Positions 1 through 64,000 are shown, counted from the first letter of the stretch. The stretch: DNA of 64,000 nt from Syntrophomonas sp. DTU019 (GCA_913757435.1 CAJYDM010000003.1:248001-312000), one strand, 5' to 3'. Program-made: numbers and translations. Notes: generated by a model from the letters alone, not told the origin.

Positions 1-113
1 TTCAACAGTAAACAAAGCCCGCTCAGGTGCGGATTTCCCACACTATCAGCCATACTGATATCGAGAAGTGTTACCGTTAAGGACAGGCGGGTAATCATGG
101 TTTCAAAGTAGGA
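1..113. other. Window edge, unassigned
   Basis: No gene can be supported here. The + strand is open from base 1 to a TAG at 109-111, and the - strand is open from an ATG at 98 off the left edge. Neither start has a ribosome binding site and I recognise neither peptide. One may be the end of a gene lying outside the window. Confidence 0.3.
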
Positions 114-146
114 ATGCTTGCATTCACTGTTGATGATATATTATTG

Positions 147-158
147 TTCATATATGAA
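147..158. promoter_or_regulatory. Perfect palindrome TTCATATATGAA, putative Rrf2/CymR operator
   Basis: A perfect 12-bp palindrome 28 bp upstream of the first Rrf2 gene. Its 10-bp core TCATATATGA recurs as a perfect 14-bp palindrome at 14104-14117 in front of cysK. Rrf2 regulators bind dyad sites and often autoregulate. The shared core suggests that this regulator controls itself and cysK. This is inference from sequence symmetry only. Confidence 0.5.
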
Positions 159-185
159 AACTATATTATATGTGGGGGCTGGATA

Positions 186-626
186 ATGAAGATGTCAACC
201 AAAGGCCGTTATGGTTTGAGGGCGATGCTTGATCTTGCTATAAACTCAGGCAGCGGCCATGTTGCCTTAAATACCATAGCTGAACGACAGGATATCTCTA
301 CCAATTACTTGGAGCAGGTATTCTCGACCCTTAGAAAAGCTGGACTGGTAGTCAGCATAAAAGGGGCTCAGGGAGGCTATGTGCTGGCAGATAGCTTAAA
401 TCGAATTACAGTTGGCCAAATACTTCGGGCATTGGAAGGGGATCTGGCTGTAGTCAAGGTTACTGATAGCGAAGCCACTAATCCGGTTGAAAACTGTTTA
501 AAAACCCAGGTATGGGATAAGATCAATGCGAATATCGACAAGGTGGTTGACAACATCAGCTTGGAAGATCTGTTGATCGAATACTGGAAAACGCAGGAGC
601 CTGGTGCTCTTATGTATTATATTTGA
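186..626 (+). CDS. Rrf2 family transcriptional regulator, CymR-like
   Basis: About 146 aa, the usual Rrf2 size. It has the N-terminal winged helix typical of the family (KGRYGLRAMLDLA near the start, then the recognition region SIKGAQGGYVLA). I chose the ATG at 186 because family members begin a few residues before KGRYGLRAM and upstream frame residues are not conserved. Only one cysteine (ENC) remains where IscR proteins carry three Fe-S ligands, so it probably does not hold a cluster and is closer to CymR, the cysteine-metabolism repressor. A palindrome at 147-158 is repeated before cysK, which fits a sulfur-assimilation role. The partner cysK lies 13.5 kb away. Family is confident; CymR role is inferred. 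Confidence 0.85.
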   Translation: MKMSTKGRYGLRAMLDLAINSGSGHVALNTIAERQDISTNYLEQVFSTLRKAGLVVSIKGAQGGYVLADSLNRITVGQILRALEGDLAVVKVTDSEATNPVENCLKTQVWDKINANIDKVVDNISLEDLLIEYWKTQEPGALMYYI

Positions 627-819
627 CCTGTATATCCACAAATTGCATGGGTAAGGGACAGATTTTAAATACCACCTTTTCCTCGCTTAAAAGCATCATT
701 AATCCGTATCAGGGATATGCTCATATAGCCCGAAAAGGTGGTCTCGGTATTACCGAAGACCTTAAAAGCGAATCAAGCCACTCGGCTATCACCATGACAA
801 TACAGCTGGCGAGACCTGG
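627..819. other. Intergenic region with long inverted repeat
   Basis: Region between the Rrf2 gene and the IS insertion. It holds a perfect 11-bp inverted repeat, ACCACCTTTTC at 671-681 and GAAAAGGTGGT at 732-742, with a smaller imperfect hairpin at 741-760 and two direct copies of CTTAAAAGC (686, 771). An open frame of 78 codons (623-859) crosses into the IS but resembles nothing known and has no ribosome binding site. It may be a structured 3' UTR or small RNA. Confidence 0.3.
815..819. repeat. IS21 target-site duplication, left copy (CCTGG)
   Basis: CCTGG directly precedes the IS left end at 820 and is repeated at 5731-5735 directly after the right end at 5730. IS21 elements duplicate 4-8 bp of target. 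The duplication brackets the whole tandem pair, so the pair entered (or now sits) as one unit. Confidence 0.85.
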
Positions 820-942
820 TGTAAACGGTAAAATAAAAGGGAGAAAAATTGGCCACTAAAAACGGAGAATATTTACCTTAATGTTCCAAACCAGCTAAAA
901 TTGTAGGGTAAAAGACTACAATTATGCGAGGAGAGGAACCAG

Positions 943-2514
943 GTGAAGGGGTGGCCGATGTATCAAGAATTACAGCAGCTAAAGGAGATGGGGCTTAATA
1001 AATCACAAGTTCAACGGCAGTTGGGCATAGATTGGAAAACAGTTGATCGTTATTGGGAGGTGACGCCAGACGAATATGACGAAATAAGAAAAAACACAAA
1101 AAGAACCAGAAAGCTTGAAAAATACGAAGAACAAATTGTGAGGTGGTTACAGGAACATCCCGACATGTCATCAGCACAAATACAAGATTGGCTTAAAAAG
1201 CATTATTTAGATTATCAGGGAAAGGAGAGAACGCTTAGACGATTTATCAGGAGTTTACGGATTCAGTATAACATTAAGAAGCCTATTATCCAGCGTCAAT
1301 ACCAAGCAGTGGAAGAACTGCCCATGGGTTATCAGGCACAAGTAGATTTAGGTTTTACCACCCTGGTAAATACCCAGGGGCAGCGGGTAAAGCTCACAGG
1401 ATTTGGGCTGGTTCTCTCACACAGCCGTTATAAATATGTTGAATGGGACGATAAGCCACTTACAGCAGCCAGATTCATACAGGTGCATTATCGGGCCTTT
1501 GAATACATAGGAGGGGTGCCAGAAGAAATTGTGTACGATCAGGACAGGCTCCTGGCTATAAACGAAAACTTTGGGGATATCATATACACAGCAGAATTCG
1601 AGAGATTCCGGCAGCAGATGGGTTTTAAGATATATCTTTGCCGCAAAAGTGATCCGGAGACCAAGGGCAAAATTGAGGCAGTTATCAAATATGCCAAAGG
1701 CAACTACGCCAGGCACCGGATATTTGACAACATTCAAGCATTTAATCAGGGGTGTATAGAATGGCTGAACAGAACAGCAAACGCCAATATACATGGCACA
1801 ACAAAAAAGGTACCGGCAGAAGTGTTTAAAGAAGAACAAAAACACTTAAAACCGATACCGACCATAATTAATCAACCTGAAGAAATTATAACAAGACAGG
1901 TACGCAAAGACAATATCATTTGGTACAACAGCAACCGATATACTTTGCCCCTGGGCACTTACCATCCTGAAAGAGAAGTGAAGATTAAAGCAGACCAGGG
2001 CATACTAATCGTTTTTGACCTTGAAACCGATGAAGAGCTGGCCCGTCATGAAATATCTCTGGATAAAGGCCGATTGATCAGGAATAACAATCATAAACGC
2101 GACCATTCTGCCCGGATAGCCGAATTATATCAAGATACCCTGGCCAATATGGGAGGAAGTGAAATAGCAGCTGTTTTCCTCGATGGTATTCGTAAAGAAA
2201 AACCCAGATATGTTCGTGACCAGTATAATCTCATTATCCAAACGATTAAAAATTACTCTTTGGAAACAATATCCCAGGCATTAGATTATTGTGTGGAAAG
2301 GAGTATTTTTAGCGCAGTTGAATTCAAGACCGCCCTGGAGTATTTTGCCCAGCAAAACAACAGCCCGGCGGAAACTATACTTGATACGTCTGCCATACCT
2401 CTTGCCTATCGGATTAAAACCGAGATCAGAAATATTAGCGAATACGCCGCTATTTATGGAGGTATGAGTATTGAACAAGGCCGAAGAAACCAGGACTTAT
2501 TTAAGAAGCCTTAA
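943..2514 (+). CDS. istA: IS21 transposase IstA, copy 1
   Basis: 523 aa transposase that cuts and joins the element ends. It has an N-terminal helix-turn-helix (KSQVQRQLGIDWKTVDRYW), then an integrase core with the acidic triad visible in AQVDLGF, VYDQDR and GKIEAVIKY. The C-terminal beta domain resembles the Mu transposase C part (IIWYNSNRYTLPLGTY). GTG start at 943 behind GAGGAGAGG. Overlaps istB by 44 bp, the usual istAB arrangement. It differs from copy 2 only at one residue that I found (LKKHY here, LKQHY there), so the duplication is recent. Confidence 0.95.
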   Translation: MKGWPMYQELQQLKEMGLNKSQVQRQLGIDWKTVDRYWEVTPDEYDEIRKNTKRTRKLEKYEEQIVRWLQEHPDMSSAQIQDWLKKHYLDYQGKERTLRRFIRSLRIQYNIKKPIIQRQYQAVEELPMGYQAQVDLGFTTLVNTQGQRVKLTGFGLVLSHSRYKYVEWDDKPLTAARFIQVHYRAFEYIGGVPEEIVYDQDRLLAINENFGDIIYTAEFERFRQQMGFKIYLCRKSDPETKGKIEAVIKYAKGNYARHRIFDNIQAFNQGCIEWLNRTANANIHGTTKKVPAEVFKEEQKHLKPIPTIINQPEEIITRQVRKDNIIWYNSNRYTLPLGTYHPEREVKIKADQGILIVFDLETDEELARHEISLDKGRLIRNNNHKRDHSARIAELYQDTLANMGGSEIAAVFLDGIRKEKPRYVRDQYNLIIQTIKNYSLETISQALDYCVERSIFSAVEFKTALEYFAQQNNSPAETILDTSAIPLAYRIKTEIRNISEYAAIYGGMSIEQGRRNQDLFKKP

Positions 2515-3106
2515 CCTTTCCTGGTGCAGAGACAACCTGGATCAAACCCTGCAGACAGCAAGCAGTACCGACATATCCTATCTGGATTTTCTTAACCGGC
2601 TGCTGCAGGGAGAGATAAACTACCGTGAAAAAAGATCTGAAGAGCGCCGGATGAAGATGGCGGGGTTTCCCTTTGTTAAAAGCATAGATGAATTCGATTT
2701 TGCATTTCAGCGTTCTATTACCCGTAAACAGGTTAATCAATTGCTGGATATGCAATGGATTGAGAAGTTCTACAATCTGATTTTCCTTGGGCCTCCGGGA
2801 GTGGGGAAAACTCATTTGGCTGTAGCTATCGGGCTTGAGGCTGTGAAAAAAGGTTACAAGGTAAGCTTCGTAAATATGGATGATTTAATCAAGCATCTTA
2901 AGCTGGAAACTACCTCAACCCGGAGCCGCCAGAGGATGAAACGGATCATGGCTTCAGATTTAGTGGTAATTGATGAGATAGGTTTTGTCCCCATTACCAG
3001 GCAGGAAGCTAATTTGTTTTTTCAATTGATATCATCACTTTATGAACAGACGGCCTTAATAATAACTTCAAACAAGGGTTTTGAAGACTGGGCCGAATTG
3101 ATGTAA
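2471..3106 (+). pseudogene. istB: IS21 helper ATPase IstB, copy 1, truncated by inversion
   Basis: 211 codons against 249 in copy 2. It starts at TTG 2471 behind GGAGGT. Walker A (GPPGVGKTHLA) and Walker B (LVVIDEIGF) are intact, but the reading frame stops just after GFEDWAEL because the following 171 bp are inverted and supply a TAA. The lost C-terminal 38 residues include the end of the AAA+ domain, so activity is doubtful, though the intact IstB of copy 2 could act in trans. Confidence 0.9.
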
Positions 3107-3272
3107 GCGGTCAAGTATTTTGGAGAAATTTTGGCCAATAATTTTCCATAGGACTACAGTCTTAGTATAGAATCTCGATGTTTAAGGCGGTAACTGTCGC
3201 CGGTCAGATTGAATATCTCACTATGATGAGCGATTCGATCCAGGATAGCGGTAGTTATAACCGGGTCTCCCA
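3102..3272 (-). repeat. 171-bp inverted segment, IS right end flipped
   Basis: This stretch is the reverse complement of 5560-5730 of copy 2 (end of istB plus right terminal repeat). It is bounded by AATTGA at 3096-3101 and TCAATT at 3273-3278, a 6-bp inverted repeat at which the inversion could have taken place. The total length of copy 1 plus the 5-bp spacer equals an intact element plus 5 bp, so nothing was lost. Confidence 0.9.
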
Positions 3273-3400
3273 TCAATTGTAAACGGTAAAATAAAAGGGA
3301 GAAAAATTGGCCACTAAAAACGGAGAATATTTACCTTAATGTTCCAAACCAGCTAAAATTGTAGGGTAAAAGACTACAATTATGCGAGGAGAGGAACCAG

Positions 3401-4972
3401 GTGAAGGGGTGGCCGATGTATCAAGAATTACAGCAGCTAAAGGAGATGGGGCTTAATAAATCACAAGTTCAACGGCAGTTGGGCATAGATTGGAAAACAG
3501 TTGATCGTTATTGGGAGGTGACGCCAGACGAATATGACGAAATAAGAAAAAACACAAAAAGAACCAGAAAGCTTGAAAAATACGAAGAACAAATTGTGAG
3601 GTGGTTACAGGAACATCCCGACATGTCATCAGCACAAATACAAGATTGGCTTAAACAGCATTATTTAGATTATCAGGGAAAGGAGAGAACGCTTAGACGA
3701 TTTATCAGGAGTTTACGGATTCAGTATAACATTAAGAAGCCTATTATCCAGCGTCAATACCAAGCAGTGGAAGAACTGCCCATGGGTTATCAGGCACAAG
3801 TAGATTTAGGTTTTACCACCCTGGTAAATACCCAGGGGCAGCGGGTAAAGCTCACAGGATTTGGGCTGGTTCTCTCACACAGCCGTTATAAATATGTTGA
3901 ATGGGACGATAAGCCACTTACAGCAGCCAGATTCATACAGGTGCATTATCGGGCCTTTGAATACATAGGAGGGGTGCCAGAAGAAATTGTGTACGATCAG
4001 GACAGGCTCCTGGCTATAAACGAAAACTTTGGGGATATCATATACACAGCAGAATTCGAGAGATTCCGGCAGCAGATGGGTTTTAAGATATATCTTTGCC
4101 GCAAAAGTGATCCGGAGACCAAGGGCAAAATTGAGGCAGTTATCAAATATGCCAAAGGCAACTACGCCAGGCACCGGATATTTGACAACATTCAAGCATT
4201 TAATCAGGGGTGTATAGAATGGCTGAACAGAACAGCAAACGCCAATATACATGGCACAACAAAAAAGGTACCGGCAGAAGTGTTTAAAGAAGAACAAAAA
4301 CACTTAAAACCGATACCGACCATAATTAATCAACCTGAAGAAATTATAACAAGACAGGTACGCAAAGACAATATCATTTGGTACAACAGCAACCGATATA
4401 CTTTGCCCCTGGGCACTTACCATCCTGAAAGAGAAGTGAAGATTAAAGCAGACCAGGGCATACTAATCGTTTTTGACCTTGAAACCGATGAAGAGCTGGC
4501 CCGTCATGAAATATCTCTGGATAAAGGCCGATTGATCAGGAATAACAATCATAAACGCGACCATTCTGCCCGGATAGCCGAATTATATCAAGATACCCTG
4601 GCCAATATGGGAGGAAGTGAAATAGCAGCTGTTTTCCTCGATGGTATTCGTAAAGAAAAACCCAGATATGTTCGTGACCAGTATAATCTCATTATCCAAA
4701 CGATTAAAAATTACTCTTTGGAAACAATATCCCAGGCATTAGATTATTGTGTGGAAAGGAGTATTTTTAGCGCAGTTGAATTCAAGACCGCCCTGGAGTA
4801 TTTTGCCCAGCAAAACAACAGCCCGGCGGAAACTATACTTGATACGTCTGCCATACCTCTTGCCTATCGGATTAAAACCGAGATCAGAAATATTAGCGAA
4901 TACGCCGCTATTTATGGAGGTATGAGTATTGAACAAGGCCGAAGAAACCAGGACTTATTTAAGAAGCCTTAA
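3401..4972 (+). CDS. istA: IS21 transposase IstA, copy 2
   Basis: 523 aa and full length, essentially identical to copy 1 with Gln in place of Lys in LKQHY. It has the same GTG start and ribosome binding site, the same HTH and the same DDE-type triad (QVDLGF, YDQDR, KGKIEAV). It is the only istA next to an intact istB in this window, so it is the likely source of active transposase. Confidence 0.95.
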   Translation: MKGWPMYQELQQLKEMGLNKSQVQRQLGIDWKTVDRYWEVTPDEYDEIRKNTKRTRKLEKYEEQIVRWLQEHPDMSSAQIQDWLKQHYLDYQGKERTLRRFIRSLRIQYNIKKPIIQRQYQAVEELPMGYQAQVDLGFTTLVNTQGQRVKLTGFGLVLSHSRYKYVEWDDKPLTAARFIQVHYRAFEYIGGVPEEIVYDQDRLLAINENFGDIIYTAEFERFRQQMGFKIYLCRKSDPETKGKIEAVIKYAKGNYARHRIFDNIQAFNQGCIEWLNRTANANIHGTTKKVPAEVFKEEQKHLKPIPTIINQPEEIITRQVRKDNIIWYNSNRYTLPLGTYHPEREVKIKADQGILIVFDLETDEELARHEISLDKGRLIRNNNHKRDHSARIAELYQDTLANMGGSEIAAVFLDGIRKEKPRYVRDQYNLIIQTIKNYSLETISQALDYCVERSIFSAVEFKTALEYFAQQNNSPAETILDTSAIPLAYRIKTEIRNISEYAAIYGGMSIEQGRRNQDLFKKP

Positions 4973-5678
4973 CCTTTCCTGGTGCAGAGACAACCTGGAT
5001 CAAACCCTGCAGACAGCAAGCAGTACCGACATATCCTATCTGGATTTTCTTAACCGGCTGCTGCAGGGAGAGATAAACTACCGTGAAAAAAGATCTGAAG
5101 AGCGCCGGATGAAGATGGCGGGGTTTCCCTTTGTTAAAAGCATAGATGAATTCGATTTTGCATTTCAGCGTTCTATTACCCGTAAACAGGTTAATCAATT
5201 GCTGGATATGCAATGGATTGAGAAGTTCTACAATCTGATTTTCCTTGGGCCTCCGGGAGTGGGGAAAACTCATTTGGCTGTAGCTATCGGGCTTGAGGCT
5301 GTGAAAAAAGGTTACAAGGTAAGCTTCGTAAATATGGATGATTTAATCAAGCATCTTAAGCTGGAAACTACCTCAACCCGGAGCCGCCAGAGGATGAAAC
5401 GGATCATGGCTTCAGATTTAGTGGTAATTGATGAGATAGGTTTTGTCCCCATTACCAGGCAGGAAGCTAATTTGTTTTTTCAATTGATATCATCACTTTA
5501 TGAACAGACGGCCTTAATAATAACTTCAAACAAGGGTTTTGAAGACTGGGCCGAATTGATGGGAGACCCGGTTATAACTACCGCTATCCTGGATCGAATC
5601 GCTCATCATAGTGAGATATTCAATCTGACCGGCGACAGTTACCGCCTTAAACATCGAGATTCTATACTAAGACTGTAG
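4929..5678 (+). CDS. istB: IS21 helper ATPase IstB, copy 2
   Basis: 249 aa AAA+ ATPase related to DnaC, the target-selection partner of IstA. Walker A GPPGVGKTHLA lies near residue 105 and Walker B LVVIDEIGF near 165. The C-terminus ([20 protein letters not shown]) follows the family pattern and is the part missing from copy 1. TTG start behind GGAGGT, overlapping istA by 44 bp. Confidence 0.95.
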   Translation: MNKAEETRTYLRSLNLSWCRDNLDQTLQTASSTDISYLDFLNRLLQGEINYREKRSEERRMKMAGFPFVKSIDEFDFAFQRSITRKQVNQLLDMQWIEKFYNLIFLGPPGVGKTHLAVAIGLEAVKKGYKVSFVNMDDLIKHLKLETTSTRSRQRMKRIMASDLVVIDEIGFVPITRQEANLFFQLISSLYEQTALIITSNKGFEDWAELMGDPVITTAILDRIAHHSEIFNLTGDSYRLKHRDSILRL

Positions 5679-5730
5679 TCCTATGGAAAATTATTGGCCA
5701 AAATTTCTCCAAAATACTTGACCGCTTACA

Positions 5731-5735
5731 CCTGG
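5731..5735. repeat. IS21 target-site duplication, right copy (CCTGG)
   Basis: Second copy of the CCTGG target repeat. Removing 820-5735 rejoins the Rrf2 downstream region to the mnmA 3' flank with a single CCTGG, so the insertion lies between two convergent genes and breaks no recognised gene. Confidence 0.85.
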
Positions 5736-5765
5736 TCATAAGAATGGGGTTCAGCCTCTCAATAA

Positions 5766-6899
5766 CTATTGGGAATTTATAATAATCCCTCCGCCAATGA
5801 CTTCGTTTCCCTGGTAAAATACCGCTGCCTGACCAGGAGTTATGGCTCGCTGAGGTTGTGCGAACCTGATCTCAACCTGGTCTGGCCCCAAAGGGATTAG
5901 GATTGCGGGCACCGCTGGGGCTGAATATCTGATCTTGACATTCACCGTCAGGTCATCTCTGGGTACTTCCCCGGAAATATAGGTAACCTGGTCAGCCCTT
6001 AAGCCGTTTTTAAACAGCTCCTGGTTATCGCCTATAATAATCGTATTACTCTCTGGTTCGATGCCGGTCACAAAGGTCGGATGACCCAGGGCTAAGCCCA
6101 GTCCCTTGCGCTGACCGATGGTATAACGGTATAGGCCGGAATGAGTACCCAGCCTTTTGCCGCCAGTATCAATAATCGGGCCGGGCTCAGGCCGGTGATG
6201 CAAATACTCTTCTACGAAATCAGCGTAGGAACCCTTTTCAACAAAGCAAATCTCCTGGCTGTCGGCTTTATCGGCCACTATCAGACCAGCTTCTCTGGCC
6301 ATTGTCCTGACCTCTTGCTTGCGGAAATCACCCAGGGGAAACAGAGTGGTTCGCAATTGTTCCTGGGTGAGGCTGTATAACGCATAACTCTGGTCTTTGT
6401 TTTTATCCTGGGCCATGAAGAGACGGTGTTTCATGCTCTCCGCATCATAAACATTTTGCACATAATGACCGGTAGCGATGAAATCTGCTCCCATGGCTAA
6501 GGCTTTTTGGCGGAAGGCAGCAAATTTGATGAGACGATTGCAGTCGATACAAGGGTTGGGGGTTCTGCCCGCCAAGTATTCCCGGCAAAAATGGTCTACA
6601 ACCTGGGCCGTGAACTCGGAGCGGAAATTCATAACATAATGGGGTATATCCAGTTTCCAGGCTACCCGGCGGGCATCACTGACCGCCTCCAGGCCGCAGC
6701 AGGTTTTGTTTTGCTCTTGTTCGGATGGCCAGATCTGCATAGTGATGCCAGTCACATCAAAGCCCTCTTTTTGGAGCAAGAGGGCTGCGACTGAACTGTC
6801 AACTCCGCCACTCATAGCAACGAATACCTTTTTGGGCAGGTTTTTGTTCTTTCCAGGCCTATTGGGTGATACCGAGGTAGCCTTACTAATAACCAGCAC
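5766..6899 (-). CDS. mnmA: tRNA-specific 2-thiouridylase MnmA
   Basis: About 377 aa. Thiolates U34 of tRNA Lys/Glu/Gln in the cytoplasm using persulfide sulfur from a cysteine desulfurase. PP-loop AMSGGVDSSVAALLL near the N-terminus binds ATP. The two catalytic cysteines lie in NPCIDCNR and SQEICFVEKGSY. The start is a run TTG(6905)-GTG(6902)-GTG(6899) behind AAGGA; the GTG at 6899 gives the best spacing, but the N-terminus is still about 20 residues longer than usual. Its expected sulfur donor system, iscS-iscU, is 9 kb away on the other strand. Confidence 0.93.
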   Translation of the reverse strand: MLVISKATSVSPNRPGKNKNLPKKVFVAMSGGVDSSVAALLLQKEGFDVTGITMQIWPSEQEQNKTCCGLEAVSDARRVAWKLDIPHYVMNFRSEFTAQVVDHFCREYLAGRTPNPCIDCNRLIKFAAFRQKALAMGADFIATGHYVQNVYDAESMKHRLFMAQDKNKDQSYALYSLTQEQLRTTLFPLGDFRKQEVRTMAREAGLIVADKADSQEICFVEKGSYADFVEEYLHHRPEPGPIIDTGGKRLGTHSGLYRYTIGQRKGLGLALGHPTFVTGIEPESNTIIIGDNQELFKNGLRADQVTYISGEVPRDDLTVNVKIRYSAPAVPAILIPLGPDQVEIRFAQPQRAITPGQAAVFYQGNEVIGGGIIINSQ

Positions 6900-7224
6900 C
6901 ACCAATCCTTTTTAAAATATTATTTGTCATGATTATAACCATATCCCCATTGATATCTTGATTCAAATTCTTTTATATACTATCATCTTTATAGGAATTA
7001 TAGAGATGATTTTTCTATATACTTTAGTGTGGTTTTTACTGAAGATGACCCCACTCGAAAATCTTTATGCGGGGGATTCAAGCCGTACGGGCTGAAGATG
7101 AATCAGCCTCATTGCCGCTATTTGCCATATTGGGGGCATAATACTAGGCGGGTGAATGGCAAGCTATTTACGGGCGGATATTCGCTGGGTCATCGGTAAT
7201 AGGACTGAAATGGAGGATAAATTT
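6900..7224. promoter_or_regulatory. mnmA-metA divergent region, structured metA leader
   Basis: About 325 bp with several dyads. ATCATCTTTATA (6982-6993) pairs with TATAGAGATGAT (6999-7010), 11 of 12, and is followed by T-rich DNA, so it is an operator or weak terminator. Further down are hairpins CCCC/GGGG (about 7050-7076), AGCC/GGCT and GGCTGA/TCAGCC (7090-7108). None matches SAM-I, T-box or cobalamin riboswitches as I know them. A 33-codon frame 7098-7199 lacks a ribosome binding site. The leader may still regulate metA. Confidence 0.4.
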
Positions 7225-8172
7225 GTGCCAATCATAATACCTGATAATTTGCCAGCCGGAGAAGTGCTGCAGAGCGAAAACATATTTATTATGAGAGAAA
7301 GGCGGGCCGTCCACCAGGATATCCGGCCTTTGAAGATAGCCATATTAAACCTGATGCCGCAAAAGATCGTCACCGAGACCCAGCTCTTAAGGGTACTAGC
7401 CAATACCCCTTTACAGGTGGAATTCGTTCTGTTGCGCCCGGAAAGCCACGAATCTAAAAACACCCCGGAAATTCACCTGGAAACCTTTTATACCACTTTT
7501 GCGGAGATAAAGGCAGAGAAATTCGACGGTATGATAATAACCGGGGCACCGGTGGAACACCTTGAATTCGCTCAATGGACCTATTGGGAAGAACTGAAAG
7601 AGATTATGGAATGGACCAAAACCCATGTTTATTCGACCCTCCACATCTGTGTAGCGGCTCAGGCCAGTTTATATTATCATTACGGCATTGATAAGTTTGC
7701 CCTGCCACAAAAAATGTTTGGGGTATTTGAACACCGGGCACTCAAATTAAATCGGCCGCTGTTGCGTGGATTTGATGATGTTTTCTATGCACCTCATTCC
7801 CGTCATTCCGAGATACGCAGGCAAGACCTGGAGGGGATTGGGGAGTTGGAGATCCTGGCCGAGTCCGATCAAGCCGGGGTTTACCTACTGGCCAGCCGAG
7901 ATGGAAGACAGGTGTTTGTCACCGGTCATGCGGAGTACGATCCTCTTACACTGAAGGCGGAATTCGACCGGGACAAAAACAAAGGACTCGATATTGCAGT
8001 GCCTAAAAACTACTTCCCGGATGATGACCCGGGGCAGGCACCCTTGGTGAGGTGGCGCAGTCACGGTCACCTTCTCTTTTCCAATTGGCTAAATTATCAC
8101 GTTTATCAAGAAACTCCGTATGATTTGGGCATACTTGATCAGTGCCCACCCGGGTCCTGGCATCTGGAATAG
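7225..8172 (+). CDS. metA: Homoserine O-acyltransferase MetA, probably acetyl-CoA type
   Basis: 315 aa, the length of MetA. Activates homoserine for methionine synthesis. I chose GTG 7225 because GGAGG lies 8 bp upstream and the protein then starts [11 protein letters not shown], the standard MetA N-terminus. An upstream ATG at 7156 lacks a good site. The catalytic Cys sits in [16 protein letters not shown], where many homologs have HICWGAQA. The GAPVEHLEF motif carries Glu where acetyl-CoA-using MetA enzymes have Glu and succinyl-CoA enzymes have Gly, so O-acetylhomoserine is the likely product. This matches the O-acetylhomoserine sulfhydrylase at 17431. Confidence 0.93.
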
Positions 8173-8186
8173 TGGAGGAATCTAGT

Positions 8187-8996
8187 ATGGCGGAGATAAA
8201 GCTGTATACTGAATGGCCTATTATGACATTTATAGAAGGGCATACTGCAAGCAGAACAGCCTGGGTGGTTAAGGAGAAACCGCTAACGGTGTTTTTGAAC
8301 CATAACGAATTTTCCACCATGGTTTGCTCACCAGGGGCGTATGAAGAGTTGGCGGTCGGCTTTTTGCTCAGTGAGGGTATAATCCACAGCCTTGATGATA
8401 TCGAAGACATCCGCTGTCGCCAGGAGCAAGGGTTATTGTGGATTGAAACCAGGCAGCCGGTGACTATCAGCGACAACTTTCTGCGCCGGCATATGGCCAG
8501 TTGTTGCGGGAAAGGAAGGGCCGGGTTGTATTTCATCAATGATGCCCGCCAATTGGAGGCTGTAAACAGCGATTTACAACTGGAGCCTGCAAGAGTACTG
8601 GAATTAATGACCCAATTTGAAGAAAAAGCTGAATTGTTCCGCCTTACCGGGGGGGTACACAGTGCGGCACTGGCAGGTAACAATGGCCTGGTTGCTCATT
8701 TTGAGGATATCGGGCGCCATAATGCCGTCGATAAGGTTTTGGGTTATGCTATACTAAACCGAATCGATACTGCCGACAAATGTCTGCTGTTAAGCGGTCG
8801 TATAGCCTCCGAAATCCTAATCAAAGCGGCTCGAGGCAATGTGCCCGTTATTGTGTCCCGGTCGGCCCCTACCGAGCTGACCCTTGAATTGGCTGATGAA
8901 CTGAACATCTGTATCGTAGGATTTGCCCGCGGGCAGTCTTTGAACATTTACACACACCCAGAACGAGTGCTTTTAGAAGGGCGGGAAGTGGTATGA
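8187..8996 (+). CDS. fdhD: Formate dehydrogenase accessory sulfurtransferase FdhD
   Basis: 269 aa. FdhD passes sulfur from a cysteine desulfurase to the Mo/W-bis-MGD cofactor of formate dehydrogenase. The sulfur-relay motif appears as SCCGKGR. Other family features are the GxHSAAL segment (TGGVHSAALAG), EDIGRHNAVDKVLGYA and SGRIASEILIKAA. ATG at 8187 with GGAGGA 8 bp upstream; a longer open frame from 8142 is not needed. Its stop overlaps nadA (ATGA). No formate dehydrogenase structural gene lies in the window, but FdhD implies one elsewhere. Confidence 0.93.
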   Translation: MAEIKLYTEWPIMTFIEGHTASRTAWVVKEKPLTVFLNHNEFSTMVCSPGAYEELAVGFLLSEGIIHSLDDIEDIRCRQEQGLLWIETRQPVTISDNFLRRHMASCCGKGRAGLYFINDARQLEAVNSDLQLEPARVLELMTQFEEKAELFRLTGGVHSAALAGNNGLVAHFEDIGRHNAVDKVLGYAILNRIDTADKCLLLSGRIASEILIKAARGNVPVIVSRSAPTELTLELADELNICIVGFARGQSLNIYTHPERVLLEGREVV

Positions 8997-9919
8997 ATAC
9001 TAGCCAAAAGAATCAACAGATTAAAGAGGAAATCCTTAAGAAAAAGCAAGAGAAGGACATTTTTATTATCGCGCATTATTACCAGCGCGGCGAGATACAG
9101 GAGATCGCCGATTTTGTAGGGGATTCATATGCTATGGCCCTGGCCGCCCGCGATTCTGAGAGTAAAAACATACTGGTGGCAGGGGTGGACTTCATGGCCG
9201 AAACAGCTGCTATTCTCTGTCCTGATAAGACTATTTTGTCCCCTGAACCGGCAGCTACCTGTCCGATGGCCAATAGTATAACGGCTGAGCATATTCGCCA
9301 ATATAGAGAACTGCATCCCGATACACTGGTGGTAACTTATGTCAATACACCAGCGGAGGTTAAGGCGGTTAGCGATGTGTGTGTAACCTCCTCCAACGCG
9401 GAAAAGATAATCCGAAGTCTTCCCAGGGAAAAAAATATCTATTTCGTACCCGATCAGAACCTGGCCAGGAATGTTGCCCGGGAAATGGATCGTGAAATCG
9501 CAGCTTTTGATTCATCCTGCCCTACCCATGCGGTGGTAACCAAAGATGAAATCATCAAGCTCAAAGCCCTTCACCCTGAGGCCCCGGTATTGGTGCACCC
9601 GGAGTGCGACCCGGAAGTGGTAAAACTGGCTGATTATGCAGGGAGCACCGCAGGCATCCTGAAAAAAGTGGTGGAGTCCGATGCAAACGCGTTTATCATT
9701 GGCACAGAATCAGGCATCTTTCATGCCATCCAGAAACAGTGCCCGGAAAAACAGCTCATTCTGGCTTCCAAAGAATTGATTTGCCCCAATATGAAAAGCA
9801 TCACCTTAAATAAAGTATTGCATTCTATCGATAATCTGGAGACGGTCATAACCGTTCCGGAGGATGTAGCACGCCAGGCGGTGGTAGCTTTGGAAAAAAT
9901 GATTGAACTGGCATCGTAA
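8993..9919 (+). CDS. nadA: Quinolinate synthase NadA
   Basis: 308 aa. Condenses iminoaspartate with dihydroxyacetone phosphate to quinolinate for NAD synthesis, using one [4Fe-4S] cluster. The three expected ligands are visible in SDVCVTSSNAEK, VHPECDPEV and ELICPNMKSITL. The N-terminal IIAHYYQRGEIQEIADFVGDS is characteristic. Starts at an ATG overlapping the fdhD stop by 4 bp, so they are co-transcribed. nadB and nadC are not adjacent, which is unusual. A terminator follows at 9966. Confidence 0.95.
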   Translation: MNTSQKNQQIKEEILKKKQEKDIFIIAHYYQRGEIQEIADFVGDSYAMALAARDSESKNILVAGVDFMAETAAILCPDKTILSPEPAATCPMANSITAEHIRQYRELHPDTLVVTYVNTPAEVKAVSDVCVTSSNAEKIIRSLPREKNIYFVPDQNLARNVAREMDREIAAFDSSCPTHAVVTKDEIIKLKALHPEAPVLVHPECDPEVVKLADYAGSTAGILKKVVESDANAFIIGTESGIFHAIQKQCPEKQLILASKELICPNMKSITLNKVLHSIDNLETVITVPEDVARQAVVALEKMIELAS

Positions 9920-9965
9920 ATGGTTTCTAATAAGCATCGTCATGATAGAAAATGTTTATCAGATG

Positions 9966-9985
9966 AGGGGGCATAGCCCCCTTTT
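9966..9985 (+). terminator. Rho-independent terminator after nadA
   Basis: GGGGG (9967-9971), loop CATAG, CCCCC (9977-9981), then TTTT. Ends the fdhD-nadA transcript. The following frame, a truncated transporter, begins inside this hairpin, so sequence of that gene seems to have been deleted up to this point. Confidence 0.8.
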
Positions 9986-9987
9986 AC

Positions 9988-10698
9988 AATAAACAACACA
10001 GGCCGTTTGTTGTCGGCTTGATGAACGGTCTTATGCCTTGCGGCCCGCTGCAGGCCATGCAAATATATGCCCTGGGAACTGGCAGCGCCTGGGCCGGAGC
10101 ATTATCTATGCTGTTCTTTAGCCTAGGCACAGTCCCGCTGATGTTCGGCCTGGGTACGGTCAGCTCATTATTAACCGGTACTTTCAAACAGCGTATGCTG
10201 CAGGTAAGTGGTGTTTTGGTTATGTTTCTTGGTATATTGATGTTAAGTCGAGGTTTAAACCTGTCTGGAATCAATCTGGCTTATGCCTCGACCTCAACTG
10301 CAAATGCCGGGAATATTGCCTCCATAAAAGGCGAAACGCAGGTTGTTGAAACCACACTGCAATCCGGGCGCTATCAACCTATAGTAGTGCAAAAAGGTAT
10401 ACCGGTAAAATGGACCATAAGGGCTGCCGAAAACGATTTGAACGGATGCAACAACCCGATTACAATACCTCAGTACAATACTCAGATAGAATTGGTTCCA
10501 GGTGATAATGTGATAGAATTTACTCCCCAAGAGACCGGAAAGATCACTTATACTTGCTGGATGGGTATGATAAGCAGCACCATAACCGTAGTCGATGATC
10601 TGTCAGATATAAGCGAAAAGGATTTGGCACCCTCACCGGGAGCTTATTTTCCCAGAGGTGGCTGCTGTGCCAAGGGTACGGGTGAAACTGCCAATTAA
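9988..10698 (+). pseudogene. 5'-truncated TauE/SafE-like membrane protein with cupredoxin-like domain
   Basis: The open frame enters at the conserved motif RPFVVGLMNGLMPCGPLQAM, normally in the middle of UreH/TauE-SafE-like metal proteins. Homologs carry a heavy-metal-associated domain and further membrane helices before it. Here these are missing, and no ribosome binding site precedes the first ATG (10021). What remains is about three membrane segments, then a cupredoxin-like domain with possible metal ligands in NGCNNP and CWMGM, and a CC near the end. Lies directly upstream of copA, so the original role was probably copper handling. Deletion probably removed the 5' half; a short product is not excluded. 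Confidence 0.7.
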
Positions 10699-10720
10699 CC
10701 GAGGACAGATGCAGCGGTTC

Positions 10721-10754
10721 AGAGGCAGCCAGCGATGTCACCTTGGCAGCCTCT
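10721..10754 (+). terminator. Hairpin upstream of copA
   Basis: AGAGGCAGCC (10721-10730) pairs with GGCAGCCTCT (10745-10754) with one mismatch. It is followed by ATTGTAC rather than a long T-run, so it is a weak terminator or an mRNA-processing structure between the truncated transporter and copA. Confidence 0.45.
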
Positions 10755-10859
10755 ATTGTACACCTTTAGTAATGTATAGGGCGAGAGTCGTCAAATAATA
10801 GATATCCGGTAAAATGACAACTCATTCATATAGGCAAAAGTTTAAGGAGGTGCATTTAT

Positions 10860-13427
10860 ATGCACAAAGAATCGATCAAGATAGCGGGCATGAGTTGTGC
10901 AGCTTGTGCAGCCAGGATAGAGAAGGGACTCAAGCAGGTTGCAGGTGTAGAATCAGTAAATGTCAATTTGGCCCTGGAAAGAGCTACGGTTGAATATGAC
11001 GAAAAGGCGGTGGCAAGGGAACAGATTGACCAGGTGGTGCAGAAGCTGGGATATGAGGTGATCCGAGAAAAGACCGATGAACAGGTCGATTTAAAAATAT
11101 CTGGTATGACTTGTGCCGCTTGTGCGGCTCGCATAGAGAAAAAACTGAAGGGCCTGGAAGGGGTAAAACAGGCCAATGTTAACCTGAGCACCGAAAAGGC
11201 CCGGGTGGTTTACCAGCCCGGACAGGCCAAAATCAGTGAAATGATCCAGAGCATTCAGAACCTGGGGTATAACGCAGAGCGGGTTGAGGATACAAATATT
11301 GACCATCAGCAGGAAGCTAAAGATAGAGAAATAAGTTCATTGCGGTGGTTGCTGATAACCTCCGCGGTTTTGAGCTTACCTCTGGTTATAGCCATGGTTT
11401 TGAGCTTATTTAAAATCCATAGCCCCTTGGCAACATTTTTACACAATCCCTATTTTCAGTTGGTAATCGCCACCCCGGTGCAGTTTATTATTGGGGCCCG
11501 CTTCTATAAACAATCCTATTTTGCTTTGAGATCCGGCAGTGCCAATATGGACGTCTTGATTGCCATGGGAACTTCGGCGGCCTATTTTTTCAGCCTGTAC
11601 AACGTGTTCTATGAGGTGGTTCCTCAAGGGATGATGAAAAGCCTGTACTTCGAGGCTTCAGCTATAATCATCACTCTGATCCTCTTGGGCAAATACCTGG
11701 AAGCGGTCGCCAAAGGAAGAACCTCTGAGGCCATAAAAAAGCTGGCCCAATTGCAGGCCAAAACCGCCCGGGTAATCAGAAGCGGCCGGGAAGTTGATAT
11801 TCCGGTTGAAGAAGTGGAATTGGGTGAAATCATAGTTGTCAGACCGGGAGAAAAAGTACCTGTGGATGGAAAAATAATTGAAGGTACCTCCGCTCTGGAC
11901 GAGTCCATGCTTACCGGAGAAAGCCTGCCGGTAGATAAACAGGCTGGTGACCTGGTTTTTGGTGCAACCCTTAACAAATTCGGAACCTTTAAATTTGAGG
12001 CCACCCGGGTAGGCCGGGACACCGCTTTGGCCCAAATCATAAAAATGGTTGAAGATGCTCAAGGTTCCAAAGCCCCTATTCAGCAAATCGCTGACCGGGT
12101 GGCGGGGGTGTTTGTTCCGGTAGTGCTGGCTATTGCTTTCATCACTTTCCTGGCCTGGTATTTATCCGGTGGGGGTATTAATAAATCACTGATCAGTGCC
12201 GTAGCGGTACTGGTTATAGCCTGCCCGTGCGCGTTAGGACTGGCTACGCCCACCGCGATTATGGTAGGTACAGGAAAAGGAGCCGAAAACGGCATTCTGA
12301 TAAAAGGCGGAGAACACCTGGAGATGGCCTACAAGCTTAATGCGGTGGTTTTGGACAAAACCGGCACCATAACCAAAGGCAAGCCCGAAGTAACCGATAT
12401 CATAGCCCTGGGTGAAGTGAATCTGGATCACTTGCTGTTCTTGGCGGCCCAGGCGGAGAAAGGCTCGGAACACCCACTTGGAGCGACCATTTATGAAAAA
12501 GGCCGGGCCGAATATGATCATCTGCCAGATCCGGACAGCTTTGAGGCTATACCCGGTAAAGGTGTGAAAGCTGTTGTTAATGGGAAGGAGATCTATCTGG
12601 GAACCAGAAGGCTTATGATCGATAATGGCATTATTGTAGAACCCATAGAGGCATCAATCAGCGCCCTGGAAGATATGGGCAAAACTGCTATGCTGATGGC
12701 GATTAACAGCCGTTTGGAGGCAATCATCGCGGTAGCCGATACAGTCAAGGAAAACTCGCGGGAAGCTATCCAAGATCTGCAGAATATGGGCATCGAGGTT
12801 TACATGATAACCGGTGACAATCGCCGCACCGCTGAAGCCATAGCCAGACAAGTAGGAATCACCAATGTTCTGGCAGAGGTGCTTCCGGAAAACAAAGCCG
12901 AAGAAGTACAGAGACTCAAAGCGGCAGGAAAAGCTGTAGCAATGGTAGGAGACGGCATCAATGATGCCCCAGCCCTGGCCACAGCCCATATCGGCATGGC
13001 TATGGGCACCGGCACTGATGTGGCTATGGAGGCGGCTGACATCACTCTGATGAGGGGGGACTTGCGCACAATTCCGGCCTCAATCCGGCTGTCCCGGCAG
13101 ACCATACGGAAAATCAAGCAAAATCTTTTCTGGGCCTTTATTTATAATATTATCGGCATACCGTTCGCTGCTCTGGGCATGTTGAATCCTATAATAGCTG
13201 GAGCTGCCATGGCTTTCAGTTCAGTTTCAGTAGTAACCAACTCCCTTAGTTTGAAGCGCTTTAATCCCCACCGGAATGACCGGGACAACAGTAGTGCAGC
13301 ATTGAATCCAGAACCGGCGGCGCGGGTTGTGAATTCCCCAAGAGGCAAAGGCAAGGAGCATGTGGCTGCTGCGGCCCCCAAATTGGATCTGAGAGCCGAT
13401 AAGAAACCGGATCAAAAGGGAGAATGA
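10860..13427 (+). CDS. copA: Copper-translocating P-type ATPase CopA
   Basis: 855 aa P1B-type ATPase that exports Cu(I) through the membrane. Two N-terminal heavy-metal domains carry CxxC at C13/C16 and C85/C88. Then come membrane helices, the TGES actuator motif (MLTGESLPV), the CPC metal site ([14 protein letters not shown]), the DKTGT phosphorylation site, the HP motif (GSEHPLG) and GDGINDAPA. The ribosome binding site AAGGAGGTG lies just upstream of ATG 10860. The C-terminus has an unusual extra 50-residue charged, Ala/Pro-rich tail after the last helix. The stop overlaps an open frame leading into a broken response regulator. Confidence 0.96.
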
Positions 13428-13460
13428 GGCCAGTAACGGCAACACCACCAACACTTGAGC

Positions 13461-13491
13461 CAAGGCGAGTTGTTTCAAATAGCTCGCCTTG
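13461..13491 (+). repeat. Perfect hairpin between copA and the response regulator
   Basis: CAAGGCGAG (13461-13469) and CTCGCCTTG (13483-13491) form a 9-bp stem with a 13-base loop. No T-run follows. It may reduce read-through or protect the copA message 3' end. Confidence 0.55.
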
Positions 13492-13513
13492 CATTGATAA
13501 AGGGAGGTTCATT

Positions 13514-14053
13514 TTGAGTCAGGCTAATAGAATTCTGGTAGTCGATGATGAGCTTAAGATTACTGAAGTGATCAAATCATATCTGGAACAAAGCGGTTAT
13601 GAGGTTTACACAGCTTGCAGCGGTCAGAGGTCATTGGAACTGTATGAGCAAATTCATCCCGGCTTGGTTATTCTTGATCTGATGCTTCCTGACATAAGCG
13701 GAGAGGAGATCTGCCGGCAGCTGCGCAATAAGTCACGAGTACCTATTATCATGCTTACAGCTAAAATTGAAGAAGCTGATATTGTCAATGGACTTGATAT
13801 CGGTGCTGACGACTATATCACCAAACCATTCAGCCCCAGGCAGCTTACCGCCAGGGTGGCGGCCCTGTTGCGCAGAAGCGGCCCAGATGCTGCCCCGCTG
13901 GCCAAGATAATGTCATTTCAAGGGGAGGACCTGGTGGTGGATTTTGCCCGCCATGAGGTGAAAAAAGCTGGAGTGGCGGTTAATCTGACCCCTAACGAAT
14001 TCAAACTACTCACCACCTTGTTGAAAACCGGGGGCGGATTTGTTTGGCCTTAA
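13514..14053 (+). pseudogene. OmpR-family response regulator, DNA-binding domain truncated
   Basis: TTG 13514 behind AAGGGAGGT gives a protein starting MSQANRILVVDDE. The receiver domain is complete (acid pocket VVDDE, phospho-Asp in LVILDLMLPDISG, Thr in MLTAK, Lys in DDYITKPF). The winged-helix domain begins (LTPNEFKLLTTLLKTGG) but ends after about 15 residues in FVWP and a stop, where homologs continue with the recognition helix. Shifting frame does not restore the domain, so it is a true deletion. The usual downstream sensor kinase is missing. Probably a remnant of a copper- or envelope-sensing two-component system. Confidence 0.8.
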
Positions 14054-14064
14054 GTTCCTTTCTA

Positions 14065-14093
14065 TTGACATATGGTACTGCCTGTGATTAAAT
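14065..14093 (+). promoter_or_regulatory. cysK promoter
   Basis: TTGACA at 14065-14070, 17-bp spacer, TTAAAT at 14088-14093. The perfect palindrome 14104-14117 lies just downstream, where a bound regulator would block RNA polymerase. Confidence 0.6.
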
Positions 14094-14103
14094 AAAACCA
14101 TTA

Positions 14104-14117
14104 AATCATATATGATT
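14104..14117. promoter_or_regulatory. Perfect palindrome AATCATATATGATT, putative operator of cysK
   Basis: Perfect 14-bp palindrome between the predicted -10 box and the cysK start. It shares TCATATATGA with the palindrome upstream of the Rrf2 gene at 186. Placement and shared core suggest repression of cysK by that regulator. Confidence 0.55.
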
Positions 14118-14148
14118 AGTAGGCATTAAATAGTTGGAGGGTAAATTT

Positions 14149-15084
14149 ATGAGCAACATAGCTAAGAATCTTACTGACCTGATTGGAAATACTCCGTTAT
14201 TAGAATTGAGTAACTACAATCGCCATCATAACCTGCAGGCCAGGTTAATCGCCAAATTAGAGTATTTTAACCCGGCTGGTAGCGTTAAGGACCGCATCGG
14301 TTATGCGATGATCAAAGACGCCGAAGAAAAAGGATTGATTCGCCAGGACACCGCTATCATCGAGCCGACCAGCGGCAATACCGGCATAGGTTTAGCCTTT
14401 GTGGCTGCCGCCAGGGGGTATCGCCTGATCTTGACCATGCCTGACACCATGAGCATGGAGCGTAGAAATTTGCTTAAGGCACTGGGGGCAGAGTTGGTCC
14501 TCACCCCAGGCCTTCAGGGCATGTCGGGGGCAATCAAGAAGGCTGAGGAGCTAGCTCAAGAAATTCCCAATTCATTCATTCCACAGCAGTTCAATAACCC
14601 GGCCAACCCGGCCATGCACCGTCAGACCACGGCTGTGGAAATCTGGAACGATACCGAGGGGTCGGTGGATATTTTTGTAGCAGGAGTTGGCACCGGTGGG
14701 ACTATCACCGGCGTTGGGGAGGTCTTAAAAGCCAAAAAGCAGTCAGTGAAGATTATAGCGGTTGAGCCTTACGACTCTCCAGTCTTATCGGGAGGGGCAC
14801 CAGGAGCTCATAAAATACAGGGGATCGGAGCTGGATTCGTGCCTGAGGTTCTAAACATGACCATAATAGATGAGGTGTTTAAAGTCAAAAATGACGAAGC
14901 CCTCGAAACTGCCAGGCTTTTATCCCGTACTGAAGGCCTCCTGGTTGGCATATCATCTGGAGCTGCCGTTTTTGCAGCCACACAACTGGCCCTTAGCCCA
15001 GAGAATACTGGAAAAACCATTGTAGTCTTACTCCCGGATACAGGAGAGAGATACCTTTCAACTGCCTTGTTTCAAGAAGTATAA
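14149..15084 (+). CDS. cysK: Cysteine synthase CysK
   Basis: 311 aa PLP enzyme making cysteine from O-acetylserine and sulfide. The PLP lysine lies in [11 protein letters not shown], the substrate loop is [11 protein letters not shown], and the PLP-phosphate loop is [19 protein letters not shown] 14149 with GGAGG 8 bp upstream. A single-gene transcript with its own promoter, putative operator and terminator (15133). No cysE next to it. Confidence 0.95.
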
Positions 15085-15132
15085 GAAGTTAGAAAGGCTG
15101 CAGGGTATAAGCGTTTTTCCCGGATTAATAAT

Positions 15133-15184
15133 ACCTGGTTATCAGGCTTCGAACAGGACTATGATAACCGGGTTTCATTTTTTT
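15133..15184 (+). terminator. Terminator after cysK
   Basis: CCTGGTTATCA (15134-15144) pairs with TGATAACCGGG (15162-15172) with one G-U pair, then TTTCATTTTTTT. Confidence 0.8.
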
Positions 15185-15186
15185 GT

Positions 15187-15213
15187 TATACTCTAGTAAA
15201 ACTATAGGGTATA
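15187..15213. promoter_or_regulatory. Imperfect dyad upstream of iscR, putative IscR site
   Basis: TATACTCTAGT and ACTATAGGGTATA form an interrupted dyad about the central AAA. It lies about 150 bp ahead of iscR. IscR-type regulators bind such sites and autoregulate. It differs in sequence from the TCATATATGA palindromes, so the two Rrf2 proteins appear to have separate sites. Confidence 0.45.
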
Positions 15214-15365
15214 TGATATATTAAATTCAAACACAATTGCAGTTCATGTTTCTCATGGTCTTGATAGCCGGTTTAGAGATAAACTGGTCTTGATGGGATA
15301 AGATAATATTGGTAAACAGATCAATGGGGGTTGTAAAGAGATGGGGTTAGGAAAAGAGGAATGCT

Positions 15366-15788
15366 ATGAAACTATCTACTAAAGGAAGATACGGATTAAG
15401 GGCTATGCTGGAAATAGCCCTGCAGCACGCTAAGGGTCCGGTTCCCATCCATGTAATTGCAGAACATCAAAATCTGTCCAGCCGCTATTTAGAACAATTG
15501 CTTATCCCCTTAAAACAAAACGGCTTGGTAAAAAGTGTGCGCGGTTCACAAGGCGGTTATATTCTGGGGCGTGAGGCTGATAAGATCACGGTCGGGGATA
15601 TAATCAGGGCACTGGAAGGCCCCATATCCCCAGTAGACTGTGTAAATGAATTAAATCCCGATGAATGTGACCGGGCGGAATTCTGTGTAACTCGCCGCAT
15701 CTGGTCTAAACTAAGGGATAGCATGAACCAGGTCCTGGATTCCTATTCACTGGAAGACCTGAAAAATGAAGCCACAGATGTACCATAG
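15366..15788 (+). CDS. iscR: Rrf2 family regulator IscR-like, Fe-S sensing
   Basis: 140 aa with the Rrf2 winged helix (STKGRYGLRAMLEIALQ; SVRGSQGGYILG). It keeps three cysteines in the ligand loop (VDCVNELNPDECDRAEFC), the pattern that holds a [2Fe-2S] cluster in IscR. Followed after 51 bp by iscS and iscU, as in many Firmicutes, so it likely represses this operon when clusters are sufficient. ATG 15366 with GAGGA upstream. About 40 % of positions match the first Rrf2 gene by eye, but the cysteines differ. Confidence 0.9.
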   Translation: MKLSTKGRYGLRAMLEIALQHAKGPVPIHVIAEHQNLSSRYLEQLLIPLKQNGLVKSVRGSQGGYILGREADKITVGDIIRALEGPISPVDCVNELNPDECDRAEFCVTRRIWSKLRDSMNQVLDSYSLEDLKNEATDVP

Positions 15789-15839
15789 GAAAGTATTTGT
15801 GGTTAATGATATGCAACTTAAACAAAGGAGGTAATAGGA

Positions 15840-17011
15840 GTGAAATCCATATACATGGACCACAGCGCTACCACCCCGGTAGATACCAGAGTATTCGAGG
15901 CCATGATACCTTATTATACTAGCGAATTTGGCAATGCCTCCAGTGTCCACAGTAAAGGTCAAACCGCTCGAAAAGCGGTAGAAACTGGGAGAGAACAGAT
16001 AGCAGCCCTGTTAAACGCCAACCCCAGAGAGATTATCTTCACCAGCGGCGGGACTGAGGCTGACAATCAGGCCATCATCACCTATGCCCTGAATAACAGC
16101 AAAAAGGGCAAGCATTTGATTACCTCGGCCATTGAACACCATGCCGTATTAGACAGCTTTCATTACCTGGCTGGCCTCGGTTATGATGTAACCGTCCTGC
16201 CGGTCAATCATCAGGGGATGGTGGAACCGGAAACCCTGGCCGGGGCTATCCGCCCGGATACCACACTGGTCTCGATAATGCATGCCAATAATGAGATCGG
16301 TACGGTTCAACCTATAGAAGAATTGGCTGCTATCAGCCATAAAGCAGGCGCGGTATTCCATACCGATGCAGTACAGACTTTCGGCAAAATTCCCATAGAT
16401 GTTAAGAAAATGGGTATTGATATGCTCTCCGCTTCCAGCCACAAACTGCATGGACCAAAAGGAATAGGCTGTCTATATGTAAGAAAAGGGATTCGTATCA
16501 AGAACCTGTTCCACGGCGGGGGACAGGAGTCCAAGCTTAGGGCTGGGACGGAAAACGTCCCGGGGATTGTAGGATTTGGCAAAGCCGCTGAAATTGCCGG
16601 CCAAGAGATGCAGCAGCGCGCCGAGCATCTTAACCGGCTCAGCCAACGCCTGCGAGAGGGCATTGTAAAATCCATCCCCAATACCATAGTCACCGGGCAT
16701 CCAGAGCTGCGGGTTCCGGGCAGTGTAAGCGTTTGTTTCGAGTTCGTAGAGGGTGAGTCGATTTTGCTAATGCTGGACAGCTATGGGATTATGGCATCCA
16801 GTGGTTCGGCCTGCACCTCCGGGGCACTGGATCCGTCCCATGTATTGCTGGCCATCGGACTCCCCCATGAGATTGCTCACGGTTCATTGCGATTGACCCT
16901 GGGTAAGGATAATACCCAGGAAGATGTAGATTATGTACTGGAGGTTTTGCCCCGTATTATCGCCAATTTGCGCCGGATGTCGCCGTTGGCCAGCAAAGGA
17001 GGCAGCTATTG

Positions 17012-17012
<1 letters not shown>
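15840..17012 (+). CDS. iscS: Cysteine desulfurase IscS/NifS
   Basis: 390 aa PLP enzyme converting cysteine to alanine plus a protein-bound persulfide for Fe-S clusters, tRNA thiolation and FdhD. PLP Lys in ASSHKLHGPKG; catalytic Cys on the loop ASSGSACTSGALDPSHVL; N-terminus YMDHSATTPVD. GTG start at 15840 behind AAAGGAGG. Overlaps iscU by one base. Likely donor for mnmA and fdhD in this window. Confidence 0.95.
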
Positions 17013-18717
<1,705 letters not shown>

Positions 18718-18794
18718 TTCTGGGGTTTATCAATATTGATACCTGAATAGCAACATATTACTGCCTTGGAAAATAATTAAGACTATACCGGGTA

Positions 18795-18823
18795 TTGCTT
18801 TGGCTTCTGACACCGGTTATAAT
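18795..18823 (+). promoter_or_regulatory. Strong sigma-A-type promoter without an ORF
   Basis: TTGCTT (18795-18800), 17-bp spacer, perfect TATAAT (18818-18823). The predicted start is about 18830. No coding frame follows; a long closing stem and terminator do. Confidence 0.7.
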
Positions 18824-18829
18824 AAAGGT

Positions 18830-19110
18830 GCAATGGCGGAGAAGTAAATGTATACTGTCTTAGAGTCATTGGTTTAGTTTAGCCCATAGTAGTCAGATAG
18901 GTTCTGTTTTTGGTTTAGAGTTACGTTTCAAGTTTAGGTTTGAAAATTGCTTAGGTTTGGAGAGAACTTCCTTAATTCCTTTGTCAGGTTTTTCGGTTTC
19001 GGATAGACTAGGTTATTTAAATCTTGGCCCAGTGTTTCGAAAACTTCTCCGCCATAGCATTGAAGTTGAACAATAGAAAGCCCTCAATATGTGAGGGCTT
19101 GAGTCTTTTC
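18830..19110 (+). ncRNA. Candidate structured non-coding RNA (possibly 6S-like)
   Basis: Begins at a good promoter and ends at a terminator (AAGCCCTCA 19078-19086, TGAGGGCTT 19092-19100, then T-rich). ATGGCGGAGAAGT (18833-18845) pairs perfectly with ACTTCTCCGCCAT (19043-19055), 13 bp closing about 200 bases. Inside, ACTG/CAGT, GGTTTA/TAAATC and TAGTC/GACTA can nest in order, giving a rod-like fold. The interior is rich in GGTTTAG-like motifs and has no ORF. Promoter, length, closing stem and terminator suit 6S RNA, but I could not match a conserved sequence, so class is open. Confidence 0.5.
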
Positions 19111-19276
19111 TGTGTTTGTTTCAATAACATGGGAGGGCATGACGTTTTTAGGTGAGACTGTATATTTAGAAAACACCGGCTCAGCTGAAACACAAGATAA
19201 CTACGGAGATCCCTGTGAGACTACATATGTTGTGAACAAACGAATGTGTTAAAAGGTACCGTGTACATGGTTTTCG
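19111..19276. other. Intergenic, nothing recognised
   Basis: No ORF, hairpin or promoter that I can support. Lies between the candidate RNA and the 3' end of the following - strand gene. Confidence 0.3.
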
Positions 19277-19660
19277 CTAGTGGACGATCTGCCCCTCCAT
19301 GAAACTCTCCATAAGACAGTCTGCCAGTTCAGGATCAATTATACCTTTGCCCGTGGCCAAGACCTGTTCCGGATAATCGAAGTGTTCCCGTATACTTTCC
19401 GGGGGTACTATAAACCAGCGCCCGGTAGGGGAATAGCCTGGCGTCAGGGGAGGCCGACTGCTCTTATTCTCATCGACTACTTCGAAAAGCACCACTCCCA
19501 GACCCCAGGTGCGACGGCAAATCGGGCAAGGTTCGTAACTGGCCAGTACGCCCGGCAGATCATAATCTTCAGGGCAGGTGGCTTCAAAGACCGATGTGCG
19601 GCCAGTGGGTTCTCCGCACCAAAAACACAATTCAGGGCATTCTACCAGGCGCAAATTCAT
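19277..19660 (-). CDS. Small cysteine-rich hypothetical protein
   Basis: 127 aa, not recognised. The N-terminal half has paired cysteines, CFWCGEPTG, then CP, then CPICRR, a pattern suggesting a zinc ribbon-like knuckle. The C-terminal half is acidic with FIVPPESI. Begins at ATG with AGGGGG directly upstream. No membrane segment or signal peptide. Convergent with the candidate RNA and about 90 bp downstream of the DNRLRE gene, possibly in the same transcript. Confidence 0.6.
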   Translation of the reverse strand: MNLRLVECPELCFWCGEPTGRTSVFEATCPEDYDLPGVLASYEPCPICRRTWGLGVVLFEVVDENKSSRPPLTPGYSPTGRWFIVPPESIREHFDYPEQVLATGKGIIDPELADCLMESFMEGQIVH

Positions 19661-19750
19661 CCCCCTATCGCAAATTGAAATAGCAGCAGTATAAAAATCA
19701 TGCCTATTTCATATATCTTGCCCCACCAAATAGGGATTTATTAATTCCGC

Positions 19751-20557
19751 TTATTCCTCTTCCTCGCATTCCATAGTTATTCTGATATACGGCGCGTTCT
19801 GACGGGGACCGCATTCTTTAGCCTCAATTCCGATAAAGCCATCTTTAGATTCGGTTCCGCAAAGCATTATCCCATGATTGGGGCATTCAGAATAATCCCT
19901 TATATAGTCGAGGACATCGATACAGATCTCATCCAAAACTCCACCCGGCACAAAGGACCTCCAGTATTCCCGAGCTATTTCCGGACGATCATCCCAGGTA
20001 ACTCGGTCTGCTGACCATCGAGTCAGGATCGGATGCAGGTAAATAGGGAGGCCTCTCCCCGGCAATTCATTGCTGCACAGCGAAATAATCAAATCAGCCT
20101 TTATCACTGTACAATTGTCAGGTATGCGATCAAGGTCAAACTGCAGCAGAGTGCGGAATACATTGTTCGGCTTCTCATCTCTGCCTACAAACAGAGTTTC
20201 ATAGTCTGAAAAGTTTTCGTCGTGGCACCGTTTACTGATAAAAACCTCTTGACACAGTGGAATGGTGAGACATTCCAATTCGGCGTCTGCCTCTAGATAT
20301 TCGCTTATAGGAGGCGTGTAGGAAGGTTTGTGATCCTGGCTTGATTCCTTCCGCCGCTTGCCGGGCGGTTTACGATCGCGGATCATGTCTTCGAGCAGGC
20401 GATAATATTTATCCTCCTTGATGCGGAGTTTTTCCTGAAACATTTTCACAAGATCTCTGTGGGGTGTGTGATCTGCTATGTCACGGCACAAGTCCGCAAC
20501 CTGGATTTTGCTCTTCTTGGCAACTTTAATATATTGTTTTAATGCGGAAGGGTCCAA
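19751..20557 (-). CDS. DNRLRE (CBM96-like) domain protein
   Basis: 268 aa. Residues about 1-60 are helical and charged, residues 60-80 form a Lys/Arg/Pro-rich linker, and residues about 100-265 match the DNRLRE beta-sandwich pattern: LFVGRD, TLLQFDLDRIPDN, KADLIISLCSNELPGRGLPIYLHPI, VTWDDRP. Such domains occur in cell-surface or spore-associated proteins, often with adhesive or carbohydrate-binding roles. There is no signal peptide, so it may be a spore-layer protein. Divergent from the ferritin-like gene at 20713, suggesting shared control. Confidence 0.7.
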   Translation of the reverse strand: MDPSALKQYIKVAKKSKIQVADLCRDIADHTPHRDLVKMFQEKLRIKEDKYYRLLEDMIRDRKPPGKRRKESSQDHKPSYTPPISEYLEADAELECLTIPLCQEVFISKRCHDENFSDYETLFVGRDEKPNNVFRTLLQFDLDRIPDNCTVIKADLIISLCSNELPGRGLPIYLHPILTRWSADRVTWDDRPEIAREYWRSFVPGGVLDEICIDVLDYIRDYSECPNHGIMLCGTESKDGFIGIEAKECGPRQNAPYIRITMECEEEE

Positions 20558-20712
20558 TGTATTCCACTCCTTTGTTTTTCTACCAGTATACGGATGGATT
20601 GCCCATTATGTTACAAATGGGGAAAGTTTAACAGGTACAGGCACTGCACTAGAAGGCGTTCCATAAAATGGTATAACCCGATGCGGGTAATCTAACTTAG
20701 GAGGTATACTGC

Positions 20713-21171
20713 ATGTCAAAAAAGAAAGGCAGAATCAGATGCGACCAGAAGCCCACCTGGCATTGGAATTGTAAGCCTGAGATGCCTGTGTGGCATTGTA
20801 AAGAGGACTGGTGGGAAATGCCTGAGTGGTGTCAGGAAGAGAAAATGCCCAAAAAACATTATCAATCAGAAGATAGGATAACTAAGCGGGACTGGGATTA
20901 TGACGATGATAAGATGCCCGAAAGATACTGGGAAGATGATAAGAAGGAAGTAAGGAAGAAAAGGCATCATCCCTGCCCTGATGACAAAGGTGATTTCTGT
21001 CAAATGGTGGAAGATGCCATTATGGATGAAATAGGTGCTGTTTCGATGTATGCGACCATGGCTAATCTGGTCGACGATCCGCTCTTAAAAGCGCTTATTC
21101 TCAGTGTGGCCGGAGATGAATATGGACACGCCAGGTTCTGGTTGGCAGTATTGGCTTTGAGCGAATGCTAA
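20713..21171 (+). CDS. Ferritin-like protein with Trp/Cys/His-rich N-terminal extension
   Basis: 152 aa. Residues 1-95 are low-complexity, dense in Trp, His, Cys, Lys and Asp, with a repeated Met-Pro-x-Trp/Lys theme (EMPVWHC, EMPEWCQ, KMPKKHY, KMPERYW). Residues about 96-150 resemble half of a ferritin-like four-helix bundle with iron-type ligands (MDEIGAVSMYATM, GDEYGHARFW). AGGAGGT precedes the ATG. Related short ferritin-like proteins are found in spore coats of clostridia. A terminator follows at 21181. Function unknown. Confidence 0.65.
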   Translation: MSKKKGRIRCDQKPTWHWNCKPEMPVWHCKEDWWEMPEWCQEEKMPKKHYQSEDRITKRDWDYDDDKMPERYWEDDKKEVRKKRHHPCPDDKGDFCQMVEDAIMDEIGAVSMYATMANLVDDPLLKALILSVAGDEYGHARFWLAVLALSEC

Positions 21172-21180
21172 CAACCGTCG

Positions 21181-21210
21181 AAAGAGCCCGCAACCATGCG
21201 GGCTCTTTTA
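21181..21210 (+). terminator. Terminator after the ferritin-like gene
   Basis: AAAGAGCCCGC and GCGGGCTCTTTT form a 10-bp GC-rich stem followed by T's. It can also serve the - strand gene ending at 21246. Confidence 0.85.
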
Positions 21211-21245
21211 GGTGCGAGCGTTTGGCAGGGCCTCATCTTAGCGAA

Positions 21246-22187
21246 TTATGAACATTCATCGCTGAATTCCTTGACAATATATATAGGTCTTCTTTTGGTT
21301 TCTAAATAGGTTTTGGATACGTATTGGCCCACAATGCCGGTGCAAAACAATTGAATCCCGGTGATAAACATCAGGATACAGATCATAAACGACCATCCAA
21401 AGACTGACCCGCCCCACACCAACTGCCTGATTACCATAACCAGAATCAGCATCAGGGAAGCCAGGAAGAAAACCAAACCGACCACTGACGTCACTGCCAG
21501 GGGAGTGGTGGAAAAAGCCATGATCCCATCCAGAGAGTATGAATAAAGCTTCCAAAAGGACCATTTAGTCTGACCGGCAGCTCTTTCATGATTATCGTAT
21601 TCCATCCACTTAGTTTTATAACCCACCCAGGCAAAAATCCCTTTAGAAAAGCGGTTATACTCACAGATTTGCACAATGGAATCCACCATCTGCCGGTTCA
21701 TCAGCCGGAAATCTCTGGCACCATCCACCAGCTCGATATTGGATAAGGCATTTATAATTCGATAAAACTGGCGGGCAAAAAAGGATCGTATCGGTGGTTC
21801 GCCTTTGCGGTTGGTCCTTCGGGTGGCAACACAGTCATAACCTTCGGTTTTAATAATATGATACATATCTTTAATGAGCATAGGCGGGTCCTGTAAATCG
21901 GCATCCATTATGGCCACATAATCACCGCTGGCATTTTTAAGACCCGCATAAATGGCCGATTCCTTTCCGAAATTACGGGAAAGCGACAGATATTTGACCC
22001 GGCGGTCGGCCCGCTGCAGATCTTTGACTATGGGCAGGGTGCAGTCCTGTGAACCATCATCCACAAAAACGAATTCAAATGACACAGAAGGCATCTGGGC
22101 CGCCAGCTTGACTACCTCAGCATAAAAGTGCGGCAATACTTCCTGTTCATTGTAACAAGGCACCACCAGAGATATCTTTTTCTTCAC
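21246..22187 (-). CDS. Family 2 glycosyltransferase, GtrB/DPM1-like
   Basis: 313 aa. N-terminal GT-A domain with VVPCYNEQEVL, FVDDGSQD and the metal site MDADLQDPP. Two C-terminal membrane helices (about 235-300) are typical of undecaprenyl-phosphate glucosyltransferases (GtrB) that load a sugar on a lipid carrier at the inner face. Overlaps gtrA by 4 bp. The divergent membrane protein at 22793 could be the final transferase. Confidence 0.9.
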   Translation of the reverse strand: MKKKISLVVPCYNEQEVLPHFYAEVVKLAAQMPSVSFEFVFVDDGSQDCTLPIVKDLQRADRRVKYLSLSRNFGKESAIYAGLKNASGDYVAIMDADLQDPPMLIKDMYHIIKTEGYDCVATRRTNRKGEPPIRSFFARQFYRIINALSNIELVDGARDFRLMNRQMVDSIVQICEYNRFSKGIFAWVGYKTKWMEYDNHERAAGQTKWSFWKLYSYSLDGIMAFSTTPLAVTSVVGLVFFLASLMLILVMVIRQLVWGGSVFGWSFMICILMFITGIQLFCTGIVGQYVSKTYLETKRRPIYIVKEFSDECS

Positions 22188-22576
22188 AGCACTTCTCCTT
22201 GTCCTTGATGTTGGAACACGATGTATTTACTGAAAAGGTAATTGAAGATGATAACTACCAGATTGACAATAATCTTTACCAACAAATCGTCTATTTGCAG
22301 CATATCAACCATCACTAGCATGAGGCCCATGTCGATAAGGCCGGAACATAAGCGGCCTCCGAAAAAAGCCGAGCACTCAGCTAAACGGGGCAGGAAACCA
22401 GTTGTTTTGCTCCCAAAGACAAAACGGTGATTTGTGGCATAAGCAAACCATACTGACAACACCCAGGCAATGATATTGGCCATCAAGTAGGGCAGATCTG
22501 CCTGCCTCGATAACAGCAGGTATATCAGAAAGTTGACCAGAGTAGTCGCGGCCCCGAAGCCCAGATATAAAAGCAC
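22184..22576 (-). CDS. GtrA-like membrane protein (putative lipid-linked sugar flippase)
   Basis: 130 aa with four predicted membrane helices and the GtrA signature TNHRFVFGSK. GtrA proteins are thought to flip polyprenyl-phosphate sugars. The annotated GTG at 22576 has no ribosome binding site. GGAGG lies further upstream, at 22612-22616 on the + strand, followed in frame by a run of ATT codons (around 22603-22612), so a rare ATT start adding about nine residues is possible. Confidence 0.88.
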   Translation of the reverse strand: MLLYLGFGAATTLVNFLIYLLLSRQADLPYLMANIIAWVLSVWFAYATNHRFVFGSKTTGFLPRLAECSAFFGGRLCSGLIDMGLMLVMVDMLQIDDLLVKIIVNLVVIIFNYLFSKYIVFQHQGQGEVL

Positions 22577-22792
22577 GGTTTGATGATGCCTGATTAGGTT
22601 AATAATAATAATTCCTCCGTAAAGGCTTTAATAGGCCAAAATGCCGGTATCTGCCTACGGGTTTTCACAAGTGTATTCTACCCAATTTATGGATATACTA
22701 TGCATTAATTTGGGTGCAGCCGGATAGTGCAAGCTCTAATGCACTGCTGTTTCGACATGCCAAGACCAAACCCGTTTAAGGAGAAGCATTTT

Positions 22793-24313
22793 ATGGCCTG
22801 CAATGAGAAGGTCAGGAGATGGCTGGTTCTTACCGTCGGCCTCATGGCGGTGCTGATCATAGCTGATGTGCTCTGGAGGACTCCGCATCCTGGAGTGGCC
22901 GATCAAGGCGATTTTGACCGGGTCATGAATGTGTCCGGTTTGAGAGTATCGGCAGATGACACCAACAATCCTGAATTTGTGAGGTTTTTGGATTATACTG
23001 TGAGCGACTACGAGATAGTCGCTGACCATGGCGGGAGTCTATTAAAACGACCGGCAGTGACCAGCATGGCCTATGTTATAAAGCCTATCAACCAGGTCTG
23101 TCTGTTGCTGGGAAAGGATACATTCAAAACCGGGTATCTGGCCATATTCTATGCCTTCGCATATACCCTGGCCATAGTGGCGATATTTGCCTTTATCCCG
23201 GTGCACAGCCATATCAAGCTGTTGGTCTTCTCACTAATCAGTTTATGGGTGTTTTGGGATGGAAATTATTTGGTATGGTTCAACAGTCTGTATGGCGAAC
23301 CCATGATGATAACATCACTGGCTTTGTATATTGCCGCGTGGATGTACTACATCCATCGGCATTATGTAGTAAAATCTCCGTCCGGGGTTTTTCCTGCCAT
23401 AGTATTGATATTTGCCGCGGGTCTGCTGTTCCTCGGTTCCAAACTGCAGGTCTTATCGGCCTGGCCGATCATAGTAATTATGATATTTACGCTCTGTTGG
23501 AAGAACCGTCGGTCATTTAACCGACGACAGAAGATACTGGTACTATTAGGGTTGCTGTTGATCGTCTATCCCTTGGGGTTTGCCCGGAACAATAAAGAGA
23601 TGGGCCGGTATACCATTTATAATGCGGTATTCTATGGCATCTTAAAGGATTCACCTGATCCCGCCCAAGACCTGTTGAATTTGGGAATAAGTCCGGATTT
23701 GGCGGCAGATGCCGGCAAGCATGTATTCCTGCCGCCATCGGAATATAAATATGTTCCCTCCAGTCAGTTGATGCAAGACGAATTTTACGGCAAAATCGGC
23801 AATACTGATTTGGTGCGCTATTATGTCACCCATCCCGCCAGGCTGTTCACGGGCCTCGAATACACCGCCAGCCAGGCCTTTACCACCTCAACCGCATTGG
23901 GAAAATACCCGCAAGAATACAGTGACACCCCGATCAGCGAATTCAATCGCTTCACCTCGTGGTCAGTTCTCAGGGAGAAGTATGCACCCCGTCAGTTGTG
24001 GCTGTTGGTCTTGTTTTATCTGCTGGTGATCGGGATAGGCACGCGTGAATATCTGCGGCGCGCATATTCAGCCGCAATCCGTTTGACAATAACATTGTTG
24101 GCCGGCATAATGGTGATCGGTTGGCTGCAGTTTCCGATGCCCCTGGTGGGAAATGGTCAGGCCGACACCGCCAAGCAGCTTTTCCTGTTCAATTTCACTT
24201 TCGATATCATGGTAGTAGTTTCGGCCTCATGGTTAATAAGCCACATAATGGACTATGCTTGCAGCCCCATATCCAAAATCCATAGTGCGGTAAGCAAGGA
24301 TTTTGATATTTGA
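22793..24313 (+). CDS. Polytopic membrane protein, WsfD-like hexose transferase
   Basis: 506 aa from ATG 22793, behind AAGGAG. About ten hydrophobic segments and a large extracytoplasmic loop between them. The N-terminal motif GVADQGDFDRVM after the first helix is reminiscent of WsfD-type glycan hexose transferases, GT-C-like enzymes using lipid-linked sugars. Its neighbours gtrA and gtrB would supply such a donor, giving a three-gene set that decorates a surface glycan. The family name is from memory of the motif; the membrane topology is clear. Confidence 0.65.
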   Translation: MACNEKVRRWLVLTVGLMAVLIIADVLWRTPHPGVADQGDFDRVMNVSGLRVSADDTNNPEFVRFLDYTVSDYEIVADHGGSLLKRPAVTSMAYVIKPINQVCLLLGKDTFKTGYLAIFYAFAYTLAIVAIFAFIPVHSHIKLLVFSLISLWVFWDGNYLVWFNSLYGEPMMITSLALYIAAWMYYIHRHYVVKSPSGVFPAIVLIFAAGLLFLGSKLQVLSAWPIIVIMIFTLCWKNRRSFNRRQKILVLLGLLLIVYPLGFARNNKEMGRYTIYNAVFYGILKDSPDPAQDLLNLGISPDLAADAGKHVFLPPSEYKYVPSSQLMQDEFYGKIGNTDLVRYYVTHPARLFTGLEYTASQAFTTSTALGKYPQEYSDTPISEFNRFTSWSVLREKYAPRQLWLLVLFYLLVIGIGTREYLRRAYSAAIRLTITLLAGIMVIGWLQFPMPLVGNGQADTAKQLFLFNFTFDIMVVVSASWLISHIMDYACSPISKIHSAVSKDFDI

Positions 24314-24339
24314 TCATAGTCTGAGATTGATCGCGGGTT

Positions 24340-25077
24340 TTAGTATAAGGGTTCAATAACGGCCAACATTTGATTCGGATCTTGCCCGCAGACGCACTCA
24401 TCCCGGACTATTAGGCCGTCTTTCAGCTCAATGATGCGGTCGGCTGAAAAGGCCATATTGCGATCATGGGTGACTATCAGGAAGGTGGTTTGATTTTCCT
24501 GGTTGATTTTCCGCATCAGATTGAAAATATGGGCACTGTTTTTGGAATCCAGGTTGCCGGTAGGTTCATCGGCAAGAATCAGCCGGGGCTGGTTCATCAA
24601 GGCCCTGGCGATGGCGGCGCGCTGCTGTTCACCCCCCGAAATGGAATTGGCCTTATAGTCGCGGCGATGAAGCAGACCTACCTGTTCTAACAGGTACATG
24701 GCACGGTCACGGGCAGATTTATCCGCTTTGCCCCGGTAGATCAGGTGGGGAATGAGGACATTCTCCAGCACGGTGAATTGTGGTAAGAGGAAATGGAATT
24801 GGAAAATGAATCCCATGGTCTGATTGCGGAAAAAAGCCAGTTCATCATCGGTCAACCCAGCCAGGTCAATCCCTTCAATGAAAACCTGACCCCCGCTGGG
24901 CCGGTCCAGGGCTCCGATAATGTTGAGCAGAGTGCTCTTGCCTGATCCTGAATTGCCGATCAGGGCACAGAATTCCCCGCATTCGATACTCAGATCAATA
25001 CCGTGCAAGACCCGGGTGGGAACCGGAGCTCCAAACTCTTTTATTATAGCTTTGGCTTTGAGCAGAGTATCAGCCAT
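24340..25077 (-). CDS. ABC transporter ATPase, MacB/LolD type
   Basis: 245 aa. Walker [14 protein letters not shown]-loop [15 protein letters not shown], signature [14 protein letters not shown], Walker [14 protein letters not shown], switch His in IVTHDRNM. Overlaps the permease by 8 bp. Third gene of an adaptor-permease-ATPase operon, a mechanotransmission-type exporter. Substrate unknown: antibiotic, peptide or lipid export. Confidence 0.93.
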
Positions 25078-26293
25078 TGCGAATCACCTCGACAGGATTG
25101 GTGCGGGCCACCTGGCGGGCAGGCAGGTAGGCTGCCAGGATGGCTGACAGTAACGTCAGGGCGACAATGATCGCTACAGTGGCAGGTTTCAATAAAAGAG
25201 CAAATTGCTGGTCAGAACTGGCCATAAAAATGAATATTTGCGCCATGGCGGTTCCTAAAATAGTACCGCCGATGCTGCCAACCGTCCCCAGAATACCTCC
25301 CTGCAGCATAAACACCCTTTCCACACTGGCAGTGCGTATGCCGATAGCCTTTAGTATTCCGATTTGCTTGGATTTCTGTACTGCGCTTATAGCCAGCACC
25401 GAACTCACCCCCAGGGTTACGGCCAGAAGTACGAAAAACTGAATCGTGTAACTGGAGTTGCTTTGGCTCTTCAGTGCGGACAACAGTGAGGCATTGCTTT
25501 CCTGCCAGCTCACTACTTCATATCCGGGCAAACGTTCAGCCCAGCGCTGGGCTAGGTCTGAAGCGGAGAAAATATCATTGACCTGCATCTCAATCTCGGT
25601 CACCCGATCCTGCATACCCAGCAGAGAGGCCGCCCGGGTACGGTCAATTATCACCCAGCGCTTGTTGAGATTTTGTACTCCCAGATCGAATATCCCTCCG
25701 ACCAGCTGTGAAATCGGATCTTGGCCAATGATTTCCAGCATTACTGTGTCTCCGGGTCTAAGATCCAGCTCACTGGCCAATTCAGAGCCTATCAACAACG
25801 ATCCCGGTTCCATCTTAGGACTGCCGGCAATAATGCTGTCGCTTATGTGGTATATAGGATCAGCTTCAGCCAGCGCCATACCTCTCAAGGCTACACTCTT
25901 TGAAACCGAACCCCGACGTATTATTGCAGCGCCGTCAAGTACCGGCAAGACCGCACTCAATTGCGAGTCGTGGCGCATGGCGGTGGTAAGGGCCTGCCAT
26001 TCGACAATAGGCCGGTTTCCGCTCCTTTGCAGTTGCAGTGGGAATAGACCGGTATGGGAACTGCCTTCAGGCAGCTGCAGCGGCTCTTGAGCCTGGCGGG
26101 TGACAATGATATGCGGAGAGGAGCCGACCGTCTTATCTATTAAATCAGCCTGTAGTCCGTCAATCAACGCCGACAGAAATACCATCACCGCCACCCCGAT
26201 GGTTATGCCCAGCAGTATCAGGGTGGTCTGGCCTCGGTTTTCAGTGAGGAAACGCAGAGCCAGTTCAAGCTCAAATCGTATGGAGGATATCAT
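25070..26293 (-). CDS. ABC transporter permease, FtsX/MacB type
   Basis: 407 aa. One N-terminal membrane helix (about 20-45), a large extracytoplasmic domain (about 45-280), then three C-terminal helices (about 285-400) with the FtsX motif ILKAIGIRTASVERVFMLQG. This 1+3 topology is the MacB plan. Overlaps the adaptor gene by 4 bp and the ATPase by 8 bp, so translation is coupled. Confidence 0.92.
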   Translation of the reverse strand: MISSIRFELELALRFLTENRGQTTLILLGITIGVAVMVFLSALIDGLQADLIDKTVGSSPHIIVTRQAQEPLQLPEGSSHTGLFPLQLQRSGNRPIVEWQALTTAMRHDSQLSAVLPVLDGAAIIRRGSVSKSVALRGMALAEADPIYHISDSIIAGSPKMEPGSLLIGSELASELDLRPGDTVMLEIIGQDPISQLVGGIFDLGVQNLNKRWVIIDRTRAASLLGMQDRVTEIEMQVNDIFSASDLAQRWAERLPGYEVVSWQESNASLLSALKSQSNSSYTIQFFVLLAVTLGVSSVLAISAVQKSKQIGILKAIGIRTASVERVFMLQGGILGTVGSIGGTILGTAMAQIFIFMASSDQQFALLLKPATVAIIVALTLLSAILAAYLPARQVARTNPVEVIRNG

Positions 26294-27501
26294 GTTTTCT
26301 GCTCCGTGGAGGAAAGTTCGGCCTTGACTCTTTGTCCAGACTTAAAATTGCCCGGTTGCAGGATAATATCACCATAATGCAACCCTTCCCGTACCTCGGT
26401 ACCGAGCGCCCCTCTCTGACCGAGGGTGACGGAGCGAAACTGAGCCCGTCCGGACTTGTCGGCTAACCAGACCCCAGGTTGCCCGTCTACACTGCTCAAC
26501 CACTCATCGCTGATAATGTATGCGGAAGATACGTGGAGTGAGGTCAATTGAACCGTAACCAGAGTGCCAGCGGTCAACCCGGATGCATCTTGCAGAGTTA
26601 CTTCCAACTCCAGTGTGCCTTGTCCGGGGTCGGCCAGTACGGCAACCTTGCTAACCTGTCCCTGGTAGGTCTTTTGCGCATCGGCCGGTATCCATACCGA
26701 GGCTGCCATGCCGGTGCTGATCATGGAAGCATATTGCTGATCGGGCAGTAATTTGACTTTGGTATTGGGGCCGGAACTCATCCTGATTATCTCCTGGCCT
26801 GGTATGGCTTGTTCGCCGGTGCTTATAGATATGTCTAAAACAGTGCCGTCCTCGGGAGCGGTGATACGGTATTTGGCCAGTTCCAACTCAGCTTGCTCAA
26901 CGGCAATCTTTTTCTGTTCTACCACATTGGCCAGCAAGGCCAGATTACTACCCCCCGAGCTGTATGACTCGAGCAGAATGCGGGCATAATTCTCGGCTTC
27001 CCTGGCCAGAGTCAACTCGTTCTGAGCCTTTTCCAGTTCAAGCTGTGAGATTGCTCCAGCGGCCTTTAATTGCAGACTGCGCTGCAAAGCCAGATCCGCC
27101 TCTTGAAGCCTTTGTTGGGCCTCCAGGAATGTATTTTGGGCTTGCTGGAAATCCAATGAACTGGCCTGCTCATACTGCAACTGTGCTTGAGTCAGAAGTT
27201 GGCGGGCTTGTTCAGCCTGCAGGCGGGCGGTCCCATCATCCATTGTCAGCAGAACATCGCCCTTTTTAACCGATGCCGCTTCACTGACTAGAATATCAGT
27301 AACAGTAGCAGATACCAGGCTGGACAAACTGTGATTCTGACCGGGAATAACCTCCCCACCCAACTGCAATACGGGCTGAAATTCGCTGGGCTCAACTAAT
27401 AAAGCCGGAATAGGGGCGATATATAAGAGCCGGTAGAGTAGAAACAGGGAAAAAATTGCCGCCAGCGATAATTGAACCGGGCGCTTCTTCAACTGACTCA
27501 A
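26290..27501 (-). CDS. HlyD/MacA-family adaptor subunit
   Basis: 403 aa. One N-terminal helix (about 10-30), a biotinyl-lipoyl-like half (VTDILVSEAASVKKGDVLLTMDD), a Gln/Ala/Leu-rich coiled coil (about 85-190), the second lipoyl half (ITAPEDGTVLDISISTGEQ) and beta-barrel domains. First gene of the operon, starting behind GGGGGAGGT. In monoderm bacteria such adaptors work without an outer-membrane channel. Confidence 0.9.
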   Translation of the reverse strand: MSQLKKRPVQLSLAAIFSLFLLYRLLYIAPIPALLVEPSEFQPVLQLGGEVIPGQNHSLSSLVSATVTDILVSEAASVKKGDVLLTMDDGTARLQAEQARQLLTQAQLQYEQASSLDFQQAQNTFLEAQQRLQEADLALQRSLQLKAAGAISQLELEKAQNELTLAREAENYARILLESYSSGGSNLALLANVVEQKKIAVEQAELELAKYRITAPEDGTVLDISISTGEQAIPGQEIIRMSSGPNTKVKLLPDQQYASMISTGMAASVWIPADAQKTYQGQVSKVAVLADPGQGTLELEVTLQDASGLTAGTLVTVQLTSLHVSSAYIISDEWLSSVDGQPGVWLADKSGRAQFRSVTLGQRGALGTEVREGLHYGDIILQPGNFKSGQRVKAELSSTEQKT

Positions 27502-27804
27502 TTTTGTACCTCCCCCAGTGATAACTGCGATAAGTCCCCATAATCACAAATTATAGCATTAGTTCGCGTCAGTGGTTCAAAAAACCTCCAGTTGTACTAT
27601 GATCTGACAGGTAATTTCTCATCCCGAGGCTTTCTCATGCTGGTATGTTGGCGAATCACTATTCCCGGCTCAACAGCCAAAGCGCCCATCTTTCGTTAGG
27701 TGGCTTAAATATGGTATAGTGACAGCAATTATATAATTAGATGTAATAACCCATTTCGCCATCAAACATTCTGGAATGGGTGCAAATTTCGAGGAGGTGT
27801 TAGT
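27502..27804. promoter_or_regulatory. Divergent region before etfB, with a dyad
   Basis: A perfect 7-bp inverted repeat, ACCCATT (27749-27755) and AATGGGT (27775-27781), ends 24 bp before the etfB start and just before its ribosome binding site (GAGGAGG). A possible -10 box TATAGT lies near 27715. The dyad may be an operator or an mRNA hairpin that affects etfB translation. Confidence 0.4.
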
Positions 27805-28572
27805 ATGTCTCAAGTGATCGCCTGTTACAAGTGGGTTGCCGATGAAGCAGATATACGAATAAATGCCGACCTGAGCATCGACTTGAGCAAGGCCAAGGGA
27901 AAAATCAGCGACTATGACAAAAACGCCATTGAAGCCGCCATACAGGCGGCAGCGGTCCTGGGAGGCAAGGCGGTCGGAGTGACCTTTGGGACCTCCGATG
28001 CCAAACCGTCCCTCAAAGATGCCCTGTCCAGAGGGCTTGATGAAGTCTGCTACATAAAAGCCCAGGAAGCCAGCCAGGCGGATGGGGCGGCAACTGCACG
28101 GGCCCTGGCTGCCGCCATCAAAAAATTAGAGAATGTAAGTTTGATAATCTGTGCGGAAGGGGCCAGCGATACCTATTCCCGGCAAACAGCACCTCGCATT
28201 GGTGCGTTCCTGGATCTGCCGGTAGTTACCTCCGTCAGTAAAATGGAACTCACTGGCAATACGCTGACTGCAGTAAGAAAACTGGATGACTGCCTGCAGA
28301 CGGTTAAAGTAGATCTCCCCGCAGTTGTGGCAGTTTTGCCCGAGATCAACCCGGCGCCTATCCCCGGACTCAAGGCGGTCCTGGCGGCTGGCAAAAAACC
28401 TGTCCATGAACTTAAGGCTGCTGATCTAGGGGTAGACTTAAGCCCGCTAAGCACAATCAGTGAAATAAAAGGTTATATAATGGACCGTAAGAACATCATT
28501 TTTAATGAGGGCGATCTGGCCGAGCAAGTCAAAGCGCTGGTCGCCGCACTGAGAAAGGAAGGTGTTCTGTAA
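27805..28572 (+). CDS. etfB: Electron transfer flavoprotein beta subunit (EtfB/FixA)
   Basis: 255 aa. N-terminus VIACYKWVADEADIRI, then GVTFGTSDAKPSLKDALSRGLDEVCYI, the AMP/FAD-binding beta-subunit pattern. Forms a heterodimer with EtfA that takes electrons from acyl-CoA dehydrogenases or, in bifurcating types, from NADH. First gene of etfB-etfA-fixC-fixX. In syntrophic fatty-acid oxidisers this route moves butyryl-CoA electrons to the membrane; that role here is inference. Confidence 0.93.
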   Translation: MSQVIACYKWVADEADIRINADLSIDLSKAKGKISDYDKNAIEAAIQAAAVLGGKAVGVTFGTSDAKPSLKDALSRGLDEVCYIKAQEASQADGAATARALAAAIKKLENVSLIICAEGASDTYSRQTAPRIGAFLDLPVVTSVSKMELTGNTLTAVRKLDDCLQTVKVDLPAVVAVLPEINPAPIPGLKAVLAAGKKPVHELKAADLGVDLSPLSTISEIKGYIMDRKNIIFNEGDLAEQVKALVAALRKEGVL

Positions 28573-28573
28573 A

Positions 28574-29479
28574 GTGGCAGGCATATTTGTATACAGCGAT
28601 CAAGCCGATATCGCCAGGGAAATAATCGGATTTGCCCGGTTAAACGGAAGACAATCTGTGGTGCTCACCCTGGGTGAGAAAGATGCTCAAGCGTTACAGA
28701 ATGCCGGAGCAGATAAAATAATAGCCATTAAAGGCGAAAGCGAGATGATCGAGAACTACGCCCAGGCTATAGCTGTGATGTTGAAAGACGAGAGCGCAGA
28801 ATTGTTTGCCGTGGGTGCCACCCCCCGAGGCCGTGACCTGGCCGCCAGAGTGGCAGGTTATTTGGACTGTGCCATGGTCAGCGACATCGCTGCCGCTGGT
28901 TTTGAGGGCGATCAAATCGTCTGTACCAGGATGATGTACGGTGGAGCAGTACAACAAACCGAAAAACTCTCCGGATTAAGTGTAATAACTATTCCGCCCG
29001 GTAAATTTGCAACGGCACAGGGTGAAGCCAGCATCCTATCCCTGGAACTGCCCGCTGATAACCGGGTCTCACTAATGGAAACAGCCCCCATCGTCAAAGA
29101 AGGAGTAGACCTTTCCAAGGCCGAAAAAGTTGTCTGTGTCGGCATGGCCCTGGATAAGGCGGAGGACCTGCAGATAGCCAGAGATCTGGCGGATGTCATG
29201 GGAGCGGAACTGGGTTGTACCAGGAGCATAGCAGAGGAAAGGCACTGGCTCCCCGTGGAGAGCTATATCGGTATTTCGGGAGCGGTTATAAAGCCCAAGC
29301 TTTATTTATCCATGGGCGTTTCCGGTCAAATACAGCATGTTTACGGCATCCGTGATGCCGGCCTGATCGTAGCTATTGACACCAATGAGAAGGCACCCAT
29401 CTTCAAGGCGGCCGACTATGGCATAGTGGGAGACCTCTATCAAGTGGTGCCGATGCTGACCGAAGCTCTAAAGAAATAA
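28574..29479 (+). CDS. etfA: Electron transfer flavoprotein alpha subunit (EtfA/FixB)
   Basis: About 301 aa. C-terminal FAD domain motifs LGCTRSIAEERHWLP and SYIGISGAVIKPKLYLSMGVSGQIQH, ending in GIVGDLYQVVPMLTEALK. I prefer GTG 28574 just after the etfB stop, using AAGGAAGG; a GTG at 28562 would overlap etfB. Partner of EtfB. Confidence 0.93.
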   Translation: MAGIFVYSDQADIAREIIGFARLNGRQSVVLTLGEKDAQALQNAGADKIIAIKGESEMIENYAQAIAVMLKDESAELFAVGATPRGRDLAARVAGYLDCAMVSDIAAAGFEGDQIVCTRMMYGGAVQQTEKLSGLSVITIPPGKFATAQGEASILSLELPADNRVSLMETAPIVKEGVDLSKAEKVVCVGMALDKAEDLQIARDLADVMGAELGCTRSIAEERHWLPVESYIGISGAVIKPKLYLSMGVSGQIQHVYGIRDAGLIVAIDTNEKAPIFKAADYGIVGDLYQVVPMLTEALKK

Positions 29480-29543
29480 TCTGATTACAATATAATGCGA
29501 GTGCACCGGGTAAACCATACCCGGAATAAAGGGGGGGTTGAAT

Positions 29544-30842
29544 TTGAGCCAGGCAGAAGATAAATTCGATGCCATAATAGTGGGGGCCGGTCCAGCCGGA
29601 AGCGCCTGTGCTTATACTCTGGCTAAAGCCGGCAAGAACGTACTGGTAATAGAACGGGGCGATAGCCCGGGTTCCAAAAATGTAACCGGGGGCAGGATTT
29701 ACACCTATGCCCTGGAAATGCTGGAACCTGGTATATTTGCCGAAGCAGCTCTGGAAAGAAGGGTGACCCACGAGCAAATAATGCTGCTAGCAGGTCAGCG
29801 GGCCATCACCGTCGACTTCCACCAACCCGGCTTCAATGCTGAGGATCAAGCCCCGGTATCATTTACCGTGTTGAGGGCGGTATTCGATGAATGGCTGGCG
29901 GGTAAAGCGGAAGAGATGGGTGCCATCGTAGCCTGCGGGATCAAAGTCGACCGGCTCATCGAAGAGGAAGGCCGAATAGCAGGGGTAGTTGCCGGTGAAG
30001 ATGAGATGTATGCCGATGTGGTCATAGCTGCCGACGGGGTCAATTCCTTCATGGCCCAAGAGGCCGGGCTGATACAAGATATCTCGGCTAAAACCATGGG
30101 AGTAGGGGTCAAGGAAGTGATCGAACTTCCTGCCCAGACCATCTCCGAGCGCTTCAACCTCCAAGCTGATGAAGGTGCAGCGCGCATGCTGTTGGGATGC
30201 ACCGAAGGAATTCACGGCGGCGGTTTCCTCTATACCAATAAACAGAGCATATCGCTGGGATGTGTATTTACCCCTGAGGAAGTGGCACAGCACAAGAGGT
30301 CAGTCCATGAAATATTCCAGGATCTGAAGATGCATCCAGCCATCGCCCCATTGATTGCTGGAGGGGAAACAATCGAGTATTCAGCCCATTTGGTAAGTGA
30401 AGCAGGCGTTAGGGGCATCCATCCCAAACTACACCGGGAAGGGTTCCTGATGATAGGAGACGCTGCCGGGTTTGTGATCAATACCGGATATTCCATTCGT
30501 GGCATCGACCTGGCCATAGTGAGCGGCATCGCAGCCGCCAATGCCATTATAGCCGCTGCCGAAAACATCGCTTCGGTCGGTCCTAACTACATTCAGGAGC
30601 TGAACCGCTTAAAACTCCTGCCTGCCATGAAAGCGGCAGACGGGTACTTTGAGGTTTTAGAGACCCCCTGGATATATGACAAAATACCCAACCTGGCCAA
30701 CGATATCATGGAAAATCTGTTTAGAATCAGTGGTGAAGTGCCGCTGCGAATGAAAGACAATGTGCTGGGAGCGATCAAAGCCAATGGCTTAACCGTCTGG
30801 CAGTTGGCGAAACTGGGCATTAAGGGGGTCAGATCACTATGA
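29544..30842 (+). CDS. fixC: Electron transfer flavoprotein-quinone oxidoreductase FixC
   Basis: About 432 aa FAD protein. Dinucleotide-binding motif AIIVGAGPAGSACAYTLAKAG at the N-terminus; later VVIAADGVNSF and LMIGDAAGFVINTGYSIRGID. Accepts electrons from EtfAB and reduces menaquinone at the membrane, with FixX. TTG codons at 29538 and 29544 follow a G-rich site; 29544 is better spaced. Its stop overlaps the fixX start (ATGA). Confidence 0.93.
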   Translation: MSQAEDKFDAIIVGAGPAGSACAYTLAKAGKNVLVIERGDSPGSKNVTGGRIYTYALEMLEPGIFAEAALERRVTHEQIMLLAGQRAITVDFHQPGFNAEDQAPVSFTVLRAVFDEWLAGKAEEMGAIVACGIKVDRLIEEEGRIAGVVAGEDEMYADVVIAADGVNSFMAQEAGLIQDISAKTMGVGVKEVIELPAQTISERFNLQADEGAARMLLGCTEGIHGGGFLYTNKQSISLGCVFTPEEVAQHKRSVHEIFQDLKMHPAIAPLIAGGETIEYSAHLVSEAGVRGIHPKLHREGFLMIGDAAGFVINTGYSIRGIDLAIVSGIAAANAIIAAAENIASVGPNYIQELNRLKLLPAMKAADGYFEVLETPWIYDKIPNLANDIMENLFRISGEVPLRMKDNVLGAIKANGLTVWQLAKLGIKGVRSL

Positions 30843-31132
30843 GTATAGCGAGACTGTCAGCACCTGAACTGTTAAGCAAAAACAAATTCAATGTGGATGA
30901 AGAAGAAGCACATATCATTATAGACAAAGCCATTTGTGCCCGCTGCAGTGACAAAGCCTGTCTGTATGTGTGCCCGGCGGTTTTATATAAACTGGACAAA
31001 AACGGGGAGATGAGCTTCGACTATGCCGGTTGCCTGGAATGCGGAACCTGCCGGGTGATGTGCAAAGAAAAGGGTATAATTAAATGGGTCTACCCCCGAG
31101 GCACCTTCGGGGTCAATTACCGTTGCGGCTGA
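30839..31132 (+). CDS. fixX: Ferredoxin-like protein FixX
   Basis: 97 aa. Cysteine motifs ARCSDKACLYVCP and CLECGTCRVMC provide cluster ligands; ends with YPRGTFGVNYRCG, typical of FixX. Works with FixC to pass electrons to quinone. Last gene of the etf-fix operon. Confidence 0.93.
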   Translation: MSIARLSAPELLSKNKFNVDEEEAHIIIDKAICARCSDKACLYVCPAVLYKLDKNGEMSFDYAGCLECGTCRVMCKEKGIIKWVYPRGTFGVNYRCG

Positions 31133-31261
31133 TAAACGCCAAATCCACGTAGTGATCCGCGTCTCACCACACTGGTTGCGGTATATAGACTAACCCCGCA
31201 TTATTAACGGAATACAGCTCGATTTCTGCACCTTGCTCCAGAATAAACGGACCCAACAACA

Positions 31262-31300
31262 AAACCACGGACTGCATAAGCTGCCGTGGTTTCTTCTTTT
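31262..31300. terminator. Bidirectional terminator between fixX and tRNA-Lys
   Basis: AAACCACGG (31262-31270) pairs with CCGTGGTTT (31284-31292), followed on the + strand by TTCTTCTTTTT and on the - strand by TTTTGTTGTT. Can end both the etf-fix operon and the tRNA transcript. Confidence 0.8.
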
Positions 31301-31305
31301 TCGAA

Positions 31306-31382
31306 TGGTGGGCCATGAAGGAATCGAACCTTCAACCTTGTGATTAAGAGTCACCTGCTCTGCCTAGTTGAGCTAATGGCCC
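31306..31382 (-). tRNA. tRNA-Lys (anticodon CTT), CCA encoded
   Basis: On the - strand: acceptor GGGCCAT/ATGGCCC, D arm with AGCTCAACTAGGCAGAGC, anticodon stem GTGA/TCAC around loop CTCTTAA (anticodon CTT), T arm GGTTCGATTCC, discriminator A and genomic CCA at 31306-31308. All four arms fit. Confidence 0.95.
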
Positions 31383-31696
31383 ATTTGTGCCGCAATTGAT
31401 ATTATACCGCCTGTATTCATAGAAATCAATACAGGAAATAGGTGATTGAGGCAAAAAGATTCTTGATAAGAGCCTTACAGAAGCTTTCATCCCGGCTCTA
31501 ACCAGCATAGCCAGAACGCTGGATAATGTACCCATAATCCCTAGCTGCCGCGGCCGATGCCGGGTAAAAGGGCATCCCTTTTTATAAAAAGATGTCGGGG
31601 TAGAATTTGCATGATTATGGATTGACTGGGCAAAATAGTATTGACGCGGCAGTTATGATATTCTGGTTATAGATTGCAGAGCAAGGAGGGACTAAT
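31383..31696. other. Intergenic, weak hairpin only
   Basis: About 310 bp upstream of the phasin-like gene. GATGCC (31556-31561) and GGCATC (31571-31576) form a short hairpin followed by CCTTTTT, a possible weak terminator. A TTGACG near 31640 could be part of the promoter for the next gene. Nothing else recognised. Confidence 0.35.
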
Positions 31697-31993
31697 ATGC
31701 CGATGATGAGAAAAATGATATATTTCGGACTGGGAGCTTTGAGCTTGACCAGGGAAAAGGCTGAAAAAATGATGAATGAGATGGTAGAAAAGGGCGATGT
31801 CAATAAAGAAGAGGCCAAACAGTTTATTGATGAAGCCATAAAGAAAGGAGCGGAAGAAAAAGAACAGCTCCGCCAGATGATCAAAGAGGAGTATGAAGAG
31901 ATCAAAAACCAGTTCAGCCTGGTTAGCAGGAAGGACCTGGAGGCTCTGGAAACCAGGATAAAAGCCTTAGAGGAAAAGATTTCGACCCTTTGA
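31697..31993 (+). CDS. Phasin-like small coiled-coil protein
   Basis: 98 aa, strongly charged and helical: KMIYFGLGALSLTREKAEKM, then a long Lys/Glu-rich coil. This is the pattern of the phasin/PHA granule-associated superfamily (PhaI/PhaF-like) seen next to UbiB kinases in other anaerobes. The neighbouring ubiB supports that reading. Whether it coats granules here is not shown. AAGGAGGG upstream. Confidence 0.65.
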   Translation: MPMMRKMIYFGLGALSLTREKAEKMMNEMVEKGDVNKEEAKQFIDEAIKKGAEEKEQLRQMIKEEYEEIKNQFSLVSRKDLEALETRIKALEEKISTL

Positions 31994-32016
31994 TCAATAC
32001 CAAGGAAATATACACT

Positions 32017-32038
32017 GCCGGGCAATAGCCCGGCTTTT
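32017..32038 (+). terminator. Terminator between phasin-like gene and ubiB
   Basis: GCCGGGC (32017-32023), loop AATA, GCCCGGC (32028-32034), then TTTTG. It ends 8 bp before the ubiB ribosome binding site, so ubiB is partly read through or has its own promoter. Confidence 0.75.
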
Positions 32039-32057
32039 GCACTTTTGGAGGTGTCAA

Positions 32058-33722
32058 TTGAGATACGCCCCTTTGGCTCATTTAAAAAGGCTGCCCAGAT
32101 ATCGCGAGGTAGCCAATGTGCTGGTGAAAAACGGCTTCGGTTTTATGGTCAACAGCGTAGGTTACCGCCACCCCTGGTTGCTGCGCTATGGGGGGCGGAA
32201 TTATGTGTCTTTGGGGGACTCTTTACCCAAACGTCTGCGGCTGGTTTGTGAAGAACTGGGGCCTACTTTTGTAAAAATGGGACAGTTGCTGAGTACCCGG
32301 GCTGATATTTTGGGTCCGGACTACATCTGTGAGCTGGAAAAACTTCAGGACGAGGTGCCTCCTATTGCATTTGAAGAGGTGGCGGCGGTGATGATGGGGG
32401 AGGGTCTGGATATCAAAACGGTTTTTGCGGCCATTGAAGCCGTACCGATTGCTGCCGGTTCTATCGGACAGGTGCATCGGGCCCAGCTAAAAAGCGGCGA
32501 ACAGGTCATAGTCAAAGTCAGGCGTCCCGGCATAGATCAGCAAGTGGCGATAGACCTTGCTATTATCATGGATTTGGCCCATTATGCAGAGCGTCACCAA
32601 AGCTGGGCCCACCATTACCGCGTCAGTGAACTGGTGGAGGAATTAGGCATAGCCATCCGCAATGAGATGGACTTCCGTAAAGAGTCTCTTAATGCGCAGC
32701 GCTTTCTAGAAAATTATGCCAATAATCCACACGTTATTATACCTCGGGTTTACTGTCAGTACAGTTCAGAAAAGGTCTTGGTGATGGAGTATGTGCCGGG
32801 AATAAAGACTTCTGATATCAATCTGATCCGTACCAGTGGTCTTAAAGTCAAAGCAGTAGTGAAAAACCTGGCCGAATGTCTGTTTCAACAAATCTATGTG
32901 GATGGCCTGTTTCATGCCGATCCACATCCCGGCAACATAGCCATAGCAGAAGGGGAAGCGATCGTATTATATGATTTCGGACAGGTGGGTTTCGTGGACC
33001 GACTCACCCGTGATAAATACATCGACCTGGTCATAGGCATGATGCGCTACGATATCGATGGGGTAACCCGGGCCTTGTTGAGTATAGCCAGTGATGACCA
33101 AACCGTCAATCTCAGCAATCTGCGCCGTGATGTAAGCCGATTGGCCCAGAAGTACTACGGGGTTCCGCTGACTGGTATCGATCTCGGCGCAGCCTTACGA
33201 GAGATACTGGATCTGTCAGTCCAACACCGCCTGCGCATGCCTACCGAAATGACTCTGATGGTAAAGATGCTGCTGACTATGGAGAGCATCTTGACTATGC
33301 TGGACCCTGGCATCAGCCTGGTTGACATAGCCCGCCCATACGGTAAAAAGGCCCTCAAAGAGCGCTATTCTCTTAGGCGTATCGCGGCCGAGGCTCGGGC
33401 CATTGCGCTCGAATCATCTGATATTGCCAGAACCCTGCCGCGTAGTGTAAGTAATATGGTCAAGCAACTGGAAGATGGCGAATTGCAGATTAAGATGGAA
33501 TACAGCAATTTGAGGGACCTGATGATTCGCATAGACATAGTGTCCAACCGCATTTGTCTGGCCATCGTGATGTCCAGTATACTGATGGGCTGTTCACTTA
33601 TCGTGGATCAAGCCGAGACTTATTTTTTAAGACATTTCCCTCTGGTAGAGGTGGGGTTCATATTGGCGGTATTGATCGGCCTATACCTGGCCTACTCAAT
33701 AATCCGCAGCGGCCGTTATTGA
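32058..33722 (+). CDS. ABC1/UbiB (AarF) family atypical kinase
   Basis: About 554 aa. KxGQ motif VKMGQLLSTRADILG, Ala-rich loop IAAGSIGQVHRA, VK lysine in VIVKVRRPG, EMDFRKE, catalytic HADPHPGNI and YDFGQVG. Two C-terminal membrane helices (about 500-550). Members influence isoprenoid lipid or quinone metabolism; the substrate is unknown. I prefer TTG 32058 with GGAGGT upstream, starting MRYAPLAHLKRLPRY. Confidence 0.9.
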   Translation: MRYAPLAHLKRLPRYREVANVLVKNGFGFMVNSVGYRHPWLLRYGGRNYVSLGDSLPKRLRLVCEELGPTFVKMGQLLSTRADILGPDYICELEKLQDEVPPIAFEEVAAVMMGEGLDIKTVFAAIEAVPIAAGSIGQVHRAQLKSGEQVIVKVRRPGIDQQVAIDLAIIMDLAHYAERHQSWAHHYRVSELVEELGIAIRNEMDFRKESLNAQRFLENYANNPHVIIPRVYCQYSSEKVLVMEYVPGIKTSDINLIRTSGLKVKAVVKNLAECLFQQIYVDGLFHADPHPGNIAIAEGEAIVLYDFGQVGFVDRLTRDKYIDLVIGMMRYDIDGVTRALLSIASDDQTVNLSNLRRDVSRLAQKYYGVPLTGIDLGAALREILDLSVQHRLRMPTEMTLMVKMLLTMESILTMLDPGISLVDIARPYGKKALKERYSLRRIAAEARAIALESSDIARTLPRSVSNMVKQLEDGELQIKMEYSNLRDLMIRIDIVSNRICLAIVMSSILMGCSLIVDQAETYFLRHFPLVEVGFILAVLIGLYLAYSIIRSGRY

Positions 33723-33784
33723 ACCAGCATATTAGCTCATCCTCTCCAATATACATGAATCATAATCATGTAGGGGGGATCACG

Positions 33785-34930
33785 GTGCGAAAAACCTATT
33801 TAGTCCTTATAATAACTATTATTTTTATGCTCGCCTTGACAACCATCCTGCCGCCGACCCCAAGAGCAGAAGCATCCTCTTTAAAGCATATCTTTGTAAT
33901 TTCAGTAGATGGGCTAAGCTATGAGGGATATAATAGCAATCCTTTACCAAACATCAAACACCTGGCTGGTGAGGGGGTTATCGATGAACACTGCCTGGGA
34001 GTGAGAGCGGAAACATCTGAAGCCGCGCAAGTGTCGCTGCTAACCGGTGCCATCCCTGAACAGCATAAATTCTACAGTTCTGAAGACCGGGTACAAATGG
34101 CCACCATACTGGATGTTTTCAATCAGAGCAGCCGGTCTTTCATGCTGTATGACGGCAGCGGCGGCAAATTGAAGTCCTTAGATTATGGCGCGGCTCATTA
34201 TGCCCAATATGCTGCTGAGATCAGCGATCAGGAACGGCTTTCCAAAGTGGTGGAACATTTTAAACAAGCCAGACCCTACTTCAATTACATCGTGCTCAAC
34301 GACTGCCGGGAGGCTGTGCTCACATTGGATAATAAACGCTATTATCAGAGTTTGACCAAAACTGACCAGGCCATCGGTGAATTCTTGACTTTTCTGCGTA
34401 ATGAAAAACTATATTATGATTCCATCATTATTGTGACTTCGCCACGCAATGTTTCCACCAGCGCACAGGTCCCCTTGATCATCCATGGACCTGGTTTTCA
34501 GATGGGAACTCGTATCAACCATGCAATGGTGATCGATGTCACTCCCACCCTGTGCATGCTCTCGGGATTAAAAGCGCCGGCAGGCAGCCGGGGCATCCCG
34601 CTGTATGATGCCTTGCTCTATACCAGTAATGAGCGCAATGCCCAACTGAACCAGTGGGTCAAGGCTTTGCAAGAGGAGCGTACCGCCAACTGGGAACAAT
34701 ACTACTTGATGCAGGATGAGATCTATCGCAATTACCATCAGATCGCATCTATGAAAGAGGAAAGGCAGAGCATTTTCGATTATGCCGGACAGAAAGAAGG
34801 CGTCATAGCCAATCTTAGTCAGCGTCTGACCATAGAGCGTGTTCTGTTCCTGGGTATAATAGCTTTACTGCTGGCAGGTTATGGGGTAGAATATCTGCTC
34901 TTGAAAAAGAGGTTCCTGTTGTTTAAATGA
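33785..34930 (+). CDS. Membrane-anchored alkaline phosphatase-fold protein, active site degenerate
   Basis: 381 aa from GTG 33785 behind GGGGGG. Signal peptide or anchor (about 5-30), then VISVDGLSYEGY and a SLLTGAIPEQHK region like nucleotide pyrophosphatases. The second metal motif, usually SDHG, reads VTSPRNVS, and the DxxxH motif has become NDCREAV. VPLIIHGPGF and IDVTPTLCMLSG preserve the fold. A helical stretch and C-terminal membrane helix (about 355-375) follow. It looks like a pseudo-hydrolase fixed to the outer face of the membrane. Convergent with the next small gene. Confidence 0.7.
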   Translation: MRKTYLVLIITIIFMLALTTILPPTPRAEASSLKHIFVISVDGLSYEGYNSNPLPNIKHLAGEGVIDEHCLGVRAETSEAAQVSLLTGAIPEQHKFYSSEDRVQMATILDVFNQSSRSFMLYDGSGGKLKSLDYGAAHYAQYAAEISDQERLSKVVEHFKQARPYFNYIVLNDCREAVLTLDNKRYYQSLTKTDQAIGEFLTFLRNEKLYYDSIIIVTSPRNVSTSAQVPLIIHGPGFQMGTRINHAMVIDVTPTLCMLSGLKAPAGSRGIPLYDALLYTSNERNAQLNQWVKALQEERTANWEQYYLMQDEIYRNYHQIASMKEERQSIFDYAGQKEGVIANLSQRLTIERVLFLGIIALLLAGYGVEYLLLKKRFLLFK

Positions 34931-34959
34931 GGAAGGGACGAAATGGCTGACCGCGGCTT

Positions 34960-35283
34960 TCATTGCCCGGTCAGCTTATGCCAGATGGTGTCTAAGGTAT
35001 CCATGAAGGTTATGATGCGGTTACGTTCCTTTTCAGAAGTGGGCTGGCCTGATTCTAGTTCATGAGTAGCTATAAGCCGGGCCTGGAAAACTTTTTCCAG
35101 AAAGTCCATCTCCACATGGTTAAAATAATTGTCCAGCTTCATAGCTACCGATAACTCTTCGGGGCTAAGATTCCTTGCAGGATGCAAATCGATCACCTCC
35201 AGATTGTTTAAATTAATAATATGCGTGAACATTTCAAATAGTTCAGGAAAAGTTTTGCTATTTAAGGGGAAAGTTGTAGCCAT
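34960..35283 (-). CDS. Hypothetical 107-aa helical protein
   Basis: 107 aa, not recognised. Mostly alpha-helical, acidic, no signal peptide and no cysteine. It contains NYFNHVEMDFLEKVFQARLIATHELESG and ends WHKLTGQ. Divergent from the T-box leader that controls alaR-alaT. Confidence 0.55.
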   Translation of the reverse strand: MATTFPLNSKTFPELFEMFTHIINLNNLEVIDLHPARNLSPEELSVAMKLDNYFNHVEMDFLEKVFQARLIATHELESGQPTSEKERNRIITFMDTLDTIWHKLTGQ

Positions 35284-35329
35284 ATAGGAGCCTCATAAAA
35301 AATTTCGACAGGATATTTTAAGCCGGTGC

Positions 35330-35359
35330 TTGACTGGTCAGGACGAAGCATGTTATCAT
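35330..35359 (+). promoter_or_regulatory. Promoter of the alaR-alaT T-box leader
   Basis: TTGACT (35330-35335), 18-bp spacer, TATCAT (35354-35359). Lies about 30 bp ahead of the T-box RNA. Confidence 0.6.
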
Positions 35360-35379
35360 GCTTCAATAAGCCAATTAAA

Positions 35380-35610
35380 TAGCTATAAACGATGAGCAGA
35401 AGAGTAGCTGCACAGCTTGACTGAAGAGAGCCGGGGAAAGGTGAGAACCGGTGTGGGCTGACAGTGAAGGCCACCTGCGAGTTCCGGTTAAATACCACCA
35501 GGTAGAAAGCCGGACGGCATTGCCGTTAACAATATGAAGCCGGGCTGAGGCCAATTAGGGTGGTACCGCGGGAGCAACTCTCGTCCCTTGAGGATGAGGG
35601 TTTTTTTATT
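35380..35610 (+). promoter_or_regulatory. T-box riboswitch, specifier GCC (alanine)
   Basis: The T-box AGGGTGGTACCGCGG lies at 35557-35571. The terminator CTCGTCC/GGATGAG followed by seven T's is at about 35580-35608. Stem I has the conserved GATGAG...AGAGTAG and AGAGAG elements. Aligned from both sides to the glyQS-type arrangement GAAx-codon-A...GAG, the specifier is GCC at 35470-35472, so uncharged tRNA-Ala should allow read-through. A GGC reading at 35469 (glycine) is the alternative. Downstream genes are alaR-alaT, which supports alanine. Confidence 0.9.
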
Positions 35611-35668
35611 TGTACAAATATGACCTACTCGAGCCAAACCCGTAATTATGCCAGAAGGAGGAATTGTT

Positions 35669-36157
35669 ATGGGACTGAAGAGACAGATACTTAATCTGAT
35701 CTCCCATGAAGCCAAGTTAAGCCCTAAAATGATCGCTACCATGCTGGGCCAGGAAGAGAACAACATCATCCGTGCTATCCAGCAAATGGAAAATGACAAG
35801 GTTATACTCGGTTACAACACAGTAATTAACTGGGATAAAATGGAAGGCAACGGTGTGACCGCCACCATTGAGGTTAAAGTGACCCCTCAGCGGGAAGTAG
35901 GCTTTAACGGGGTGGCAGAGAGGATTTGCAGGTTCCCCGAGGTTCGCAGCGTGCATTTGATGAGCGGTTCATATGATCTGTCTGTGGTTGTCGAAGGCAG
36001 TAATCTGAAGGAAATAGCCAACTTTGTTTCCCACAAATTATCCACTTTGGACGAGGTGCAGAGCACAGTAACGCATTTTGTACTAAAAACTTACAAAGTC
36101 GACAATTTTGTATTTGAAGATGCCCGTGAAGATGAAAGGCTGGTGATTAGTCCGTGA
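35669..36157 (+). CDS. alaR: Lrp/AsnC family regulator, AlaR-like
   Basis: 162 aa. N-terminal helix-turn-helix (KLSPKMIATMLGQEENNIIRAIQQMENDKV), then a RAM ligand-binding domain (VKVTPQREVGFNGVAERICRFPEVRSVHLMSGSYDLSVVVEG). ATG 35669 behind AAGGAGGA. Its stop overlaps the aminotransferase start, the order of alaR-alaT in Bacillus. Probably senses an amino acid and controls this operon. The leader upstream is an alanine T-box. Confidence 0.85.
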   Translation: MGLKRQILNLISHEAKLSPKMIATMLGQEENNIIRAIQQMENDKVILGYNTVINWDKMEGNGVTATIEVKVTPQREVGFNGVAERICRFPEVRSVHLMSGSYDLSVVVEGSNLKEIANFVSHKLSTLDEVQSTVTHFVLKTYKVDNFVFEDAREDERLVISP

Positions 36158-37329
36158 GCAGCATGGACAGATATATTTCGAATGTGGTCAAATCCGTGCC
36201 TCCTTCTGGCATCCGCAAGTTTTTTGACCTGGCCTCACAGATGCAAGGGGTCATTTCCCTGGGGGTGGGGGAACCGGATTTCGTCACTCCCTGGCATATA
36301 CGGGAGGCCTGTTTCCATGCTCTGGAGCATGGGTATACCATGTATACCTCCAATCACGGGTTGATCGAATTGAGAGAGGAGATAGCCATATATCAGAAGC
36401 GCAAGATAGGGGTGTGCTATTCTCCGGAAGATGAAATTCTGATCACCATCGGGGTTAGTGAAGCCGTGGATCTGGCCATGCGGGCCCTGGTCGAACCGGG
36501 GGACGAGGTCTTGGTGCCAGAACCCTCTTTCGTGTGCTATGCTCCTGGGGCTATGCTGGCCCACGGCAAAGCGGTGCCGGTGCAGACCTTCAATCGCGAT
36601 CAGTACCGTCTCAAGCCTGAAGAACTTGAAAAATGTATTACTCCCCGCAGCAAGGTGCTGGTTTTGGCGTATCCCAGCAATCCTACCGGGGCCATCATGC
36701 ACGAGGAAGACCTGACTGCTTTGCTGGACATAATTATCAAAAACGACCTTATAGTAATTACCGATGAAATCTATTCTGAACTAACCTACAACGGCAGTCA
36801 TGTTTCTATTGCTTCGCTTCCGGGAATGCGCGACCGTACAGTTTTGTTGAATGGGTTTTCCAAGGCCTACGCCATGACCGGTTGGCGTGTCGGTTACGCC
36901 TGCGGACATTCCGACATCATAGATGCCATGAAGAAAATCCACCAGTATTCCATCATGTGTGCCTCCATTATGGGGCAGAAGGCTGCACTTGAAGCCTTGC
37001 GCAATGGCGAGCAGGAGATGCGCAAGATGGTGGAGAGTTACAATTACCGCCGCCGCATCATCCTGGCCGGTTTCGACGATATCGGCATGAATTGTTTTGA
37101 ACCGAAAGGCGCTTTCTATTGCTTCCCCTCCATTCGCTGCACCGGGATGAGCAGCGAGGAATTCTGCGAAAAGCTATTGGAAGAAGAGAAAGTGGCAGTG
37201 GTTCCCGGCAATGCCTTTGGAGCCTGCGGCGAAGGTTTTGTCAGATGCTGTTATGCAGCCAATGTCAATCATATCGAAGAGGCGGTTTCGAGGATGGGCA
37301 GCTTCCTGAATCGACACCGGAAATACTAA
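36154..37329 (+). CDS. alaT: PLP aminotransferase class I/II, AlaT-like
   Basis: 391 aa fold-type I aminotransferase. SLGVGEPDF near the N-terminus, YPSNPTGAIM, ITDEIYSELTY, PLP Lys in LLNGFSKAYAMTGWRVGY, and the C-terminal Arg in EGFVRCCYA. Likely pyruvate-glutamate (alanine) aminotransferase because of the alaR neighbour and the alanine T-box. Sequence alone also fits PatA-type or aspartate aminotransferases. GTG 36154 or ATG 36163. Confidence 0.82.
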   Translation: MSSMDRYISNVVKSVPPSGIRKFFDLASQMQGVISLGVGEPDFVTPWHIREACFHALEHGYTMYTSNHGLIELREEIAIYQKRKIGVCYSPEDEILITIGVSEAVDLAMRALVEPGDEVLVPEPSFVCYAPGAMLAHGKAVPVQTFNRDQYRLKPEELEKCITPRSKVLVLAYPSNPTGAIMHEEDLTALLDIIIKNDLIVITDEIYSELTYNGSHVSIASLPGMRDRTVLLNGFSKAYAMTGWRVGYACGHSDIIDAMKKIHQYSIMCASIMGQKAALEALRNGEQEMRKMVESYNYRRRIILAGFDDIGMNCFEPKGAFYCFPSIRCTGMSSEEFCEKLLEEEKVAVVPGNAFGACGEGFVRCCYAANVNHIEEAVSRMGSFLNRHRKY

Positions 37330-37434
37330 AATAGGCCTGGATATGCTCTCAAAATGCAAAATGGCCTCGAATTTGCGAGAAAAGCCCAGTAATAATACGA
37401 AATATTTTTAAAGGAACTAATGCTCTTCTGGTTG

Positions 37435-37469
37435 AACCCCTTTTGTTAGGAATGCAAAGGGGGTTTTTT
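37435..37469 (+). terminator. Terminator after alaT, overlapping next gene's start
   Basis: AACCCCTTT (37435-37443) pairs with AAAGGGGGTT (37456-37465, one bulged G), then TTTTT. The ATG of the next gene is at 37473. The only Shine-Dalgarno-like sequence for it is the GGGGG of this hairpin. Confidence 0.75.
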
Positions 37470-37472
37470 CCG

Positions 37473-37949
37473 ATGTTTGCAGACATTGGCCTCAAAGATA
37501 TAGAACTACTTACCAATTATCAGAAGCTCACTCCAGCGTCGCAACGTGAATTACAAGAGTATTTGCGCTATTTGTTGTGCAAACAGTATAAACGCGATGT
37601 CATGGCAGCGGTGTTCCACAACAAATTGCTCATTAATCTGCTGCATAGCCTGCTGCACCTGATCGAACTTGAGGAATTGGATCTGCAGCAGATAACCCGT
37701 CGGGTCATGCAGATCAAGGAACTCTATTATGCCCTATTCGAAAAAGTGCACAACAAATATGCCGAACTGATCGAGGATCTGGACAGCAACGAAACCGTCA
37801 AGGAATTCGGCCGCAACGGATTCGCCAACCTGGAGCAAGCCCTGCGCAGCCAGAGCTCCAGCCGCATCAAGATGGAAATCATAGAGTTCTATCAGGGGTT
37901 CGACACTCTTTCCCGGCATCGCGGGATGTGCAAAATAGTTGCAGTATAA
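37473..37949 (+). CDS. Hypothetical helical protein, 158 aa
   Basis: Not recognised. All-helical, Leu/Gln-rich, no signal peptide. It includes ELQEYLRYLLCKQYKR and a C-terminal EFYQGFDTLSRHRGMCKI. The start is inferred from the first ATG after the alaT terminator; an upstream ATG (37452) lies inside the hairpin. Possibly co-transcribed by read-through with alaT, and 52 bp ahead of the beta-CASP nuclease gene. Confidence 0.6.
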   Translation: MFADIGLKDIELLTNYQKLTPASQRELQEYLRYLLCKQYKRDVMAAVFHNKLLINLLHSLLHLIELEELDLQQITRRVMQIKELYYALFEKVHNKYAELIEDLDSNETVKEFGRNGFANLEQALRSQSSSRIKMEIIEFYQGFDTLSRHRGMCKIVAV

Positions 37950-38001
37950 GCCTCCATATACGATATAATTGAGGGCAGGAATTATATCGGAGGCGTAGCA
38001 C

Positions 38002-39600
38002 ATGAAACTGCGATTTTTAGGAGCTGCCCGCAGTGTAACCGGTTCTTTTTTCGTTATCGAGACCGGGGCAACCCGGTTTGCCGTAGATTGCGGATTGTTT
38101 CAAGGACCCAGGACATTACAGGAACGAAATTACCAGGAATTCACCGTCAACCCCAAATCAATTCAATTTTTGATCGCGACCCACGCCCATATCGATCATA
38201 TCGGTCTGATTCCCAAGCTTTGTAAACATGGCTTTGAAGGCTTAGTATACTGCAGTCACGCTACTGAAGAACTGGCTCAGATTCTCTTGCCTGATTCAGG
38301 CTATATACAAGAGTCTGAAGTTGAGCGCAAGAACCGCAAACTGAGCCGGGCGGGCAAACCTGCCATCGAACCTATATACACCGTGGAAGATGCTACCAGG
38401 AGTTTAAAGCATTTCCGTTCCCTAAATCAGGATGAAGTGATAGATGTGGCCCCGGGAGTTCAGTTGCGATTGCGCGATGCCGGACATATACTGGGGGCTT
38501 GTATAGTTGAATTATGGGTGGAGGAAGATGGCAAACGCATTAAACTTGTATTCAGCGGAGATTTGGGCAATAGTGGGCAGCCAATTGTAAAAGATCCCTC
38601 AACTATAGAAAGCGCTGATTACATCATCCTGGAATCTACCTATGGCAGTCGTTTCCATCCTGAACTCAGCAGCCGCAGCGAAGCACTGTTGGATGTGATA
38701 AACCGTACCATGGCCAAAGGCGGCAATCTAGTCATACCCGCCTTTGCCGTGGAAAGAACCCAGGATCTGCTCTATGATCTGTTTTTGTTAAACCTTGAGG
38801 GCAAATTGGATCCAGAGATCACGGTATTCATCGACAGCCCGCTGGCTATTGCGGCCACGGAGATTTTTCAAAAACACATCGAATTTTATGATGATGTCAC
38901 CCGCCAATATGTGGAGGAACCCAACAGCCAGCACCCCTTGAAGCTTATGAATCTCAAGTTCACCAGAACTCAGGAAGAGTCTGTGGGCATCAATGCCCGT
39001 CAAGGCAAAACCATTATAATATCAGCCAGCGGCATGTGTGAAGCCGGAAGGATCAAGCACCACCTAAAAAACAATCTATGGCGTCCGGAAGCTACAGTGC
39101 TTTTTGTGGGTTACCAGGCTGAAGGTACACTCGGTAAACGCATTTTAAGCGGTGAAAAAGTAGTGACCATTCACGGCGAAAAAGTGGCAGTAAAGGCTGA
39201 CATCCAATTCATAGAGGCTTATTCCGCGCATGCTGACAAAAAAGGTCTGACCAATTGGGTAAAGGGCTTTGTAACTCCGCCCAAGGGCGTCTTCCTGGTG
39301 CACGGCGAAGACGAATCGCTCAATGCCCTGGCTGAGCATTTTCGCACCGAACTTAACCTGCCGGTGTTTATCCCCCAATGGCTGGATGAATTCACCCTGG
39401 GAGCCTTAGAACCCCTGGAACCCAAAATGGAATACCGGGAGGGCATCATGCCGCAAGCCTTGCAGGCTGAGCAGGCCTACCTGGCCCTATCCTTGAAACT
39501 GCACGACATGTTTAAGGAAAACTGGAAAGAAGGCCGCTACGACAAGATTATGAAGGCGGTTCAAGAACTGGAGCAGCAGCTCAACCGCCAGATCACATAA
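38002..39600 (+). CDS. Beta-CASP metallo-beta-lactamase fold ribonuclease
   Basis: 532 aa. MBL motif ATHAHIDHIGLIPKL, GHILGACIVEL, FSGDLGN, then the beta-CASP domain (VIPAFAVERTQDLLYDL, SASGMCEAGRIKHHL) and the last His in AYSAHADKKGL. Similar to archaeal/bacterial CPSF-like RNA-specific nucleases. Zinc ligands are all present, so it should be active. GGAGG 8 bp before the ATG. Confidence 0.92.
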   Translation: MKLRFLGAARSVTGSFFVIETGATRFAVDCGLFQGPRTLQERNYQEFTVNPKSIQFLIATHAHIDHIGLIPKLCKHGFEGLVYCSHATEELAQILLPDSGYIQESEVERKNRKLSRAGKPAIEPIYTVEDATRSLKHFRSLNQDEVIDVAPGVQLRLRDAGHILGACIVELWVEEDGKRIKLVFSGDLGNSGQPIVKDPSTIESADYIILESTYGSRFHPELSSRSEALLDVINRTMAKGGNLVIPAFAVERTQDLLYDLFLLNLEGKLDPEITVFIDSPLAIAATEIFQKHIEFYDDVTRQYVEEPNSQHPLKLMNLKFTRTQEESVGINARQGKTIIISASGMCEAGRIKHHLKNNLWRPEATVLFVGYQAEGTLGKRILSGEKVVTIHGEKVAVKADIQFIEAYSAHADKKGLTNWVKGFVTPPKGVFLVHGEDESLNALAEHFRTELNLPVFIPQWLDEFTLGALEPLEPKMEYREGIMPQALQAEQAYLALSLKLHDMFKENWKEGRYDKIMKAVQELEQQLNRQIT

Positions 39601-39646
39601 ATTAAAGCGCCCCAGATGGAACGGGTGCCTTGAAATACCAAGATAA

Positions 39647-39679
39647 CAGGTTTTTAAATCCGTCAAGGGTAAAAACCTG
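39647..39679. terminator. Inverted repeat after the beta-CASP gene
   Basis: CAGGTTTTTA (39647-39656) and TAAAAACCTG (39670-39679) form a perfect 10-bp stem. Probable terminator with an A/T-rich stem; no long T-run. Confidence 0.55.
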
Positions 39680-39762
39680 CAGTATTTGTCTACATATATA
39701 TTTCACTCCTATTTAACTGGAATTATGTTCTTCAACGCTTTGTAATCTCAAAATTCTGTGCC

Positions 39763-39792
39763 TTGTTAGAGTCTGGAATATAGTGTTATAAT
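39763..39792 (+). promoter_or_regulatory. Promoter of the DnaD-like gene
   Basis: TTGTTA (39763-39768), 18-bp spacer, TATAAT (39787-39792), about 30 bp before the start. Confidence 0.65.
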
Positions 39793-39824
39793 GCCTTTAC
39801 CTGCTGGTTGGAGGAATTTGCTAT

Positions 39825-40979
39825 ATGTCTGAAAGATCTGCTTATGTGGAGATGATTCGCTGGGGAAGTGTCAATGTACCCGGCATTATTTTTGAGTACT
39901 CCAAGGAACTGGACATAAATACCGATGATATTGGTATACTCACCACCATCCTTTATGCATTCCAACAGAGCAAACCGCTATACAACACCGGGGTGGAGAT
40001 CGGAAAAGTACTGCAGGTCTGCCCTTCGTTGAGCAAACAGAAGTTGAACAGCAAACTGAAACGGTTGCAGAAGTTAGAACTTGTAGAGATCATGCAACCC
40101 GGCAACGGCATGAGCGAAAGGATAGTGTATATCGAACCCTTGATGGACAAGCTGGAAAGTCTCCTGATTCGGGATCACCCCCATTTTTCCGGGCGAAGGG
40201 CAGATGCGGCCTTATCCCCGGCGGTTATAAAGCAATATCAAGAGCAGATCGAACAACTGCAGCTGCAGTTGCAGGAAAGACAGCCAGCGCCTCTTCCGGT
40301 GGCCATGGTTAACCAAAATGATTTTAAGAAAGTGGCTGATTTCATCGCTGAAAAGACCGGCAGCCTGGTCAGTCCCAGCATGGTAGCTGAACTGAGGCGC
40401 TGGTTGGGGGATATGGCCTTAAAACCCGAATTGCTGTTGTGTATGTTGGAATTGTGCTTTGAACGCGGCATAAAAAACCCCCGGGAGATCAGCCGCATAG
40501 CGTCAGACGTCAAGAAATACGCCATCATCAATCTGGATGGTTTGGAGGTTTATTTCAGCCGGTTTGTGGACCGGAGTGCGAGCAATGCACCGCGCAATCC
40601 AGGTTTTGATCCCGATATGTTAGAGTTCGAAGGTTTTACCGGTATTGATATGGAGGCTGAAGCCAGGCGCCGGGTATACCATAAATGGCGTTATGACTGG
40701 GGCTTTTCCCACGCCATGATCATGAAGGCTGGTGAGATCATGTGCCAACGCACCAAAAGCGGAGGCTTGGAATATGTGGATAGTGTCCTCTCCAACTGGA
40801 TGAGCAAAGAGATACGCCAATTGGAAGAGGTGGAGGCAGAGATCAAGAGCTTCAAGCTGTTAAAGCGGAAGAACCGCAAAGAGACGGAAACTGTCAGGTC
40901 GGGGAACAAGCCCAAAGCCACTCTTGATTATGAAATTTACATACCTCCCAATGCTGAAGAGATTAAAACTAAGGTATAA
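39825..40979 (+). CDS. DnaD-like replication protein
   Basis: 384 aa. N-terminal winged helix (DDIGILTTILYAFQ, LSKQKLNSKLKRLQKLELVEI), Gln-rich coil (about 130-155), then two DnaD-type C-terminal domains (VAELRRWLGDMALKPELLLCMLELCFERG; YHKWRYDWGFSHAMIMKAGEIM followed by YVDSVLSNWM). DnaD domain proteins load replicative helicase in Firmicutes. The next gene is a DnaB-like helicase, so this may be its loader. Confidence 0.85.
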   Translation: MSERSAYVEMIRWGSVNVPGIIFEYSKELDINTDDIGILTTILYAFQQSKPLYNTGVEIGKVLQVCPSLSKQKLNSKLKRLQKLELVEIMQPGNGMSERIVYIEPLMDKLESLLIRDHPHFSGRRADAALSPAVIKQYQEQIEQLQLQLQERQPAPLPVAMVNQNDFKKVADFIAEKTGSLVSPSMVAELRRWLGDMALKPELLLCMLELCFERGIKNPREISRIASDVKKYAIINLDGLEVYFSRFVDRSASNAPRNPGFDPDMLEFEGFTGIDMEAEARRRVYHKWRYDWGFSHAMIMKAGEIMCQRTKSGGLEYVDSVLSNWMSKEIRQLEEVEAEIKSFKLLKRKNRKETETVRSGNKPKATLDYEIYIPPNAEEIKTKV

Positions 40980-40984
40980 TATGA

Positions 40985-41006
40985 ACGGGGACATCCCCGT
41001 TTTATA
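40985..41006 (+). terminator. Short hairpin between dnaD-like and dnaB-like genes
   Basis: ACGGGG, loop ACAT, CCCCGT, then TTTTATA. An intrinsic terminator or attenuator about 20 bp ahead of the helicase gene. Confidence 0.6.
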
Positions 41007-41023
41007 TTTAGGATGGTGACAAA

Positions 41024-42391
41024 ATGGCCGTTAGTATCCGCCAGCAACTGGCAGATGAATTGATGTTCGACCTGGAAAGTGAGAAGAGGGTGTTGTCCTC
41101 CATAATGCACTCCGAAGAGGCGTGCATAGAGGCCCATAACAGCCTGAATGCGGCCGATTTCTATTCACCCAAGCATGCCACCGTGTTTGAATTGACGGTA
41201 GCCTTATACGCCCGGGAGATAAGACCCACCTATGTGGAGGTCTTGAAAGAGGGGCACTCTTTGGGATTACTGAAGAGTACCCGGGATATAGAAGAACTGA
41301 AACACATCGTTGAACACTACATAGACGATGAGAATATCAAATACTGGATCAAAAAGGTGCGCGACAAGGCCCGGGTGCGCAAATTTGTGGAATTCCTCAA
41401 GAATAGCATGGAATTACTACATAATGAAGCTGACCATGATGTGGAGCAGCTGCTGATGGAGGCCGAAGAGAAACTCACCAATTTAACCGCCTTAGAGATT
41501 GATGATCATGTTGACACCCCCGAGGATATGGCCAATTTGGGCTATGATGAAGTGGAGCGCCGCTTCCTGCGCTTCCGCGAGATACAGGAAGTATATAAAG
41601 GAGTCATACCATTAGATGGTCTGACCACCGGGTTCGACAGCTTAAACCGCATCACTTTAGGTTATAAGCCTGGCGATCTCATCATTTTAGGGGCTCAGAC
41701 CGGACACGGGAAAACCGCTTTTGCCCTTCATACTGCCAAGGCGGTGGCTGTCGACCAGGGTATGAACTTGCTTTATCTCAATACTGAGATGAGCCGCCAA
41801 CAGATTGCCTTACGATGGGGATCCATTCTGTCATTAATCGAACATGATCGCATCCGCATCGGTGATATAAATGAAAATGAGTTGTCGATCATCTTGAACG
41901 GCTATTCCAGGTTGCGCAGCAGCGGGTTCTATTCCTATCCCTGCCCCAACCTGACCCCGGAGAAGACTATTTCCATCGCACGCAAGTTCAGGACCCAAAA
42001 AAAAATCGATCTGATGATAATCGACTACATCGGACGCATGGAAAAGCATGATCCGCGCTTGCAGGAATGGCAGATTCTAGAGCAGATCGTGAAGACTCAA
42101 AAGATGCTGGCTCAAAACCTGAAGATCGCAGTCATGTGCCTGGTTCAGCTGAATCCTGACGGCACCCTGCAGGGCGCCAAGAGAATGAAGAACGAGTGCG
42201 ACCTTATGCTTAAACTGAGCCCTATTCCCAAGGAAGACCTGGTCGAAGATGAAGAGCTGAAGAAATACCTCAATCCGAATTATTACATTACTATAGAAAA
42301 AAACCGTGACGGGCGCAGCGGGGTGCGCATTCCTATCCAATTTGACCTGCAGAAGCAGTCAATGAAGGATGCTGAAAGGATCGGGCGCTGA
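41024..42391 (+). CDS. DnaB-like replicative helicase paralog
   Basis: 455 aa. N-terminal helical collar (about 10-170), linker, RecA core (about 185-430). Walker A is LGAQTGHGKTAFALH, where most DnaB proteins have ARPSxGKT; the Walker B region is IDLMIIDYIGRME; the C-terminus keeps KNRDGRSGVRIPIQFD. The sequence departs from normal DnaB in several conserved places (VQLNPDG for the SQLSR motif). Sits between a DnaD-like protein and a 103-aa protein, so may be a specialised second helicase. Whether another dnaB exists cannot be seen here. Confidence 0.85.
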   Translation: MAVSIRQQLADELMFDLESEKRVLSSIMHSEEACIEAHNSLNAADFYSPKHATVFELTVALYAREIRPTYVEVLKEGHSLGLLKSTRDIEELKHIVEHYIDDENIKYWIKKVRDKARVRKFVEFLKNSMELLHNEADHDVEQLLMEAEEKLTNLTALEIDDHVDTPEDMANLGYDEVERRFLRFREIQEVYKGVIPLDGLTTGFDSLNRITLGYKPGDLIILGAQTGHGKTAFALHTAKAVAVDQGMNLLYLNTEMSRQQIALRWGSILSLIEHDRIRIGDINENELSIILNGYSRLRSSGFYSYPCPNLTPEKTISIARKFRTQKKIDLMIIDYIGRMEKHDPRLQEWQILEQIVKTQKMLAQNLKIAVMCLVQLNPDGTLQGAKRMKNECDLMLKLSPIPKEDLVEDEELKKYLNPNYYITIEKNRDGRSGVRIPIQFDLQKQSMKDAERIGR

Positions 42392-42702
42392 TGCCGGGCG
42401 AACAAGAATGGAAAAAGCTTTACGATGATACCGCCACGGTTATAATGGACCTTTTCATGACCGGTCGTATAGAGCTGGAAGAATTGAACTTCCTGCTCAA
42501 TCTCTTGGAAGCGGTCATTATCAAACAACAGCAGCGGGAATTGATCGATCTGCTGAAAAACTGGCAGCCCGCTGCGGAACATGAGGAAATCGATACTATC
42601 ATTAAAGCAACTCTATTGGCTATGGACTTCAAAGATCAGGACGATTGGGAGCACAACCTGGCATTGCTGCGCGAGTTGATCAGCCTGGGGGAGTTGTCCT
42701 AA
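42391..42702 (+). CDS. Hypothetical 103-aa protein following DnaB-like helicase
   Basis: Not recognised. Acidic, all-helical, with no membrane segment. Its ATG overlaps the helicase stop by one base, indicating coupled translation with the helicase. Ends 17 bp before speE. Could be a small helicase partner; that is inference from position alone. Confidence 0.6.
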   Translation: MPGEQEWKKLYDDTATVIMDLFMTGRIELEELNFLLNLLEAVIIKQQQRELIDLLKNWQPAAEHEEIDTIIKATLLAMDFKDQDDWEHNLALLRELISLGELS

Positions 42703-42719
42703 GCAAGGGAGGTAATATT

Positions 42720-43550
42720 ATGACGGGAAATTGGTTTTGTGAAGAGAACACCCCTGGTTATTCGGTGCAATGGCGTATGCTGCAGTTGCTCCATCAGGAG
42801 ACTACTCCCTTTCAAAAACTGATGATAGCAGATTTGGCAGAATGGGGCCGCACCCTGATCCTGGACGGAGCAGTGCAATATACCGAGAAGGATGAATTCA
42901 TCTATCACGAGATGATGGCCCACGTACCGCTGATGAGCCACCCCAACCCGAAAGAGGTATTGATCATCGGAGGCGGTGACGGAGGTACTCTTCGCGAAGT
43001 GCTGAAACATCGCCAGGTTACCGGAGTGGATATGGTGGAGATCGACCGCCGCGTGGTTGAGCTAAGTCAAACCTTCCTGCCTGGAGTTGCCCAGGGTTTC
43101 AGCGACGATCGTGTGAAACTGTATATAGACGATGGCATCAAATTCGCCCGTGAAACAGATAAAAAATACGATATCATCCTGGTCGATTCCTCCGATCCGG
43201 TAGGACCGGCCATTCAGCTGTACAGCCAGGCATTCTATAAGGACCTCTACCAGGCCCTTAATGAAGACGGCATGTTGGTAGCACAATCCGAATCACCACT
43301 GTTCTATCCGCAGATATTCGATACCGTGGTCAGTAATCTAAGTGGCATATTTCCGCTCACCCGGGTGTATTTAGCGGTTGTGCCCACATATGTGAGCGGC
43401 TTCTGGTCATTCACTGCGGCCAGCAAATGTTACGATCCGCTGCAATTATCAGATGACAGTGATAATATCGATGGTTTAAAATACTATAATAGAAAGATTC
43501 ACCAGGCGGCATTTGCTCTGCCGCAGTTCATACGGGAACGACTGGGTTAG
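42720..43550 (+). CDS. speE: Spermidine synthase SpeE
   Basis: 276 aa. Transfers aminopropyl from decarboxylated SAM to putrescine. GGGDGGTLREVLKH binds the cofactor; VEIDRRVVELS, YIDDGIKFA and catalytic VDSSDPVGPA are all present. ATG 42720 behind AAGGGAGGT; a longer frame from 42645 would run into the preceding gene. No speD or speA nearby. Confidence 0.94.
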   Translation: MTGNWFCEENTPGYSVQWRMLQLLHQETTPFQKLMIADLAEWGRTLILDGAVQYTEKDEFIYHEMMAHVPLMSHPNPKEVLIIGGGDGGTLREVLKHRQVTGVDMVEIDRRVVELSQTFLPGVAQGFSDDRVKLYIDDGIKFARETDKKYDIILVDSSDPVGPAIQLYSQAFYKDLYQALNEDGMLVAQSESPLFYPQIFDTVVSNLSGIFPLTRVYLAVVPTYVSGFWSFTAASKCYDPLQLSDDSDNIDGLKYYNRKIHQAAFALPQFIRERLG

Positions 43551-43735
43551 TCTGGAAGCAAGATGCTAAGGCTTGCTTAAGGCGAGCAGTACGGAAGGAC
43601 GGCACGCCCTGGGAATTGAATCTTGTTGTGCAAGGTGTTTTTTGGCGGTTATTCCGTAAGAAACACCTGTGTTTTTTAGCATCGTATGCCGAGCAGCTGT
43701 CTCGGTATTCAGGTTATACAGACGGAGGTTGGAAA

Positions 43736-44848
43736 GTGGAAAACTACGTTGCCCGTCAGGCTAGGCCGCCAATATTCAAGCTGGCGCCATATGTACCAGG
43801 CAAACCGATCGAAGAAGTGCAACGGGAGTTGGGGTTAACAGATGTGATAAAAATGGCCTCCAATGAGAATCCTCTCGGACCTTCTCCTATGGCCAAGGAT
43901 GCTATCAGCCAACACCTGGATGATATGCATATTTACCCTGACAGTAATTACTTCGAGCTGAGAAAAAAGCTGGCGGCTAAGTTGAATCTGACTTCCGATT
44001 GTATCGTGACTGGCAACGGTTCTGATGAGGTCTTGAAGATGCTGGCTGAAGCCTTCATCAACAGCGGCGAGGAGGTTATAGTGCCTCGCCCCACTTTTTC
44101 CGAATACGAGTTTGTGGCTACCATAATGGGGGCAAGTTGTATTAAAGTTCCACTTCAGGGTAATGACTATGACCTTGACTCCATGCTGGAGCGTGTTACT
44201 TCGAGGACCAAAGCGGTCTTTATCTGCAATCCCAATAATCCCACCGGAACCATGGTACGGGAGGAGGACCTGAGAGCATTCAGCCGCCGCCTTCCTGATG
44301 AGGTCTTGCTAGTGGTCGATGAGGCTTACGGAGAGTATGTGCAGAGTGCTGATTTTGTCAGCGCGCAAACCCTTTTATGTGAAAGGCCGCAGACCATTGT
44401 GCTCAGGACCTTTTCCAAACTGTATGGCCTGGCCGCACTTCGCCTAGGCTATGGTATAAGCAGTCCGGAGGTCATCGCAGCCCTGGAACGGGTCAGAGAA
44501 CCTTTCAATGTAAACAGCCTGGCCCAATATGCCGGCATGGCAGCACTTGATGATGTGGAGCATATAGCCCAGAGCCTGGAGAACAACCGGGCCGGCAAGG
44601 CCTTTCTGTATGAGAAACTGAATGCACTGGGCTTGAAGTATGCCCCTAGCGAAGCCAATTTTATCTTTGTTGATGTAGACCGGGATGCAGGCGAGGTTTT
44701 TCGGGGCATGCTAAATAAAGGTGTTATTATACGCAATTGCCAAAGTTTTGGCTGTGCTACCGCAATACGAGTGACCATCGGCACCCCCGAGCAAAACCAG
44801 CGTTTTATCAATGCTTTACAGTCGGTCTTGCAGGAAACTGAGGGATAA
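43736..44848 (+). CDS. hisC: Histidinol-phosphate aminotransferase HisC
   Basis: 370 aa from GTG 43736 with GGAGGT upstream; begins MENYVARQARP. SNENPLGPSPMAKDA, NPNNPTGTMV, LVVDEAYGEY, PLP Lys in RTFSKLYGLAALRLGYG and C-terminal Arg in AIRVTIGTPEQNQRF. Histidine biosynthesis, step 7; could also act on aromatic amino acids. Isolated from other his genes. A 185-bp gap before it holds no gene. Confidence 0.92.
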   Translation: MENYVARQARPPIFKLAPYVPGKPIEEVQRELGLTDVIKMASNENPLGPSPMAKDAISQHLDDMHIYPDSNYFELRKKLAAKLNLTSDCIVTGNGSDEVLKMLAEAFINSGEEVIVPRPTFSEYEFVATIMGASCIKVPLQGNDYDLDSMLERVTSRTKAVFICNPNNPTGTMVREEDLRAFSRRLPDEVLLVVDEAYGEYVQSADFVSAQTLLCERPQTIVLRTFSKLYGLAALRLGYGISSPEVIAALERVREPFNVNSLAQYAGMAALDDVEHIAQSLENNRAGKAFLYEKLNALGLKYAPSEANFIFVDVDRDAGEVFRGMLNKGVIIRNCQSFGCATAIRVTIGTPEQNQRFINALQSVLQETEG

Positions 44849-44855
44849 TAATTTT

Positions 44856-45404
44856 ATGGTGTTTTTCAACAAGCATTACACTGAAGCCGGAGTGGCAGTT
44901 CAACTGCAGGCGGTAATAATCGATGCCTTAAAAGATATCACTGGGCCCCCGGTCATACTGTGCATCGGCTCAGACCGCCATGTTCTGGATTGTTTCGGGC
45001 CTCTTACCGGATCCATGCTAAATAAAGCGGGGATTGCAGTGCCGGTATACGGAGACCTGGACCATCCCCTGCATGCCTCTAACATTCCACGCGAGCTGCG
45101 CCTCATCCAAGAGGCCCATCATGATCGCTTTGAGATCGCTATCGACGCTTCGGTGGGTACAGAGGTTGAAATCGGCACTATTAAGGTACGGCGCGGCTCA
45201 TTGCTGCCCGCCAAAGCAGTAGGCAAACGCCTGCCTGCTGTAGGCGAGCTAGCCATTACCGGAGTAGTAGGGGTAAGACATAACCAGCGTACCGCCAGAC
45301 CGATTACCTACGGTTCGCTGGCCCATGTATATCATATGGCCTGTCTGGTCAGCCAGGCCTTGCTCCATTGGGACTCCACCAGAAGCGGGAACCAGTGGAG
45401 GTAA
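44856..45404 (+). CDS. yyaC: Sporulation protein YyaC (spore protease-like)
   Basis: 182 aa. Matches the YyaC/DUF1256 family: LCIGSDRHVLDCFGPLTGSML, YGDLDHPLHASNI, AIDASVGTEVEIGTIKVRRGSLLPAKAVGKRLPAVGELAITGVVG (in shorter pieces in homologs). Related to germination protease GPR. It indicates an endospore former. ATG 44856 is a few bases after the hisC stop, so they may be co-transcribed. Confidence 0.9.
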   Translation: MVFFNKHYTEAGVAVQLQAVIIDALKDITGPPVILCIGSDRHVLDCFGPLTGSMLNKAGIAVPVYGDLDHPLHASNIPRELRLIQEAHHDRFEIAIDASVGTEVEIGTIKVRRGSLLPAKAVGKRLPAVGELAITGVVGVRHNQRTARPITYGSLAHVYHMACLVSQALLHWDSTRSGNQWR

Positions 45405-45486
45405 TTGTTATTTACACGAAAAGTTGACCTGTGTTATCATTCATTTGAATCAATACCCGTCCCAAGCTCAGTATTGTAGGCAATGT

Positions 45487-45517
45487 CTCTCCATCGCTAA
45501 GGGGTGGAGGCTTTTTT
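45487..45517 (+). terminator. Hairpin with T-run before iorA
   Basis: CTCCA...TGGAG stem (45489-45509), then CTTTTTT. Terminator of yyaC or attenuator of iorAB, 32 bp before iorA. A TTGACC at 45421-45430 could be a -35 box for a short leader. Confidence 0.6.
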
Positions 45518-45548
45518 GTATTAGACCTATGGGGTAAGGAGGATTAGC

Positions 45549-47306
45549 ATGAAAAGACTTATGATAGGCAATGCAGCTATTGCCAGGGGAGCGTTTGAAG
45601 CCGGAGCTACTGTGGCTGCTGCTTATCCTGGTACACCTAGCACCGAGATCGTTTCCAATTTTGCAGAGTTTCCCGGAGTATATGCGGAATGGGCCCCAAA
45701 TGAAAAAGTAGCCATGGAAGTAGGCGCTGGAGCCTCCATCGGCGGAGCCAGAACACTGGTGGCCATGAAGCACGTTGGGGTCAATGTAGCCGCTGATCCT
45801 TTATATACCTTTTCCTATACCGGAGTAAACGGCGGATTGGTTTTGGTATCTGCCGATGACCCCGGCATGCATTCTTCTCAGAATGAGCAGGACAACCGTG
45901 GCTACGGTATCTTCGCCAAGATGCCGGTGATTGAACCTTCTGACAGTCAGGAAGCTCTGGACTTCTGCAAACTGGCATTTGATATCAGTGAAGCGTATGA
46001 CACCCCGGTCATGTTCAGAATTACCACCCGTCTGGCGCATTCACAGACCCTGGTGGAAACCGGTGAAGATCCCCAGCCCAGGGAATTACCCTTGTATAAG
46101 AAAAATGCTCCCAAATTCGTCATGCTGCCCGGATTTGCTAAAACCCGCCATGTGGAAGTGGAGAAAAATCTGTTGCGCCTGAAAGAGTACGCTGAGGAAA
46201 CCCCCTTGAACCGCATTGAGTGGGGAGACAGAGAGATGGGCATCATCACCAGCGGGATATGCTATCAATATGTCAAGGAAGTGCTGCCTCAGGTTTCTAT
46301 CCTTAAGTTGGGATTGGTAAACCCCTTGCCGGAACAGTTGATTCGTTCTTTCGCAGCCGGGGTCAAGAGGCTGATCGTAATTGAAGAATTGGAACCGGTA
46401 ATAGAGACCTTTGTGAAGACACTGGGGCTGGCAGTGGAGGGCAAATCACTGTTTTCGCTAATAGGCGAGTACAGCCCGGAATTGATTGAAGAGAAACTGT
46501 TGGGAATTGAATCTGCCGCACAGTTCGGGCTGAGCACTCAGGTGCCGGGTAGGCCTCCGGTGATGTGTGCCGGGTGTCCGCACCGGGGGGTGTTCTATAC
46601 TCTCAAAAAGATGAAACTGGCGGTAATGGGGGACATCGGCTGCTACACCCTGGGAGCTATCGCACCGCTTGAAGGTATGGACTCCTGTGTATGCATGGGG
46701 GCTAGTATCGGCACAGCGTTGGGCATGGAAAAAGCCCGTGGGCTTGATTTTGCTGACAAAGTAGTGGCGGTGATTGGGGACTCCACTTTCGTGCATTCCG
46801 GCATTACCGCTCTGGTAGATGTGGTGTATAACCAGGGCACTTCGACGGTATTGATACTGGACAATGATACCACCGCCATGACCGGGCACCAGGATCACCC
46901 CGCCACTGGGCTGACCATACGCCAGGAGCCCACCGCACGCCTGGATCTGGAAGCCCTGGTGAGAGCAATCGGAGTGAAACATGTTCAAGTGGTGGATCCT
47001 CTCAATCTGGAACAACTGCAGGATGCACTGCAGACCGAATTGCAACGGCGCGAACCTTCGGTGATAATATGCAAGCGGCCTTGTGTGCTCATTCCCCACG
47101 AGCCCGCCAGTCAGAAATATTACATCGATCAGGATATCTGCAATGGTTGCTCAGTGTGCATCAGGCTCGGTTGCACTGGACTGGTCTATTTGGATTCGCC
47201 GGTGAAATCAGAGCGCAAGGCTGTTATAAATGAGAACTCCTGCGTAAACTGTGGTCTCTGCGCACAAGTTTGCAAGTTTGATGCCATCAAGGTAGTGGAG
47301 GGATAA
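45549..47306 (+). CDS. iorA: Indolepyruvate:ferredoxin oxidoreductase, alpha subunit IorA
   Basis: 585 aa. N-terminal pyrimidine domain (AAYPGTPSTEIVSNF, EWAPNEKVAMEVGAGASIGG), C-terminal TPP-binding part (CAGCPHRGVF, GDIGCYTLG, NDTTAMTGHQDHP), then two cluster motifs CNGCSVCIRLGC and CVNCGLCAQVC. Oxidises aryl-pyruvates to aryl-acetyl-CoA with reduction of ferredoxin, in amino acid fermentation. ATG behind AAGGAGGA. Operon with iorB, 2 bp apart. Confidence 0.95.
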   Translation: MKRLMIGNAAIARGAFEAGATVAAAYPGTPSTEIVSNFAEFPGVYAEWAPNEKVAMEVGAGASIGGARTLVAMKHVGVNVAADPLYTFSYTGVNGGLVLVSADDPGMHSSQNEQDNRGYGIFAKMPVIEPSDSQEALDFCKLAFDISEAYDTPVMFRITTRLAHSQTLVETGEDPQPRELPLYKKNAPKFVMLPGFAKTRHVEVEKNLLRLKEYAEETPLNRIEWGDREMGIITSGICYQYVKEVLPQVSILKLGLVNPLPEQLIRSFAAGVKRLIVIEELEPVIETFVKTLGLAVEGKSLFSLIGEYSPELIEEKLLGIESAAQFGLSTQVPGRPPVMCAGCPHRGVFYTLKKMKLAVMGDIGCYTLGAIAPLEGMDSCVCMGASIGTALGMEKARGLDFADKVVAVIGDSTFVHSGITALVDVVYNQGTSTVLILDNDTTAMTGHQDHPATGLTIRQEPTARLDLEALVRAIGVKHVQVVDPLNLEQLQDALQTELQRREPSVIICKRPCVLIPHEPASQKYYIDQDICNGCSVCIRLGCTGLVYLDSPVKSERKAVINENSCVNCGLCAQVCKFDAIKVVEG

Positions 47307-47308
47307 AC

Positions 47309-47899
47309 ATGGATAAGCAAAAGGTAACTAATGTTCTCATCGTCGGAGTGGGCGGTCAGGGCACCCTTTTAACCAGTCGGATTCTGGCCGATGTTGCCGT
47401 TCAGATGGGATTTGATGTCAAGGTATCAGAAATACACGGTATGGCTCAACGGGGCGGCAGCGTGGTTTCTGAAGTGCGCTACGGGGACAAGGTTTATTCA
47501 CCCATTATCAAAAAAGGCGATGCTGACATTCTGTTGGCTTTTGAAAAGATCGAGGCGGCCCGCTGGCTGGACTATCTGAAGCCCGGGGGCAGAGTAATAA
47601 TAAACAATGAGCAGATCGACCCTCTTCCAGTGATGAGCGGCAAGGTCAAATATCCCGATGATATCGTCGAGCGCATTCAAGCCCTGGTGCCTGACACCTT
47701 GGTAGTTGACGCCACCAGTACCGCACTTGCCTGCGGCAATGTTAAAGCCGCCAATGTGGTTTTACTAGGGGTCTTGACTGCGGCTGTTCATCTGCCCATC
47801 AATGAGCTCGAAAAAGCCATCCGACATATTGTTCCGGCCAAGGCCCTGGAAGTTAATCTGCAGGCCTTTAAGGCCGGATTGGAACTGTATTCAGCATAG
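47309..47899 (+). CDS. iorB: Indolepyruvate:ferredoxin oxidoreductase, beta subunit IorB
   Basis: 196 aa gamma-type domain: IVGVGGQGTLLTSRILADVA, EIHGMAQRGGSVVSEVRYGD. Partner of IorA. Immediately follows iorA. A 12-bp hairpin (47930-47966) follows. Confidence 0.95.
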   Translation: MDKQKVTNVLIVGVGGQGTLLTSRILADVAVQMGFDVKVSEIHGMAQRGGSVVSEVRYGDKVYSPIIKKGDADILLAFEKIEAARWLDYLKPGGRVIINNEQIDPLPVMSGKVKYPDDIVERIQALVPDTLVVDATSTALACGNVKAANVVLLGVLTAAVHLPINELEKAIRHIVPAKALEVNLQAFKAGLELYSA

Positions 47900-47929
47900 T
47901 GCCTGGTGATATATTGTGAAGCATTGAAA

Positions 47930-47966
47930 GTGCAAGCAGGGATACAAGAACTGACCCTGCTTGCAC
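47930..47966. terminator. Perfect 12-bp hairpin after iorB
   Basis: GTGCAAGCAGGG (47930-47941) and CCCTGCTTGCAC (47955-47966). Lies between convergent iorB and the membrane protein at 47994. It lacks T-runs, but position and stem suggest it ends or separates both transcripts. Confidence 0.65.
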
Positions 47967-47993
47967 CTGGCTGTTTTGAAGAGTATTCAACGG

Positions 47994-48455
47994 TTAGAGA
48001 TTGAAGAACCAGCGATAAAACCAGTTTGACATTATGAAAGTCAGTAAAATTGTGACCCAGGTCCAAAACCACGACCACCGTATATATGTAATCAGGTTGG
48101 TGTGCTTTTCCAAAACGACCTCAAATGCGGTAATAGCCGAGGTGTAAACGGCATAATAGGCAAACTGCCACAAATAGCTGGTCCCAAATGGATAATATAA
48201 GTTGAATAAAACACAAATTGCAGGGTATATGAAAAATTCGAAAGTGAAGCTGGTGTTGGTAGCCTTGGGAAAAAAACGCAGTGGATATTCGATCAGACCG
48301 TACTGCACCACCAGTACGCCGAAATACCAAGTAATCGTCTGTTTGACGAAAAAAACCACCAGGGCTTCGCGAATCCTGCTAAATGGCACAAAAACTAAAA
48401 GCAGGATGACTAATAATACCCAGGATGATATCTCAATGACTTTTTCTTTCGACAT
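47994..48455 (-). CDS. CBO0543-family membrane protein
   Basis: 153 aa with about five hydrophobic segments. KQTITWYFGVLVVQYGLIEYPLRFF and EFFIYPAICVLFNLYYPF match the CBO0543 family found in spore-forming Firmicutes. Function unknown. Divergent from the NRDE gene; 265 bp between them contain no gene. Confidence 0.75.
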   Translation of the reverse strand: MSKEKVIEISSWVLLVILLLVFVPFSRIREALVVFFVKQTITWYFGVLVVQYGLIEYPLRFFPKATNTSFTFEFFIYPAICVLFNLYYPFGTSYLWQFAYYAVYTSAITAFEVVLEKHTNLITYIRWSWFWTWVTILLTFIMSNWFYRWFFNL

Positions 48456-48721
48456 TAATAAAAATCCTTAAATGTAAATTTAATCCGATGCATCAGTTCA
48501 CAGTACCTTAGCATACATGCAAAACACTCCTGTCCTTATTCTTTCCGCAAAAACTCAGAAATTTACATATGTCGAAACATTGCTTATTATTGCTACTAAC
48601 GAACCGCCTTTGTAAGTTGCTTTATTATCTGATTTATCTGCGGTATTATATTTCTATATTTTATGCATTCTGGAGACATTGCCGAATGCTGATTGCTGAA
48701 GTTTGAAGGGGAGAGCATAAC

Positions 48722-49645
48722 ATGTGTCTTATCTTATTTGGCTGGGACTGTCATCCGCTATATAAACTGGTTCTGGCATCCAATCGCGATGAATTTTATA
48801 AACGCCCTACGGCCCCTGCAGGGGTCTGGGAGGATTTTCCCGATATAGTGGCAGGAAGGGACCTGCAGAAAGGCGGTACCTGGCTGGGGGTCAATCGGCA
48901 AGGCAGTTTTGCCGCTATAACCAACTACCGTGATCCATTTAACCACGTAGACAATGCTCCTTCTCGGGGCATCCTGGTGCAGAACTATCTCACCGGTGAA
49001 CTCTCGCCGCAGCACTATTTGGAGGCAATTGAAGCAACCGGCCTTGACTACAACGGTTTTAATCTGTTGCTGGGCAATTATCGCGAACTGTTCTATTATT
49101 CCAATCGGGAGAGGCAAATTCGCGAGGTTGAACCAGGAGTACATGGTTTGAGCAATAGTCTGCTCGATGTTCCTTGGCCCAAAGTTAGCAAAGGCACTGC
49201 TGCTTTTAGTAAAGCCCTGCATCCAGCTGATATAGACGTGGAACAGTTGTTTGAGATCATGGCCGACCAGGAATATCCTGAGGATCAAGACCTGCCTGAC
49301 ACCGGAGTCGGTTTGGAATTGGAACGCATGCTAGGCCCGATGTTCGTGTGCAGTGAGAAATATAATTATGGCACCAGGGTTACTACCATCTTACTAATCG
49401 ACCGCAAGCAGCGTATGCGTTTTTGGGAACGCAGTTTTGAACCCTTAAAGGTCGACCAATGGGAACAGGCATCTTGCGAAATATTGCCCCCTGAGGCCAA
49501 GTTGCGGCTCAGCGATCTGCCTAATATTGGTAAGAACATGGAAAAACGCCTGGCCTCCATCGGGGTTGAAGATATATCTGCATTGCTAAAGATGGGAAGC
49601 AAGGAGGCCTTTGTCAGGCTGCGCAAACAAGAGGGGGACACCTGA
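48722..49645 (+). CDS. NRDE (TANGO2-like) protein with TfoX-C tail, cut by in-frame TGA
   Basis: 307 aa as translated. N-terminal MCLILFGW...LASNRDEFYKRP with Cys2 and the NRDE motif; GGTWLGVNRQGSFAAITNYRDP is typical. Residues about 262-300 begin a TfoX C-terminal helix-hairpin-helix domain (LSDLPNIGKNMEKRLASIG). The TGA at 49643-49645 stops it, but the same frame continues for 35 codons to TAG 49751 with TLCSLEGAIQGIRWHDL, the rest of that domain. Either a nonsense mutation, a Sec codon or an error. The NRDE domain is intact. Confidence 0.8.
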   Translation: MCLILFGWDCHPLYKLVLASNRDEFYKRPTAPAGVWEDFPDIVAGRDLQKGGTWLGVNRQGSFAAITNYRDPFNHVDNAPSRGILVQNYLTGELSPQHYLEAIEATGLDYNGFNLLLGNYRELFYYSNRERQIREVEPGVHGLSNSLLDVPWPKVSKGTAAFSKALHPADIDVEQLFEIMADQEYPEDQDLPDTGVGLELERMLGPMFVCSEKYNYGTRVTTILLIDRKQRMRFWERSFEPLKVDQWEQASCEILPPEAKLRLSDLPNIGKNMEKRLASIGVEDISALLKMGSKEAFVRLRKQEGDT

Positions 49646-49753
49646 TACAACACGCTTTGCAGCCTGGAAGGCGCTATTCAAGGTATTCGTTGGCACGATC
49701 TCAATAGCGAGTATAAACAAGATTTGAAGACATTCTACGACAGCATAAAATAG
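49646..49753 (+). pseudogene. Continuation of TfoX-C domain beyond the TGA
   Basis: Same reading frame as the NRDE gene. YNTLCSLEGAIQGIRWHDL is the second half of the TfoX C-terminal domain, ending DLKTFYDSIK. The TGA stands where related domains often have Cys. Without read-through this DNA is untranslated. Confidence 0.7.
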
Positions 49754-49767
49754 GGCAGTTGTTTTCC

Positions 49768-49799
49768 AAGGCCCCGGGGCAAACCCCGGGGCCTTTGTA
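49768..49799 (+). terminator. Strong terminator after the NRDE gene
   Basis: AAGGCCCCGGGG (49768-49779) pairs perfectly with CCCCGGGGCCTT (49784-49795), then TTGTAATTTG. 12-bp stem, nearly all G-C. Confidence 0.85.
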
Positions 49800-49935
49800 A
49801 TTTGTAATATTTTGTCCGGGTGAGGAGCACCCTGTGAATATAGAATAACGCGGCGTTTGATGTTCTGACCAGAGTGCGATGGCACGGTAAGGCATTGGTT
49901 GTTGCATTCACACTATTCACAAGGAGGAGTCGATT

Positions 49936-50409
49936 TTGTCAGACCTAATATGATGGTTCTGCCGGAACAGATTGAGGCTATGGGTGGCTATGTGCTGGCT
50001 ACCTACTATTTGCAGACTGCAAGAGAAGTGGATATTGTTAAAAAGATCGCTTCAATTGCTATCGAACAAACCACCGGCACCTGGGTGGCGGTGCCAGAAA
50101 GACCCTGAGGGTGAGGAGAAATATGTTGCCAAGGTAGTGGGATTTACGAGGTGCCTGGCAATGAATATGAGGTGCCGAAATGGCAGGATACACGCGAGTG
50201 GGTGTTCCAACTGGCTTTCCCGGCAGTAAATTTCGGCCCGCAGATCCCCATGCTATTGTCCACCATAATCGGCAACATTTCATGATCGGCCCGCTAAAAC
50301 TTTGGATATCAAGTTTCCTGCAGATTTTCTGGCACAGTTTAAAGGTCCTAAATTCGGGTAGCAGGGTTCGCGAACTTCTGGGGTTTATGACCGGCCGCTA
50401 TTAAACAAC
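49936..50409 (+). pseudogene. RuBisCO-like protein, N-terminal half, multiple frameshifts
   Basis: AAGGAGGAG at 49921 serves TTG 49936 (MSDL...). Translation is readable in pieces as a RuBisCO large-chain N-domain: GGYVLATYYLQT, IAIEQTTGTWVAVPE, EEKYVAKVVG, IYEVPGNEYEVPKWQDTREW, VNFGPQIPMLLSTIIGNIS, LDIKFPADFLAQFKGPKFG, VRELLG. Each step needs one missing base restored. I count nine deletions (near 49946, two near 50101-50105, 50140, 50281, 50302, 50358, 50365, 50383), and no insertions or random stops otherwise. Either a young pseudogene or sequence error. Confidence 0.8.
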
Positions 50410-51243
50410 ATGATCAAGCCCTGTACCGGATACACCCCTGAAGTGGGATGCCGACTGTTTTCCAGAGCGGTCGAAGGAGGGGTGGATATTATTAAAGATG
50501 ATGAACTGATTGCCGATCCGCCTTTCAATCCCCGTCAACAGCGCATCAAATTATATATGGAGGCTATTCGGCAGCATTATGAAGCGACCGGGCACAAGGT
50601 TTTGTACACCCCTAACATTACGGACAATGCCTTGAAGGTTCTAGACAATGCTAAAAGAGCTATCGACGCAGGGGCTAATGCCATCATGATAAACTACCTC
50701 ACAGTTGGCATTTCCGCCATGCAAGACCTGGCAGAAAATCCTGAAATCAACATCCCCATAATGGCCCATCTTGACTTTGCCGGAACCATGTATGAATCGC
50801 CGGTATCGGGGATGAGTTCCTATCTCATTCTGGGCAAACTGGCCCGACTGGCCGGAGCCGATATGGTGGTATTCCCCAGCCCCTTCGGCAAATTCCCGCT
50901 CTTGAGGGAACGTTATCTGCAAATCGGACACCATTTGGAAAACCCCTGGTGCCACATCAAACCGGTATTCCCCATGCCGGGCGGCGGAGTCATGCCCAAC
51001 TGCGTTCATGCCATCTATCGCGATCTGGGAGCTGACAGCATCATAGGCTGCGGCGGCGCTATCCACGGCCATCCCATGGGGCCAGTCGCAGGGGCCCGGG
51101 CTATGCGCCAGGTGATCGATGCCGCAGTGGCAGGGATTTCTCTGGTGGAAGCAGGCAAACAGCATCCCGAATTGCAAGCTGCCATAGATGCCTGGGGCCT
51201 CATGGAAGAGGAAGAGGCTGGCATCTTTGATATAAAAGGTTAA
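50410..51243 (+). CDS. RuBisCO-like protein (form IV), C-terminal domain
   Basis: 277 aa open stretch holding the TIM-barrel half. MIKPCTGYTPEV is the KPxxG substrate lysine motif, GGVDIIKDDE the carbamylated Lys-Asp-Asp-Glu metal site, NITDNALKVLDNAKRAIDAGANAIM typical of RLPs, PSPFGKFPLLRE the loop-6 Lys, and CGGAIHGHPMGPVAGARAMRQ the phosphate site. The loop usually SGG is PGGG, so it should not be a true RuBisCO carboxylase. RLPs act as enolases, isomerases or transcarboxylases of sugar acid phosphates. The real gene starts at 49936. Confidence 0.85.
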   Translation: MIKPCTGYTPEVGCRLFSRAVEGGVDIIKDDELIADPPFNPRQQRIKLYMEAIRQHYEATGHKVLYTPNITDNALKVLDNAKRAIDAGANAIMINYLTVGISAMQDLAENPEINIPIMAHLDFAGTMYESPVSGMSSYLILGKLARLAGADMVVFPSPFGKFPLLRERYLQIGHHLENPWCHIKPVFPMPGGGVMPNCVHAIYRDLGADSIIGCGGAIHGHPMGPVAGARAMRQVIDAAVAGISLVEAGKQHPELQAAIDAWGLMEEEEAGIFDIKG

Positions 51244-51258
51244 GGAGGAAAGTCTGTA

Positions 51259-52107
51259 ATGGCAAAACAATATTCCCGCGAAGAGGTAAAAGCACGTTTG
51301 AAAGCAGTGACTGATGCTGGCAAGCCCATCATCATAGCCGGTGCCGGCACAGGTATTTCTGGCAAATTTAGTGAACAGGGCGGAGTGGACCTGATCGGGA
51401 TCTACAATTCCGGATTATTCCGCATGGACGGCAAAGGCTCTTTGGCAGGCCTTATGCCCTATGGAGATGCCAACCAAATAGTAATCGATTTGGCCCACCG
51501 GGTATTTCCGGTGATTAAAGAGACCCCCATGATAGCAGGCATTTGCGGAACCGATCCCACTAGAGAGATGCGCCCTTACTTGACCCATCTGCAGCATCTG
51601 GGTTTTTCGGCCATAATGAATTTCCCCACCGTAGGCCTGATTGACGGCCGATTCCGCCAGGAACTGGAAGACACCGGTATGGGATATGGGGTGGAGATAG
51701 AAACTCTCAAGATCGGTAAGGAATTGGGTTTGTTTACCCTGGGATACGCTTTTAATGTCGAGGAGGCACGCCTGGTAGGGCAAGCCGGACTGGATGTGCT
51801 GATTTGCCATATGGGTTTGACGGCCGGAGGTTCGATCGGCTCCAAGTATGCTGAAAATAAACTCACCCTGGAGAGGTCGGCTGATTTGATTAATGAAATG
51901 ACCAAAGCAGCCCGGCAAGGCTATAAAGAGATAATGATTTTCTCCCATGGTGGTCCCATTGCCTATCCGGAAGATACTCGCTATATCTACGAACACACTG
52001 ACTCCATCGGATTTTTGGGGGCATCCAGCATTGAACGCATTCCCATTGAAGTGCCGTTGAAACAAGCCTGTCAGGAGTTCAAGAATATACCAATTAAAAA
52101 GCAGTAA
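51259..52107 (+). CDS. PEP-hydrolase-like TIM-barrel protein, first copy
   Basis: 282 aa of the phosphoenolpyruvate hydrolase-like TIM-barrel family: IIAGAGTGISGKFSEQGGVDLIGIYNSG, LMPYGDAN, AGICGTDPTREM, GFSAIMNFPTVGLIDG, HMGLTAGGSIG, SHGGPIAYPEDT. The family is normally found beside, or fused to, Tm-1-like proteins. 15 bp after the RLP gene with AAGGAGG upstream, so in the same operon. Catalytic activity has not been settled for bacterial members; acts presumably on a small keto/enol phosphate. Confidence 0.85.
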   Translation: MAKQYSREEVKARLKAVTDAGKPIIIAGAGTGISGKFSEQGGVDLIGIYNSGLFRMDGKGSLAGLMPYGDANQIVIDLAHRVFPVIKETPMIAGICGTDPTREMRPYLTHLQHLGFSAIMNFPTVGLIDGRFRQELEDTGMGYGVEIETLKIGKELGLFTLGYAFNVEEARLVGQAGLDVLICHMGLTAGGSIGSKYAENKLTLERSADLINEMTKAARQGYKEIMIFSHGGPIAYPEDTRYIYEHTDSIGFLGASSIERIPIEVPLKQACQEFKNIPIKKQ

Positions 52108-52118
52108 ACCGTGCAGCA

Positions 52119-52146
52119 CTGAGAGCTGGGTCGATCCAGCTCTCAG
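52119..52146 (+). repeat. Perfect 11-bp hairpin inside the RLP operon
   Basis: CTGAGAGCTGG (52119-52129) pairs with CCAGCTCTCAG (52136-52146), loop GTCGAT. No T-run. Lies between the first TIM barrel and the ComB-like gene; may adjust expression within the operon. Confidence 0.55.
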
Positions 52147-52208
52147 CTGGCTACAATACCGCATTAGAAAACGGGGTATGTGTTATTAAAAAAGATTCGT
52201 CGCTCAGC

Positions 52209-52949
52209 GTGGATACTGTGCTATCCATACGAGAATATGACTCTGCCACAAATGACAGCGTCGGTATTGTAATCGACGTGATCAGGGCTAGCAGCACTAT
52301 GGTCACACTGCTTGACCAGGGTTGCCAGAGAGTGTACACCCTGGCCGCACCGGACGCCACCAGGAAGCTGGCAAAAGAACGAGGCATGCTAACCAGCGGC
52401 GAATGGCAGGGAATAAAACTGAAAGGGTTTGATATGGAGAACTCCCCTGCGGAAGTGTTGTGTCATCCGGTGCGAAACCGAGAAGTTGCGCTCTGTACCA
52501 GCAACGGCACTCGGGTGATCGAGACTGCCCGGGGATGCCTGGAGTTATTCATCGGCTGCCTCCTAAACGCCCGGGCTTGCGTAAGTGCCGCCATTATCAC
52601 CGCACAAGCGGCTCAATGCGAGATCACAATTGTCTGTGCCGGTCAATATGGACGCTTTGTACTCGATGACGCTTACTGCGCGGGATATCTGTTGATGGAA
52701 ATGGAGAAAGCAGCGGCCGAATCAGGATTTGTTTTACGATTCTCAGATGCTTCCAAGGCGGCTCGAAAACTGGTCGAGGCTTACCCTGATGCCCGGACGG
52801 CTTTTAAAGAATCGGCCAGCGGGCAGCGTCTGCTGGAGATAGGCGGTAATGAAGATTTTGAATACTGTCTGCAAACCAACCTGTCAGCGGCGGTGCCGCA
52901 AATGAAAGTGGAGCAAAATCTGATTTGGTTTGATGATTGGAACCAATGA
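52209..52949 (+). CDS. 2-phosphosulfolactate phosphatase family protein (ComB-like)
   Basis: 246 aa. GIVIDVIRASSTMVTLLDQG, LTSGEWQGIKLKGFDMENSPAEV and ALCTSNGTRVIETA match the ComB family, Mg-dependent phosphatases with the archaeal member acting in coenzyme M synthesis. A clostridium is not expected to make coenzyme M, so a different phosphorylated hydroxy acid is likely. GTG start, no good ribosome binding site seen. Third gene of the RLP cluster. Confidence 0.85.
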   Translation: MDTVLSIREYDSATNDSVGIVIDVIRASSTMVTLLDQGCQRVYTLAAPDATRKLAKERGMLTSGEWQGIKLKGFDMENSPAEVLCHPVRNREVALCTSNGTRVIETARGCLELFIGCLLNARACVSAAIITAQAAQCEITIVCAGQYGRFVLDDAYCAGYLLMEMEKAAAESGFVLRFSDASKAARKLVEAYPDARTAFKESASGQRLLEIGGNEDFEYCLQTNLSAAVPQMKVEQNLIWFDDWNQ

Positions 52950-52974
52950 CAATCATGAAAAGGAGAGCGATAAC

Positions 52975-54315
52975 TTGGCTAATGCACAGATTATAGTGGC
53001 CGGAATACTGGACACCAAAGGAGAAGAGATCAAATTCCTGGCGGAGCGGGTAAGAGCGGCCGGAGGGAAGGCTACAGTGCTTGAACTGAGCGTCGGGCAT
53101 GAGGTCGGCTGGGCTGATATCAGCCTCAGTGAAGTAGTCAAAAGGGAAGGTAAAAAGATAGAGGACATCTTCGCCCTGGACCGGAAATTAGCTTCTGACC
53201 TGGTGGCCAGTGGCGCTATCAAACTGGTCAAGGAAATGTTTCAGGACGGCGCAGTAGATGGAATCATCGCTTATGGCGGTTCCATGGGGGCCAGCATCGC
53301 CACCCGGATTATGCAGGCTTTGCCGATAGGAGTTCCAAAAATAATGCTGACCACTATGGCCTCAGGGGACGTGGCACCATATGTGGGCACCAGTGATATT
53401 TGTATGATATATCCTATAGCGGAAGCCGGACTTAATAAAGTAACCCGGCAAATACTCAACAATGCCGCCGGGGCTGTTGTTGGCATGGCATCCGCACCTG
53501 AAATGGAAGGCATCCAGGACAAACCGCTGATCGGATGTATGATGTTTGGAGTCACCACCCCCTGTGTACTGAGAGCTTCATCCATAATCGAAAAGGATGG
53601 CTATGATGTCATAATCAACCATGCCGTTGGGAGCGGAGGACGTTCCATGGAAGATTTGATTCGGGATGGCTATATAACCGGCATGCTGGACATCACTACC
53701 CATGAGATCGGTGATGAGATGCTGGGAGGGGTCTTAGGAGCCGGGCCGCACCGCATGACGGCTGCAGGTGAGATGGGTATTCCCCAGGTAGTGGCACCCG
53801 GTGGTCTGGATTTGATCAACTTCGGACCTAAAAGCACTGTGCCGGAAAGGTTGCTCAAAGAGACTGATCAGCCGGGAAGAGGATTGTATGAACATAATCC
53901 CACTGTTACCTGTATTGGGGTATCAATGGATGAAGTCTATAGAATCGGGGAGCATATGGCCGACAAGCTGAATGCCGCCAGGGGGCCCAGTGTACTCTGC
54001 GTGCCCATGCGGGGTTGGGGGGCCTGCGATCTGGCCAGCCCGGACATTGAACTCGGTTGGGCGGGACCCGGAGCCGGGCCGGTTTGGGCGGCAGACAGCC
54101 AGAATCCCGAATGGTCACGGCGCTCAGTGGAATATGTAAAAGCCCTCAAGGCGAAAATCGATGCTAACAAAGACAATCTCGAAGTGATTCTGGTGGATAA
54201 ACACATGAATGACCCGGTATTTGCCGACTTGATGGCGGGTCTTTTATTAGAAATGCTGAATGGCACCTGGCGTAAAGGCAGCAAATCCGATTTACAGTAT
54301 ATAATACCGTTTTGA
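52975..54315 (+). CDS. Tm-1-like ATP-binding domain protein (UPF0261)
   Basis: 446 aa from TTG 52975, behind AAAGGAGAG (52958). IIVAGILDTKGEEIKFLAERVRAAG, IAYGGSMGASIATRIM, KIMLTTMASGDVAPYVG, VGTSDICMIYPIAEAGLNKVTR, and C-terminal CVPMRGWGACDLASPDIELGWAG. The plant member Tm-1 binds ATP and inhibits a viral replicase; bacterial ones are unassigned and regularly pair with PEP-hydrolase-like barrels, as here. Part of the RLP operon. Confidence 0.88.
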   Translation: MANAQIIVAGILDTKGEEIKFLAERVRAAGGKATVLELSVGHEVGWADISLSEVVKREGKKIEDIFALDRKLASDLVASGAIKLVKEMFQDGAVDGIIAYGGSMGASIATRIMQALPIGVPKIMLTTMASGDVAPYVGTSDICMIYPIAEAGLNKVTRQILNNAAGAVVGMASAPEMEGIQDKPLIGCMMFGVTTPCVLRASSIIEKDGYDVIINHAVGSGGRSMEDLIRDGYITGMLDITTHEIGDEMLGGVLGAGPHRMTAAGEMGIPQVVAPGGLDLINFGPKSTVPERLLKETDQPGRGLYEHNPTVTCIGVSMDEVYRIGEHMADKLNAARGPSVLCVPMRGWGACDLASPDIELGWAGPGAGPVWAADSQNPEWSRRSVEYVKALKAKIDANKDNLEVILVDKHMNDPVFADLMAGLLLEMLNGTWRKGSKSDLQYIIPF

Positions 54316-54341
54316 TCGTGCTTTCTAGGAGGATTGGTGTA

Positions 54342-55181
54342 TTGGCGGTACAATATTTGCGCAATGAAGTAGTACAGCGGCTGAGGGATGAATCCAATCG
54401 AGGCCGGTCTTTGCTTATGTTCGGAGCCGGAACCGGATTAACTGCCAAATGCGCTGATCTGGGTGGCGCTGACCTGGTGGCAGTTTATTCCACGGCTAAA
54501 TGCCGAATGATGGGATTGCCCACCTTACTTGCCTGGATGCCCTATGATGACTGTAATGACCGGGTTAGAGAAATGGCCCTGGAGATCCTTCCAGTGGTCA
54601 AGGAGGCACCGTGCATTGCAGGCATTGGTGCCCACAACCCGGCTATCAAGCTGGAGAACATCATTGATGAAATGCTGATGCTAGGCTTTTCTGGGATCAC
54701 CAACGAGCCTTTTGCGGGGCTGTACGGAGTACAATTCGCCCGGCAATTAGAGGACGCCGGGATCGGTTTCAGCCGCGAGGTGGAATTGATAAAGACCGCA
54801 CATCAGATGGATGTGTTCACCGTTGCCTGGGCTTTCAATGAAACCGAAGCCGGCATTATGGCAGAAGCTGGCGCTGATGTGATCGGAGCCATCGTGGGGG
54901 TAACCAGCGGTGGTCTTACCGGGGCCAAAGAGGTATTGACATTGGAGTCGGCCACCTCTGAAGTTCAGAAAATGTGTGCTGCCGCTCGCAGCGTAAACCC
55001 GGAGGTTTTAGTTTTGACCCATGGCGGTCCTTTTGCCGATGTGGATACGGCACAGTATTCCATTGTAAATTCTGACGCTGATGGATATGCCTCCGGATCA
55101 AGCGGGGAGCGTACCCCAACCGAAAATGCGGTTATAGCTATAACCAGGGAATATAAAAATATTTCTAAAACCGCGCCTTGA
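54342..55181 (+). CDS. PEP-hydrolase-like TIM-barrel protein, second copy
   Basis: 279 aa from TTG 54342 with AGGAGGA 8 bp upstream. Same family as the gene at 51259: LLMFGAGTGLTAKCADLGGADLVAVYSTA, AWMPYDDCNDRVRE, AGIGAHNPAIK, GFSGITNEPFAGLYG, THGGPFADVDT. Clearly diverged from the first copy (for example ICGTDPT there, IGAHNPA here), so the two probably use different substrates or form a heteromer. Last gene of the RLP operon. Confidence 0.85.
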   Translation: MAVQYLRNEVVQRLRDESNRGRSLLMFGAGTGLTAKCADLGGADLVAVYSTAKCRMMGLPTLLAWMPYDDCNDRVREMALEILPVVKEAPCIAGIGAHNPAIKLENIIDEMLMLGFSGITNEPFAGLYGVQFARQLEDAGIGFSREVELIKTAHQMDVFTVAWAFNETEAGIMAEAGADVIGAIVGVTSGGLTGAKEVLTLESATSEVQKMCAAARSVNPEVLVLTHGGPFADVDTAQYSIVNSDADGYASGSSGERTPTENAVIAITREYKNISKTAP

Positions 55182-55223
55182 AATCAATCACGATGACTGC
55201 GACTACCTGATAGATATGTGACA

Positions 55224-55265
55224 GTAAAAAAGGCGGGACGAAGGATCAACTCCTCCTGTCCCGCC
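55224..55265 (-). terminator. Terminator of the lipoprotein gene (- strand)
   Basis: On the - strand GGCGGGAC and GTCCCGCC form an 8-bp stem (55232-55239 with 55258-55265) followed by TTTTTTACTG. Can also end the RLP operon from the other side. Confidence 0.8.
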
Positions 55266-55277
55266 CTGACGTTAGAT

Positions 55278-55973
55278 TTAGTTGCCGCCTGGTGCCTGAG
55301 GAACGTTCATAGTGGTTATGGTGGTGCCAGCAGGTATTTCAAACAGGCTGTTGTCCTGAGGGCCGATTTGATAATTCTTGTATTCAATCACTATTGGACC
55401 TTCAGAGGTAGTCTGCTCTATTCTTACCGGCATGCCGATGTCCTTGCGCAACCACATTTTAGTGGTATCGGTGCCTTCTGTAGTGGTTACTACCAGACAG
55501 TCGTGGCCGTCCTTTTTCTCTTCTCCGACTACGTTGAATTTCGAAATATCACCGCTCTCATCAGCCCACTCATTGGGAAGTTCCGCAGCATTCTGCGGGG
55601 AGGTTATTTTCATGGCGGTTTTGGCATCAGGGTTGTACATATATACCTCTCCCTGGGCATTGGTGATAGTAATCATCTTCATTCCCATGGTTTCCATTTC
55701 CATTCTCACTTTTTCATCGCTGATGTACATCTTGCCAGAGGTGTTCAGCGACTGTCCCTGACCGCTTATGGTCATTACCATGTCGAATGACATATGTTTG
55801 GCCTGGCTGGCCGATTTCATAAGGTCACTAAGCCTGTTGTCGACGTTCTGTTGTTGCTGGGCTGGAGGTGTCTGTGACGCTGCCGGGGTGCCCTCTTCCT
55901 TGTTGCCGGCACAACCTGCCAGGCTGCTCAGCATCAAGGTTAATACCAACGCTGCTACGATCCATCTCTTCAT
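55278..55973 (-). CDS. Lipoprotein with LolA-like fold
   Basis: 231 aa from ATG 55973. Signal peptide with lipobox LSSLAGCAG, a Gln/Pro linker, then beta-rich repeats (MSFDMVMTISGQGQSLNTSGKMYISDEKVRMEM in pieces; GEVYMYNPDAKTAMKI; TKMWLRKDIGMPVRIE) of the LolA/outer-membrane-lipoprotein-sorting-like or DUF4412 fold. In Firmicutes such proteins sit on the outer face of the membrane; function unknown. Confidence 0.75.
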   Translation of the reverse strand: MKRWIVAALVLTLMLSSLAGCAGNKEEGTPAASQTPPAQQQQNVDNRLSDLMKSASQAKHMSFDMVMTISGQGQSLNTSGKMYISDEKVRMEMETMGMKMITITNAQGEVYMYNPDAKTAMKITSPQNAAELPNEWADESGDISKFNVVGEEKKDGHDCLVVTTTEGTDTTKMWLRKDIGMPVRIEQTTSEGPIVIEYKNYQIGPQDNSLFEIPAGTTITTMNVPQAPGGN

Positions 55974-56206
55974 CAATACTGCCCCTTTCTTTACATAAAT
56001 TTTCCTCACCTGTTTGCAGAGTAACAATAATGCCTCAAGCTGTCAAACCCTGTTTATCAGGTAATCATACCGTTTTTCTACAAAAATACAAATCCGCCCG
56101 CGGTAACTAATACCGGGGCGGATGACAGGGTCAGTATGATTTAGGGTTATCTTTAAATAATAAAAGACTACTACGTCGAGGAGCAGGGAGATTTATTCGC
56201 CTTTAT

Positions 56207-56416
56207 CTACTTTAAGATATCCTTGGCTCGGGAACAGGTTTTCATATGGCCTCTTTCAATACCATCACAAAAGGGCATGGATTTTGATTGACCGCAGCGG
56301 CATAAGGCGAACGGTTCCTGACGGGGAATGGTCTTGCCGTTATCGTCTATCAAGTCGGCATGGCCGGCAATAATTATGGGACCCTGATTCAAAATCTGAA
56401 TGCGCGTATCTGCCAT
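56207..56416 (-). CDS. CDGSH-type iron-sulfur protein, variant ligand spacing
   Basis: 69 aa from ATG 56416 behind AGGAGG. ILNQGPIIIAGHADLIDDNGK then CRCGQSKSMPFCDG. The CDGSH motif (C-x-C-x2-S-x3-P-x-C-D-G-x-H) binds [2Fe-2S] with three Cys and one His. Here His comes four residues after the Gly (CDGIERGH) instead of two. Either His coordination is altered or another residue ligates. Longer upstream frame lacks a site and is not counted. Confidence 0.8.
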   Translation of the reverse strand: MADTRIQILNQGPIIIAGHADLIDDNGKTIPRQEPFALCRCGQSKSMPFCDGIERGHMKTCSRAKDILK

Positions 56417-56675
56417 TTCATAACCTCCTGCAATTGCTATTTTATCTTTCCCATAGCAGGCTTGCCGCATGCATGAAGTCACTATGGCAGCAGTTATGAA
56501 TATGGATTTAAAGGACTCATTAGGGCCAAAAAGGCTGAAAAATGGCCTCAAATAGACGTTACCATGTGAGAATGCTGATAAAATCGGCACATCCAGGCTA
56601 AGCCTATTTGTCTAATTAATTGTAAATCCGCTATTATAACATAGGAATATCCAAAATAGAACATCAAAGACCAAC
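56417..56675. other. Intergenic, nothing recognised
   Basis: Between the CDGSH gene and the c-di-AMP riboswitch. A/T-rich, no ORF or hairpin that I can support. It must hold the promoters of the - strand CDGSH gene and of the riboswitch RNA. Confidence 0.3.
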
Positions 56676-56815
56676 AAAATCGGCCATTCTCAAGCTAAAT
56701 TCCGGACAGACTTGCCGGAAGCGGGGGAACCAATATTGGGGTGAATCCAGTTTATCTGGTAGGGCCACCCACAGCCCGAATCCGTCAGCTAACCTCGCCA
56801 GCGTTTTCAGGGGGA
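56676..56815 (+). promoter_or_regulatory. c-di-AMP riboswitch (ydaO/yuaA class)
   Basis: Conserved blocks GCGGGGGAACCA, TTGGGGTGAATC, GTAGGG, GCCCGAATCCGTCAGCTAAC and CTCGCCAGCG occur in the right order and spacing. This class turns genes off when c-di-AMP is high and controls osmolyte and K+ uptake or cell wall genes. The next gene is opuAA, in agreement. A downstream A/T-rich inverted sequence ending in CCCTTTTT (about 56826-56884) may be the expression platform. Confidence 0.88.
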
Positions 56816-57006
56816 GAATGGGGAATTGAATTCCTTCTTAATTAAAAGCCTGCATAATTCTCAATTGAAGGTGTTTCCCTTTTTCCTAAATTACTTCGGT
56901 GATATTAATTGGTTCGAATGGTCACCTTATTAATGAACGACCGGTTGCATTATGCATACGGGCTATATTTCTTTGCTATTAAGCGAGAAATGAAGGAAGG
57001 GATGTA

Positions 57007-58203
57007 ATGGAAAAAATCAAAGTTCAAAATCTAACCAAGATCTACGGCCATAATACGGATAAAGCACTGCAAATGGTGCATAATGGCTCAAGCAACCAGG
57101 AAATACGGGAAAAGACCAAACAGGTGGTCGGGGTCAGAGATGCTTCTTTTGCCGTAGAGCAGGGTGAATGTTTCGTAATTATGGGTCTTTCAGGCAGTGG
57201 CAAATCGAGTTTGCTGCGCTGCATAAACCGTCTTATTAAGGCGACAGAGGGACAGATATTAATAGATGGTGAGGATGTCAACCAAATGTCATCGCAGCGC
57301 TTGGAGAAGCTTCGCCAAGAGAAAATGGCTATGGTCTTTCAGCGCTTCGCTTTACTGCCTCACCGGACGATTTTAGATAATATCGCTTATGGCCTGGAAG
57401 TACAGGGCGTACAACGCCCGGTACGATTGGAAAAAGCCAGTCAGGCCTTAGAATTGGTCGGGTTAAAGGGATGGGAAGATTCTTATCCCGACAGTCTGAG
57501 CGGCGGTATGCAGCAGCGGGTGGGTATTGCCCGGGCTTTAGCCACCGATCCTGATATTCTGCTTATGGATGAACCATTTAGCGCCCTGGACCCTCTGATC
57601 AGGCAGGATATGCAGGATGAACTTTTGGATATCCAACAAAAGCTGCAAAAAACCATTTTATTTGTCACTCATGATCTGGACGAAGCCTTGAAAGTTGGGG
57701 ACCGTATAGCCTTGATGAAAGATGCCCGAATAGTGCAGATAGGCAATCCCGAAGAGATACTGCTTTCACCAGCCAGTGATTATGTGGCTCGTTTTGTGGA
57801 AAATGTCAATCGTTCACGGGCCTTGACAGCCTCAGCAGTGATGGTCAAACCCCGCGCGGTGGCCCATCCCAAAGACGGTCCTTTAACCGCCCTGACCTTT
57901 ATGGAAAGACACGGTTTATCCACTATATTTGTAACCGACCGTAGCGGACGATTGCAGGGATATGTACAGGCTGAAGACGCCTCGGATCTGGTTGATAAGG
58001 GCATCAGAGAGTTGGATGGTATAATTCAGCATGACATGCCTACTGCCGCACCAGATACTATGCTGGCTGACATTCTGGATACTCTGGCTTACTGCAAGGT
58101 GCCTGTTGCGGTTATTGATGAGCAAAGCAAATTAAAAGGTGTACTGGTGCGAGGTTCCGTAATCGCAGGCCTGGCCGGTGAGAGGAGAGGAAGTCATGAA
58201 TAG
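57007..58203 (+). CDS. opuAA: Glycine betaine/proline ABC transporter ATPase OpuAA
   Basis: 398 aa. ProV-type: long N-terminal helix ALQMVHNGSSNQEIREKTKQ, Walker A GLSGSGKSSLLRC, signature SGGMQQRVGIARAL, Walker B ILLMDEPFSALDPL, switch His VTHDLDEAL, then tandem CBS domains (about 280-395) that sense ionic strength or nucleotides. First gene of opuABC behind a c-di-AMP riboswitch. Confidence 0.95.
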   Translation: MEKIKVQNLTKIYGHNTDKALQMVHNGSSNQEIREKTKQVVGVRDASFAVEQGECFVIMGLSGSGKSSLLRCINRLIKATEGQILIDGEDVNQMSSQRLEKLRQEKMAMVFQRFALLPHRTILDNIAYGLEVQGVQRPVRLEKASQALELVGLKGWEDSYPDSLSGGMQQRVGIARALATDPDILLMDEPFSALDPLIRQDMQDELLDIQQKLQKTILFVTHDLDEALKVGDRIALMKDARIVQIGNPEEILLSPASDYVARFVENVNRSRALTASAVMVKPRAVAHPKDGPLTALTFMERHGLSTIFVTDRSGRLQGYVQAEDASDLVDKGIRELDGIIQHDMPTAAPDTMLADILDTLAYCKVPVAVIDEQSKLKGVLVRGSVIAGLAGERRGSHE

Positions 58204-59026
58204 TATTCCTAGATTACCGCTAGCCCGATGGACCGACCAAAGCATCGATTTCCTGCAGGGACATTGGGGTGCCTCCACACAGGCCTTCTCCGAGCAATTG
58301 GAAAGCTTTATTAAAGGGCTGCAGCTGATTCTAATCAGTATCCCGCCGGAGCTGTTTATTCTCGTTATGGTACTCCTGGCCTGGTGGCTAACCGGCGGTA
58401 AAATGGCCATATTCTCATTGATTGGTTTGTTTTTCATTTACAATGTGCAGTTATGGGCAGTCACTATGGAGACCTTAGCTATGGTGATAGCAGCTGTTCT
58501 ATTGTGTGCCGTGATAGGGATTCCATTAGGCATTCTATCTGCAAAAAGCATTACTGCTCATCGAATTATTGCCCCGGTTTTGGATTTCATGCAGACACTG
58601 CCAGCTTTTGTTTACTTATTGCCGGCTATTCCCTTTTTCGGGTTAGGCGTGGTTCCGGGGGTTCTTACTACTATAATTTTTGCCATGCCCCCGGTGATAA
58701 GACTCACCGACCTTGGCCTTAGACAGGTTCCAGAAGAATTAATCGAACTGGGTAAATCGTTTGGCTCCACCTTTTTTCAGATGCTGTTTAAGATTGAATT
58801 GCCTCTGGCCCGAGCGACAATACTAGCAGGGATCAACCAATGTATTATGCTGTCACTGTCCATGGTGGTCATCGCTGCTATGATAGGCGCCAAAGGCTTA
58901 GGTGGTGTGGTCTGGAGAGCCATACAGACGCTTAAATTCGGAATGGGGTTTGAAGCAGGAGTGGCTATCGTGGTGATTGCCATTATCCTGGATAGGATAA
59001 CTCAGAATCTAGGAAAGAATAAATAG
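58196..59026 (+). CDS. opuAB: Glycine betaine ABC transporter permease OpuAB
   Basis: 276 aa from ATG 58196, overlapping opuAA by 8 bp. About six membrane helices and the EAA-type loop PEELIELGKSFGSTFFQMLFKIELP. Imports compatible solutes with OpuAA and OpuAC. Confidence 0.94.
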   Translation: MNSIPRLPLARWTDQSIDFLQGHWGASTQAFSEQLESFIKGLQLILISIPPELFILVMVLLAWWLTGGKMAIFSLIGLFFIYNVQLWAVTMETLAMVIAAVLLCAVIGIPLGILSAKSITAHRIIAPVLDFMQTLPAFVYLLPAIPFFGLGVVPGVLTTIIFAMPPVIRLTDLGLRQVPEELIELGKSFGSTFFQMLFKIELPLARATILAGINQCIMLSLSMVVIAAMIGAKGLGGVVWRAIQTLKFGMGFEAGVAIVVIAIILDRITQNLGKNK

Positions 59027-59048
59027 GAAAGGGGAAATTGATTTGTTG

Positions 59049-59963
59049 ATGAAACGAAGGATGGCATTACTGTTGGTCGTGGTTATGATGGCTGCTTTCG
59101 CAGTGGGAGGGTGTTCTAACAATACTGCTAATCCCCCTGCAGGGGATCAGAGTGTGAAGGAGCAGTTTAAGGGCAAGATTATAGGTATCGATCCCGGGGC
59201 TGGACTCATGCAGGCTACCGACAAAGCTGTTGAACAGTATGGTCTGGATTACGAGGTTGTTGAAGGAAGCGACGCCACTATGGCGGCTGCCTTGAAGCAA
59301 GCCATTGATAATAAGGAATGGGTGATCGTAACCGGATGGACTCCACATTGGAAATTTGCCCGCTGGGACCTGAAATTCTTGGAAGACCCCAAGAAAGTAT
59401 ATGGTGAGGCGGAAACTATCAATACCATAGTGCGCAAAGGCCTCAAAGCCGACATGCCTGAAGTGTACGAGGTTTGTGATGCTTTCAAATGGGACGGCAA
59501 ACAGATCGGTTCCGCCATGGCATTAGCTGAAGATTTGGGCGATGATAAGGCTGCTGCCCGCAAGTGGGTGCAGGAAAACCAGGAATTGGTGAACAGCTGG
59601 CTGCCTGAAGGATATGATGCCTCCCAGACTACCACTAACTTTGACAAAGGACAGGTGGAGCTGCTCTATGTGGAATGGGCCTGTGCTAGGGCAGAAACCC
59701 ATGTAATGGCCGATGTGCTGCAGAATATTATGGGGTATCAAGTGGAAATGACTCCGGTAGGGGCGGGAGCCATGTATGAAGGCCTGGCTGCCGGTGAAGG
59801 TGATGCCATATTTACCGCCTGGCTGCCCATTACTCATGGTGATTACATGGCAGCGGTCAAAGACAAGGTGGAAGATCTGGGGCCCAGCTTTGAAGATGCC
59901 CGTATCGGGTTAGTAGTACCTAGCTATGTGACTATCAATTCTATTGAAGAACTGATGAAATAA
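59049..59963 (+). CDS. opuAC: Glycine betaine-binding lipoprotein OpuAC
   Basis: About 304 aa. Signal peptide and lipobox (AVGGCSNN), OpuAC/ProX ligand domain with GIDPGAGLMQATDKAV and aromatic residues (VTGWTPHWKFARWDLKF, FTAWLPITHGDY) for binding quaternary amines. TTG 59043 is an alternative start behind AAAGGGGA. Terminator follows at 59982. Confidence 0.94.
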   Translation: MKRRMALLLVVVMMAAFAVGGCSNNTANPPAGDQSVKEQFKGKIIGIDPGAGLMQATDKAVEQYGLDYEVVEGSDATMAAALKQAIDNKEWVIVTGWTPHWKFARWDLKFLEDPKKVYGEAETINTIVRKGLKADMPEVYEVCDAFKWDGKQIGSAMALAEDLGDDKAAARKWVQENQELVNSWLPEGYDASQTTTNFDKGQVELLYVEWACARAETHVMADVLQNIMGYQVEMTPVGAGAMYEGLAAGEGDAIFTAWLPITHGDYMAAVKDKVEDLGPSFEDARIGLVVPSYVTINSIEELMK

Positions 59964-59981
59964 GCACATCAAACAGCGTAG

Positions 59982-60010
59982 ATCCCCGCACCGGCGGGGA
60001 TCTTTTTTAG
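59982..60010 (+). terminator. Terminator of the opuA operon
   Basis: GATCCCCGC and GCGGGGATC form a 9-bp stem with a 4-base loop, then TTTTTT. Confidence 0.9.
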
Positions 60011-60098
60011 GTGTACCGGCGTATGCGCTGTACAATGTGTGTGAAGGCACCCGGTGCGGGTTAATAAGGCTAAAGCACACAGGGCATTGGTATGTTTT

Positions 60099-60626
60099 TT
60101 ATTTGGCATTCTTGATAGTCTGGTCGAATTGGTTTATCTTGTATTCCAGTTTGCTGTTCTTTAAATTGGCCCTGATTTCATCCATTTTTTCTTCAGGCCT
60201 CGCACCCCGGTTACCATAGAGCTCATCAACCAACATCATGATATCCTCAACAATGTTGTTGTATTTCGGATCCGTAATACTATTTATTTCATCACTGTGG
60301 TCAAATGAACTATGTACCTGAAGGTTCACCCAGGCTGCATCGATTTCAGCACCGAGCTTCTTGAATTCTTCATTTGAGTAGTCCTTGTTTATATCTTCCC
60401 TTAGCAGGGGTTTGGTCTGTTCCCATAAAGCAGTAACATGCTCTTTATAGGTGCTGTTATCTTCCTTACTGCTCCTATCAAAGCTAATCCTGGCAGAGAC
60501 TTCTGTATCAGCTTTCTTTACAGGGGCACTGGTCTGTTTGTTCTCAACCGGAGTTTCGCTTTTGCCACAAGATGAAGCCATCATAACGATGATTAACATA
60601 ATTAAAATTGAGAACGCTTTTTTCAC
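60099..60626 (-). CDS. Hypothetical lipoprotein
   Basis: 175 aa. Signal peptide with lipobox MASSCGKS, then a polar, helical domain (YKEHVTALWEQTKPLLREDI; IVEDIMMLVDELYGNRGARP). Not recognised. GGAGG upstream of the ATG. Convergent with opuA. Confidence 0.65.
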   Translation of the reverse strand: MKKAFSILIMLIIVMMASSCGKSETPVENKQTSAPVKKADTEVSARISFDRSSKEDNSTYKEHVTALWEQTKPLLREDINKDYSNEEFKKLGAEIDAAWVNLQVHSSFDHSDEINSITDPKYNNIVEDIMMLVDELYGNRGARPEEKMDEIRANLKNSKLEYKINQFDQTIKNAK

Positions 60627-61038
60627 CGCTTCTATACCTCCAACTCTTCTTTAATCTCATAACTGACTGTATCGTATTATCAGTTGCCCGCAGAATGCGT
60701 AGACCGTGACCTCCTCTATATTTCTCTTGCGTATACCGCTAGTTCACGAGCCTGCCTCGTACTCTACAAAGCTCAGCACATGATAGTAATTAAAAATGCC
60801 TCTTCTATTGATGTAAGGCCATCAGTCTTCGGTTTCCAGGCTTTTTTATCACCATCCCCTTACAAGTTTTACTAATTATATTATAAATTTTTCCATTAAA
60901 CCATATTAATATCAAACATAGCTCGGCCATTTAACATGGCTAGTATTAGACTCACATTTGCGTTAAACCGACTTCCTGGGATAACCTTTGATTTGTTCTC
61001 TGAAAACAATAATATGCGGGATGTTTAAATATATGGCC
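60627..61038. other. Intergenic, mostly unexplained
   Basis: About 410 bp between two - strand genes. AAGGCC (60817) and GGCTT(TTTTT) near 60840 suggest a weak + strand terminator. A 63-codon + strand frame (60684) has no ribosome binding site or recognisable motif. Possible small RNA, not supported further. Confidence 0.3.
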
Positions 61039-62586
61039 CTACTTCCGTAAAAACGAGCCTAGCAGGCCGCGTACCAGTTCACGGGCTACCTGGCGACCCA
61101 CCGTATTTACTGCCGTTTTGGCCATCTTCTCCATGGTGCTGTCGGCTTTGCGGCCTCGTTTTCGCGTTGTGCTTGGTTTTCCATAAGTGTCTTCATATTT
61201 ACCCCTTCTGGCACTGCGGTTCCGGGCTTCTTCTGCCTGTGCAGCTTTCTTTTCCCGATCCATTTTATCCTGCAGAAATTCATAGGCTGAATCACGGTCC
61301 ACGCTGTGCAGGTATTTGCCTCGCCAGGGGGAGCGTTCCAACTCCTGGTTTTTCCTGGCTTCAGGGGCTGGTCCTACCATGCTGCGGGGGGGCAGTATGA
61401 AAGCCTTTTCCACTACAGAAGGGCGTCCTTTCTCATCCAAAAAGGACACCAGGGCTTCTCCCACTCCCAGTTCGGTGATGACTTTTTCCACATCGAAAGC
61501 CGGATTCTGCCGGAAGGTTTGGCCTGCAGCCTTGATAGCCTTCTGATCCCCGGGGGTATAGGCGCGCAGAGCATGCTGCACCCGGTTGCCCAATTGTCCT
61601 AAAATCCGATCGGGGATGTCGGCAGGATTCTGGCTGATGAAATAAATGCCAATGCCTTTGGAACGGATCAACCGCACCACCTGCTCAATTCTTTCTATCA
61701 GCACCTTGGGGGCGTCATTAAACAACAGGTGAGCCTCGTCAAAGAAGAAAACCATTTTAGGCTTTTCAGGGTCACCCACCTCGGGCAGTTCCTCGAACAA
61801 CTCCGATAACAGCCACAACATAAAGGTGGAATAAAGAGTAGGAGATTGGAACAACTGAGTGCATTCCAGAATATTGATTACCCCCATGCCATCGGCATCG
61901 GTTTGGAACAGGTCTTTAATGTCCAACGCCGGCTCTCCGAAAAACATATCCCCGCCCTGCTCTTCCAGGACCAGCAGGGCGCGCTGTATGGCGCCAATGG
62001 ACTGTTTGGACATGGTACCATACTCAATCGTAAACTGTGAGGCGTTTTCCGCTACATAGACCAGCATGGATTTCAGGTCTTTCAAGTCCAGCAATAAGAG
62101 CCCTTGGTCGTCAGCGATGCGAAACACCAGATTTAAGACTCCGCTTTGGATTTCGGTGAGATTAAGGAGTCGGGCTAGGAGCAGGGGACCCATTTCTGAA
62201 ACCGTGGTCCGCACCGGCAAGCCTTGTTTGCCGAAAACATCCCAATAATGTACCGGGAAAGCTCGATATTGAAAACCCTTTAGTCCTAACTGTGCTATCC
62301 GTTCAGCTATCTTGGGATTGTTGCCGCCTGCCTCTACCATTCCGGACAGATCCCCCTTAATGTCTGAAAGGAAAACCGGGGTGCCTATGGAACTAAAGGC
62401 TTCAGCCAGGACCTGCAGGGTAATAGTTTTGCCGGTGCCAGTGGCTCCGGTTATCAAGCCATGGCGATTGGCCATATTGGCCAGCAGGTATAAGTCGTGT
62501 TCTCCTCGGGCAATAAAGAGATTGCTGTCCAGGATGCTCACTTCCTTTACTCTCTTATTTATTTCAATGGTTTCATAATTCAACAT
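61039..62586 (-). CDS. HerA-like/DUF853 ATPase
   Basis: 515 aa. Walker [17 protein letters not shown] near residue 50, Walker [13 protein letters not shown] near 280, arginine-rich C-terminus. Bacterial YjgR-like member of the HerA/FtsK fold group, often called helicase; function not well known. Lys/Ala/Glu-rich segment (about 440-480) before the C-terminal end. No nuclease partner (NurA/DUF4297) nearby, so no evidence of a defence system. Confidence 0.85.
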
Positions 62587-62871
62587 CGACCGAGGTAATT
62601 CCTACAGTGGTTCAGGCTAACTTATAGTCCGTGGATTTCTTAATTTGGGGTATGATAACAATAACACAGAATTAATGTAGATGAGCAATTCAATGACAAA
62701 ATGGTGGCATTCCCTCATTAGCCCATCTTTTGTACCAAATGGAAGTCACTTTTTAATTGATTCTAGGGATAACAAGCCAGACGGGGAATGAAGGGGCAAA
62801 TGGGAGTGGTTCCGATTTGTCTTCTGAATGATAACAAAGATTACAGCAGAAAAACAAAGCAGGTGATATGT
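62587..62871. other. Divergent intergenic region
   Basis: 285 bp between divergent herA-like and rlmD genes. Must contain both promoters. No clear -35/-10 pair or dyad that I can defend. Confidence 0.3.
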
Positions 62872-64000
62872 TTGACACGTTGTTTAATTGATGGCATCAG
62901 TCACGACGGCCAGGGAGTAGGCCGACTGGAAGGGCTGGCGGTGTTCGTGCCCGGCGCGCTTCCCGGCGAGACTGTGGATATAGAAGTGACCCAGCGCAGG
63001 AAGAACTTCGCCCGCGCGCGGCTCAATGCAGTCTTGGAAGCTTCCCCGTACAGAACCGAGGCACCCTGTCCTTACTATTGGGAGTGCGGGGGCTGCGACT
63101 ATCAGCACGCTGAATACGACTTGCAGTTAGAATTAAAAACCCGAGTAGTAGACCAGACCCTGCAAAGGGTAGGGAAGATAGATACTACGGTTAATCCTTG
63201 CTTGCCATCCCCTGATATTTGGCGGTATCGCAACAAAGTTGCCTGGCATGGCAGGCCAAGCCGTGACGGCTGGCATTTGGGATATTATCGCTCCGATTGC
63301 CACGATATTCTGGAAGTCAAGAATTGCCTGTTAATCAGTGAGTCTATGCAGGAAATCAGTAACACTGTGGGGGAACAGTTACGGCAATTGCCACAGCCAC
63401 TGCCTGCCTTAGAAATAACCGTTAGGCAATCATCCGTTGATCATAAAATCATGGTTATTGTATCAGGTATAGAGCGGAAGCTGGTTCTGCAAACGCTTGA
63501 AGGCCAGTACCCAATGGGCGTTTCATGGATACACCACCAAGCGGAGCAGTGTTCGGTATTATCAGGCGAGCCATTGCTACGCGAGCAGCTGCATAATACC
63601 AGCTTTGAAATATCACCTATGGCCTTTTTTCAGGTCAACCACGGCCAGGCCGAGCAGATCTTGAAGATCATCACCCAATGGCTTGACCTTCAAGGCAATG
63701 AAGTAATCCTAGATGCTTACTGCGGGGTGGGGTCACTTGCCCTGCCCCTGGCTGGCCAAGTCCGAAAAGTCATGGGTATTGAGGCCTTTAAGCCCGCTGT
63801 GAAAGACGCCCAGGCCAATGCCCGTTTAAACGGGCTGCGCAATACAAGATTCCTGGCCGGTTTAACAGAAGATGTGATGCCCACTTTGACCAACCGCTTT
63901 GATGCCGTGATCCTGGACCCGCCCCGCAGCGGTTGCGCACCTGGGGTGGTGCAGTCCGTGGCTCGTTTAAACATCCCCCGGGTAGTCTACGTTTCCTGCG
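62872..64000 (+). CDS. rlmD: 23S rRNA (uracil-5)-methyltransferase RlmD-like, 3' truncated by window
   Basis: At least 376 residues, open to the end of the window. TTG 62872 with AGGTGA upstream. TRAM domain (GISHDGQGVGRLEGLAVFVPGALPGE), Fe-S cysteines CPYYWECGGC, SAM site (ILDAYCGVGSLALPLAG), DPPRSG and, at the very edge, VVYVSC with the catalytic Cys. Methylates rRNA (U1939-type) or tRNA; the exact target cannot be told from sequence. Confidence 0.9.
   Translation, partial: MTRCLIDGISHDGQGVGRLEGLAVFVPGALPGETVDIEVTQRRKNFARARLNAVLEASPYRTEAPCPYYWECGGCDYQHAEYDLQLELKTRVVDQTLQRVGKIDTTVNPCLPSPDIWRYRNKVAWHGRPSRDGWHLGYYRSDCHDILEVKNCLLISESMQEISNTVGEQLRQLPQPLPALEITVRQSSVDHKIMVIVSGIERKLVLQTLEGQYPMGVSWIHHQAEQCSVLSGEPLLREQLHNTSFEISPMAFFQVNHGQAEQILKIITQWLDLQGNEVILDAYCGVGSLALPLAGQVRKVMGIEAFKPAVKDAQANARLNGLRNTRFLAGLTEDVMPTLTNRFDAVILDPPRSGCAPGVVQSVARLNIPRVVYVSC

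Follow-up and report, generated by a model that had tools for sequence, protein, structure and literature searches.

A conserved, uncharacterised operon of Syntrophomonas and other anaerobic bacteria joins a form IV RuBisCO-like protein to ComB-family, UPF0261 and PEP_hydrolase-family proteins

Results

We describe here a five-gene operon found in a 64,000-nucleotide stretch of a Syntrophomonas genome (the window, meaning the whole stretch of DNA that was analysed). Tightly spaced on the plus strand between positions 49936 and 55181 are genes for a RuBisCO-like protein (RLP), a PEP_hydrolase-family protein (PEPH1), a ComB-family protein, a UPF0261 (Tm-1-like) protein, and a second PEP_hydrolase-family protein (PEPH2). 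The original prediction had named these five families, in this order and on one strand, and Pfam and the coordinates bear it out. All five scored above their Pfam cut-offs, with 172 bits for RuBisCO_large (cut-off, 30), 355 and 303 bits for PEP_hydrolase (PF09370) in PEPH1 and PEPH2 (cut-off, 34), 208 bits for 2-ph_phosp/ComB (PF04029; cut-off, 26), and 173 and 224 bits for the N- and C-terminal domains of UPF0261 (cut-off, 27).

The RLP gene is made up of a broken N-terminal domain (49936 to 50361), with a TTG start and the Shine-Dalgarno sequence AAGGAGGAG just upstream, and an open C-terminal catalytic TIM-barrel domain recognised by Pfam (50362 to 51243; longest ATG ORF, 50410 to 51243). 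It is followed by PEPH1, a TIM barrel of 282 amino acids (51259 to 52107), the ComB-family (2-phosphosulfolactate phosphatase-like) protein of 246 amino acids with a GTG start (52209 to 52949), the two-domain UPF0261 protein of 445 amino acids (52978 to 54315; alternative start, 52930), and PEPH2, a second TIM barrel of its family (54342 to 55181; alternative start, 54312). The RLP is the sole RuBisCO-family gene found in the window's genome.

The N-terminal domain of the RLP is spread over three frames with stops, from the TTG at 49936 to about 50361. Compared with G001 (Syntrophomonas sp. DTU019, the reference for the indel comparison) and two other relatives, nine bases spread over six or seven sites from 49946 to 50374 are absent, with no insertions; the rest of the RLP, PEPH1, UPF0261, and PEPH2 showed no indels relative to G001. 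Intact RLPs in relatives are 438 to 501 amino acids long, and the C-terminal domain in the window is 90% identical to its G001 orthologue. The predicted RLP gene stands as to its family, although with its N-terminal frame broken as assembled the window does not hold a working full-length gene with both domains. Changes by codon position number 22, 13, and 64 in the broken part and 30, 15, and 133 in the open C-terminal part, the latter under strong constraint like the other operon genes. The dominance of third-position changes in the broken part indicates either recent damage or an error of assembly; accordingly, in this genome the pathway lacks its RLP step or the N-terminal site is misassembled. 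That the operon is decaying here, the RLP being a recent pseudogene and the pathway lost or running without it, is a serious though somewhat unlikely reading. The confinement of all deletions to the N-terminal 460 bases favours it; the coding-like bias that persists there argues for recent damage or misassembly instead, and clustered deletions with zero insertions look like a local assembly fault. Pseudogenisation would concern the window's copy and is compatible with the best explanation for the relatives.

A search covered 81 genomes, 58 of them in the same order as the window. An RLP at >50% identity was present in 14 of these 58 (the carriers). The arrangement RLP-PEPH1-ComB-UPF0261-PEPH2, with the same order and strand and with median gaps of 1 to 83 bases, occurs in about 17 Syntrophomonadaceae-type genomes. 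ComB was found in 12 of 14 carriers and none of 44 non-carriers of the order (Fisher p 1e-10) and UPF0261 in 14 of 14 carriers and 2 of 44 non-carriers (Fisher p 1e-11), p-values that overstate independence since the genomes are related. Every carrier ComB (12 genomes) sits inside the operon or at its edge. Carriers G011 and G048 lack ComB, and in G029 two contigs each hold part of the operon.

When 84,980 species genomes were scanned, close RLPs were found at 80 loci. UPF0261 is present at 29 of them, all 29 also with PEPH, and ComB at 18, namely, 16 syntrophomonad-type loci with UPF0261 after ComB, one locus (L059) cut short by a contig end, and a Caldisericota locus (L068). In the Caldisericota locus the set is rearranged, and SorC, RLP, UPF0261, PEPH, DUF1097, an acetamidase/formamidase-family protein, PEPH, an alcohol dehydrogenase, and ComB follow one another. 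Oscillospiraceae, Candidatus Formimonas, Desulfoscipio, and gut Bacillota carry a four-gene form from which ComB is missing. In a quick tree, the 22 rows of syntrophomonad RLPs group in one starred clade, the 14 rows from other Clostridia in a second, and the 43 rows of kinase-linked RLPs in a third; the Caldisericota RLP branches outside all three. An apparent RLP fusion protein in L123 (ORF of 999 amino acids) was dropped, its N-terminal part looking like a shadow ORF.

The operon is real, conserved in many anaerobic bacteria, and uncharacterised; a literature search for the gene combination found the cluster assigned to no pathway in the papers searched. Since the genes are a conserved unit, a single pathway is likely. 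The original prediction that they work together, by a route not described, agrees with both results, the families being kept together in order and strand across many genomes.

In all members of the RLP subfamily the RuBisCO_large domain has K177, R295, and H327 replaced, which places them in form IV. In an alignment with form I RuBisCO, the residues E60, T65, W66, N123, K175, K201, D203, E204, H294, K334, G381, and G403 are kept by each intact RLP checked, and G404 by all but two; the open domain in the window keeps K175, K201, D203, E204, H294, and K334. By the established RuBisCO structure, the kept residues serve to bind the metal, to enolise, to handle CO2, and to hold the first phosphate, and the lost ones (K177, R295, and H327) bind the second. 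In the operon subfamily with ComB, the second phosphate site R295/H327/S379 reads L/V/G, which does not fit RuBisCO types I to III. With the first phosphate site kept and the second lost, the substrate would carry one phosphate.

NCBIfam cut-offs were scored with a full-length orthologue (P0001). It fell below both MtnW equivalogs (NF007095, 395.5 versus 409; TIGR03332, 338.5 versus 513.6), type III RuBisCO (261.6 versus 497), general RuBisCO (256.6 versus 438), and OiaX (NF042437, 198.9 bits versus 700). Position N123 is Asn in all intact orthologues checked and Lys in Bacillus MtnW, where the Lys is presumably the general base. Plain MtnW identity is ruled out by the cut-offs and this Lys-to-Asn change, and, judged by sequence, the operon RLP is a distinct form IV subfamily.

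The window ComB has the conserved core residues D23, R26, E65, NGT 99-101, N120, C143, and D154, and its GER motif is GEW, as in two other aligned Syntrophomonas ComBs. It lies under every NCBIfam equivalog cut-off (best, 145.3 versus 330; TIGR00298, 141.3 versus 175). ComBs are 58 to 64% identical to the window's where PEPH1, UPF0261, and PEPH2 keep 78 to 91%; by these identities, ComB evolves faster than its operon neighbours. ComA (PF02679) was found in 0 of 14 carriers by a search that detects it in both B. subtilis and M. jannaschii. A role of ComB in sulfolactate synthesis is therefore unlikely, and the predicted action on phosphosulfolactate is doubtful here.

Some loci without ComB have other phosphoesterase families nearby (PHP and HAD), an observation in favour of a phosphatase-containing pathway. 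In five such loci PHP phosphoesterase genes are found close to the operon, always alongside SorC, and so they may go with the regulator and not with the pathway; a HAD hydrolase directly follows PEPH2 in L084. Three syntrophomonad-type loci (L054, L057, and L064) lack ComB and have no obvious replacement listed, which, like the broken RLP of the window, speaks against such a pathway.

The UPF0261 protein scored 418.6 bits against NCBIfam NF002674 (cut-off, 335). Its predicted model (pLDDT 88.5) matches Tm-1 (3wry, Z 28.4) and Saro_1862 (9mpy, Z 26.7) with an rmsd of 14 to 16 over 370 to 380 residues, so that its two domains are placed differently from those of the matched structures. Saro_1862, a UPF0261 protein of Novosphingobium, was crystallised with the aryl ketone acetovanillone (9mpy), which may be an inhibitor or a bystander. 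In Novosphingobium F199, which has no homologues of VceA and VceB, the beta-keto acid step is unaccounted for (PMC11837543), so UPF0261 may have a part in that cleavage. PEPH1 has a predicted fold close to 2p10 (Z 36.1, rmsd 1.9 over 254 residues), which is annotated as a putative phosphonopyruvate hydrolase. Membership of PEP_hydrolase is seen in profile and barrel fold, and the family's name is an annotation. PEPH2 is 34 to 39% identical to PEPH1 and belongs to a separate orthologous group, and the two have 47 invariant columns in common in an alignment of operon copies. In Thermomicrobium, Tm-1-like and PEPH genes stand beside PEP/pyruvate-binding and PEP-utilising proteins. The literature search found no assay or established function for any PEPH or UPF0261 enzyme.

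The predicted lack of a regulator or transporter holds for the window but not for its relatives. SorC-type genes adjoin eight UPF0261-bearing loci, GlpP-type antiterminators lie directly upstream of the RLP in five loci, and an ABC transporter adjoins the operon in single loci; given these neighbours, it does not follow that the substrate is internal, as had been suggested. Members of the SorC and GlpP families sense phosphorylated sugars or glycerol phosphate. Regulators of types that bind phosphorylated ligands point to a phosphorylated substrate, and the phosphorylated keto or hydroxy compound first predicted fits the families.

An FGGY sugar kinase adjoins the RLP in 35 of the 51 loci without UPF0261, mostly of Chloroflexota and archaea, and in none of the 29 with it. 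A minus-strand ORF of 598 amino acids in L102, without a Pfam match, probably covers the FGGY kinase seen at the same place in L119. Also near kinase-linked RLPs are a saccharopine-dehydrogenase-like protein (17) and a class III aminotransferase (11). Given the kinase in this sister clade, the substrate across the whole RLP subfamily is likely to be a phosphorylated sugar-like compound.

Discussion

Tentatively, and with less than even confidence, we propose that the operon encodes one anaerobic pathway, in which the RLP would act on a keto-monophosphate, ComB would dephosphorylate, and UPF0261 and PEPH would cleave. The intact RLP of the relatives would enolise a keto compound with one phosphate and then rearrange or (de)carboxylate it. 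The ComB-family phosphatase would next strip the phosphate from the RLP product, and UPF0261 with the two PEP_hydrolase-like barrels would last split the resulting beta-dicarbonyl, either a beta-keto acid or a diketone, to give two small acids. The monophosphate substrate, the phosphatase step, the carbon-carbon cleavage by UPF0261/PEPH, and the order of steps are what we infer.

The Caldisericota locus, whose RLP lies outside the clostridial clades, also joins an RLP, UPF0261, two PEPH proteins, and ComB, and this favours a common pathway.

Several known systems resemble parts of the operon. The Hpe pathway runs in the order phosphorylation, carboxylation, dephosphorylation, and cleavage of a beta-keto acid (PMC9618137); the likeness of the Hpe/Acv acetovanillone pathway is by analogy only, and the operon is without biotin carboxylase or two-component kinase. 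UPF0261 and PEP_hydrolase stand side by side in plant and fungal Tm-1-like proteins and in pairs in Rhizobium, Vibrio, haloarchaea, and Thermomicrobium, with a co-occurrence of 97.4% (PMC5028733); unlike those pairs, the operon adds a second, separate PEPH, an RLP, and ComB. The operon ComB has the family fold and most core residues of the 2-phosphosulfolactate phosphatase (1vr0) but occurs in genomes without ComA and, within the taxonomic order searched, lies only inside RLP operons or at their edge.

Among other pathways, oxygen-free salvage of methionine (or 5'-deoxyadenosine) fares best, although we consider it unlikely. MtnA would yield 5-methylthioribulose-1-phosphate, the RLP would replace MtnW or the DeepYkr isomerase, ComB would stand in for MtnX, and UPF0261/PEPH would take over the oxygen-requiring dioxygenase step. 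MtnW proteins are the nearest characterised sequences (2oek, E 3e-89), MtnW-type structures (2oek, 2zvi, and 3fk4) are the nearest solved ones, and an RLP adjoining a separate phosphatase gene parallels Bacillus mtnW-mtnX; the lost second phosphate site would also fit a C1-monophosphate. The operon phosphatase is, however, from another family than MtnX, and the RLP not only falls below both MtnW equivalog cut-offs but, unlike MtnW (DK-MTP-1-P enolase), has Asn for the Lys base and keeps E60, T65, and K334. MtnA is present in 14 of 14 carriers but also in 39 of 44 non-carriers; as almost every genome of the order has it, its co-occurrence is uninformative and does not tie it to the operon. Neither aci-reductone dioxygenase nor other mtn genes were found in the operon, and no other mtn gene was identified adjoining any operon. 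DeepYkr of the MTA-isoprenoid shunt performs oxygen-independent RLP chemistry on a ketose-1-phosphate (PMC5893883), as the operon RLP might; its partner is a cupin methylsulfurylase (PMC5893883), and the operon RLP is set apart by its own partners, PEPH, UPF0261, and ComB.

Less probable still is that the RLP works as a carboxylase, which would make it a RuBisCO in the broad sense, and fixes CO2 onto a ketose monophosphate before cleavage. All CO2-chemistry residues are kept, including K334, N123, and E60, unlike in MtnW; against this, no member retains R295 or H327 of the second phosphate site, and the type III and general RuBisCO cut-offs are missed. K334 gives no reaction direction, since it is also kept in the RLP OiaX (3-oxo-isoapionate-4-phosphate decarboxylase), which is annotated for a phosphorylated beta-keto acid. 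The operon RLP is 29% identical to OiaX, which, unlike it, pairs with a four-carbon-acid-sugar kinase.

That ComB marks a sulfonate route, by which the operon makes or degrades phosphosulfolactate, has its family membership and name in its favour and is very improbable given the missing ComA, the missed equivalog cut-offs, and the change of GER to GEW; the sulfolactate/coenzyme M route in particular is rejected, given the absence of ComA from all carriers.

The proposed sequence of RLP, ComB, and UPF0261/PEPH steps has a broader counterpart, which we hold to be more doubtful than the pathway itself: a new RLP subfamily of Clostridia, Chloroflexota, Caldisericota, and some archaea may (de)carboxylate a single-phosphate substrate and, in anaerobes, feed a carbon-carbon cleaving complex of UPF0261 and PEP_hydrolase-like proteins.

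RLPs illustrate the reuse of RuBisCO chemistry, and to our knowledge few have known reactions. The kept CO2 residues, lost second phosphate site, and fixed partners of this subfamily leave fewer reactions to test. Bacteria, fungi, and plants (Tm-1) commonly have UPF0261 and PEP_hydrolase-like proteins, and the lasting association of these proteins with an RLP and a phosphatase gives direct access to their function. If the broader proposal is true, the family to which the plant antiviral protein Tm-1 belongs would gain a catalytic role.

A second conserved RLP gene cluster is formed by the sister-clade RLPs (form IV RuBisCO-like proteins) and an FGGY sugar kinase, for which we know of no described pathway. 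The kinase-type loci were drawn from the scan of species genomes for close RLPs, in which the hosts include Chloroflexota, Baldrarchaeota, and others. The kinase gene adjoins the RLP gene in L071, L077, L082, L103, and about 30 other loci, where a further neighbor encodes either a protein resembling saccharopine dehydrogenase or an aminotransferase of class III.

More distant, shorter RLPs (loci L034 and L035; ~373 amino acids, 32% identity) occur in G003 and G033, genomes from the same family as the window's organism; the L034 protein has KDDH in place of KDDE. The window's own genome also encodes a generic UPF0261-PEPH pair apart from the operon (G000:C2:123545-125590, locus L135), with 40% and 52% identity to the operon proteins.

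Within the window, tandem two-gene units at 943-3106 and 3401-5678, in which the first 30 residues of both ORFs are identical between copies, look like two copies of the same mobile element. A T-box leader (103 bits) is located at 35383-35591, and a c-di-AMP riboswitch (96.6 bits) at 56683-56818 lies upstream of an ABC transporter operon resembling those for glycine betaine/proline uptake.

Besides the RLP (one copy in L101, two in each of the others) and the FGGY kinase, kinase-type loci L101, L102, and L119 encode a SorC regulator and a small membrane protein, and L102 continues with a GlpA-like FAD oxidoreductase. The L102 host, Caproiciproducens faecalis, is a cultured organism and may serve for genetics of the kinase-type RLP cluster.
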